Virus record (IMG/VR): IMGVR_UViG_3300010885_038484
Coordinates: 1 to 34,889 of that record
From: a virus
DNA: 34,889 bases
Reading direction: 5' to 3' (one strand)
A program made the translations under genes and the position numbers. The notes under the pieces were generated by a model. It saw only the letters and a list, made by a program, of their open reading frames with translations, was not told the DNA's origin and did not search any database. Positions 1-34,889 of this stretch are shown one piece after another. Position 1 is the stretch's first letter. Every line of letters begins with the position of its first letter.

Positions 1-165
1 ATGATGTGTTCTTTTGGATTTAGAAGAACCTATCGTCAAATTAAGATTGCTAAAAAAATTCCAGATCAGATAGTAAATGTTTCATATACTGAAATGGAAA
101 ATGATAAACAACTTAAAGAACAATTGATTTTAAATGAAGGAACTCAACAACCATTTACTGTCTAA
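1..165 (+). CDS. 3' end of an upstream structural gene, possibly baseplate wedge gp53-like (partial)
   Basis: This frame is open from the first base of the window and stops at TAA 163-165, giving 54 residues. The ATG at position 1 is probably internal, because the gene very likely begins upstream. The segment is basic and then acidic, with an RQIKIAKK stretch. T4 gp53 carries a similar RQIKI-type segment near its C-terminus, and the position just left of other tail genes would suit a baseplate protein. That match is from memory and short, so the identity is tentative. The stop codon lies inside a late-promoter-like box that serves the next gene. Confidence 0.6.
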   Translation: MMCSFGFRRTYRQIKIAKKIPDQIVNVSYTEMENDKQLKEQLILNEGTQQPFTV

Positions 166-168
166 ATA
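161..168 (+). promoter_or_regulatory. T4-type late promoter box (TCTAAATA)
   Basis: TCTAAATA differs from the T4 late -10 consensus TATAAATA at one base. It overlaps the stop codon of the preceding gene and lies just before the HNH gene. Transcription from here would begin very close to the ATG at 176, which favours the in-frame ATG at 188 if this promoter is used. Confidence 0.4.
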
Positions 169-175
169 TTTGTAG

Positions 176-559
176 ATGCTTTCCTACATGGAACTCTACA
201 ATTCTTCTGAAGATTATTTGTATCATCTACATACAACCTCTTCATCAGATGCAAAAAGAATGTGGAGAAAGTCTATAAAAGATGCTTGGGATAATAAATG
301 TGCTTATTGTGGGTCAGATAAAACCATAACATTAGATCACATCATTCCACAATCAAAGGGTGGGTCAGACAATACTAAAAATGTACTTTGCTGCTGCAGA
401 TCGTGTAATAATTCAAAGGCACATATAGATTGGGAAACCTGGTATTACGATCAAGATTACTTTACGGAAGAACGATATAATACAATACTTGAGTGGATGA
501 GACCTGATCCAAATCCGGATCTATACAAGTATGGATCAAGAAGAAACAATGCATCTTAG
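176..559 (+). CDS. Freestanding HNH endonuclease
   Basis: The product is a 127-aa HNH-family nuclease. A zinc-knuckle pair is formed by C42xxC45 and C74xxC77, and between them lies the DHIIP core (D54, H55) and the N69 to N78/N79 region ending in NNSK. This is the classic CxxC-DH-N-CxxCN-K layout of HNH nucleases that cut DNA in a metal-dependent way. The C-terminus after residue 85 is aromatic and acidic and shows no recognised domain. The gene stands alone between structural genes, the usual place for a homing-type endonuclease in T4-like phages, although no intron is visible. The start could be ATG 176 or the in-frame ATG 188; the promoter-like box at 161-168 favours 188. It could alternatively have a packaging or host-DNA role, but no terminase neighbours support that. 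Confidence 0.88.
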   Translation: MLSYMELYNSSEDYLYHLHTTSSSDAKRMWRKSIKDAWDNKCAYCGSDKTITLDHIIPQSKGGSDNTKNVLCCCRSCNNSKAHIDWETWYYDQDYFTEERYNTILEWMRPDPNPDLYKYGSRRNNAS

Positions 560-572
560 ATCGGCAAGAATT

Positions 573-580
573 CATAAATA
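573..580 (+). promoter_or_regulatory. T4-type late promoter box (CATAAATA)
   Basis: CATAAATA matches seven of eight bases of the T4 late consensus. It lies 23 bp upstream of the ATG at 604, in the 44-bp gap after the HNH gene, so the structural genes that follow can be transcribed independently of the HNH gene. Confidence 0.5.
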
Positions 581-603
581 TAGATACAGCAAAAACTACA
601 CTA

Positions 604-936
604 ATGTCAGCAGCAGCACTCAATCTTACAATTGAGCAAGGAACAGATTTTGAAGTCAAATTTACCGTTAGAAATAAAAGCGGTGCTCCCTTGAACTTAT
701 TAAGTTATACTGCAACCAGCTCATTAAGAAAACATTATACTGCAACAACCTCATATCCATTTACTGTCACCTTTCTTGACAGAGCAAATGGAAGAATAGC
801 ACTGTCTATGACAGACACTGTGACTGCTACCCTCACTGAAGGAAGGCATGTTTATGATGTTGTTTTAACTTCCCCCGGTGGACTGAAAAGTAGAGCAATT
901 CAGGGATCTGTAATTGTTTCTGCCGGAGTGAGTTGA
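604..936 (+). CDS. Small virion structural protein (baseplate/tail-associated, unknown role)
   Basis: The product is a 110-aa protein rich in Thr, Ser and Val with alternating beta-type segments and no signal peptide or membrane segment. It starts MSAAALNLTIEQGTDF. The early 'iEQGtdF' pattern followed by a Thr-rich beta sandwich recurs, from memory, in small tail-associated proteins of T4-like cyanophages. No enzyme motif is visible. Its stop codon overlaps the next start (TGATG at 934-938), implying translational coupling to the 237-aa protein, so the two probably act in the same part of the virion. The exact location (baseplate or short fibre) cannot be told from the sequence. Confidence 0.8.
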   Translation: MSAAALNLTIEQGTDFEVKFTVRNKSGAPLNLLSYTATSSLRKHYTATTSYPFTVTFLDRANGRIALSMTDTVTATLTEGRHVYDVVLTSPGGLKSRAIQGSVIVSAGVS

Positions 937-1649
937 TGGCTGATTATATCATAACGATGGATGATGAGGATAATGAATATGATGTGAGGGCAGATACTGG
1001 CGTCCTCAAATATAATATTGGCGTTAGTTATGAGATTCCTACAAAGTCCACTCAGTATAGTAATCTATTATTAGATAATTTTTCTGCTTCCTTTAATGGA
1101 TCAAATCGCACATTTCCTTTAAGGGTAAATGGTGAACCATATTTTCCATTAAACGATCAGCAACTTATCATATCAATTAATGATGTAGTTTTGAGTCCTG
1201 GAATTGATTATCAGGTAACTGGAAGTAACGTCTATTTTACATCGGCACCTACTTCAGGTCAGCAGTTCTTTGGTGTTGCGATGGCAACAACTGCGGATCT
1301 TACAAGAACAGTTAATTTTTTGGTTGATAATGGATCTGTGGATATTCCTCCTGGATCAAAAGGTCAACTTAAAATTGATGTTACTGGAACAATTGAATCC
1401 TGGATGGTAGTTTCTAAGGATACTGGATCAATTGTTTTTGATATTAAAAAATCTACTTATGATACTTACCCAACATTTACGTCTATCGTTGGTGCTGAAT
1501 TCCCCAGACTAAATAATGAGATCAAGAGCAGAGATGAAAGTTTATCCACTTGGAATACAACAATCACTGCTGGAGATATTCTTGATTTTGTAGTTTTAAG
1601 TTGTACTGGGATTACGGACTGTTCTGTTTTTCTTAGATTGAGACTCTAA
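936..1649 (+). CDS. Tail-fibre-like virion protein
   Basis: The product is a 237-aa protein. ATG 936 is chosen because GGAG at 925-928 is well spaced and the start overlaps the previous stop by one base. An acidic N-terminus (MDDEDNEYD) is followed at about residues 45-115 by a beta-rich module with the pattern FNGSNRTFPLRVNG...SPGIDYQVTG...FTSAPTSGQQFFG, which recurs in phage tail proteins. The C-terminal half (about 135-237) has an immunoglobulin-like beta pattern with GTIESWMVVSKDTGSIVFDI and TAGDILDFVVLS, another module often found at the ends of phage fibres. Function as an adhesion or fibre component is inferred from these modules and the neighbours. Confidence 0.8.
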   Translation: MADYIITMDDEDNEYDVRADTGVLKYNIGVSYEIPTKSTQYSNLLLDNFSASFNGSNRTFPLRVNGEPYFPLNDQQLIISINDVVLSPGIDYQVTGSNVYFTSAPTSGQQFFGVAMATTADLTRTVNFLVDNGSVDIPPGSKGQLKIDVTGTIESWMVVSKDTGSIVFDIKKSTYDTYPTFTSIVGAEFPRLNNEIKSRDESLSTWNTTITAGDILDFVVLSCTGITDCSVFLRLRL

Positions 1650-1668
1650 TTCACCCAGTCTTAAAATT

Positions 1669-1676
1669 TATAAATA
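1669..1676 (+). promoter_or_regulatory. Perfect T4-type late promoter (TATAAATA)
   Basis: This is an exact match to the T4 late -10 element, 52 bp upstream of the ATG at 1728. It lies in the gap after the 237-aa fibre gene and is followed by a leader with a strong AGGAGA ribosome site at 1715-1720. Confidence 0.65.
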
Positions 1677-1727
1677 ATAGAAGAAATATTTCGCTGCTGC
1701 CCCCACAGTTAAAAAGGAGATTTATAA

Positions 1728-3107
1728 ATGGCACTTTTAGTTCATGATAACGGAGAACTTCAATCTTTACGTTATCTTGTAAATAGTCACAACATCGTTC
1801 CAAATAACTTAATCCTTAAGTTATACTCAAGTAACACTACTCCTATTGAGAGTGATGTTCCTTCACAGGTTAAGTATTATGAGCCATATGATTCAACGGG
1901 TCTTGTTGGATATGGCACTGCTCCTTCAACTGGATATCCTTCTATTATTGATAATAGAAATGATGAAACCTATTCAAGACAATATGGAATTCTTCTTGAT
2001 GGTAGCAGATGGAATGTAAGAACTATTACAACTCCTATTAAGTCAACAACTGGCAGTGGCAACATCAACGAATATACCATCACTGTAGCATCAACCACTA
2101 ACATTGCTGTAGGGCATTATGTTACTGGTGGTAGTGTTGGAACAAACGCAACGGTTGCTGCAATTGACGGTAGCACAATCATTCTTACAGTTAAGAATAC
2201 TGCTAACTTCTCTAACCAAGCACTTGATTTTGGTGTTGGTACAACTACTGCATCATACCCAGAACAAGTATTCACTTTTACTTCTGCTGCAAATAACCAG
2301 TATGGTTATTACCTGGTAAGAGCAAACAATCTTCCTGTTGCAATTCACGGTGTTGCTGATGCAATCACTGTATCAACTGGATCTACAATCACCAAGCTTC
2401 AAGCAAGTGGTACTGTCGGTGTTTCTTCCGTTATTCTCTTTGAAGATAAGTACACTCCAACTTCAACTGGTATTACTTCAGCATTCAGCATCTTATCTTC
2501 AAACTTAACTGGAATTACTACAGGTCAAAGAGTAATCGGCGCAGGAATTGCAACTGCAGCAAGAGTTGTTGGAACCTCAGGTACTGATGTTGTTATTCTT
2601 GATAAGAAAAACACTGGTACAGTTACTGGCGTAACAACTTTCTTTGTGAATGTAACCGAGAACATCACTCTTGGAATGGGCGTTACTCACGGAACGGCAA
2701 TTGGTGAAGTCAATGCTATTCCTACAGGAACAACGGTTACTGGTATTGATGAGTTGAGAAGAGTTGTTTATCTCAGCAATCCTCTTGCTAACAACATTCA
2801 GTCTGCTACTGGTAACACCATTTACTTCAACTTCAGTAGAGTGAATGCTACCAGTCATGGACTTGTTCCAGGTGATGTTGTTTATGTTGCTGCTGGTACT
2901 GGTAACACCACAACTACTTCATCTACATACACCGTATTTGAAACTCCAACCACATCTACATTTACAACCACACCTGCAATGACAGGTATCGGAAGTGCAA
3001 GCATCTACAGCAGCATCATGTTTGCTGAAAGATTCACGAACGGTCCTTACAACATTCAGAACAACGGAGACCAAATTAAAGTTACTCTGAATATCAGCCT
3101 AGACTGA
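1728..3107 (+). CDS. Virion structural protein, 459 aa
   Basis: The product is a 459-aa Thr/Ser/Gly/Val-rich beta protein, likely an abundant virion component. The start is set by AGGAGA at 1715-1720. Residues 1-105 form a distinct N-terminal domain (LVHDNGELQSLRYLVN, then YSRQYGILLDGSRWNV). Residues 110-320 contain three or four repeats of a 'itGq.VtG.gi...t.Va.I.g..v.L' beta pattern. Near residue 376 is a SHGLVPGDVVYV module that is also present in the 1675-aa protein of this window. It has its own perfect late promoter and its own terminator, making it a separate transcription unit, which suggests high expression. The precise place in the particle is unknown. Confidence 0.85.
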   Translation: MALLVHDNGELQSLRYLVNSHNIVPNNLILKLYSSNTTPIESDVPSQVKYYEPYDSTGLVGYGTAPSTGYPSIIDNRNDETYSRQYGILLDGSRWNVRTITTPIKSTTGSGNINEYTITVASTTNIAVGHYVTGGSVGTNATVAAIDGSTIILTVKNTANFSNQALDFGVGTTTASYPEQVFTFTSAANNQYGYYLVRANNLPVAIHGVADAITVSTGSTITKLQASGTVGVSSVILFEDKYTPTSTGITSAFSILSSNLTGITTGQRVIGAGIATAARVVGTSGTDVVILDKKNTGTVTGVTTFFVNVTENITLGMGVTHGTAIGEVNAIPTGTTVTGIDELRRVVYLSNPLANNIQSATGNTIYFNFSRVNATSHGLVPGDVVYVAAGTGNTTTTSSTYTVFETPTTSTFTTTPAMTGIGSASIYSSIMFAERFTNGPYNIQNNGDQIKVTLNISLD

Positions 3108-3143
3108 TTCTCAATTGAATTAAAACTACATAATGATTTTTTG

Positions 3144-3167
3144 GGGATTGCTTCGGCAGTCCCTTTT
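3144..3167 (+). terminator. Rho-independent terminator with UUCG tetraloop
   Basis: The 8-bp stem GGGATTGC / GCAGTCCC (one G-U pair) closes a TTCG tetraloop and is followed by TTTT at 3164-3167. It ends the transcript of the 459-aa structural gene 36 bp after its stop. Confidence 0.9.
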
Positions 3168-3187
3168 AACTATCTTTGTAGGGCTCT

Positions 3188-6100
3188 ATGGCAACCTTTA
3201 GTTATACGGGAAATATAGAGTCTCTCACCTCCGGATCTATTGAGGAGAGAGGCACATTTTCGTATGACGATTCTGCTGTAGTTGGTTTAGATAGTGAAGA
3301 TTATGGATCTATTACTGAAGCACATGTATATGACGATGATTTTGGTAATGTAACAGATTCTACAAATTATGCATATCAACGTATTGACTATGGATTCTTA
3401 ACTCCAGATACTGTAATTAAACCATTTGGTAGTATTGGTAATATCACAGAGTTTGCTGACGTTGCCCTTGTAAGAAACAGTGTTGGTGGCGTTACTTTTG
3501 CAATGTTTGGCGCTGCCAAAATTTTCGTACTACCAATTCATATTGGTAGAGGTTCGTTCCTTGCAAGAGGTGATGCAGCAATTGCATTCTCCCCACAAGT
3601 TGTGGGTACAGGATCTCTTTTCACCTTCATTAGCACCACAATTGTTAATGCTCCGGAACAAAGAGGTGGCGGTCTTTTCAAACTTACCAGCACCACCTCC
3701 AATTCCTTCTCACCAGCTTCACATGTTGGATCTGGTTCTCTATTCGGTCTTTCAAGCACCACATACGCAGAATCTAATGCAGAAAAAACGGGGGTTACAT
3801 CCCTCTTTAGATTCTCTGGTGGCAATTCAAAAGAAACTTCTGTCAACTCTTATGTTGGCAGAGGATCTCTATTCTCCTTTATCAGTCATACAGAATCTGT
3901 AGCATATAGTTATAACGAATCTTCTGTTGTATCTGTTGATTTTGATGACTATGGATTCATTACAGAATCTCCAGTTGTTGAAGATGATTATCTAACAATT
4001 GGTGATACTGCCCTGAATTATCCATGGCAGTTTGCTAATTATGGATATATTACTGATAATGAAACCAGACTTCCATTTGGAAGATTCCAGATCAAGTCTG
4101 ATAGTGGAATTGTCAATTCACCATCTCCTGTATGTTCTGGAACCATTAAGGTTTATGGAGATGCAAAAGTATATGTACTGCCAATTCATATTGGTTCTGG
4201 TGCATTCCGACTTTATACTGCAACAATTCCAGCTTTCTCTCCGAAAGTTATTGGTAAAGGATCGCTATTTGGATTTGGTGGTGGCGCAGAGGCAACTGCT
4301 CCTCAGATTGCTACAACGACAGCTCTCTTCAGAGTTACTGGTCGTGCTGCAGAAGCAACTGTTCCAGCAACTCATGTTGGAACAGGAACTCTATTTGGTA
4401 TTGTTGGAACAGCATATGCAACAGGATTTAATCCACCAGAATCTACTGCACTCTTTAAGATTACTGGTTCTGCTACTAACGAGCAGAGAGCATATGGATA
4501 TAATGGTACTGGATCCCTCTTTACAATCAGTGGTCATGTTGAGAAGGTTTCTTATGCATATAACGAATCTTCTGTTGTTACTCCAGATTGTCTGGATTAT
4601 GGATTCATTTCTGCCATCCCAGACGATGTTCCAGATCCTGAAGTAGATTGTGGTCTAATAACCGATCTTGATATTCGCTTACCATGGCAGAAACCTGATT
4701 ATGGATATATCACCGACTTTGAAACCAGACTTCCATACGGAAGATTTGAAATTTCAAATGAAGCACAGACTCCATTATCTGTGGTTGCTATTGGGTCTGG
4801 TAGTATTAGAAATATTACTGGTGAAGCAAAAGTCTATGTTACACCAATTCACATTGGTAATGGTAGTCTACTTGTTTTAGGTGCTGTTGAAACTAAGTTC
4901 CAGATCCGCACATTTGGATCTGGCAAAATGTTTGGATTCGGTAGTGGTGCCGAAGTCCTTGGGTCCAATCCTCCAGATTCTACATTACTCTTCACGATTA
5001 CTGGTGCTGCTACAAATATTCAGGCATCGTTTGCACACGAAGGTTCTGGAACCATCAATCTTGGCAAGAGTTCCCCAGGTCTTACTGGAGATGGATCTCG
5101 TGCGATTACGATCTTCAGACTCAAGCATTTTGGTTCTGGATCTCTGTTCGCATTTACTGGTTCCGCAGAGTCTACAACAAACAGACCTGTCAGAGGTATT
5201 GAGCTCTTCCGTTTCGTCGGTACTACAGCATATCAAAGGAACTTTAATTATAACCTTTCAGAATCTTCCTTTGGTACAGTTACCATTACTGGTGCAGCAA
5301 CTAACGTTACGTTTAGTCATTATCAAGTTGGTTCTGGCGAACTCAAGGTTACTGGTTCTACAACACCAATCTTCAGACTCAAGCACATTGGTTCTGGACA
5401 ATTCTCTGCGATTACTGGTTCTGCAGAAGTATTTGGTGCCAATCCTCAAGAAAGTACGGAACTCTTCAAGATCCATGGATCTTCCACATCTTCTGAAACA
5501 ATTAGAGTTCCTGCGACAACAGTTGAAGCAAGACTGTTTGGTGCAGCAGTTGAGAAAAATACAGAATCTTACTCTGGTTCTGGATCTCTATTTACATTTA
5601 CTGGATCTTCGGCAGTATTCAAGGCATCACCAGATACTTCTGGTCTCTTCAGATTTGTTGGCAATGCTGCAGAATCTGTTATTCCTGCGCCATATATTGG
5701 CACTGGATCCCTCTTTACCTTCATCAGCAAGACAGAGGCAACAACGTCTAAAGAACCTGCAAAAGGTCTCTTCAGAATTACTGGTGCTTCCACTAATGAA
5801 CAGAGAGCATTTGGTTATAATGGTTCTGGTCGCATCTTTGGATTCTCTGGTTCTGCAGAAACAAGTGGATCCAATCCACCAGTATCTGGTCTATTCAAGG
5901 TTACTGGTTCTGCCTCTGAGAGTCAGACTGATATTCATATTGGATCAGGTTCCCTCTTTACATTCGTCAGCAAGACAGAATCTGTCAGCAATGCAGAGTC
6001 TACAAAGGGTCTCTTCAGAATTACCGGTTCTGTCAGAGTTTATCGCACCTTCCCCAATTACGATGGATCGGGTCGCATCTTTGGATTCTCTGGTTCTGCA

Positions 6101-6649
6101 GAATCTTCTGGAGCAAACCCACCAGTATCTGTTCTCTTCAAGATTGCAGGTTCTTCTCAAGAAAGAATATCCGACGCACACAAAGGAACAGGATCTCTCT
6201 TTACCTTCATCAGCAAGACAGAAGCAGTTGCTGCAAATCCTCCAGAGCAAACTGCACTCTTCAGAGTCAGTGGTTCTGCAAATGTATCTCGTGTATTCCC
6301 AACCTATGTTGGATCTGGTTCCCTCTTTACATTCATCAGCAAGACAGAATCCTTTGCTGTTGCTCCTCGTGCAGCATCAATATTCACATTCTCGGGTTCT
6401 GCAATCGAGAAGAATACCGAAGCTTACCGTGGAACGGGTACTTTCTCCACACTTTCTGGTGCTTCTCTATCTTTCCTCTATACTTACGAACTTACCAAAG
6501 TACTATTCCAGTTCAGCAGTGGAGCAGCAGAATCGTTCACACCAACAATGTATCGAGGATCAACACTTATTGACATTAATGGATCAGTTGTCAATGATAA
6601 GTATGTTGTTTATGTACCACCACGTCCAACCAGAATTTACGTCATATAA
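3188..6649 (+). CDS. Giant repetitive virion protein (1153 aa)
   Basis: The product is a 1153-aa protein made almost wholly of Gly/Ser/Thr/Phe repeats. A Y-[ND]-[DE]-S-[AS]-V-V...DYG module starts at residues 26, 242 and 458, an exact 216-aa (648-bp) super-repeat. Each copy carries DYG[FY][IL]T motifs, a K[VI][FY]V.PIHIG motif and several shorter units. A degenerate fourth echo begins near residue 688. From about residue 780 to 1075 the protein becomes a run of roughly 40-41-aa units of the type GSGSLFTFISKTE...GLFRITGSA. A short unique C-terminus ends in PPRPTRIYVI. There is no signal peptide or enzyme motif. The regular beta repeats suggest a long fibrous tail or whisker-like structure. It follows a terminator and has only a weak GTAGGG ribosome site. 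Function is inferred from composition and context. Confidence 0.88.
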   Translation: MATFSYTGNIESLTSGSIEERGTFSYDDSAVVGLDSEDYGSITEAHVYDDDFGNVTDSTNYAYQRIDYGFLTPDTVIKPFGSIGNITEFADVALVRNSVGGVTFAMFGAAKIFVLPIHIGRGSFLARGDAAIAFSPQVVGTGSLFTFISTTIVNAPEQRGGGLFKLTSTTSNSFSPASHVGSGSLFGLSSTTYAESNAEKTGVTSLFRFSGGNSKETSVNSYVGRGSLFSFISHTESVAYSYNESSVVSVDFDDYGFITESPVVEDDYLTIGDTALNYPWQFANYGYITDNETRLPFGRFQIKSDSGIVNSPSPVCSGTIKVYGDAKVYVLPIHIGSGAFRLYTATIPAFSPKVIGKGSLFGFGGGAEATAPQIATTTALFRVTGRAAEATVPATHVGTGTLFGIVGTAYATGFNPPESTALFKITGSATNEQRAYGYNGTGSLFTISGHVEKVSYAYNESSVVTPDCLDYGFISAIPDDVPDPEVDCGLITDLDIRLPWQKPDYGYITDFETRLPYGRFEISNEAQTPLSVVAIGSGSIRNITGEAKVYVTPIHIGNGSLLVLGAVETKFQIRTFGSGKMFGFGSGAEVLGSNPPDSTLLFTITGAATNIQASFAHEGSGTINLGKSSPGLTGDGSRAITIFRLKHFGSGSLFAFTGSAESTTNRPVRGIELFRFVGTTAYQRNFNYNLSESSFGTVTITGAATNVTFSHYQVGSGELKVTGSTTPIFRLKHIGSGQFSAITGSAEVFGANPQESTELFKIHGSSTSSETIRVPATTVEARLFGAAVEKNTESYSGSGSLFTFTGSSAVFKASPDTSGLFRFVGNAAESVIPAPYIGTGSLFTFISKTEATTSKEPAKGLFRITGASTNEQRAFGYNGSGRIFGFSGSAETSGSNPPVSGLFKVTGSASESQTDIHIGSGSLFTFVSKTESVSNAESTKGLFRITGSVRVYRTFPNYDGSGRIFGFSGSAESSGANPPVSVLFKIAGSSQERISDAHKGTGSLFTFISKTEAVAANPPEQTALFRVSGSANVSRVFPTYVGSGSLFTFISKTESFAVAPRAASIFTFSGSAIEKNTEAYRGTGTFSTLSGASLSFLYTYELTKVLFQFSSGAAESFTPTMYRGSTLIDINGSVVNDKYVVYVPPRPTRIYVI
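3263..5250 (+). repeat. 648-bp in-frame super-repeat (three copies plus a degenerate fourth)
   Basis: Copies start at codons 26 (position 3263), 242 (3911) and 458 (4559), spaced exactly 648 bp. A degenerate fourth start is at codon 688 (5249), 42 bp out of register. The copies are clearly diverged at the nucleotide level, so the duplication is not recent, but the spacing of the first three has been kept without a net indel. Confidence 0.8.
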
Positions 6650-6655
6650 TAAATA
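6648..6655 (+). promoter_or_regulatory. T4-type late promoter box (AATAAATA)
   Basis: AATAAATA overlaps the stop codon of the 1153-aa gene and lies 22 bp before the ATG at 6678. It differs from the late consensus at the first base only. Confidence 0.5.
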
Positions 6656-6677
6656 AAATTATAATAAACCCTGTGCA

Positions 6678-7127
6678 ATGTCAAATACAAAAAGAGTACA
6701 ACTAAGAAAGGGTACTGAGGTAGAACATTCCACCTTTACTGGTGCCACCGCTGAAGTAACTGTTGATACTACTAAGAAAGTAATTAGAGTTCATGATGGA
6801 ACTACTATTGGTGGATTTGAAGTTTCTAAGGCAAGGTATACTGGAATTGCCGTAACTACAAATTTAAATGCAAATGTAAAGTATCTTGCTGATACTACTG
6901 GAGGAGAATTTACTGTAACTCTACCATCACTTGTAACTGTAGGAGATTATATAAAAATAATTGACTCCGAATCTTACTGGAGTATAAATAATCTTATAGT
7001 AAACTCCCAGCCAGGTCAGCAATTTAAAGATTTTGAAGGTCTTGTGGACTCCCCTTTGGTATGTGATGTTTCTGGTGCGTCAGTTGAGCTGGTTTGGGAA
7101 GGTTCTTACTGGAGGGTATTTGCATGA
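6678..7127 (+). CDS. Fibre protein with MTD-type N-terminal module
   Basis: The product is 149 aa. Residues 5-50 (RVQLRKGTEVEHSTFTGA, then VTVDTTKKVIRVHDGTTIGG) match the small beta-prism module found at the N-terminus of the Bordetella phage major tropism determinant and of many phage fibres. Residues 60-149 are a second beta module (TVTLPSLVTVGDYIKIIDS...VELVWEGSYWRVFA), which is shared with the 112-aa protein at 11478 in this window. The stop overlaps the next start by four bases (ATGA). It is likely an adhesin or fibre subunit; no catalytic residues are seen. Confidence 0.82.
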   Translation: MSNTKRVQLRKGTEVEHSTFTGATAEVTVDTTKKVIRVHDGTTIGGFEVSKARYTGIAVTTNLNANVKYLADTTGGEFTVTLPSLVTVGDYIKIIDSESYWSINNLIVNSQPGQQFKDFEGLVDSPLVCDVSGASVELVWEGSYWRVFA

Positions 7128-7522
7128 CAATGTTTTTAAGTGGTATATCCGCTTCTTCTGCCGGAGGAAGCAAAACTGTTTCTCAATTAACAGATTTTTT
7201 CGTTCATGCATTACGTAGAGGTGGCGGATCTGCCACTGATTCGGATGATGGAATGCTTTGGTATACTAAAGTAAGGTCTACTGATTCCGCTGAAACTGCT
7301 GACTTCCATAGAACTGATGGAAGTCAATATCCTGGATTTCTTGATGGAGTTGATTATGTTGATGAAACAACGGAAGATAAAACATATAAGAATCACTCAG
7401 CAGATAAATATCAACAGTACAGATTTGATTTTAGAAATTTGACTTATTTTATTGATGATGATGGATATTTGGTTGCTCGCCTTGGCAGCAACTATGATCA
7501 TAACACCGCAGGACCTAAGTAA
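7124..7522 (+). CDS. Small virion-associated protein, 132 aa
   Basis: The start at ATG 7124 is chosen over an upstream in-frame ATG at 7094. It overlaps the previous stop by four bases (ATGA) and has GGAGGG at 7111-7116. The 132-aa product has a Gly/Ser-rich N-terminus (ISASSAGGSKT) and an acidic, Asp/Tyr-rich middle with repeated short motifs (FLDGVDYVDETTEDKTY, then YFIDDDGYLVARLGSNYDH). No membrane segment or known domain is recognised. It sits between an MTD-like fibre gene and the 1180-aa fibre gene and is 14 bp from the latter, so a structural or fibre-attachment role is the best inference. Confidence 0.78.
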   Translation: MTMFLSGISASSAGGSKTVSQLTDFFVHALRRGGGSATDSDDGMLWYTKVRSTDSAETADFHRTDGSQYPGFLDGVDYVDETTEDKTYKNHSADKYQQYRFDFRNLTYFIDDDGYLVARLGSNYDHNTAGPK

Positions 7523-7536
7523 GGAATTAAAACAAA

Positions 7537-10500
7537 ATGGCTGATTTTAGACTAGGCAGATTAAAATTTAACTGGAGAGGTAACTGGGCACCAACTACTG
7601 CCTATGTTATTGATGATATAGTTAAATTTGGTGCTAACACGTATGTTTGTACCACGAATCATACCTCAGTATCATCAGAAACAACCTGGTATGCTACTGA
7701 TCTTGCTAAGTGGTCTTTACATGTTGAAGGAATTACCAATAGAGGTGATTGGGCTCCTGCAACATATTATAAAATTAATGACTTAGTTAAGTACGGAAAT
7801 ACTCAATATAGAGTTACAACTGGATTTACCTCTGGCGGAACATTTAGTTCCTCTAACATGGTCCAGTATTTTGGTGGTTTTAACTTTGAGGCTAGTTGGA
7901 ACTCAGGCACTGATTATCAAACAGGTGACGTTGTATCTTACGGTGGATACAACTACATTGCCAAGACGGTAAATACTAATAAAGCACCGAGTTCATATAA
8001 ATCAGATTGGGATCCACTTACAAATGGATTTACATTTGTTGGTGCATGGAGCACTACTCGTTCATATATTCCTGGTGAAGTTGTAAGATTTGGTGGTTAT
8101 TCATACGTTGCAAAAAATAATATTGGTGTTGCAGGAGCAGGAAAAACTACTAGTCCTGTTGCTGTTGGATATGGTACTCAGTGGGATCTGATTGTTAAAG
8201 GTTTTGATTGGAAGAGTGCATGGTCTTCCCTCACAACCTATGAATTAGGAGATACTGTTTCTAGAAATAGCAATAGCTATGTTAGCGTTGCTTCTACTAA
8301 CTTTAACAATTCTCCTGAAACTGATGCCCTAGGTACATATTGGAATCCACTGACAGAAGGTTCAGCAACGAACGTTCTTTCTGCCACTGGCGATATGATC
8401 TATAAGAGTGGTGCAGGTGCTGCTGCTCTTACAATTGGTACTGCCGGTCAAGTACTTGGTGTTTCAACCACTGGTATTCCTAAGTGGTTAAATAACAACA
8501 CTACTTACCCAGTCTTCTATGTTTCTGAGGAAGGTAACGATTTAAATGATGGTAAGAATATTAGCAATTCATTTGCTACTATTGCTCGTGCCGTTGGTGT
8601 TGCTACAACTGGTCCTGCTACAATTTATGTAAAAGCAGGAATCTATGAGGAACAACTGCCAATCATTGTTCCTGAAAATGTAACTGTTGTTGGTGATAAC
8701 CTCAGAACTTCAACCATTACTCCTGCTACAGGCAATTCAAAAACCCAAATTCTGACAATTGATACTCCTTTTAGTGGTAATATTTCTTACGGAAGTACTA
8801 TTGCTAATGGCGCAGGAACTAAGGTTGCTCGTGTCATGGAAGCAAACTACTTCCAGAATAAGATTGAGATTATGCAGGTGAGTGGTGGCGCATGGACCAC
8901 TTCCGATACCTATGCTCCAAATGGTTCAGTAATTAGTGCAGTTGAAACTCGCACTAATGCTCAGACAACAATGTTCTACTTAAGCAGTGCTACGATGCTT
9001 AAGGATGTTCTATTGACAGGTCTGACTGGATTTGCTCCTGCAGGTGCAGTTCTGACACAGACTGGTACTATTTCGGGGACAATTCTTACTGCCTCTGGAT
9101 TATATCCCGATCTTGTTGGAACAACTGTTTCCGGTTCTGGAGTTTCTGCTGGAAGCAAGGTTGTTAACTTTATTAGTACGACTCAAGTAGAAGTTGATAT
9201 TTCTCAAACAGTTGGATCAACTCCTCTCACATTTACGGCATCTTCCAGTGATATGAATAATGCCACTGTTAAAGGTGTGTCTGTAAGACTGAATCCTTCT
9301 TCTCCAATTACCAAATCACCATACGTTTCAAACTGTTCTGCAATCACCACCGGCGGTGTTGGAGCAATTGTTGATGGTAAAACTCATGGTCAGTATGATG
9401 CTGGTCCTGTAAAATCTAACAAATCTATTGTTTTTGACTCTTGGACTAATATTAATGATGATGGTGTTGGATTCTGGGTAACAAATAATGGTGCAGCAGA
9501 ACTGGTTTCTTGCTTCACTTATTATAATCATATTTCTTACACTTCAACTCGTGGTGGTAGAATTAGATCTCTTGCTGGTAACAGTTCTTGGGGTAACTAT
9601 GGTATTGTTTCTTCTGGATATAATCAGTCAGAAGTACCTGCAACAGGTAAAGTTGAAGGACTTACCTTAAAGTATAATGTTGAGACTATAACTTCACCTG
9701 GATTCGTTCAGTATGAGAGAGTTCGTGGTGCCACATCAGGTGCTATTGGTATTATTAATTCGGTTCAAACTTCGAGTGCTACAATCTATTATACTCTTGT
9801 TACCAAAGGTCCAAACGTTGGAATCAGCTCTGGATTCCTTCAAAATGAAGTAATTCGTGGTTTGACTAGTGGTACAACTGCTAACCTGACAAATAATACT
9901 GATGCTAGCAGAGGTCAAAAAGGATTTACTTTGATTACATCAGGACTTACTACCTCTCAGGTATATGAAGGTGGTAGTGTGGAATTTGTTACAGGTAATG
10001 GATATGGTGGTACTTTATCTGGTATTGGAACTACAATTACTGGTGCAGATCCTTTCTCTTATGTTATCCAGTCAACTTCTTATACTGGTCCAGATGGTAG
10101 AGGTTCAATTGACATTCAGAGAGGTCAATTAACTACAGTTGCTGCAGGTCATACTGGTGGCATTAAGGTTATGAAGAACCTGCCATTTACTGCAAATACA
10201 ACAACACTTTCGGGTGCAGTTGGTGCTGGTGATACTGCAATTCCAGTATCTTCTACGGGTGGATTCCAGCAAGGTGGTTATATTCTTTCTCCAAGTGGAG
10301 AATTGATGCTTATCAATAGTTTCACTGGTGGAACCCAGATTAATGTTACCAGAGCATCCGAAGGAACATCTGCTTCTGGTGTGTCTGCAGGTGCTGCAAT
10401 CACTGCTATTGGATTCCCAAATACATTGGCTCCAGAAACACTGAAGGACTTTACAGGTATCTCTACACAAATGAGAGTTACCTCAACTTCAGGATTCACG

Positions 10501-11079
10501 ACTACCAATTTTGTAAGAATTGATAATGAAATTGTAAGAATATCTGCAATTCTTCCTGATACCACTGGTATTTTGATTTCTATTCTTGCTGACGAAAAAC
10601 CAAATTATGCATTTGACGAACAGACCTTGAAAATTAGATATCTGTATTCACAGGTTCGTTTAACAGGTCACGATTTCCTACAAATTGGTACTGGTAATAA
10701 GACAAATACTAACTGGCCTTCTACGCCACTGTCTAATCCTATTCCTTCAAGAGAAGTTAATGAGAGCTATCCTGGTCGTGTTTACTACGTATCCACCGAT
10801 CAAAATGGTAACTTCCGTGTTGGTAAGTACTTCCGCGTTAACCAGGCAACTGGTAGCGCAACTCTGAATGCTTCTGCGTTCGACTTGTCAGGTCTTACCT
10901 CCTTGAGACTGGGTTCTATTGGTGCTCAGTTGGGTGCTCAAATTAATGAATTCTCTGTTGACGGAACTCTGTCACAGAATAGTAATGAGAAGGTTGCCAC
11001 TCAGGCAGCAGTCAAGACTTATGTTGATACTTCAATTCTTAAGTCCAGACCATTCGCATACTGGTTAGCATCTTCTTGA
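7537..11079 (+). CDS. Large tail-fibre/tailspike-like protein with carbohydrate-binding repeats and beta-helix
   Basis: The product is 1180 aa. The first 280 residues hold five copies, around W17, W72, W120, W170 and W229, of a W-x(6)-Y-x(2)-GD-[TV]-V-x-[FY]-G-x(2)-Y-[VI]-[AC] module that resembles chitin/carbohydrate-binding modules of the CBM5/12 type. From about residue 327 comes VFYVSEEGNDLNDG, then PATIYVKAGIYEEQLPI and NVTVVGDNLRTS, the start of a pectate-lyase-like right-handed beta-helix that probably runs several hundred residues. The C-terminus (NSNEKVATQAAVKTYVD near 1155) is a typical phage fibre end module. Sugar binding and possibly polysaccharide recognition at the host surface are inferred; no catalytic acid pair can be assigned by eye. 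A weak AAGGA site precedes ATG 7537. Confidence 0.88.
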   Translation: MADFRLGRLKFNWRGNWAPTTAYVIDDIVKFGANTYVCTTNHTSVSSETTWYATDLAKWSLHVEGITNRGDWAPATYYKINDLVKYGNTQYRVTTGFTSGGTFSSSNMVQYFGGFNFEASWNSGTDYQTGDVVSYGGYNYIAKTVNTNKAPSSYKSDWDPLTNGFTFVGAWSTTRSYIPGEVVRFGGYSYVAKNNIGVAGAGKTTSPVAVGYGTQWDLIVKGFDWKSAWSSLTTYELGDTVSRNSNSYVSVASTNFNNSPETDALGTYWNPLTEGSATNVLSATGDMIYKSGAGAAALTIGTAGQVLGVSTTGIPKWLNNNTTYPVFYVSEEGNDLNDGKNISNSFATIARAVGVATTGPATIYVKAGIYEEQLPIIVPENVTVVGDNLRTSTITPATGNSKTQILTIDTPFSGNISYGSTIANGAGTKVARVMEANYFQNKIEIMQVSGGAWTTSDTYAPNGSVISAVETRTNAQTTMFYLSSATMLKDVLLTGLTGFAPAGAVLTQTGTISGTILTASGLYPDLVGTTVSGSGVSAGSKVVNFISTTQVEVDISQTVGSTPLTFTASSSDMNNATVKGVSVRLNPSSPITKSPYVSNCSAITTGGVGAIVDGKTHGQYDAGPVKSNKSIVFDSWTNINDDGVGFWVTNNGAAELVSCFTYYNHISYTSTRGGRIRSLAGNSSWGNYGIVSSGYNQSEVPATGKVEGLTLKYNVETITSPGFVQYERVRGATSGAIGIINSVQTSSATIYYTLVTKGPNVGISSGFLQNEVIRGLTSGTTANLTNNTDASRGQKGFTLITSGLTTSQVYEGGSVEFVTGNGYGGTLSGIGTTITGADPFSYVIQSTSYTGPDGRGSIDIQRGQLTTVAAGHTGGIKVMKNLPFTANTTTLSGAVGAGDTAIPVSSTGGFQQGGYILSPSGELMLINSFTGGTQINVTRASEGTSASGVSAGAAITAIGFPNTLAPETLKDFTGISTQMRVTSTSGFTTTNFVRIDNEIVRISAILPDTTGILISILADEKPNYAFDEQTLKIRYLYSQVRLTGHDFLQIGTGNKTNTNWPSTPLSNPIPSREVNESYPGRVYYVSTDQNGNFRVGKYFRVNQATGSATLNASAFDLSGLTSLRLGSIGAQLGAQINEFSVDGTLSQNSNEKVATQAAVKTYVDTSILKSRPFAYWLASS

Positions 11080-11096
11080 GCTAATTTTGTCTATCT

Positions 11097-11104
11097 TATA
11101 AATA
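11097..11104 (+). promoter_or_regulatory. Perfect T4-type late promoter (TATAAATA)
   Basis: This is an exact late consensus in the 64-bp gap between the 1180-aa gene and the 105-aa gene, 40 bp before ATG 11144. A strong GGGGGAG ribosome site follows. Confidence 0.65.
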
Positions 11105-11143
11105 AACATATAAATGATTTTAACTTAAAATTGGGGGAGTTAA

Positions 11144-11461
11144 ATGGCTTCTGGAGTATTAGGGCAAGTATCTCTTGCATCTACAACAAACACAACAGTA
11201 TATACGGTGCCTTCCAGCACAATTTCTTATGTAAACGTTAACGTTTCCAATAGAAATGCTTCTGACGTTGCAGTGCGTGTAGCACTTGCTGCTACTACAG
11301 CGCCTACAAACGCTGAGTATATCGAGTATGAATCCTTCATTGCACCTAATGGTGTTTTGGAAAGAACAGGATTGGTTCTCGAAGCTGGTAGAAGAGTTAT
11401 CGCATATTCAAACTCAACAAACGTAAGCGTTAACGTTTACGGTGTCGAACAATCAGTATAA
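11144..11461 (+). CDS. Small beta-sandwich virion protein, 105 aa
   Basis: The product is a 105-aa protein, all beta by pattern and without cysteine. It contains TTVYTVPSSTISYVNVNVSN and YIEYESFIAPNGVLERTGL. The same module occurs twice in the 360-aa protein at 21150 (for example ELVLYTAPVGYNVTATVVACN and FLEYDASIEPGQTYVRKDL), so this gene is a single-domain paralogue of that virion protein. The start is supported by GGGGGAG and a perfect late promoter. It is followed after 16 bp by the 112-aa gene, likely in the same transcript. A particle-surface decoration or fibre role is inferred. Confidence 0.8.
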   Translation: MASGVLGQVSLASTTNTTVYTVPSSTISYVNVNVSNRNASDVAVRVALAATTAPTNAEYIEYESFIAPNGVLERTGLVLEAGRRVIAYSNSTNVSVNVYGVEQSV

Positions 11462-11477
11462 GGAGTAATTAACGAAA

Positions 11478-11816
11478 ATGGGACGCTTTATTTCCGCTTC
11501 TACTTTTACCTCAGAAATTGTAAACGTATCTTCTACGCCTTACACTGCTGCTGCTGGTAAAACCTATCTTGTAAATACAACATCTGCGCCAATCACTCTG
11601 AATATTCCTTCAGGAAGTGATGCAAATGTTGGAGACAGAATTGCAATCGTTGATCCTGCTGGTAACTGGGCAACTAATAATGTAACCGTAGGCATTAACA
11701 CTCTTACAACAAAGATTGCTAACCTGAACGAAAACCTTGTTCTTAACGTACCTAACAACTCAGTAGAACTTCTTTATAGTGGAACTACTTTTGGGTGGGT
11801 TCTCCTTAATACTTGA
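11478..11816 (+). CDS. Small virion protein, fibre-end module, 112 aa
   Basis: The product is 112 aa with an AAGGAG site at 11460-11465. The body, from VNTTSAPITLNIPSGSDAN to ELLYSGTTFGWVLLN, aligns by eye with residues 60-149 of the MTD-type fibre protein at 6678: both have a prolonged TVTLP/TLNIP strand, a VGD[RY]I.I[VI]D motif, and a C-terminal VEL[VL][WY].G..[FW]W strand. It is therefore a stand-alone copy of a fibre module, most likely a small structural protein. No enzyme motif is seen. Downstream lies an AGGAG ribosome site for the first Cys-rich gene. Confidence 0.78.
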   Translation: MGRFISASTFTSEIVNVSSTPYTAAAGKTYLVNTTSAPITLNIPSGSDANVGDRIAIVDPAGNWATNNVTVGINTLTTKIANLNENLVLNVPNNSVELLYSGTTFGWVLLNT

Positions 11817-11855
11817 TTCTTATAGTGAAGAAAATGCTATACACAGGAGTAACCG

Positions 11856-13052
11856 ATGGCTAATTTAAGAGATTTAATTGATTATACAAACAAAGCAGGT
11901 ATTCAGACATCCCAATCATTGGGAGCAGTAGTTGCACCTCCAGCATCTCCAAATGCTGGTATTGCTGCCACTGCATTTGCTCCAAGTTTTCCCGGATCTG
12001 CATATAAGCAGATTAAGTATCGTGGCAATCATTGCTGTGGTGCATATTCTTGCTATTGGGAATGTTTTATGTGGAGACCTCCTATGGGGACCACATTCCT
12101 TAAGTTTGAAATCTGGGGCGGCGGCGGCAGTGGTGCTGGTGGATGCTGTTGTGGATGGGGAACTCCTGGTGGGTCTGGCGCATATGCATATAAGTGTATT
12201 TGTAGTGCAACTGATTTAGGTGGTTGTGTTTATGAATTCTGTATTGCAGGATCATCTTGTATGCCACCAGATGTCTATGGAGTTAAGGGATATAAAACTT
12301 TTGCCGTTGGATATGGATTAGATAATTTCTGTGCCGAAGGAGGACTTGGTGGGAACTGGAATTGTCAATATTCCCCTCCATGGACTATGACATGTTTTTG
12401 TGATTATCCAGTAATATGTGGAGATGGAGCAAGACTTAATACCAATGCTTATTGTACTGCCACTAATGGAGTATTCCTTAATGTATGTGATTGTCTGACT
12501 CCAGGGCAATTGTACGGAACTGGTATGATTAGTCCATATGACATGTATGATAATTGCCGTTTCTCTTGTGGTAGACTGGGAACTGGATATTATGATTTAG
12601 TTGGTGCTGGAAATACATTTGGATCTGGTGGCAAAAGAGTTAGACAAAATCATACTTTAAATCCTTGCTATGGTGGTGTTTGTTATATTTGTACGTTCTG
12701 TGCTCCATATTTTGGTGCAGATGGAGGTTCTCGTGGAATTCCTGGTGGTCTTGGATCTCCTTGCAACCATGATGCAAGTGATTATTGTATGATTCAACAA
12801 TATTTGCCTTATCCTGGCGGATTAATTAATACTCGTGGTGGATGGGTAACTCAGAGAACCTGTGGAATTCTTCAATGTAGTGCAGTATATAATGCTCTAC
12901 CTGGAGAATACTTTGGATATACTTCAACCACAGATAGTGACGGTTATGGTGCAATTCCTGGAATGGGTGGAAGATCTACTTTTGCTTATTGTGGTTATTG
13001 TTATTGTGGTGGCCCTGGATCTGGCGGGCAACTTATCATTACTTACGGTTAA
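11856..13052 (+). CDS. Gly/Cys-rich virion adhesin-like protein A (398 aa, 33 Cys)
   Basis: This is the first of three tandem paralogues. It has 33 cysteines in 398 residues (about 8%), many in CC, CCC or CxC arrangements. The N-terminus begins MANLRDL, as in its paralogues. Around residue 86 is the shared core FEIWGGGGSGAGGCCC, followed by PGGSGAYAYK; near the middle are NFCAEGG and YFGADGG; the C-terminus ends GGQLIITYG. The FEIWGGGG...GAG pattern resembles the glycine-rich domain of many phage tail fibres, but the cysteine load is unusual. There is no signal peptide, and cysteine spacing does not match a known zinc or haem family by eye. A beta/polyglycine adhesin stabilised by disulfides or metal is the best inference. 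AGGAG at 11845-11849 supports the start. Confidence 0.85.
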   Translation: MANLRDLIDYTNKAGIQTSQSLGAVVAPPASPNAGIAATAFAPSFPGSAYKQIKYRGNHCCGAYSCYWECFMWRPPMGTTFLKFEIWGGGGSGAGGCCCGWGTPGGSGAYAYKCICSATDLGGCVYEFCIAGSSCMPPDVYGVKGYKTFAVGYGLDNFCAEGGLGGNWNCQYSPPWTMTCFCDYPVICGDGARLNTNAYCTATNGVFLNVCDCLTPGQLYGTGMISPYDMYDNCRFSCGRLGTGYYDLVGAGNTFGSGGKRVRQNHTLNPCYGGVCYICTFCAPYFGADGGSRGIPGGLGSPCNHDASDYCMIQQYLPYPGGLINTRGGWVTQRTCGILQCSAVYNALPGEYFGYTSTTDSDGYGAIPGMGGRSTFAYCGYCYCGGPGSGGQLIITYG

Positions 13053-13063
13053 GGAGAAGAACA

Positions 13064-14023
13064 ATGTCAGATTTAAGAAAACTTTTAAATACAGAAAACC
13101 AATCTGAACTTCAAAAACGTACTTGTGGATTTCAGTCCACACAGTGGGGAAGTGGTTGGGGCAATGTTCTTCTTGATGGATTCACTAATTATTATCCAGG
13201 ATATTGCTGGACGGATAATTGTGATAGTAATTATCGTCAATGGTGTCCTGGTTTTTGTGTAATTCCTGGAGTAACCACCGTCCAGTTTGAAATCTGGGGT
13301 GGTGGTGGAAGTGGTGCCGGTGCCTGCTGCTGCCAACAAGGTTCTCCAGGGGGATCTGGTGCATATGCAATGAAGACTCTTTGTGCTAGCGATCTTGGAG
13401 TTGATACTCTTGGTGGTATGTGCTATTTGCTTTTTATTGCACCTCCTACTTGTTGTTCTGCTTGTTGTGTGGGACTTCAGGGGTGTAAATCTTATATTAC
13501 TGGTTGTGGTCTCTCTAACTTCTGTGCTGACGGAGGAATGCCAGGAAGAACTTGTTGCTATATCTTCCATGATTCTCATGGAGCAAACTTAACTGGAACA
13601 TGGGGACCTGGAGGAACTGGTAAGAGTGCATGGAACTCTGCTGGATGCTATACTCTTGATCCAGTTTCCGGAACCTGTTATGCTTGTGATTGTGCCTGTT
13701 ACTATGGTGCAGACTTTGGTGTTGCAGGTAGACCTGGTTGGTTCCGTGTAGATTGTATCTGCGGTAACAATTGCTTTATAAGAACTGGTCTTGCACAGCC
13801 GGGTGGATTTAGAGACAAATGCGTTAGATATGTTATTCATAGAAATGAAGGCAATGCTTGTGGAAATCAAAGAAATTCTTGTGTAATGGGTGAGTGGTCT
13901 GGTGGAGTTCAATGTGGTAATGGTATGAGAGGGCAAGGAGCTCCATCTGCAACATCATGTGCTGGTGGTTGCTGCTACGGATGGAGGGGCAGCGCAGGTC
14001 TCATTAGAATTACCTACAGATAA
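13064..14023 (+). CDS. Gly/Cys-rich virion adhesin-like protein B (319 aa, 34 Cys)
   Basis: The start is ATG 13064, chosen because AAGGAG lies at 13051-13056 and the resulting N-terminus (MSDLRKLLNTEN) aligns with its two paralogues; the frame is open further upstream but overlaps the previous gene. The product has 34 cysteines in 319 residues (about 11%), the densest of the three. The shared core FEIWGGGGSGAGACCC lies near residue 82, with PGGSGAYAMK, NFCADGG, YYGADFG and a C-terminal AGGCCYGWRGSAGLIRITY. Only 11 bp separate it from protein A. The role is inferred as for protein A; copy-to-copy variation lies mainly in the N-terminal third and the loops between shared motifs. Confidence 0.85.
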   Translation: MSDLRKLLNTENQSELQKRTCGFQSTQWGSGWGNVLLDGFTNYYPGYCWTDNCDSNYRQWCPGFCVIPGVTTVQFEIWGGGGSGAGACCCQQGSPGGSGAYAMKTLCASDLGVDTLGGMCYLLFIAPPTCCSACCVGLQGCKSYITGCGLSNFCADGGMPGRTCCYIFHDSHGANLTGTWGPGGTGKSAWNSAGCYTLDPVSGTCYACDCACYYGADFGVAGRPGWFRVDCICGNNCFIRTGLAQPGGFRDKCVRYVIHRNEGNACGNQRNSCVMGEWSGGVQCGNGMRGQGAPSATSCAGGCCYGWRGSAGLIRITYR

Positions 14024-14026
14024 ATA
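14019..14026 (+). promoter_or_regulatory. T4-type late promoter box (GATAAATA)
   Basis: GATAAATA overlaps the stop codon of protein B and lies 22 bp before the ATG of protein C, giving the third paralogue its own possible late start. Confidence 0.5.
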
Positions 14027-14048
14027 CTAATACAGGGATATTTAAGAA

Positions 14049-15020
14049 ATGGCAAACCTTAGGACTTTATTAGGAACATCGGATACTAATTTTACCGGTA
14101 TTCATTCTGGTGGCATTGGTAGACTGAGAGAAGGTCAAGTAACCTACTTCATGGCTCATATGTGTGGTAATTGTAACTCATATGAGTTGACATGTTGCCA
14201 AGCTCCTGCTGGTGACTATACATCGGGTTACAATAACTTTAGTTACTGCTGCTGGAAAGTTCCTTCCTATCCTGGTGTAGGAACAACCGTAATCACCTTC
14301 GAAATCTGGGGTGGCGGTGGTGGTGGCGCAGGCGCTTGCTGCTGTGCTTATGGTATTCCTGGTGGATCTGGTGCATATGCATATAAGTCGGTCATTGGAG
14401 TCACATCTGGAACTGTCTATAACTTCTGCATTGGATCCCCTGCTTGCAGAACGTCAGATCCAGCAGGAACTGATGGTTGTAAGACATATGTAACTGGTAT
14501 TGGACTAACTAACTTCTGTGCTAATGGTGGGTTCAAAGGTTGCAGTTACTGCTCTTGCTGCTTAACTGGTGCGGGATTATGCCACTTTAAGACAGCAATT
14601 GGCAATACCGATAGACCAGTTGATGGTTATGGTGGATATCAAGATGTTGTTGGTTTAAATACGTCTTGTGTTGGATGCTGTGCTTTATACTACGGTGCTG
14701 ATGGTGGCGCTGTTGGTGTTCCTGGTGCATATCAATTAAACTGTACCATGACTAGACTATGGAATAAGTTCTTTATCCCATTTCCTGGTGGACTTGTAAA
14801 TCAGAAAGGTGGACATGTTGTTTGGCAACAATGTGATAATTCGACTTGTGGATTTAATGCTCAGTGTAATGCAGCAGCCCAACTTGGATTTGGCGGGCAA
14901 TCGGAACTTAATTATGTTCCTGGTTTGGGTGGTCCTTCTGCTGTTGTTTGTGCTGGTGGTTGCTGCTGTGGAACTCAGGGATGGGCTGGTGCGGTTCGTG
15001 TAACCGTTCGCTACGTCTAA
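14049..15020 (+). CDS. Gly/Cys-rich virion adhesin-like protein C (323 aa, 29 Cys)
   Basis: This is the third paralogue: MANLRTLLGTSD at the N-terminus, 29 cysteines in 323 residues (9%), the core FEIWGGGGGGAGACCC near residue 84, PGGSGAYAYK, NFCANGG, YYGADGG, and the end motif AGGCCCGTQGWAGAVRVTV. The order of shared motifs is the same as in A and B, so the three arose by tandem duplication, but they have diverged strongly between motifs. A possible late promoter (GATAAATA) sits just upstream. A role in the outer tail-fibre or adhesin apparatus is inferred from its place among fibre genes. Confidence 0.85.
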   Translation: MANLRTLLGTSDTNFTGIHSGGIGRLREGQVTYFMAHMCGNCNSYELTCCQAPAGDYTSGYNNFSYCCWKVPSYPGVGTTVITFEIWGGGGGGAGACCCAYGIPGGSGAYAYKSVIGVTSGTVYNFCIGSPACRTSDPAGTDGCKTYVTGIGLTNFCANGGFKGCSYCSCCLTGAGLCHFKTAIGNTDRPVDGYGGYQDVVGLNTSCVGCCALYYGADGGAVGVPGAYQLNCTMTRLWNKFFIPFPGGLVNQKGGHVVWQQCDNSTCGFNAQCNAAAQLGFGGQSELNYVPGLGGPSAVVCAGGCCCGTQGWAGAVRVTVRYV

Positions 15021-15028
15021 TCGTCTTT

Positions 15029-15036
15029 AATAAATA
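15029..15036 (+). promoter_or_regulatory. T4-type late promoter box (AATAAATA)
   Basis: AATAAATA lies 26 bp upstream of ATG 15063, in the 42-bp gap after the Cys-rich array, followed by an AGGGG ribosome site. Confidence 0.5.
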
Positions 15037-15062
15037 TTCTAAATTAGGGGTTACTATTTAAA

Positions 15063-15917
15063 ATGGCTATTATCAAAAAGAAATTTACTTATGATTTACC
15101 AGATGAATATCTGGCACAAACAAAAGATCTTGGTTTGAAAGGTGAGTGGGACTATGAAGGTCCTGATAAAATCTACGTTCATGTGAGTAAGGCAACAAAT
15201 CTCATGATATATCATTGTGGTTGTCAGATGCATGATGATAGCAGAACTCAGGAAGAAAACGACCATTCTATGGACGTTTATACTGGACTTGATGCCTATC
15301 ATGCTCCAATTGAGTTTGATAAAGATCCTGTCTTACTTTCTTGCTTCTTCCCTAAGATTGCTAGTGATATGCATCAAAAGGAATATAAGCATCCTGTAAC
15401 TGGAGAGGTTTTTTACAGCAGACCGGATCCAATTATGCCAGATCATACTATTCAACTTGATCAGGTTGAGTATGATCTTGAAAAAAAAGAATGGAAACCA
15501 TATCCAATGAGACAACCTCATATTATAAGAGAGGATTTTGAGGCAGCCCATCGTACTATTTTAGCAAATCATACTGCAACCGAAACAGAAAACTTTACTT
15601 CATCGCAAAAGAAAAAGTGGTCTGATTTCATTAAGGAATTTGAAAATGTTCCTACAAAGTTTGCTGATTATATGGATACACCTTGGATGGTTCCATTTCC
15701 AATAGATCCAAGAATGGATGAAAAGTGGGGAGTTGAAAATGATGGATTGATTCCCGAAACAGAAATTACTTCAAATCCTGATGCTGGCGAAATTGCACCT
15801 TTAGAACTTCCATTTGAAGATAATAGAGGATATGATTATGATGCACTTGCTGAAGCAGAATTAACTGAGGAGCAAAAGATGGCACCTGAACCTCCTGATG
15901 AGTTTAAGATTTCCTGA
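15063..15917 (+). CDS. Unrecognised protein following the adhesin array, possibly fibre assembly or virion protein
   Basis: The product is a 284-aa acidic protein, not recognised. The N-terminus is MAIIKKKFTYDLPDEYL. The middle is rich in Pro, Asp and Tyr (HPVTGEVFYSRPDP, then IQLDQVEYDLEKKEWK). Residues 190-235 (KKKWSDFIKEFENVP) have the 'R/KxxWxxYRxxLRxiP'-like look of small tail-fibre assembly chaperones, but the match is weak. The C-terminus is very acidic. The gene is the last before a strong terminator and sits directly after the three Cys/Gly-rich proteins, so a role in their assembly is possible. That is inference from position only. Confidence 0.75.
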   Translation: MAIIKKKFTYDLPDEYLAQTKDLGLKGEWDYEGPDKIYVHVSKATNLMIYHCGCQMHDDSRTQEENDHSMDVYTGLDAYHAPIEFDKDPVLLSCFFPKIASDMHQKEYKHPVTGEVFYSRPDPIMPDHTIQLDQVEYDLEKKEWKPYPMRQPHIIREDFEAAHRTILANHTATETENFTSSQKKKWSDFIKEFENVPTKFADYMDTPWMVPFPIDPRMDEKWGVENDGLIPETEITSNPDAGEIAPLELPFEDNRGYDYDALAEAELTEEQKMAPEPPDEFKIS

Positions 15918-15940
15918 TAGAGCGTAGATAATACTACCGA

Positions 15941-15963
15941 GGGGGTCAGAAATGACCCCCTTT
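15941..15963 (+). terminator. Rho-independent terminator with GAAA tetraloop
   Basis: A perfect 8-bp stem GGGGGTCA / TGACCCCC closes a GAAA loop at 15949-15952 and is followed by TTTACTTTT. It separates the adhesin block from the sugar cassette. Confidence 0.9.
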
Positions 15964-15969
15964 ACTTTT

Positions 15970-15977
15970 GCTAAATA
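15970..15977 (+). promoter_or_regulatory. Late-promoter-like box (GCTAAATA) for the sugar cassette
   Basis: GCTAAATA differs from TATAAATA at two bases and lies immediately after the terminator, 39 bp before ATG 16017. It is the only promoter-like box in this gap, so the five-gene cassette is probably expressed late, with the virion genes. Confidence 0.4.
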
Positions 15978-16016
15978 GCAACGTATAATTAAAACATTAT
16001 CCCCTTTGAGGCGAGT

Positions 16017-17183
16017 ATGAGACCAAAAGCATTTTTTGTGAATGGCGGAGCGGGGCGTGTAGTTTGCTCTATTCCAGCATTTGAAAAATATCAAGAAGAA
16101 AATCCTGATGAAGATTTCCTGATTGTCTGTGAAGGCGGAACAGATTTCTTTAAAGGTCATGCAACACTTTATCCAAGAGTTTACGATCATTGGCATAAAA
16201 ATCTCTTCAGGGATAAACTGAAGGATATGGATATTGTAACGACAGAACCATATAGAATCTGGGAATACTATAATCAAAAGTGTAATCTGTCCCAGGCTTT
16301 TGATATTCAAATCAACGGTAAAGGTATTAGAGAACTTCCAAAACCAACCATTAAACTTTCCAGACAAGAATATATTAGTGGTAAGTTTGTCTTAGAAGAT
16401 GTAAGACAAAAAACGAAAAAAGATAAGATAGTTATTTTTCAACCATTTGGTCGTGGAACTCAAGTGATGGGTAATTTTATCACTGATTCCAGTGGTAGAA
16501 GTTTTGAAATGGCGAATGTAGTTGGACTTGTTAAAAAATTGCAGAGAAAGTATGCTGTGATTTATATGGGAGAAATTGAAATTGATTTCCAAAAAGAAGG
16601 ATGCAAAGATCCTGTTGCTACTCCAAGAGGCATTGATTTGAGAGCATGGGCTGGTATTATTGGTGAGTCTGATCTTTTCCTTGGATGTGATTCTGTAGGA
16701 CAACATCTTGCATATTCCCTGGATATTCCTTCGGTAGTCGTAGTGGGTGCTACATGTAAAGAAAATATTTCTTATCCAAATTGTGATAAGTTTGAAGTTC
16801 TTGATATGGGTGAGGGTCTGAGAATCTATGATCCTATTCGCATTACAATGGATGAGGTAACTCAACGTGTTAATGATGGAATCATGGCAATGAATGATAA
16901 GATTGAAGATGTTATCATTCAATCTATCGACAAATTGATGAACAAATATTATGTCAAGAAGAATGAAAATATTGTTCTTCCAACGATGGATCAACAGCAA
17001 CAATCTTGCGGTATGCCTCCAGCAGCGCCAGTTGGTAGTTTGACCGGAGCACCAGCACCAGAAGTTGTACTTTCTTCAAATAAGCAAAGAAAGAGTGCTA
17101 TTGACGAATTGATGTCCGAGGCAGTAAAATCTTCTAATGGTACTAAAAAGTCAACAGGATTTCTTGATACGATTCAAAAATAA
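16017..17183 (+). CDS. GT9/heptosyltransferase-like glycosyltransferase
   Basis: The product is 388 aa. The N-terminus FFVNGGAGRVVCSIPAFEKY matches the 'G.iGD.v...P....' opening of family 9 (GT-B) glycosyltransferases such as the LPS heptosyltransferases. The second Rossmann half has IVIFQPFGRG near residue 142 and DLFLGCDSVGQHLAYSLDIP near 219-238, the counterpart of the 'd.vig.DSg..HlA.alg.p.v.lfG.t' nucleotide-sugar site. Residues after about 325 form an added low-complexity tail (Gln run, Pro/Ala-rich, then Ser/Lys-rich) that is not part of the fold. It is the first gene of a cassette with heptose-nucleotide genes, so ADP- or NDP-heptose is the likely donor. The acceptor is unknown: virion protein or host envelope glycan. 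Confidence 0.8.
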   Translation: MRPKAFFVNGGAGRVVCSIPAFEKYQEENPDEDFLIVCEGGTDFFKGHATLYPRVYDHWHKNLFRDKLKDMDIVTTEPYRIWEYYNQKCNLSQAFDIQINGKGIRELPKPTIKLSRQEYISGKFVLEDVRQKTKKDKIVIFQPFGRGTQVMGNFITDSSGRSFEMANVVGLVKKLQRKYAVIYMGEIEIDFQKEGCKDPVATPRGIDLRAWAGIIGESDLFLGCDSVGQHLAYSLDIPSVVVVGATCKENISYPNCDKFEVLDMGEGLRIYDPIRITMDEVTQRVNDGIMAMNDKIEDVIIQSIDKLMNKYYVKKNENIVLPTMDQQQQSCGMPPAAPVGSLTGAPAPEVVLSSNKQRKSAIDELMSEAVKSSNGTKKSTGFLDTIQK

Positions 17184-17199
17184 TTAAAGGTAATTTTAT

Positions 17200-18885
17200 A
17201 TGACGATTATTGCATCAATTGCCCGTGGTCACAACGGGAGCACAACTTTAATGAAGGATGGTGAGATCATCTTTTATCTTGAGGAAGAACGCCTTTCTAA
17301 GATGAAGTATGATGGGTCACCTCTTCTTGGTCTGGCAAAAGTATTTGACTATGTAGATCATATCGATCACCTTGTAGTTTGCCATACTCATCGTCATGGT
17401 CCTCAATTAGATTGGACTGGTGAAGATCTATATCATGGTTGGGTGAGGAAACTTGCTAAGAAAAAGTTTGATTTTAAAGTTCATTTTATTGATCTAATTC
17501 ACCATGAAATGCACTCTGCATGTGGTTTTTATAACTCAGGTTTTGAAACTGCCGCATGTGTAATTGCAGATGGTGCAGGTAGTTTCCTTCAGTATGAAAA
17601 TATTGATGAGGTTCTGTTTGAATTTGAAACTATCTTCAAGGCTTCTTATCCCAAAACTTTTGATGTAGTTTATAAGCATATTGGTACTAAAGCAGCAATT
17701 GGTTGCAACCAACTTGATGCTGGAGTATTTGTTACTGAGTATCCTGGTCATACAAAAATGTATGAGGCAGTAACAGAGTATTGTGGTTTCCCTGCGATTG
17801 AGGCAGGTAAACTGATGGGTCTTGCTCCTTATGGTAAACCAAATGAAGACCTTCCTAAGTTCTTCAGTAATGGTTGGGGAAATCGTGAGTTGATTATTCC
17901 CACATATCCAAATGCTGCTAAGATTAATGTTGGCAGATATCCTATTCTTATTAAGGATGTTGAGAATCATCAAGAAGGTCAGTATACTGATATTCAAAAG
18001 GATATGGCATATGCGATTCAGGAAGCAACTGAGAATCGTATGATCGAACTGATCCGCAAGGCTCATGAAGAAACTGGTGAAACAAACATCGTTATTTGTG
18101 GTGGTTATGGACTGAACTGTGTTGCAAACTATAAGTATCTTCAGGCATTCCCCGATCTGAATATCTATTGTGAACCAATTTCTCATGATGGCGGCACTTC
18201 AATCGGGGGTGCTAACTACATCTGGCACGATGTTTCTGCTAAGAAAGAGGTTAAGAAGCAAGCATCTGTTTACTACGGTCCTCAGTACGATCCTACTACA
18301 TACGAAGATGCTCTTAATGGACTTGAAGTAACTGATACTTCTTATGATGAAGTTGCAAAACTGATTCGTGAAGGCAATATTGTTACCATATATCAGGGTC
18401 GCTCAGAAGGTGGTCCTCGTGCTCTGGGTAATCGTTCTATTCTCTTTGATCCTACCATTAAGGATGGCAAGGACATTGTGAATGCGGTCAAGCATCGTGA
18501 ATGGTTCCGTCCTTTTGCTTGTTCTATTAAGCAAGATAAAGTTAATGATTGGTTTGATCTGGCTGGTCGTGATGAAACTCCTCACATGATGTATGCTGTC
18601 AAGTGTCATTCTGGAGTTGAAGAAAAGATTCCTTCAGTGATTCACGTTGATGGAACCTGCCGCATTCAGACAGTAACTACAGAACAGAACGAGCACTACT
18701 ATAATCTGATTGATGCCTTTGAGGAACTGAGTGAAGTTCCCATTCTGTTTAATACAAGCTTCAATCTTGGTGGAGATCCTCTGGTTGAAACTGTTGAAGA
18801 TGGTGTTAATACCTTGAAGAGGTGTGATATTGAGTATATGTATCTTCCTGAAATTCAGAAACTTGTTTATATTCCTAACGAATGA
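17200..18885 (+). CDS. NodU/CmcH-family O-carbamoyltransferase
   Basis: The product is 561 aa, the normal length for this family, which transfers a carbamoyl group from carbamoyl phosphate, through carbamoyl-adenylate, to a sugar or antibiotic hydroxyl. The N-terminal ASKHA-like domain starts IIASIARGHNGSTTLMKDG and has a HHEMH metal-site motif at residues 101-105 and DGAGS near 124. The C-terminal YrdC-like domain has EGGPRALGNRSILFDP near 403 and HREWFRPFA. The two-domain order and motifs are as in TobZ and NodU. It overlaps the next gene by four bases (ATGA), so translation is coupled. In Pseudomonas aeruginosa the LPS-core heptose carries a carbamoyl group, so with heptose genes adjacent, heptose is an attractive acceptor here, but this is inference. 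Confidence 0.93.
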   Translation: MTIIASIARGHNGSTTLMKDGEIIFYLEEERLSKMKYDGSPLLGLAKVFDYVDHIDHLVVCHTHRHGPQLDWTGEDLYHGWVRKLAKKKFDFKVHFIDLIHHEMHSACGFYNSGFETAACVIADGAGSFLQYENIDEVLFEFETIFKASYPKTFDVVYKHIGTKAAIGCNQLDAGVFVTEYPGHTKMYEAVTEYCGFPAIEAGKLMGLAPYGKPNEDLPKFFSNGWGNRELIIPTYPNAAKINVGRYPILIKDVENHQEGQYTDIQKDMAYAIQEATENRMIELIRKAHEETGETNIVICGGYGLNCVANYKYLQAFPDLNIYCEPISHDGGTSIGGANYIWHDVSAKKEVKKQASVYYGPQYDPTTYEDALNGLEVTDTSYDEVAKLIREGNIVTIYQGRSEGGPRALGNRSILFDPTIKDGKDIVNAVKHREWFRPFACSIKQDKVNDWFDLAGRDETPHMMYAVKCHSGVEEKIPSVIHVDGTCRIQTVTTEQNEHYYNLIDAFEELSEVPILFNTSFNLGGDPLVETVEDGVNTLKRCDIEYMYLPEIQKLVYIPNE

Positions 18886-19283
18886 AAAAAGTTTTTGTAA
18901 ATGGCACTTTTGATTTACTTCATTCGGGTCATATACATCTCCTAAACTATGCAAAAAGTTTAGGAGACTTTTTGTATGTGGCAATTGATACTGATGAAAG
19001 GGTCAGAGAAAAGAAGGGTTCATCAAGACCAGTTTATAGTTTAGAAGAAAGAATCTTTCATTTACAAAATCTTAAACCCGTAGATGTGGTTCTTTCTTTT
19101 GGAACTGACGAACAGTTAGAAGATCTTGTAAAAATTACAAAACCTGATATAATGGTTGTAGGATCTGATTGGAAAGGGAAACCTATTATTGGTTCCCAGT
19201 ACGCTAAAAAATTTGTATTTTTTGATCGAATAGAAGAATATGCCTCAACAAAAACAATACAAAGTATTATTGATCGGAGATAG
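18882..19283 (+). CDS. rfaE2: Heptose-1-phosphate nucleotidyltransferase (RfaE2/HldE C-terminal domain type)
   Basis: The product is 133 aa, a single nucleotidyltransferase domain. The active-site motif GTFDLLHSGH is at residues 8-17 and the C-terminal STKTIQSII matches the ST-T-x-I-I signature. GSSRPVYSLEERI and MVVGSDWKGKPIIGS align by eye with the C-terminal domain of E. coli HldE, which couples D-glycero-beta-D-manno-heptose 1-phosphate with ATP to give ADP-heptose. Glycerol-3-phosphate cytidylyltransferases share the first motif, but the kinase next door favours heptose. It overlaps the carbamoyltransferase by 4 bp and the kinase by 44 bp, so translation is probably coupled. The two HldE activities are thus split into separate overlapping genes with the transferase first, the reverse of the domain order in E. 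coli HldE. Confidence 0.85.
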   Translation: MKKVFVNGTFDLLHSGHIHLLNYAKSLGDFLYVAIDTDERVREKKGSSRPVYSLEERIFHLQNLKPVDVVLSFGTDEQLEDLVKITKPDIMVVGSDWKGKPIIGSQYAKKFVFFDRIEEYASTKTIQSIIDRR

Positions 19284-20001
19284 TTGTGAGGACGAATACA
19301 TCTATGGAAAGTGTGAGCGTCTAAGTCCTGAAGCTCCAGTACCTGTAATGAAGTTTTCAAAGACAGAAGTGAAGGCAGGTATGGCAGGTAATGTATGCCT
19401 CAATCTTCAGGCATTTGATATGCATATTACTTTTCTTACAAATTCTGAGAAGATTGTAAAGACACGGATGATTGATGAAAAATCTAATCAACAACTTCTT
19501 CGTGTGGATGTTGAAGATACTGTGAAACCTCTTCACCTACCAGTGTCAACAGATAGCTTTGATGCTGTTGTTATTTCTGATTATAACAAAGGATATGTGA
19601 CGGATAAAAAGTTGTTTGAAATTGTGAGTGAATGCAAAGTTCCTATTTTTATTGATAGTAAAAAGCAATATCTACCAAACAAGAAAAATTGCTTTGTAAA
19701 AATTAATGATATTGAATATTCTAAATTGAGTCAAGATTGTCAAATAGATAATCTAATAGTAACCAAGGGTGGTGAGGGATGCCTATATAATAACACTTTG
19801 TATCCTGCAGAAAAAGTAAAGGTATATGATGTAGCAGGTGCTGGTGATACCTTCCTTGCTGCTTTAGTTTATGGGTATCTTCATTATGATAACATTGAAA
19901 AATCAATTATACTTGCAAACAAGGCAGCCGCAACCGCAGTTCAAAATCAGGGAACTTATGTATTAACGGAGGATGATGTGAATGGATTCTTGCAAGATTA
20001 A
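19240..20001 (+). CDS. rfaE1: Heptose-7-phosphate kinase (RfaE1/HldE N-terminal domain type, compact)
   Basis: The product is a 253-aa PfkB/ribokinase-fold protein. Near residue 10 is LLIGDSCEDEYIYG followed by ERLSPEAPVPV, the hallmark of the HldE kinase domain; NQQLLRVDVED matches its substrate-lid region; GAGDTF at 200-205 gives the catalytic base D203. The enzyme would phosphorylate heptose 7-phosphate at C1. It is about 60 residues shorter than the usual 315-aa kinase domain, with a deletion after AFDMHITFL where the lid and part of the first subdomain normally lie. Whether it is still active is uncertain, but all core motifs remain. It starts inside the nucleotidyltransferase gene (44-bp overlap) and overlaps the cupin gene by 20 bp. 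Confidence 0.83.
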   Translation: MPQQKQYKVLLIGDSCEDEYIYGKCERLSPEAPVPVMKFSKTEVKAGMAGNVCLNLQAFDMHITFLTNSEKIVKTRMIDEKSNQQLLRVDVEDTVKPLHLPVSTDSFDAVVISDYNKGYVTDKKLFEIVSECKVPIFIDSKKQYLPNKKNCFVKINDIEYSKLSQDCQIDNLIVTKGGEGCLYNNTLYPAEKVKVYDVAGAGDTFLAALVYGYLHYDNIEKSIILANKAAATAVQNQGTYVLTEDDVNGFLQD

Positions 20002-20344
20002 GATGGTCCCCAAGGGATGGGGATTTGAGAAATGGATTGTAAATAATGAAGAGTATTGTGGAAAACTTCTTTACTTTGTGAAGGGCGGTAAATGCTCTTT
20101 CCATTATCACATTTTAAAGGATGAAACTTTCTATATTCAAAGTGGAAAGATTCTTCTTAAGTATAGTACTTCTGATAGTATTGAAGAATCTCAAGAAATA
20201 ATCCTCTCCCAAGGTGATAGGTTTCACGTTGAGAGAGGATTGAGACATCAAATGATTGCTCTGGAAGATACTGAGATGTTTGAGTTCTCAACAAAGCATT
20301 ATGATAGTGATAGTATTAGGGTTATTCCTGGAGATACTGTTTGA
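19982..20344 (+). CDS. Cupin-fold protein, possible sugar-phosphate isomerase
   Basis: The product is 120 aa, a single cupin barrel. The first cupin motif is complete (G36, H41, H43, E48, G55, in GGKCSFHYHILKDETFYIQS), and the second has GDRFHVERGLRHQM (H89), so a His/His/Glu/His metal site is preserved. An N-terminal KGWGFEKWIVN resembles the type-II mannose-6-phosphate isomerase cupins. It ends the + strand sugar operon, with its 3' end overlapping the convergent epimerase gene by 23 bp. A classical GmhA sedoheptulose-7-phosphate isomerase is absent from the cassette, so this cupin could supply an isomerase or epimerase step, but substrate assignment is speculative. Confidence 0.8.
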   Translation: MDSCKIKMVPKGWGFEKWIVNNEEYCGKLLYFVKGGKCSFHYHILKDETFYIQSGKILLKYSTSDSIEESQEIILSQGDRFHVERGLRHQMIALEDTEMFEFSTKHYDSDSIRVIPGDTV

Positions 20345-21110
20345 CAGTTTTAAATTTGTAATCACCCAACCAATTCATATCAGCACAAGTATATGATTGG
20401 TATTTGCCAATTAAATGATCTGGAAAGGGAATGGTATTGATTTTACCATTCTCTTTTTTTGTAACCAATTCTGCTACCTCTTGAAATGATATTGGATTTG
20501 CTGTGCCAATATCATAGATACCACTTGGAGCATCGTTATTTAAAACAATATCCACTACGTCATCAACGCAAACAAAGTCACGAAGAAACTTATCAGATCC
20601 ATCAAAAAGATTCAGTTCTCCAGTTTCCCTGATTTGTTTTGTAAACTTACTAATAGGACTGGCCTGATCGCCTTTATGATCTTCTCCATTACCATAGACA
20701 TTAAAGTACCTGAATCCTTGAATCAAAGGAAACTTATTAATGTTATCTAATACACAATAATCTACTTGCAGTTTTGAAATTGCATACTGATTCAAGGGAT
20801 TAATTTGCCCTTGAGTATTTCCATATACTGAAGCAGATGATGCATACTTAAATGGAATTTGATATTCCATTGCATACTCTAAAAGAAACAATGTGAATGC
20901 AACATTGTTGTGGTATATGGTGCGAATATTTTTTTCGGTTGTAGATGAGATGGCACCTTGATGAAGAATGAGTTCTACTTTATCCCACTCATCAAAGTCT
21001 CTAAGAAACCTGAAGGCATCATCTTTTTCAATTAAAATCACATCTTTATCTTCCAATTTCTTTAAAAAATTTTGTCCGATAAATCCAGCGTGTCCTGTTA
21101 ATACAATCAT
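20322..21110 (-). CDS. hldD: ADP-heptose 6-epimerase-like NAD(P)-dependent epimerase (HldD type)
   Basis: The product is a 262-aa extended short-chain dehydrogenase/reductase. Its Rossmann motif TGHAGFIG lies at residues 5-12. GAISSTTE near 52-59 is the characteristic HldD signature, SSASVYG supplies the catalytic Ser, Y109xxxK113 is the catalytic pair, and FRYFNVYG...EDHKGDQAS and FLRDFVCVDDV are HldD-type. It would convert the D-glycero to the L-glycero form of ADP-heptose. At 262 aa it is somewhat shorter than the 310-aa E. coli enzyme. It runs opposite to its partner genes, overlaps the cupin 3' end by 23 bp, and starts 39 bp from the divergent 360-aa virion gene. No good ribosome site precedes ATG 21110. 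Confidence 0.88.
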   Translation of the reverse strand: MIVLTGHAGFIGQNFLKKLEDKDVILIEKDDAFRFLRDFDEWDKVELILHQGAISSTTEKNIRTIYHNNVAFTLFLLEYAMEYQIPFKYASSASVYGNTQGQINPLNQYAISKLQVDYCVLDNINKFPLIQGFRYFNVYGNGEDHKGDQASPISKFTKQIRETGELNLFDGSDKFLRDFVCVDDVVDIVLNNDAPSGIYDIGTANPISFQEVAELVTKKENGKINTIPFPDHLIGKYQSYTCADMNWLGDYKFKTVKQYLQE

Positions 21111-21117
21111 AGGGAAT

Positions 21118-21138
21118 GATAAATAGTTAAAATTTATA
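21118..21138. promoter_or_regulatory. Divergent late-promoter pair between hldD and the 360-aa virion gene
   Basis: The 39-bp intergenic region has GATAAATA on the + strand (21118-21125), 24 bp before ATG 21150. On the minus strand it has TATAAATT (complement of 21131-21138), about 20 bp before the hldD start. Each is one base from the late consensus. Confidence 0.4.
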
Positions 21139-21149
21139 ATTATAGGTTC

Positions 21150-22232
21150 ATGGCATTTGGCCTGCTCGCTTCAACTATACCGATTATAAACAAGGATACA
21201 TCACTGTATACTTCTTCGGTCGGTAATTTGGTTGGAGGTAAAATTTCCATATCCCATAAAAATTATAATCCTGTCAAGGTTCGTGTTGCGATCTCCACGA
21301 ATGGTGTAGATCAGGACTACTTACATTATAACAGGATTATCAATTATGGGGAAACTTTTGAAACTGACACTATTTATTTTGGCAACGGACAAAGAATTCT
21401 TGTCAGATCAACTGATCCTGATACCAACTTTGTTTTGTATGGAGAGACTTCAACTGATTCTACAAACTCTGGATTTTTATCTTCGGTTCAAACTGCAGGT
21501 AAAACTGAGTTAGTATTATATACTGCTCCTGTTGGATATAATGTTACTGCTACAGTTGTTGCATGTAATCTTAATTCTGTTCCTGCTGTAGCAAGACTTG
21601 GAATTACAACAAATTCTTTGGTTGGATTTACTACATCTCAGTTTCTTGAGTATGATGCTTCCATAGAACCAGGGCAAACTTATGTCAGAAAGGATCTTAA
21701 ATTATCGCCAGGTCAGACATTAGTTTGTTCCTCAAGCGATTATTCTTATGTGAACTACGTTGTTTATGGCATCAAATCGCCAACGATTGCTCCAGTAGTT
21801 GATGCAACTTTTGCAACATTAACTGCCAATAAATTGGTAATTCAGAATGGTGGTGTTGTTACTGGGGTTTTGACAGCAACATCATTTGATGGTGCTGTAG
21901 ACGCTGCAAATCTAAGTGGACAGATTTCTACATCTGTAACTGGAGCAAACATTGTAATCCAAAGCAAATACCTTTCAGTTGGCACTGCAACAACAGTAAA
22001 CTTTAATAGTAATATTTCTGCTGCAAATATTAATGGATCAGCAGTAGTTGATCTTGACCCCAATATTAGCATTACTTCCGCATCTATTTCTGGACCTTTA
22101 AGTGTTGGGTCCACTATTGATGCTCTAAATAATAAAGTTGTTAACGTAGGAACTGCAACATCAAATTATGATGCTGCAAACAAAAAGTATGTAGACTCTA
22201 GAGCGTCTGCATTTGCTATTGCACTATCTTAA
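21150..22232 (+). CDS. Virion structural protein, 360 aa, two beta-sandwich modules plus fibre-end domain
   Basis: The product is 360 aa. Residues about 15-95 and 110-210 are two copies of the beta module seen alone in the 105-aa protein at 11144 (LHYNRIINYGETFETDTIY and FLEYDASIEPGQTYVRKDL are equivalent strands). Residues 225-300 hold a Gly/Ala/Ser-rich linker with VLTATSFDGAVDAANLSG, typical of phage fibre shafts. The C-terminus has VNVGTATSNYDAANKKYVDS, the common 'a..DAanKkYVD' module at the end of phage fibres. It resumes the structural region interrupted by the sugar cassette. A tail-fibre or whisker role is inferred. Confidence 0.85.
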   Translation: MAFGLLASTIPIINKDTSLYTSSVGNLVGGKISISHKNYNPVKVRVAISTNGVDQDYLHYNRIINYGETFETDTIYFGNGQRILVRSTDPDTNFVLYGETSTDSTNSGFLSSVQTAGKTELVLYTAPVGYNVTATVVACNLNSVPAVARLGITTNSLVGFTTSQFLEYDASIEPGQTYVRKDLKLSPGQTLVCSSSDYSYVNYVVYGIKSPTIAPVVDATFATLTANKLVIQNGGVVTGVLTATSFDGAVDAANLSGQISTSVTGANIVIQSKYLSVGTATTVNFNSNISAANINGSAVVDLDPNISITSASISGPLSVGSTIDALNNKVVNVGTATSNYDAANKKYVDSRASAFAIALS

Positions 22233-22257
22233 TAGAATCATTAGGAGATAAATTTAA

Positions 22258-25200
22258 ATGGCTAAAAGACAGATTAGGGATTATGTTTTTACTCCTGGTG
22301 TATCTGGAGTTGGTAATATTAAAATACTGGATAAAATTCAGTTGAATCAGATTCTTCTGATTACAAATACAACTTCTAATGATATTCTATATAATTTTTC
22401 TGATCCTACAAATAAGGTTTCAGTGTCCTTTACTGATTCTTATGATGCTGCGTTTCCGTATGCATCATCAGCATCAAATGGCGTTACAACTATTATATTT
22501 TTATTTGACACTCGTAGTTACAGTTCCACAGATTCTATATCAATCTTTGTTGAATCTTTAGAACAAAGAATGAGACCTTATGATTTCGGTACTGATGCTA
22601 TCGAAAGAATGAGGGTTGCAACTCCGCAATCCATGATTGATGCTGACTTTGAGTATGGTTTGCAACCAACGAAATGGCAAACTATAGATTTATTGCGTAA
22701 TTATCCAAGCATATATGAAATTGCTGGATCTGATATCTCACTCTCTTCAGTTGTAACTGATGCAAGTTTTTCTACAGGGGGAATTGGATATTCTCTCATT
22801 AGTGTTACTTCAATTGAGACTCATGGATTAAGTGTAGGATCTCCTTTTCGTATTACTGGATTGAATCCTGCAACTACTGGAGCTCCCAGAGCAGAAGGTT
22901 CATTTATTGTTGAAAGTATTATAAGCTCAAATACTTTTACATATTTTGCTAAGGGTAAGGTAGGTCTAAACCAGGGAGATTCCTTATTATCAACATATAC
23001 TCAATTCAGAAAAGCAGGATTCTATACATCTGCAAGTATTGGAAACCCAACATATAGTGTGCTTTCAAATATAAGTAGCGGAACTTTCAATACAAAATTT
23101 ACTACAGCAACCGCATCACCAAGAATTGCTTATAGTGGAGTAATTCCTGTAGGAGTAGGATTTGCAGTAACTATTTCCAATGTTCCTACAGGCACTCAGA
23201 TCACTGGTATTTCATCAACATCTGCAACAACTACTTTTGCTGATGATGTAGCACCTCCAACAAATACAATTAAAGTTACCAGCACGAATAATATTCAGGT
23301 TGGATCAGCAGTTGATGACGGCACAAATACTGCAACATTCGTTACAAATATTGATGGAAATATTCTAACGCTATCTCGTCCATACACAGTATCTGCTGTT
23401 GGTGCTGCATCTACACTTGGTATTGTCACAACAACAGGAAGTAATTTTGGTCTTGGATCTGGTGCAATATTTAATGTAAATCGCACAAACGGAAGATACA
23501 CTCCATCAATTGTAAATGCTGGAGTTGGGTATACTGTAAATGACAGAGTAATTGTACCTGGATCTTCTCTTGATGGAGCATCTCCAACCAATAATCTTGC
23601 AATTAAGATCCAAGGAGTTAGTCAAGTTGGAGGGATTACAACATTTACTACAGCAAAATATTTTGCTCCATATGGTGAAGCAGCAATATCTCAAAATCAA
23701 TATAAATTTAACACATCTTCTCTTCTTTTGAATACAACTTCTGGAGGAGCGGATTATATTAGATCTAATTCAAATCCAGACTTTTTAATTGGAACTAACG
23801 ATTTTACGGTAGAATTTTGGATATATCGTAACCGACTTGGTGTAACTGAAACGATTTTTGATATGAGGAATTTCCTCACTGAATATTCACCAGTATTAAA
23901 AATTACGTCAAACAATACTCTTGCATATTATTTGAATGGAGTAACTGTAATCAATAGTTCTAATACTGTTCTTACTGGTTCTTGGAATCATATTGCACTT
24001 TCCAGAACAAGTAATGTTACAAGATTGTATATTAACGGAACTCAAGAGAGTTCTAATCTGGCAGACTCTTCAAATTATCCTGAAAGAGGTATCACTATCG
24101 GTGCTTCATATACTGGAACTGAAGGATCTTATTGCTATATTGATGACTTTAGATTAACGATTGGATATTCAAGATATACTGGATCATCTTTCTCAATTCC
24201 AACATCACCATTTGTTACTGATGTATATACCAGAGCTCTTCTTCATTTTAATGGTAGGGGTGGAGACACTGATTTTGCAGATGAAACATATGGAACAGCA
24301 ATTTCAAATACCCAAACATTCTATAACACAACTGGAGTTACAACTGGTTCTGGATATGGGGCAGTATTTGATGTAATTAGAGTCGGTGGTGCTACAACAG
24401 TATATACTGTCAATTTTACCGGAGAAAATAATTCTACTGGACTTAATTATTCGGTTTCTGATATCATTTTAATTGATGGATCTTTGGTTGGTGGAAATTC
24501 AGTCACCAATGATTTAACAATTACGGTGGATAATATAGATATTGATGGTGCAATTGTTGGATTCACTCCAATCGGAATCTCTTCAAGTGGCAACTTAACA
24601 TACTCAAATAGATCTGTCGTTAGTTCTGGATCAAGTGCAACTGTTAATATTTCAAAGGCAACTGGATCTTATGCAGTATCCATTGCAAATTCTGGATCTG
24701 GATATTATCCTGGATATATCCTTAAAGTTCCTGGAACATCTCTTGGAGGAACTTCTCCAACAAACGATTTAAATGTCACTGTTGTATCTGTAAATTTAGA
24801 TTCCCCAGTTGTTGGTACAATTTCTTCCATATCCTATTCAGGAACGGCTACTCCAGGAACAGCAGTTACTTTCTTCCCTTCAATCAGTCTTTCTGAAATT
24901 TCCACTGGTGTCATTTCTGATAATACAACAGCACAATATAGTTCACTTGCAAGAATTCGAGTTCAATTCGATACTAATCATGGATTGGTTCCAGGATCTC
25001 CAGTTCTTTCATCAATTGTTTCTGCGGGAGTTGGGCATAGTTTAGCATCTGGACCTTTCATAATTGATTCTGTTCCGGCACTAAATCAAATTGTTTTCAC
25101 CGCAAAACGACCTGGAACTATTGTTTCTTCTGGACTTGCAGGAACTGTTTATCCAAGACCTGATTGTTATTACATCCATAGACCATTTGATGGTGGGGTT

Positions 25201-27285
25201 CAATTGGGCACTGGTGGTCCTGCTCATGGAGCTCAAGCAGTTCGTCAATCTAAAAAATATATTCGTTATCAATCTGGTAAGGGTATCATGTATACCACTG
25301 GTGCTCTCTTTGCACCATCATATGACCTTAGATCTGTAACTTCATCTGGAATTTCTACTGGTAGTGTAATTACTTGTATTACTGATGATACAGAGCACGG
25401 GTTACAAGCAGGTGCTGAAATTCAATTGAGTGGTTTGGAAACTTCTGGGTATACTGGAACATATACTGTGAATAGCATTGTTAATGAATATACCTTTACA
25501 GTCCTTTCAAGAGGAACTCTGGGATCAACGACTCCAGTATTGGGAAGACCTCCTCAAATTTCTCTTTATAAGTGGAAGGGTGCTACTGTAAGGGCAGGTG
25601 CATTTGATGATCAGAATGGTATCTTCTGGCAATATGATGGGGTAAATCTGGCTGTAGGAATGAGATCTGCAACTTTCCAACTTGCCGGAACAATTTCTGC
25701 TGACCCAGATTCAAATTCAATTACTGGTGTTAATACAAGATTTGTAGATCAGTTAGTAATTGGTGATAGAATAGTAATTAGAGGAATGACACATGTTGTC
25801 ACTTCGATTACAAATAGTACTGCAATTACTGTCAACCCAGACTATAGGGGAGTAAGTTCAATTACTGGGGCAAAGGCTTCTCTGGTAAGAGATACGATTA
25901 TCCCTCAAAGTCAGTGGAACCTTGATCGTGCAGATGGAACTGGAAAAAGTGGATATGAAATTCAAATTAATAAGATGCAGATGATTGGATTCCAGTACAC
26001 TTGGTATGGTGCTGGATTTATTGACTGGATGCTTCGTGGTCCTGATGGAAATTATTTGTTTATCCATAGACTGAAAAATAATAATAGAAATACTGAAGCA
26101 TATATGAGATCTGGAAACCTTCCAGTTCGTTATGAAGTTATTAATGAAGGTGCAAAATCCAAAATAACTTCGGATATTTCTTCTTCAGCGTCTACAATGA
26201 CTCTTGAAGATGCTACTCTATATCCATCCTCAGGAACTCTATATTTGGATAATGAAATAGTCAATTACACAACAAAGACTGGAAATATTTTAGGTGGATT
26301 GACAAGAGGAGCAATATTCTCAAATTATTCTGGTGGATCTACAAGAACTTATACTGCTGGAACTGCAGCAGGGCATAATTCGGGAACTGGTGCTATTTTG
26401 ATTGCAAATACAGCAACTCCTGTTATTAGTCACTGGGGTTCTGCGTTCCTTACAGATGGAATGTTTGATACTGACCGTGGATATGTATTTAACTATCAGT
26501 ATGTTGGTGGCACAATTACTACAGTAAAATCAACTGCTTTCTTGATTCGTCTTGCACCTACAGTTTCAAACGCTATTATTGGTGACCTTGGACAAAGAGA
26601 ATTGATTAACCGAGCACAGTTGCTTCTCAAATCTCTGGAATTCACTCCAACTAGTGGTGCTTCTTCTCAGGCAGTTGTTATTGAAGGTGTATTGAATCCA
26701 TCAAATTATCCAACAAATCCATCAACAGTCAATTGGTTCGGTCTGAGTTCTCAAGGTGCAGGGGGTCAACCCTCATTTGCACAAATTGCTAACGCATCTA
26801 ACATCACCTGGGCTGGTGGAGCAGCATCTTATACTGCATCAACATCTGTAACTCAAAACTACTTTACTCAGTATCAAATTTTTGACAAAACTGCAACTGC
26901 AAACGTTCGTATTGGTCACTTCGTTTCTGGTACTGGGGTCCCTGGTGGTACGCGAGTTATTAACATTTTCCAATATGATGCAAATAACAACTACATTCAG
27001 TTCTCAAACTCTGTTAACTCAGGATCTGCTGGTTCAATTAGTTATACCTTTACTGCAAACACTCTGTCTGCTGCACCTGGAGAAACTGTTTTCTCTTTCG
27101 TAGGTACTGCTGTTGACAAATCAACTATTGATCTTGCTGAACTTAAGGAATTGAACAACACTCCTATTGGTGGTAGAGGAACATTCCCTAATGGACCTGA
27201 CGTTCTTGCAATTAACGTTTACCTCACAACAGGATCTAATATCGGCGGAAACTTTGTTCTCCGCTGGTCAGAAGCACAGGCATAA
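22258..27285 (+). CDS. Giant virion protein with LamG-like domain (1675 aa)
   Basis: The product is 1675 aa, with the start supported by AGGAGA in the 25-bp gap. The recognisable parts are as follows. THGLSVGSPFRITG-type modules lie near residue 190 and again near 905 and 1050. Three copies of a 'G.GY...D.[IV]...G..L.G.SPTNDL' module lie near 412-450, 695-755 and 797-845. A LamG/concanavalin-like domain lies at about 482-655 (FTVEFWIYRNRLG, WNHIALSRTSNVTRLYING), a fold that binds glycans. A conserved central block starts near 973 (IHRPFDGGVQLGTGG, SKKYIRYQSGKGIMYTTG), and a beta module near 1300-1375 is also found in the 1180-aa protein. There is no signal peptide. It is probably a major tail-fibre or baseplate-associated adhesin. 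Confidence 0.88.
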   Translation: MAKRQIRDYVFTPGVSGVGNIKILDKIQLNQILLITNTTSNDILYNFSDPTNKVSVSFTDSYDAAFPYASSASNGVTTIIFLFDTRSYSSTDSISIFVESLEQRMRPYDFGTDAIERMRVATPQSMIDADFEYGLQPTKWQTIDLLRNYPSIYEIAGSDISLSSVVTDASFSTGGIGYSLISVTSIETHGLSVGSPFRITGLNPATTGAPRAEGSFIVESIISSNTFTYFAKGKVGLNQGDSLLSTYTQFRKAGFYTSASIGNPTYSVLSNISSGTFNTKFTTATASPRIAYSGVIPVGVGFAVTISNVPTGTQITGISSTSATTTFADDVAPPTNTIKVTSTNNIQVGSAVDDGTNTATFVTNIDGNILTLSRPYTVSAVGAASTLGIVTTTGSNFGLGSGAIFNVNRTNGRYTPSIVNAGVGYTVNDRVIVPGSSLDGASPTNNLAIKIQGVSQVGGITTFTTAKYFAPYGEAAISQNQYKFNTSSLLLNTTSGGADYIRSNSNPDFLIGTNDFTVEFWIYRNRLGVTETIFDMRNFLTEYSPVLKITSNNTLAYYLNGVTVINSSNTVLTGSWNHIALSRTSNVTRLYINGTQESSNLADSSNYPERGITIGASYTGTEGSYCYIDDFRLTIGYSRYTGSSFSIPTSPFVTDVYTRALLHFNGRGGDTDFADETYGTAISNTQTFYNTTGVTTGSGYGAVFDVIRVGGATTVYTVNFTGENNSTGLNYSVSDIILIDGSLVGGNSVTNDLTITVDNIDIDGAIVGFTPIGISSSGNLTYSNRSVVSSGSSATVNISKATGSYAVSIANSGSGYYPGYILKVPGTSLGGTSPTNDLNVTVVSVNLDSPVVGTISSISYSGTATPGTAVTFFPSISLSEISTGVISDNTTAQYSSLARIRVQFDTNHGLVPGSPVLSSIVSAGVGHSLASGPFIIDSVPALNQIVFTAKRPGTIVSSGLAGTVYPRPDCYYIHRPFDGGVQLGTGGPAHGAQAVRQSKKYIRYQSGKGIMYTTGALFAPSYDLRSVTSSGISTGSVITCITDDTEHGLQAGAEIQLSGLETSGYTGTYTVNSIVNEYTFTVLSRGTLGSTTPVLGRPPQISLYKWKGATVRAGAFDDQNGIFWQYDGVNLAVGMRSATFQLAGTISADPDSNSITGVNTRFVDQLVIGDRIVIRGMTHVVTSITNSTAITVNPDYRGVSSITGAKASLVRDTIIPQSQWNLDRADGTGKSGYEIQINKMQMIGFQYTWYGAGFIDWMLRGPDGNYLFIHRLKNNNRNTEAYMRSGNLPVRYEVINEGAKSKITSDISSSASTMTLEDATLYPSSGTLYLDNEIVNYTTKTGNILGGLTRGAIFSNYSGGSTRTYTAGTAAGHNSGTGAILIANTATPVISHWGSAFLTDGMFDTDRGYVFNYQYVGGTITTVKSTAFLIRLAPTVSNAIIGDLGQRELINRAQLLLKSLEFTPTSGASSQAVVIEGVLNPSNYPTNPSTVNWFGLSSQGAGGQPSFAQIANASNITWAGGAASYTASTSVTQNYFTQYQIFDKTATANVRIGHFVSGTGVPGGTRVINIFQYDANNNYIQFSNSVNSGSAGSISYTFTANTLSAAPGETVFSFVGTAVDKSTIDLAELKELNNTPIGGRGTFPNGPDVLAINVYLTTGSNIGGNFVLRWSEAQA

Positions 27286-27289
27286 TATT

Positions 27290-27328
27290 TGACGTACTGT
27301 GTTAGAATAAATATCTTCCAGTACGTCA
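27290..27328. promoter_or_regulatory. 10-bp perfect inverted repeat enclosing a late-promoter box
   Basis: TGACGTACTG (27290-27299) and CAGTACGTCA (27319-27328) are perfect inverted copies separated by 19 nt. That spacer contains AATAAATA at 27306-27313, the late promoter for the glutaredoxin gene starting at 27338. There is no T-tract after the second arm, so it does not look like a normal terminator; an operator or an RNA structure at the 3' end of the giant virion gene are alternatives. Confidence 0.6.
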
Positions 27329-27337
27329 CTTATTGAA

Positions 27338-27577
27338 ATGAGATTTACCGTTTACTCTAAGAATGGATGCCCTTATTGCACCAAGATCGAACAGGTGTTA
27401 CAGTTAGCAAACTTAGAACACCAAGTTTATAAACTTGATGAAGACTTCAACCGATTCGAGTTCTATAATGCATTTGGTGATGGGTCTACATTCCCTCAAG
27501 TTGTTTTAAACGATCAGGAGAATTTGGGTGGATGTAGTGATACTGTTAAGTACCTGCAAGAACAAAATCTCGTCTGA
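27338..27577 (+). CDS. Glutaredoxin
   Basis: The product is a 79-aa single-domain glutaredoxin, typical of phage length. The redox motif CPYC is at residues 11-14, the cis-Pro motif TFPQV at 51-55 and the glutathione-site GGCSD at 64-68. It would reduce protein or glutathione disulfides in the infected cell, and in T4 the equivalent (NrdC) supplies electrons to ribonucleotide reductase. It stands alone behind a late-type promoter box and an inverted repeat, next to the giant virion gene rather than nrd genes. A part in handling the cysteine-rich virion proteins is possible but purely speculative. Confidence 0.95.
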   Translation: MRFTVYSKNGCPYCTKIEQVLQLANLEHQVYKLDEDFNRFEFYNAFGDGSTFPQVVLNDQENLGGCSDTVKYLQEQNLV

Positions 27578-27610
27578 TTAAAAATTAAGAAATTGTCCTT
27601 ATACAAGGGT

Positions 27611-27850
27611 ATGTGTGGAAATATAGTCATGCCAGAAAGACAGGAAGAAAAATCAAAATCTGAATACAACATCAATCGAGGATTTGAATTGATGCTAAGA
27701 AAGGCATCTAAAGAGAAAAAAGAAATAAACCATCCAAAAAAATTTCAAATTAAATTTGGTAAAATCTTTTCTTTTTTAGACGTAGAATTTTCTTTTAATT
27801 TTGATTTATACTTAGACTTTAAGAAAAGTTCAGATCAAATAAAAAGGTAG
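27611..27850 (+). CDS. Small basic protein of unknown function
   Basis: ATG 27611 gives 79 residues; TTG 27593 and ATG 27629 are other in-frame choices and none has a convincing ribosome site, so the start is uncertain. The product is Lys/Glu-rich in its first 45 residues (RQEEKSKSEYNINRGFELML, then KASKEKKEINHPKK) and ends in a Phe-rich stretch FSFLDVEFSFNFDLYLDF. No domain is recognised and no membrane segment is convincing. Its 3' end overlaps the convergent bilin reductase gene by 32 bp. It lies 33 bp after glutaredoxin and is probably cotranscribed with it. Confidence 0.6.
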   Translation: MCGNIVMPERQEEKSKSEYNINRGFELMLRKASKEKKEINHPKKFQIKFGKIFSFLDVEFSFNFDLYLDFKKSSDQIKR

Positions 27851-28472
27851 AAATATATCTCTCAGAAAAATCTGAATCAAAGTATGCCTTTAGAATTCCA
27901 TAAGCTGGATCTGTGACTGCCAGATGAGTATCATATCCTTTGTGAAGGGAATATGAAGACATTGTTTGTGAAGATTCTTTGAGGCAAGATTTAAACCGGT
28001 TTAAATATGCATCAACAACTTTTAAATAGTCTTCATAAAAATCTGTTTCTTTCCTTTTAATCCAAAACTTTTTAGAAAAATACTTATCTAAATCGTATAT
28101 TTTGGAGACATCCATATCCCGGTTTGGCAAGTCGCCAAGATATTTTTGAATATATTTTCTATTGTATTCCTCATCCATTTTAAGAGGATGAAGATCAACA
28201 GCACCAAAGAATTTTTTATTGCTCATTTTTAAATATTCTGTTCCCAGAATAGGAGTTTCGTAGCAAAATTCTGGATAGATAACCAAAGTTTCTGCGGAAA
28301 ATTTATTTTTAATATTTAATTCGCATAATCTAATTTTTCTTATCCGATCACTCTTCCAAGTATAAGATTTGATAATTGCATTATTCTTAACAACTTCTTC
28401 TTTTAACCATGATGGCAGTTGAAGCGACTCCGCATCTGGAAATATTTCAAGTATCTTATCCTTTAGTTTCAT
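27819..28472 (-). CDS. Ferredoxin-dependent bilin reductase (PebA/PebS/PcyX group)
   Basis: The product is 217 aa on the minus strand. The pattern IKSYTWKSDRIRKIRLCELN, VIYPEFCYETPILGTEYL, FFGAVDLHPL, then LAVTDPAYGILKAYF and a terminal YISTFLFD follows the whole length of the bilin reductase family, most closely PebA-type enzymes by eye. D93 (in VDLHP) and D188 (in TDPAYG) correspond to the two catalytic aspartates of phage PebS. It would reduce biliverdin or dihydrobiliverdin towards phycoerythrobilin or a related phycobilin, using ferredoxin. It is a little short for the family (about 230-250). The haem oxygenase often beside it in cyanophages is not in this window. The exact product cannot be read from sequence. 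A late-type box (28492-28499, minus strand) precedes it. Confidence 0.83.
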   Translation of the reverse strand: MKLKDKILEIFPDAESLQLPSWLKEEVVKNNAIIKSYTWKSDRIRKIRLCELNIKNKFSAETLVIYPEFCYETPILGTEYLKMSNKKFFGAVDLHPLKMDEEYNRKYIQKYLGDLPNRDMDVSKIYDLDKYFSKKFWIKRKETDFYEDYLKVVDAYLNRFKSCLKESSQTMSSYSLHKGYDTHLAVTDPAYGILKAYFDSDFSERYISTFLFDLNFS

Positions 28473-28491
28473 AATAAGATCTCATTGACAT

Positions 28492-28499
28492 TATTTATT
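28492..28499 (-). promoter_or_regulatory. Late-promoter box for the bilin reductase gene (AATAAATA, minus strand)
   Basis: The complement of 28492-28499 reads AATAAATA, about 19 bp before the bilin reductase ATG at 28472. Confidence 0.45.
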
Positions 28500-28517
28500 T
28501 TGTGGATTAGGATGATA

Positions 28518-28525
28518 TCTAAATA
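28518..28525 (+). promoter_or_regulatory. Late-promoter box (TCTAAATA) in the divergent region
   Basis: TCTAAATA is one base from TATAAATA and lies 105 bp before ATG 28631. It therefore would give a leader of about 100 nt, unusually long for this genome. Confidence 0.45.
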
Positions 28526-28532
28526 AATCAGG

Positions 28533-28630
28533 TATGAGGGAGAAAAACGCCAAACGCATTACGTTTGTCCGATGTTATCTCTCTTTAAACGGGAGATGCC
28601 GAAATAAAAGTAACTCTCGGAGAAAAGAAG
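28533..28630 (+). promoter_or_regulatory. Possible structured 5' leader of the 80-aa membrane protein gene
   Basis: Three stems can be drawn: CAAACG/CGTTTG (28551-28556 with 28562-28567, 5-nt loop), ATCTC with GAGAT around 28577-28597, and CCGA with TCGG nearer the gene. The decamer AGTAACTCTC occurs here at 28609-28618 and again 30 bp on, inside the gene. The order 'stem, then CCGAAATAAAAGTAAC' faintly recalls the glutamine-riboswitch class known in marine cyanobacteria, but the canonical core ACGGAAGTAG is not present. A regulatory leader is possible; the class is unknown. Confidence 0.35.
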
Positions 28631-28873
28631 ATGTTAGCAGTAACTCTCACCATCACGACATTAATTTCAATAATGTTCTTTTTTATTGGGGGTATGGTAG
28701 GATGGTTGGCCAAGCAGCATTTCTATGAAAGAAGTTATATTGCTTCCATGCATCCAGAAATGTTTGACGAAAATGGGAACGTAATTCCCGATGAAATAAT
28801 AGCAGTACGATTTGAAAACGATTATGACTACGACGACGAAGACGACGAAGAAGACAATCGAAAAACCAATTGA
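28631..28873 (+). CDS. Membrane-anchored acidic small protein
   Basis: The product is 80 aa. One transmembrane helix lies at about residues 5-27 (VTLTITTLISIMFFFIGGMV). It is followed by a conserved-looking soluble part (MHPEMFDENGNVIPDEIIAV) and a strongly acidic tail (DYDYDDEDDEEDN). The short N-terminus and the charged segment after the helix (KQHFYERS) suggest N-out/C-in anchoring, with the acidic tail in the cytoplasm. A GGAGA site at 28619-28623 supports the start. The last 50 bp overlap the next gene in another frame. Function is unknown; similar proteins are, from memory, common in T4-like cyanophages. Confidence 0.82.
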   Translation: MLAVTLTITTLISIMFFFIGGMVGWLAKQHFYERSYIASMHPEMFDENGNVIPDEIIAVRFENDYDYDDEDDEEDNRKTN

Positions 28874-29396
28874 GACTCTTCCCACTAATCCCTTTATTTT
28901 TGAAATTTTAGAACTTGCTTCTAAACAAAGATCAAATGCCAAAAAGGTTGAAGTTCTAAAGACCTACGAACATGATTCTTTGAAGACCATTTTTGTCTGG
29001 AACTTTGACGAAAGTGTTGTTTCACTTCTTCCTAAAGGTGAAGTACCTTATGGCGATGCAAAAGATCAGAATGTTTATTCAGGAACTTTGTCAGAGAATC
29101 TCTCTAGAGAAGCTGATGGTGGAGAATCTGCAACTACTCAGGATTTGATGGGTAGAGGACGTACCTCTCTTCGTAGAGAGTATACAAACCTCTACCATTA
29201 TGTTAAGGGTGGTAATAATACCCTCAATACAATTCGTAGAGAGATGATGTTTATTAATCTCTTACAGGGACTTCATCCAAAAGAAGCAGAAATTATCTGC
29301 TTAATTAAGGATGGAAAACTTTCCGATAAGTATAAGATTACTTTTGAAAATGTTAAGGAGGCTTATCCCGAAATCATTTGGGGGGGTCGTTCTTAA
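28824..29396 (+). CDS. Conserved phage protein, DUF6433-like
   Basis: ATG 28824 is preferred over the in-frame TTG 28812, giving 190 aa. The first 20 residues are low-complexity Thr/Lys (TTTTKTTKKT), because they read the acidic-tail codons of the previous gene in a second frame. The rest is a compact domain: PTNPFIFEILELASKQRSN, LKTIFVWNFDESVVSLLP, NTIRREMMFINLLQGLHPKE and a C-terminal EIICLIKDGKLSDKY...EAYPEIIWG. This layout fits the DUF6433 family of T4-like phages, whose function is not known. The N-terminal TNPFIFEIL-type motif and helical C-terminus suggest a nucleic-acid or scaffold-linked role, but nothing catalytic is seen. The stop overlaps the next ATG by one base. Confidence 0.82.
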   Translation: MTTTTKTTKKTIEKPIETLPTNPFIFEILELASKQRSNAKKVEVLKTYEHDSLKTIFVWNFDESVVSLLPKGEVPYGDAKDQNVYSGTLSENLSREADGGESATTQDLMGRGRTSLRREYTNLYHYVKGGNNTLNTIRREMMFINLLQGLHPKEAEIICLIKDGKLSDKYKITFENVKEAYPEIIWGGRS

Positions 29397-29653
29397 TGTG
29401 TATAGTTCACATTGAAAATTGTGATGAAAATGCCCCCAAGGATAAATCATTACCAGTAAATTCTTATCTTGTAACCTATCATCTTGATGGGAAAAAAATC
29501 TGCGACATTGTTATTTGTCATAAAAGAGCAGATGTTTTTGACATGTATTGGGATAAGTATCGCAAAGATCTTAAGAGCATTGAATGGACTGATGGAACAG
29601 TCAGTGCTAGACTATGGGGACACAAAGCAAAGGAAAGTAAGAAGAAGAGATGA
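29396..29653 (+). CDS. Small conserved phage protein of unknown function, 85 aa
   Basis: ATG 29396 overlaps the previous stop by one base (TAATG), and a run of G at 29383-29388 serves as ribosome site; an upstream TTG is in frame but less likely. The 85-aa product starts MCIVHIENCDENAP and contains SYLVTYHLDGKKICDIVICH, RADVFDMYWDKYRKD and SARLWGHK before a Lys-rich end. It has a mixed alpha/beta look and no recognised domain or membrane segment. Translational coupling to both neighbours (ATGA overlap with the next gene) places it in the operon ending with speD. Confidence 0.75.
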   Translation: MCIVHIENCDENAPKDKSLPVNSYLVTYHLDGKKICDIVICHKRADVFDMYWDKYRKDLKSIEWTDGTVSARLWGHKAKESKKKR

Positions 29654-29841
29654 GTGAAGGTTTTACTGATGGAAAGGCAAAGGTCAACGTAAATGTTGAC
29701 GAACTTACAAAAATTATAAAAAAATATAAAAAATTGAATAAATACAAAAAGTCTAATCTCTTCGTAGTGAAGACTATTGATGGCACTGAAGACATTATTA
29801 GTTCATTACTTAAAGAATCAGAGGAGAATCCTATAGACTAA
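29650..29841 (+). CDS. Very small Lys-rich phage protein, 63 aa
   Basis: The gene overlaps the preceding one by four bases (ATGA) and the speD start by one base (TAATG), so it is firmly embedded in the operon. The 63-aa product has a basic centre (KIIKKYKKLNKYKKSN) predicted helical, and an acidic C-terminus (TEDIISSLLKESEENPID). No domain is recognised. The gene's short length and tight coupling argue that it is real; function is unknown. Confidence 0.72.
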   Translation: MSEGFTDGKAKVNVNVDELTKIIKKYKKLNKYKKSNLFVVKTIDGTEDIISSLLKESEENPID

Positions 29842-30167
29842 TGGGTAAACACTATCTACTAAACCTTTACGGTTGCTCGTTTGTCCTTTTGGATGACGAG
29901 CGTTGCCTTATAGACTTACTGGAAAACGCAGCAATTGCAAGTGGTGCTACTGTCATTCAGACTATCTCTAAGAAGTTTGAACCACAAGGAGTTACTGTAA
30001 TTTGCTTGCTTTCTGAAAGTCACATTAGCATTCATACCTGGCCTGAGGAAGGTAAGGCATCAGTAGATGTGTATACCTGTGGCGATTGCAATCCAAAGAT
30101 TGGTTGTGATATAATCGTCCAGCAACTCTATGCAACAGATCACACTCTGAGTTACATAGAACGGTAA
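29841..30167 (+). CDS. speD: S-adenosylmethionine decarboxylase proenzyme
   Basis: The product is 108 aa, matching the prokaryotic class 1b form. The self-cleavage site lies in LLSESHISIHTWPE: cleavage between E59 and S60 would turn Ser60 into the pyruvoyl cofactor. H65 and C80 (in VYTCG) are at the expected spacing for the processing and catalytic residues, three residues earlier than in the Thermotoga enzyme. It makes decarboxylated S-adenosylmethionine, the aminopropyl donor for spermidine. It is a regular auxiliary metabolic gene in T4-like cyanophages. It is last in its operon and followed within 4 bp by a strong terminator. Confidence 0.96.
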   Translation: MGKHYLLNLYGCSFVLLDDERCLIDLLENAAIASGATVIQTISKKFEPQGVTVICLLSESHISIHTWPEEGKASVDVYTCGDCNPKIGCDIIVQQLYATDHTLSYIER

Positions 30168-30170
30168 TTG

Positions 30171-30197
30171 GAGAGGGTTGACACCCTCTCTTTTTTT
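30171..30197 (+). terminator. Rho-independent terminator after speD
   Basis: A perfect 8-bp stem GAGAGGGT / ACCCTCTC with a TGAC loop (30179-30182) is followed by seven T residues (30191-30197). Confidence 0.95.
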
Positions 30198-30227
30198 ATG
30201 TAAAATAATTGGAGATATTATTACCCT

Positions 30228-30404
30228 ATGGATAAAGAAAAACTTAAGTTGATTGTAAAAAACTTAGAGTCTTTAGTGCAATGCCTAAAGTCGGAAATTT
30301 ATTCTGATGTGGAGTCATACAAACCTCCACAATATGAGGCAGTTTCTCAGCACCTTACAGATTACGACGAAATTTTTGAAGATGACGATGGATACCCAGA
30401 CTAA
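30228..30404 (+). CDS. Small acidic phage protein, 58 aa
   Basis: ATG 30228 opens a 58-codon frame ending TAA 30402-30404, directly before the thyX start. The product begins MDKEKLKLIVKNLESLVQCL, a likely amphipathic helix, and ends in an acidic tail (YDEIFEDDDGYPD). It lies just after a terminator; GGAG at 30211-30214 is a usable ribosome site at a spacing of about 13. Similar short proteins occur, from memory, beside thyX in other cyanophages. Function is unknown. Confidence 0.72.
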   Translation: MDKEKLKLIVKNLESLVQCLKSEIYSDVESYKPPQYEAVSQHLTDYDEIFEDDDGYPD

Positions 30405-30405
30405 T

Positions 30406-31095
30406 ATGAAACCCGAAGTTAAACTGATTAGCGTTACTCCAGACGCAGAGAAGCACATGGCATATTGTGCTCGTGTAAGTAATCCAAATAACCAAGAGAA
30501 TAATAACTTCTCTGGACTCCTCAAGTATTGTATCAAGCATCATCACTGGTCTATTTTTGAGCAGGCAAGTATGACGGTGGAGATTAATACGACTCGTGGT
30601 ATTGCCGCACAAATTTTGCGTCATAGGAGTTTCACATTCCAAGAGTTCTCTCAAAGATATGCAGATACAAATCTCTTGACTTCTACGATTCCTCTTCCGG
30701 ACCTTCGTAGGCAGGATACAAAGAACCGTCAGAACTCCACAGATGACCTTGGAGACTATCTAAAACTGACATTGCTGGAGGATATCCGAATTCACTTTGC
30801 TGCCTCTCAGAGTCTCTACAATCGCCTTTTAGAGCACGGAGTAGCAAAGGAGTGTGCAAGGTTCGTATTGCCCTTAGCAACGCCCACACGACTCTATATG
30901 ACTGGCTCAGTAAGGTCATGGATACATTATATTGATTTACGTTCTGCACACGGAACTCAGAAAGAGCATATGGATATTGCAGAGGCAGTTCGTTGTATCT
31001 TTACTTGTCAGTTTCCTGCAGTATCTGCTGCTCTTGAATGGACTCGTGAAGGGTGTTCAGAATGTATGGATGCGCCATCCATCTGTATTGAATAA
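30406..31095 (+). CDS. thyX: Flavin-dependent thymidylate synthase
   Basis: ATG 30406 is chosen because it follows the small gene's stop by one base and gives a standard 229-aa ThyX; frames further upstream overlap that gene. The signature RHRx7S is present as R72-H73-R74...S82 (RHRSFTFQEFSQRY). HHHWSIFEQASMTVEI, the ECARFVLPLATPTRLYMTGSVRS block and LRSAHGTQKEHMDIA complete the family pattern. The enzyme makes dTMP from dUMP using FADH2 and methylenetetrahydrofolate, supporting phage DNA synthesis. Marine picocyanobacteria also use ThyX, so this replicates a host function. A late-type box for the next gene overlaps its stop. Confidence 0.96.
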   Translation: MKPEVKLISVTPDAEKHMAYCARVSNPNNQENNNFSGLLKYCIKHHHWSIFEQASMTVEINTTRGIAAQILRHRSFTFQEFSQRYADTNLLTSTIPLPDLRRQDTKNRQNSTDDLGDYLKLTLLEDIRIHFAASQSLYNRLLEHGVAKECARFVLPLATPTRLYMTGSVRSWIHYIDLRSAHGTQKEHMDIAEAVRCIFTCQFPAVSAALEWTREGCSECMDAPSICIE

Positions 31096-31098
31096 ATA
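31091..31098 (+). promoter_or_regulatory. T4-type late promoter box (AATAAATA)
   Basis: AATAAATA overlaps the thyX stop and lies 25 bp before the TTG start at 31124. Confidence 0.45.
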
Positions 31099-31123
31099 TT
31101 TTCATACACAATGGAGGTGTAAT

Positions 31124-31366
31124 TTGCCCACATATCCTGTTATTAATGGAAAGACTGGCGAGACTCGGGAGTTAGTGATGCCAGTTTCTGAGTATACTGA
31201 TTGGCGTGAAAAAAATCCCGACTGGGATAAAGATTGGTCTAAGGGTTGTGCCGGGGTTGGTGAGGTTGGCGACTGGCAAAACAAACTAGTTTCAAAACAT
31301 CCCGGCTGGAATGATGTTCTTCGCCAGGCATCAAAGGCACCAGGTTCAAGAGTAAAACCTATCTAA
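31124..31366 (+). CDS. Small conserved phage protein with TTG start, 80 aa
   Basis: The start is TTG at 31124-31126: GGAGG at 31113-31117 lies six bases upstream, and the preceding in-frame codons run back into thyX with no start that has a ribosome site. The ATG at 31111 is out of frame. The 80-aa product (LPTYPVINGKTGETRELVM...) contains WREKNPDWDKDWSKG and KHPGWNDVLRQASKAPGS, a Trp/Asp/Lys-rich protein without a known domain. The 'NPDWDKDWS' motif resembles small proteins seen near phoH in T4-like cyanophages and in phage putative regulatory (FmdB-like) proteins, but lacks the zinc CxxC pair. Function is unknown. Confidence 0.78.
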   Translation: MPTYPVINGKTGETRELVMPVSEYTDWREKNPDWDKDWSKGCAGVGEVGDWQNKLVSKHPGWNDVLRQASKAPGSRVKPI

Positions 31367-31372
31367 ACCAAC

Positions 31373-32128
31373 ATGGCAACTAGAAAGAGCAATCAAAAAA
31401 ATCCTGTTCCGTTTGGAATGGGTAACAGGCAAATGAAAAGGAAGAAGCCTATTAACACTGAGATTATGAGGGAGATTGAACCTCTCACAAAAAATCAGGA
31501 AAAGTTATTCAATTGCTATAAATCCCAACAAAATCTTGTTGCATATGGATGTGCTGGTACAGGTAAAACCTTTATCACACTTTATAATGCACTGAGAGAT
31601 GTTCTGGACGAAAAGACTCCATATGAAAAAATTTATATTGTTCGTTCTTTGGTTGCAACTCGTGAAATCGGTTTTCTTCCTGGTGATCATGAAGACAAAT
31701 CTTCCCTTTATCAAATTCCCTATAAGAATATGGTGAAGTATATGTTTGAGTTGCCCTCAGAGTCTGATTTTGAAATGCTCTATGGCAATCTCAAAACTCA
31801 AGGAACAATTAGTTTCTGGAGTACTTCATTCATTCGTGGAACAACTCTTGATAAATCAATTATTGTTGTTGATGAATTTCAGAACTTGAATTTTCATGAA
31901 CTTGATAGTATAATTACAAGAGTTGGTGAAGATTCTAAGATTATGTTCTGTGGCGATGCTACACAATCAGACTTAGTTAAAACTAATGAAAAGAATGGTA
32001 TTATTGATTTTATGAAAGTTCTTCGTGTAATGCCTTCTATTGATATTATTGAATTTGGAGTTGACGATATTGTTCGCTCCGGATTGGTTAAAGAATACAT
32101 TGTTGCTAAAATGGAAGTTGGTGTATGA
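31373..32128 (+). CDS. phoH: PhoH-like P-loop ATPase
   Basis: The product is 251 aa. Walker A is GCAGTGKT at residues 59-66; Walker B is SIIVVDEFQN with D167/E168; KIMFCGDATQSDL is the sensor-type motif. The RSLVATREIGFLPGDHEDK segment is typical of PhoH proteins. The basic N-terminus (30 residues) is extra. PhoH is a standard gene of marine T4-like phages; its role in the phage is not settled (RNA-linked ATPase, phosphate starvation). It overlaps the exonuclease gene by four bases (ATGA), and no pho box is evident upstream. Confidence 0.95.
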   Translation: MATRKSNQKNPVPFGMGNRQMKRKKPINTEIMREIEPLTKNQEKLFNCYKSQQNLVAYGCAGTGKTFITLYNALRDVLDEKTPYEKIYIVRSLVATREIGFLPGDHEDKSSLYQIPYKNMVKYMFELPSESDFEMLYGNLKTQGTISFWSTSFIRGTTLDKSIIVVDEFQNLNFHELDSIITRVGEDSKIMFCGDATQSDLVKTNEKNGIIDFMKVLRVMPSIDIIEFGVDDIVRSGLVKEYIVAKMEVGV

Positions 32129-32808
32129 GTTTTATTCATCATAATTTTTTAGGTGAGCTTGAATTAGAGAAGAAAGAAACTAATGGCATCCGTCTCTATA
32201 ACCTTCCAAATGGAGACTGGGTGCCTTCTATTACTTCTGTGACAAGTTTCTATAATCGTCAAATCTTTGTGGATTGGCGAAAGCGTGTTGGACTTGAAGA
32301 AGCAAATAAGATTACTCGTATTGCGACTGCACGGGGTACTGACTATCACCAAGTCTGTCAAGATTATTTGGAAAATAAAGAACTGGATTGGAATAATTAC
32401 CAACCAGCAAGCAAATACATGTTTCTTCATGCGAAGGAATATCTTGACAAGATAAATAATATTCATGCGATTGAGAGAACTCTGTATTCAGAATATCTGG
32501 GACTGGCAGGTAGAGTTGATTGTATCGCAGAATATGAAGGAGAGTTGGCAGTCATAGACTTTAAGACATCTGGTAAAATCAAACCAGAAAAGTGGTTGGA
32601 AAACTACTTCGTGCAGGAAATGTTTTATGCTTCTGCGTATTATGAACTCACTCAAATTCCTGTCGTAAAACTTATCACTATCATGGTAACTCCTGCAGGA
32701 GAAGTTAAGGTATTTGACAAAAGAAACAAAGGCGATTATATTAAGTTATTAGTTCGTTATATTAAAGAATTTGTACATCACAATACTGGGACAGAGAATG
32801 GAGAATGA
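32125..32808 (+). CDS. PD-(D/E)XK exonuclease
   Basis: The product is 227 aa. The nuclease core is GLAGRVDCIAEYEGELAVIDFKTSGK (D in RVD, then D-F-K giving the PD-(D/E)xK metal triad), preceded by ARGTDYHQVCQDYL, the motif-I helix of RecB/Cas4-like and phage exonucleases, and followed by QEMFYASAYYEL, a QxxxY motif. This family cuts DNA from ends in recombination or host-DNA breakdown. The coupling to phoH (4-bp overlap) and gp33 (11-bp overlap) puts it in the replication block. Confidence 0.88.
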   Translation: MSFIHHNFLGELELEKKETNGIRLYNLPNGDWVPSITSVTSFYNRQIFVDWRKRVGLEEANKITRIATARGTDYHQVCQDYLENKELDWNNYQPASKYMFLHAKEYLDKINNIHAIERTLYSEYLGLAGRVDCIAEYEGELAVIDFKTSGKIKPEKWLENYFVQEMFYASAYYELTQIPVVKLITIMVTPAGEVKVFDKRNKGDYIKLLVRYIKEFVHHNTGTENGE

Positions 32809-33055
32809 ATTAGAAAAGGTACTGGAAAGTAAATTTTTCTGTCCTGCTCGTTTTGCACAAGAAATTGAAACTCTTGTGCAAATGAATGAGGATATGAATT
32901 ATATTGACGCAATTGTGTATTTTTGCGAACAGAATAGTATTGATGTGGAATCAATACCAAAATTAATTTCCAAACCATTAAAAGAAAAGATTAAGTACGA
33001 AGCAATGGAACTTAACTTTCTGAAGAAGACTTCCCGTGCCAAATTAGTCTTTTAA
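32798..33055 (+). CDS. 33: Late-transcription coactivator gp33
   Basis: ATG 32798 gives 85 aa and overlaps the exonuclease stop by 11 bp. Residues 15-80, FAQEIETLVQMNEDMNYIDAIVYF...ENS-type helix, KPLKEKIKYEAMELNFL, follow the RNA-polymerase flap-binding protein gp33 of T4, where the helix pair 'MSYLEATTAFLEENSI' and 'IIEKIQSEAIDENLL' occupies the same place. In T4, gp33 joins gp45 and gp55 to activate late promoters, which fits the late boxes throughout this window. It is shorter at the N-terminus than T4 gp33 (112 aa). Gene order gp33-gp59-gp32 supports the call. Confidence 0.85.
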   Translation: MENELEKVLESKFFCPARFAQEIETLVQMNEDMNYIDAIVYFCEQNSIDVESIPKLISKPLKEKIKYEAMELNFLKKTSRAKLVF

Positions 33056-33065
33056 TTCCATTTTA

Positions 33066-33082
33066 GGGGACAAAATTTCCCC
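33066..33082 (+). promoter_or_regulatory. Hairpin between gp33 and gp59
   Basis: The 5-bp stem GGGGA / TCCCC (33066-33070 with 33078-33082) with a seven-base loop is followed by GGCAAAAAATCCC and later by a T7 tract at 33104-33110, directly before the gp59 start. No ribosome site is visible there. It may be a weak terminator/attenuator or a translational control for gp59. Confidence 0.4.
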
Positions 33083-33111
33083 GGCAAAAAATCCCTATAT
33101 TACTTTTTTTG

Positions 33112-33708
33112 ATGATGCCGTTTGATTCCTATAAATGCTATCTTTCTCTAAAAAATCATTTTACGAAAGAATCCTATGATTATCACAAGTACTGTGGTAA
33201 GAGTCGTGCAACCGTACAATCTTTCTACAAACGCAAAGATAGATTTTGGTTTGAGAAAGTAGTAAGGCAAAAGACTGATAAGGAAGTGGTAGACTTTTTT
33301 GTTGCCAATTTTGTTTCCTGTAGTGATCCCCAATCACTATGGATTGGTGAGATTATGAAGGAAGGTGAAACAAGATATAAAGAGTGGCAAAAAAAGGTTC
33401 AGTCACTCTCCTATCTGTTTAAGGAAGAATCGGAACAAATGTTGTCTTCAAACAACTTGGAGCAGTTATTTGATTGTTCAAGGCAACATCCACCTATTCT
33501 TAAAATGTTCTTGAGTGCGAAAATTAGCCTTGAAACATTGGTAATCTATGATAAAATATTCATGTACGGGAATAATTTTGATAAAAAACTGAAGGACCCT
33601 GTATGGGAAACCGTCAGTATGAAAATCAAAAAATATAGTCCGTTTCTAAATATTGATGTACTTAAATTTCGTAAAATTTTGAAAAAAATTATTCTTGAGG
33701 ATTCATGA
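33112..33708 (+). CDS. 59: gp59-like loader of the replicative helicase gp41
   Basis: ATG 33112 or ATG 33115 could start it; the 198-aa product is near the T4 length (217). MPFDSYKCYLSLKNHF, then DYHKYCG, KRKDRFWFEKV, FVANFVSCSDPQSLWIGEI and the C-terminal VWETVSMKIKKYSPFLNID follow the gp59 pattern (T4 equivalents: YKLYLMIKQH, RRDKYFFQKL, FISNLVANQDAWIGDI, VWNNYSIKLKAYRKILNID). gp59 binds fork DNA and gp32 and loads gp41. It overlaps the next gene by four bases (ATGA) and is followed by gp32 one gene later. No ribosome site is seen. Confidence 0.9.
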   Translation: MMPFDSYKCYLSLKNHFTKESYDYHKYCGKSRATVQSFYKRKDRFWFEKVVRQKTDKEVVDFFVANFVSCSDPQSLWIGEIMKEGETRYKEWQKKVQSLSYLFKEESEQMLSSNNLEQLFDCSRQHPPILKMFLSAKISLETLVIYDKIFMYGNNFDKKLKDPVWETVSMKIKKYSPFLNIDVLKFRKILKKIILEDS

Positions 33709-34049
33709 GTTTTTTTAGTTCCAACATCGTTCGTGCAGAGATGACTGAAATCTCTGAACTGCAGGAAGAAATCTACAAAAATGTATTTAAATTTCCTACA
33801 ATGACGAAGGAAGATAAAATTTGTCATGTTGATCTTTTGGATAAACTTCTTAATAAGCAAAAAGTTCTATATACTCGTTTAAGTCTATCTGATGACCCAG
33901 AAGCACAGAGCATGAAAGAAAAAATTTCAAGTTCGGCTGCGATGATGGGTCTTTCTGCTGATACGGATATGAACGTCATATTCAATAATATGTCAAAAAT
34001 GCTTTCCGTGATGCGCTACCAGATTGACAAAAACGATTCTAACGAGTAG
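33705..34049 (+). CDS. Conserved cyanophage protein between gp59 and gp32, DUF1825-like
   Basis: The product is 114 aa, starting in the stop of gp59 (ATGA). FFSSNIVRAEMTEISELQEEIYKNV, MTKEDKICHVDLLDKLLNKQKVLYTRLSLSDD... follow the DUF1825 family of cyanobacteria and cyanophages by eye; it is helical with no catalytic motif. T4 has no gene of this type here, but cyanophages often do. Its placement between the helicase loader and the ssDNA-binding protein suggests a replication or recombination-related role, which is inference. Confidence 0.78.
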   Translation: MSFFSSNIVRAEMTEISELQEEIYKNVFKFPTMTKEDKICHVDLLDKLLNKQKVLYTRLSLSDDPEAQSMKEKISSSAAMMGLSADTDMNVIFNNMSKMLSVMRYQIDKNDSNE

Positions 34050-34095
34050 AATAAGTAAGTACACAAAAGCCAAATCTAACTAATCCGAGGTAAAA

Positions 34096-34889
34096 ATGTC
34101 ATTTGAAAATCTTAAAAAGCAATCCAGCATTGGTTCTCTCACTGCCAAACTGGTAAAGGAAGTAGAGAAGATGAGTACCACATCTGGTGGTGCTGATGAG
34201 CGTCTCTGGAAACCAGAGATGGATAAGACTGGTAACGGGTTCGCAGTCATTCGTTTCCTGCCCGCTCCTGAAGGAGAAGAACTTCCCTGGGCAAAGATGT
34301 ACTCACACGCATTTCAAGGTCCTGGTGGATGGTACATTGAGAACTCACTGACTACGATTGGTGGTAAGGATCCTCTTGGTGAGTACAATCGTGAACTGTG
34401 GAATACTGGCACGGAAGCAAATAAGGAAACTGTTCGTAAGCAGAAGCGTAAGTTGTCCTACTATTCCAACATTTATGTTGTGAAGGATCCTACTAATCCT
34501 GCAAACGAAGGTAAGGTTTTCTTGTTCAAGTATGGTAAGAAGATCTTTGATAAGATCATGGAAGCCATGCAACCTGAATTTGAAGATGAAACTCCTATCA
34601 ATCCTTTTGACTTCTGGCAAGGTGCAAACTTCAAGTTGAAGATTGTGAAGAAGGATGGTTACTGGAACTATGACAAGTCTGAGTTTGATCGTCAAGGTCC
34701 TCTTCTTGCTGATGATGATGCAATGGAAGCAATCTGGAAGAAAGAGTATTCTCTTACTGCTGTGACTGCTCCCGATCAATTCAAGTCTTATGAAGATCTT
34801 GAGCGTCGTCTCAAGAGTGTTCTGGGTCAGAAGAGTGCTGCTCGTGCAGTTGCAGAGCAAGAGGAAGTTTATGAGTCTTATACTCAAGC
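34096..34889 (+). CDS. 32: Single-stranded DNA-binding protein gp32 (3' end outside window)
   Basis: ATG 34096 with GAGG at 34087-34090 opens a frame that runs off the window end after 264 codons (about 90% of the usual length). ADERLWKPEMDKTGNGFAVI and RFLPAPEGEELPW match the start of the T4 gp32 core, with the LAST-like basic N-terminus before it. FQGPGGWYIENS, KRKLSYYSNIYVVKDP and NEGKVFLFKYGKKIFDKIM follow the T4 order. The zinc ligands of T4 gp32 (Cys77, Cys87, Cys90) are absent: the segment has no Cys at all. The protein coats ssDNA in replication, recombination and repair. T4 gp32 represses its own translation, but no matching pseudoknot is clear in the 46-bp leader here. Confidence 0.95.
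   Translation, partial: MSFENLKKQSSIGSLTAKLVKEVEKMSTTSGGADERLWKPEMDKTGNGFAVIRFLPAPEGEELPWAKMYSHAFQGPGGWYIENSLTTIGGKDPLGEYNRELWNTGTEANKETVRKQKRKLSYYSNIYVVKDPTNPANEGKVFLFKYGKKIFDKIMEAMQPEFEDETPINPFDFWQGANFKLKIVKKDGYWNYDKSEFDRQGPLLADDDAMEAIWKKEYSLTAVTAPDQFKSYEDLERRLKSVLGQKSAARAVAEQEEVYESYTQ

Follow-up and report, generated by a model that had tools for sequence, protein, structure and literature searches.

Cysteine-rich adhesin-like paralogues beside a GT9-like glycosyltransferase gene in a viral genome: a possible S-glycosylated, heteromeric fibre tip

The cysteine-rich genes and their surroundings

The window, i.e., the whole stretch of 34,889 nucleotides analysed here (IMG/VR record IMGVR_UViG_3300010885_038484, from a marine cyanobacterial virus), carries three consecutive genes for cysteine-rich proteins, preceded by tail genes and followed by a GT9-like glycosyltransferase (GT) gene and several sugar-related genes (Table 1). 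The sizes and cysteine numbers given by the sequence-only reading were correct, and all three reading frames are open on the + strand; for paralogue 2, an alternative TTG start further upstream, at 12989, gives 344 aa. Cysteine accounts for 8.29, 10.66 and 8.98% of paralogues 1, 2 and 3, respectively, against 0.89% (84 Cys in 9453 aa) in the 27 other listed genes of the window and 0.18–0.26% in its large fibre genes.

The trio forms a family and not a chance resemblance, because all three proteins match phrog_4205 (PHROG 4205, annotated as function unknown) with E-values of 1.2e-49, 1.7e-62 and 3.1e-63 over profile positions 18–284, 25–284 and 1–283 of 287. The common motif order was likewise confirmed, with more than 70 invariant columns among the three proteins, whose mutual identity is ~35–42%; the invariant motifs include FEIWGGGG.GAG.CCC, PGGSGAYA, NFCA.GG and [YF]GAD.G, and all three proteins share the N-terminal motif M-x-[ND]-L-R-x-L-[LI]. 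Note that paralogue 1 as the sole query gave no matches in viral contigs and none by tblastn in phages, the relatives having been recovered with the alignment as query; a PDB search by sequence returned nothing useful for the trio. A genome scan for a cellular origin yielded five MAG contigs, which are presumably phage fragments.

Table 1. Features of the cysteine-rich locus and its flanks (window positions)
Feature	Position	Strand	Remarks
Large tail fibre (phrog_9851)	7537..11079	+	In isolates, a member of this fibre family comes before the Cys-rich genes
Small tail-fibre-like protein	11144..11461	+	phrog_11338, E 3e-9
Small tail protein	11478..11816	+	phrog_31104, phrog_9648
Cys-rich putative adhesin, paralogue 1	11856..13052	+	398 aa, 33 Cys; extra stretch in glycine-rich part
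Cys-rich putative adhesin, paralogue 2	13064..14023	+	319 aa, 34 Cys; orthologue of position-2 genes in other contigs
Cys-rich putative adhesin, paralogue 3	14049..15020	+	323 aa, 29 Cys
Predicted TNF-like + glycine-rich head of paralogue 3	14232..15017	+	Residues 62-323; mostly high-confidence model, matched to 7ypx
CCC motif of paralogue 3	14337..14345	+	Residues 97-99; middle Cys invariant in 124/124 aligned members
phrog_9740 protein, function unknown	15063..15917	+	Cys-poor, 3 Cys in 284 aa
GT9-like glycosyltransferase	16017..17183	+	phrog_8954; Pfam Glyco_transf_9 weak
Carbamoyltransferase	17200..18885	+	PF16861 and PF02543 over cut-off
Nucleotidyltransferase, HldE C-domain-like	18882..19283	+	PF01467, E 1e-17
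PfkB kinase, HldE N-domain-like	19240..20001	+	PF00294, E 2e-18
Cupin	19982..20344	+	PF07883, E 7e-8; in isolates, the gene at this place (by order only) is named cysteine dioxygenase
Nucleotide-sugar epimerase	20322..21110	-	PF01370, E 2e-25; HldD-like by isolate annotation

Downstream of the trio, the PfkB, CTP_transf_like and Epimerase domains are adjacent, and isolate homologues of the PfkB kinase are annotated as ADP-heptose synthase or heptose kinase. The cupin was weighed as a cysteine-oxidising enzyme; a gene named cysteine dioxygenase is, however, also found in phages that lack the trio.

Predicted fold and ancestry of the three proteins

The AlphaFold2 model of paralogue 3 (m6260659c40b1; mean pLDDT 78.8, pTM 0.80) places a head behind residues 1–60, which are mostly of low confidence and, in this single-chain model, form no more than short helices. 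The head matches the Pam3 fibre 7ypx with Z 16.8 and rmsd 3.2 over 195 aligned residues at 20% identity (Foldseek E 2.4e-5), followed by 7yfw (Z 16.3), the Bxb1 tail tip (13.3) and ALK/LTK (7.5–9.1), and many BFVD matches bear the name glycine-rich domain-containing protein; S16 gp38, an adhesin with a polyglycine-II sandwich fold, is absent among the fold matches shown for paralogue 3. The model of paralogue 1 (m4fee891be420; mean pLDDT 67.5, pTM 0.68) keeps the same strand order, with residues 173–279 at low confidence and, in the single chain, N-terminal helices at 4–9 and 13–22. Model and structure match thus show a predicted TNF-like plus glycine-rich receptor-binding head. By sequence, 65 of the 124 aligned relatives match Gly_rich_2 (PF21722) with E-values up to 0.1, the best being 3e-12, and a single one of the 124 matches ALK_LTK_GRD; the window proteins themselves have no Gly_rich_2 match even at E 1. 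The adhesin-like glycine-rich heads proposed from the letters are therefore supported by the fold, by Gly_rich_2 among the relatives and by the position of the family within the tail-fibre block of isolates, and each of the three proteins is very probably an adhesin.

Copy number was counted in the 163 of 256 loci (135 distinct) that have 1.5 kb on both sides. By lineage, distinct complete loci carry three copies in 64/67, three in 26/26 and two in 41/42 cases, the P-SSM2 lineage having two copies and not three. On a tree of 110 of the 168 unique sequences, retained after two similarity filters, the position labels change 6 times, compared with 51.6 when shuffled. Similarly, a three-lineage tree (93 rows from 35 loci picked for difference, with a warning of long branches in its output) gives 9 position changes against 65.4, and each lineage forms its own group. 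By these comparisons, copy number is fixed by lineage, the genes at each position are orthologues and the gene split is old. Consequently, tandem duplication for host-range diversification, as first proposed, is not supported as stated: a recent duplication is not the best reading of a pattern that looks like that of obligate partners.

Cysteine patterns and the neighbouring glycosyltransferase

The CC, CCC and CxC clusters pointed out earlier exceed what cysteine content predicts in paralogue 3, where 8 CC pairs occur and shuffled sequences average 2.55 (8 is reached in 0.15% of 2000 shuffles) and where 2.65% of 2000 shuffles have as many CCC; in paralogues 1 and 2, the clustering is not above 2000 composition-keeping shuffles. 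Non-conserved cysteine positions, which the sequence-only reading had named as evidence against itself, are found in part: five core columns are more than 90% Cys in the window lineage (19 in the S-SSM7 lineage), and 18 columns of the window lineage vary between 20 and 80%. An even-number bias, sought as a sign of disulfides, was found neither in single members (even in 48% of 346, de-replicated from the 691 of 704 members used) nor in locus sums (even in 65/135 loci). Cys-Cys column association is little wider than that of Gly-Gly (sd 0.18 and 0.155), and the sole strong column pair, 63/130, looks like a lineage marker. Cysteines outside strands and helices are no more frequent than length predicts. 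We also considered a cysteine total held constant, for which the ratios of variance to independence were mixed (1.4, 0.59 and 1.02 in three lineages) and not far from those of glycine (1.32, 0.74 and 0.76), and no weight was placed on this test.

An association with a downstream gene was unexpected. The GT gene lies downstream of the cysteine-rich family in 193 of 200 informative loci and is missing from 7. From the GT side, a set made of SBP1 and of 80 relatives, the top of at least 563 when ordered by similarity to a single marine-virus GT, has a cysteine-rich ORF in 67 of the 71 loci with 3 kb upstream and none in 4; note that this set and the family-keyed one have contigs in common, and that L346 and L074 are the IMG/VR copies of SBP1 and S-CAM3. 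In 12 of the 81 GT loci, there are cysteine-rich ORFs outside the trio family, one of them with 131 Cys in 1188 aa, and these ORFs, together with the isolates' fibres, form 12 blastp clusters separate from it. Where the GT is a distant one, as in Vibrio and Aeromonas phages, the adjoining fibre is the most Cys-dense ORF, ranking first of the 62, 38, 9 and 6 examined. Other proteins filling the slot of the trio, including those of Vibrio and Aeromonas phages, are also Cys-dense, and two phages with the N-terminus of the large fibre but without the GT have Cys-poor proteins there. Cysteine richness thus goes with the presence of a GT gene nearby and not with a particular fold.

As for the enzyme, the window GT scores 11.3 bits (E 0.21) against PF01075 (Glyco_transf_9), below the curated cut-off of 22, and is homologous (tblastn E 3e-12) to the GT of Vibrio phage SBP1, which passes that cut-off with 25.4 bits. 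No heptosyltransferase was found in PDB with the cyanophage GT profile; the Vibrio/Aeromonas GT profile has weak PDB matches to LPS heptosyltransferases (1psw, E 0.027). PfkB kinase, CTP_transf_like and carbamoyltransferase genes occur together in 5/5 GT-bearing cyanophages and 0/4 Vibrio/Aeromonas phages, which would follow if the latter obtained heptose from their host, although their smaller genomes alone could explain the missing sugar genes. Marine Synechococcus LPS contains neither heptose nor KDO (excerpt of PMC4515613). The heptose-type genes are not specific to these loci, because they are also found in S-T4, P-TIM68 and S-SM2, which have neither the GT nor the phrog_4205 trio.

A proposed tip, its rivals and known systems

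Our best reading, which we hold tentatively, is a heteromeric adhesin tip whose cysteines would accept phage-encoded glycosylation, a chemistry that we infer. Each protein is a predicted receptor-binding head, in which a short N-terminal docking segment precedes a TNF-like beta-sandwich with a projecting glycine-rich lattice. From copy number and orthology, there is about an even chance that the three paralogues need one another to build a single tip, in its simplest form a 1:1:1 hetero-trimer, and are not interchangeable adhesins; the two copies of the P-SSM2 lineage are at odds with a plain 1:1:1 trimer. The GT9-like enzyme would put a sugar onto the cysteines, most likely heptose taken from ADP-heptose, which the products of the adjacent kinase, nucleotidyltransferase and epimerase genes would make. 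Modification of the Cys-linked sugar may fall to the carbamoyltransferase. Such a tip would present a surface densely covered with S-linked sugar. That the cysteines are such acceptors is the likeliest of the readings considered, at somewhat under an even chance; co-inheritance of a module can occur without contact between enzyme and substrate, which counts against it. In its widest form, to which we give slightly less credence, the proposal amounts to a new kind of phage glycosylation, in which a GT9-like transferase would S-heptosylate dozens of cysteines in the adhesins of its own phage and would, in cyanophages, rely on an ADP-heptose pathway and a carbamoyltransferase that the phage itself encodes; it would have driven unrelated marine, Vibrio and Aeromonas fibres to cysteine richness, the substrate in the window lineage being an obligate three-chain TNF-like/glycine-rich tip.

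The sequence-only reading proposed disulfide- or metal-stabilised heads. In this view, the cysteines would cross-link the glycine-rich lattice or bind metal in it once outside the cell, and the GT would act on something else, e.g., on fibre Ser/Thr or the host surface. The nearly constant core columns, the clustering in paralogue 3 and the same fold in the extracellular ALK glycine-rich head speak for it, but the parity and column-association results speak against it, and it leaves the cysteine richness of the other GT-adjoining proteins unexplained, so that we consider it rather unlikely. Equally doubtful is the idea that the three proteins act independently, as homotrimeric (or monomeric) adhesins that differ in receptor specificity and are kept for host range: copy number is near-constant within lineages, gene order is kept and all three share one docking motif, even though the low mutual identity would suit such a set, as would Pam3 gp24, a homotrimer with variable distal glycine-rich tips (excerpt of PMC9608196). 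The cysteine-rich genes and the GT may also simply be members of a host-surface gene island, with cysteine richness as a by-product. Indeed, large LPS gene clusters have been described from several cyanophages, in a paper that leaves open whether such genes are functional or stuffer DNA (excerpt of PMC3037559), and heptose-type genes are found without the GT; however, a Cys-rich fibre and the GT are also paired in Vibrio phages and an Aeromonas phage, whose fibre is a different one and whose records lack carbamoyltransferase, PfkB and CTP_transf_like genes, which makes the island improbable.

Regarding known systems, Pam3 gp24 (7ypx, 7yfw) resembles the trio in the TNF-like and glycine-rich head that ends a myocyanophage fibre and in a GGGGxGG-type motif, but is encoded by a single gene and forms a homotrimer that begins with a long bundle of helices at the N-terminus (excerpt of PMC9608196); the word cysteine is absent from the main text of that paper. 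The T2/S16-type gp38 adhesin shares glycine-rich motifs, variable loops and a place at the fibre tip (excerpts of PMC12892980 and PMC9608196), with a beta-helix domain in S16 gp38 where Pam3 gp24 is TNF-like. A prophage-encoded glycocin has also been published (excerpt of PMC6391423). Gly_rich_2 phage proteins are matched by the relatives counted above but differ in cysteine content, and the ALK/LTK ligand-binding domain, an animal receptor, belongs to the same fold class with no descent claimed. To our knowledge, phage fibres are homotrimers, in contrast to which the trio, if obligate, would form a hetero-oligomeric receptor-binding tip. Among the open PMC papers listed by the literature searches, none describes cysteine-rich phage fibres or their glycosylation in its title or shown abstract. 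GT9 heptosyltransferases have LPS as acceptor, whereas the acceptor proposed here is phage fibre cysteine, which, if correct, would give a reason for the heptose genes of some cyanophages despite the heptose-free LPS of marine Synechococcus; the small Vibrio phages offer a testable enzyme-substrate pair (GT and fibre). Glycocin S-glycosyltransferases, as for sublancin, also place sugar on peptide cysteine, but they belong to another glycosyltransferase family and modify one cysteine in a small peptide. We know of no other densely S-glycosylated viral adhesin, and the trio would be the first if its cysteines are sugar acceptors.

Cysteine content and genomic setting of the trio

The three tandem cysteine-rich ORFs recognised by the sequence-only reading were confirmed in position, size and cysteine content (see the table below), and their composition stands apart within the window, since 27 other listed genes hold 84 cysteines in 9453 residues (0.89%) and cysteine makes up 0–0.7% of the tail genes between 1728 and 11816. 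Full-length alignment of the three proteins shows long invariant blocks, and each matches phrog_4205, a family of no known function; queried singly against Pfam, they gave no match. Cysteine averages 9.7% (range 5.7–12.6) over 346 distinct family members.

Coordinates of the features discussed (window positions unless a viral-contig locus, L, is given)
Feature	Location	Strand	Details
Paralogue 1	11856-13052	+	398 aa, 33 Cys
Paralogue 2	13064-14023	+	319 aa, 34 Cys
Paralogue 3	14049-15020	+	323 aa, 29 Cys
phrog_9740 gene	15063-15917		3′ of the trio
GT9-like glycosyltransferase (GT) gene	16017-17183	+	downstream of the trio
Ferredoxin-dependent bilin reductase	27819-28472	−	PF05996, E 7e-30
Non-family Cys-rich giant	L275:3312-6878		1188 aa, 131 Cys; upstream of GT9-like gene
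Non-family Cys-rich giant	L272:3714-6026		770 aa, 99 Cys; upstream of GT9-like gene
Non-family Cys-rich giant	L274:2892-6308		1138 aa, 108 Cys; upstream of GT9-like gene
Second tail fibre gene, SBP1	L266:12250-14811		second-highest Cys density among examined ORFs
Cys-free gene, P-SSM2	L092:8837-9514		between the two Cys-rich genes

Besides tail genes of cyanophage type, the 34,889-base virus record encodes PhoH and a bilin reductase, and its block is shared with Synechococcus phages S-CAM3 and S-CAM1, with S-SSM7 and Sf-FS3, and with Prochlorococcus phage P-SSM2. The isolates' gene order runs from a large tail fibre (followed by small tail genes) through the Cys-rich genes, a gene that by position takes the phrog_9740 place, the GT9-like gene (preceded by one extra gene in S-SSM7 and Sf-FS3) and a carbamoyltransferase to sugar-nucleotide genes. 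The phrog_9740 protein is a possible partner or chaperone, as is the product of the Cys-free P-SSM2 gene, which is of similar length.

Association of cysteine-richness with one glycosyltransferase family

Examination of relatives that keep the trio neighbours and where the family is absent brought up the single-cell virus records AG-345-P14 and AG-345-O18, in which Cys-rich proteins (26 of 282, 73 of 758 and 31 of 290 residues) lie in or near the trio slot upstream of the GT and match none of the family models. A phage-collection search from the GT9-like gene gave a closed set of 53–55 records, comprising these cyanophages, the AG-345 records, Vibrio phages and Aeromonas phage HJ05. The fibre gene adjoining the GT had the highest Cys density among the ORFs examined in SBP1 (38 ORFs, bases 1-66,000), K479 (9 ORFs, 20 kb), D505 (6 ORFs, 16 kb) and HJ05 (62 ORFs, nearly the whole record). 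SBP1 also has a second Cys-dense fibre gene, so its GT may have two substrates.

Among 81 viral-contig GT loci (the best 80 of at least 563 relatives of one marine virus GT, plus SBP1), a Cys-rich ORF (at least 8% Cys within 150 residues) was present in 73, and in 67 of the 71 with at least 3 kb upstream; 12 of the 81 had such ORFs outside the family; the one in L300, a fragment of 121 residues, may be a family member cut short. When the proteins from the isolates are included, these non-family ORFs form 12 blastp clusters separate from the trio family, clusters made uncertain by low-complexity masking. The same threshold was passed by 15 of 601 other ORFs of at least 150 residues in the GT loci, taken to be non-family slot proteins. 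Four GT loci without a Cys-rich fibre neighbour (L296, L318, L338 and L345) have an ORF after the GT that resembles, by eye, an SGNH hydrolase; a carbamoyltransferase-like ORF then follows in the three reaching far enough. Conversely, of 200 family loci that extend 3.5 kb downstream, 193 have the GT there, and S-BM3 and Pelagibacter phage Mosig, which have the large-fibre N-terminus in common and no GT, carry Cys-poor proteins at the slot. Cysteine-richness and one GT family are thus strongly associated in both directions, and we infer that the trio cysteines may act as sugar acceptors.

Disulfide stabilisation, as proposed earlier, may still apply, but the results are negative or neutral for it: cysteine counts are even in 48% of the 346 distinct members and locus sums in 65 of 135, showing no even-number bias; co-occurrence of cysteines between columns was not clearly wider than for glycine; and 8 of the 29 cysteines of paralogue 3 fall in predicted strands or helices, against 9.2 expected from length. 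The reported CC/CCC clustering exceeds composition in paralogue 3, not in paralogues 1 and 2.

As for the sugar, GT9 is the heptosyltransferase family. The SBP1 GT homologue exceeds the Pfam cut-off for GT9; the window protein itself falls below it and is linked to the SBP1 homologue by tblastn (E 3e-12). For the Vibrio/Aeromonas GT profile, the top PDB match was a weak one to an ADP-heptose LPS heptosyltransferase (E 0.027), and the cyanophage profile retrieved no heptosyltransferase from the PDB. All 5 GT-bearing cyanophages have genes for PfkB kinase, CTP_transf_like and carbamoyltransferase, against none of the 4 Vibrio/Aeromonas phages, as expected if the product were ADP-heptose: Vibrio and Aeromonas have heptose in their LPS and would supply ADP-heptose to their phages. 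The LPS of Synechococcus WH8102 and CC9311, by contrast, is described as lacking both heptose and KDO (PMC4515613). Differences in genome size confound this comparison and could give the same distribution, and three checked cyanophages with neither GT nor trio also have heptose-type genes.

Copy number and position-wise orthology

From 257 loci, 704 family members were collected, and copies were counted in 163 loci (135 distinct) with the entire run visible. The window lineage has three copies in 64 of 67 loci (four in two loci, two in one), the S-SSM7 lineage three in 26 of 26 and the P-SSM2 lineage two in 41 of 42; the window-lineage contigs L068 and L072 carry four tandem members. Mapped on a 110-sequence tree, position labels require 6 changes, versus 51.6 when shuffled. 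In a cross-lineage tree of 93 sequences, each of the three lineages is a separate group (support of 84 for the window lineage and of 100 and 99 for the other two) with branches mostly defined by position (9 changes versus 65.4), except that window paralogue 1 is closer to the position-3 group and S-SSM7 positions are partly mixed. The trio paralogues are therefore old and position-wise orthologous, and either the gene multiplied independently in each lineage or gene conversion evened out the copies, the number staying fixed afterwards. This argues against tandem duplication for host-range diversification, as suggested from the sequence, because interchangeable adhesins should differ in number and copy number is fixed here.

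The N-termini differ by lineage (M-x-N-L-R-x-L-L, SYKK and coiled-coil-like DVL types). The trio may form a hetero-oligomer, for which a 1:1:1 tip would be the simplest reading of three copies; the two-copy lineage would need a 2:1 stoichiometry or another partner.

Predicted fold and putative adhesin role

No virion proteomics covering the trio proteins was found in the literature; 41 virion proteins are reported for S-SM1 (PMC3037559). An AlphaFold2 model of paralogue 3, built from an alignment of 124 relatives, reached a mean pLDDT of 78.8 and pTM of 0.80, with 153 residues at 90 or above and poor stretches at residues 12-25 and 39-60. The weaker model of paralogue 1 (pLDDT 67.5, pTM 0.68) keeps the same strand order. 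Pfam Gly_rich_2 matched 65 of the 124 relatives and ALK_LTK_GRD one. Among solved structures, the paralogue 3 model lies closest to the fibre of cyanophage Pam3 (Z 16.8 over 195 residues, 20% identity); the Bxb1 tail tip (13.3) and ALK/LTK ligand-binding domains (7.5–9.1) come next, after which scores fall to 3.5. The predicted fold is a TNF-like/glycine-rich head, and a putative adhesin role of the trio is well supported: in Pam3, the fibre head is described as combining a TNF-like sandwich and a lattice rich in glycine, with receptor binding attributed to the distal ends of the lattice (PMC9608196).
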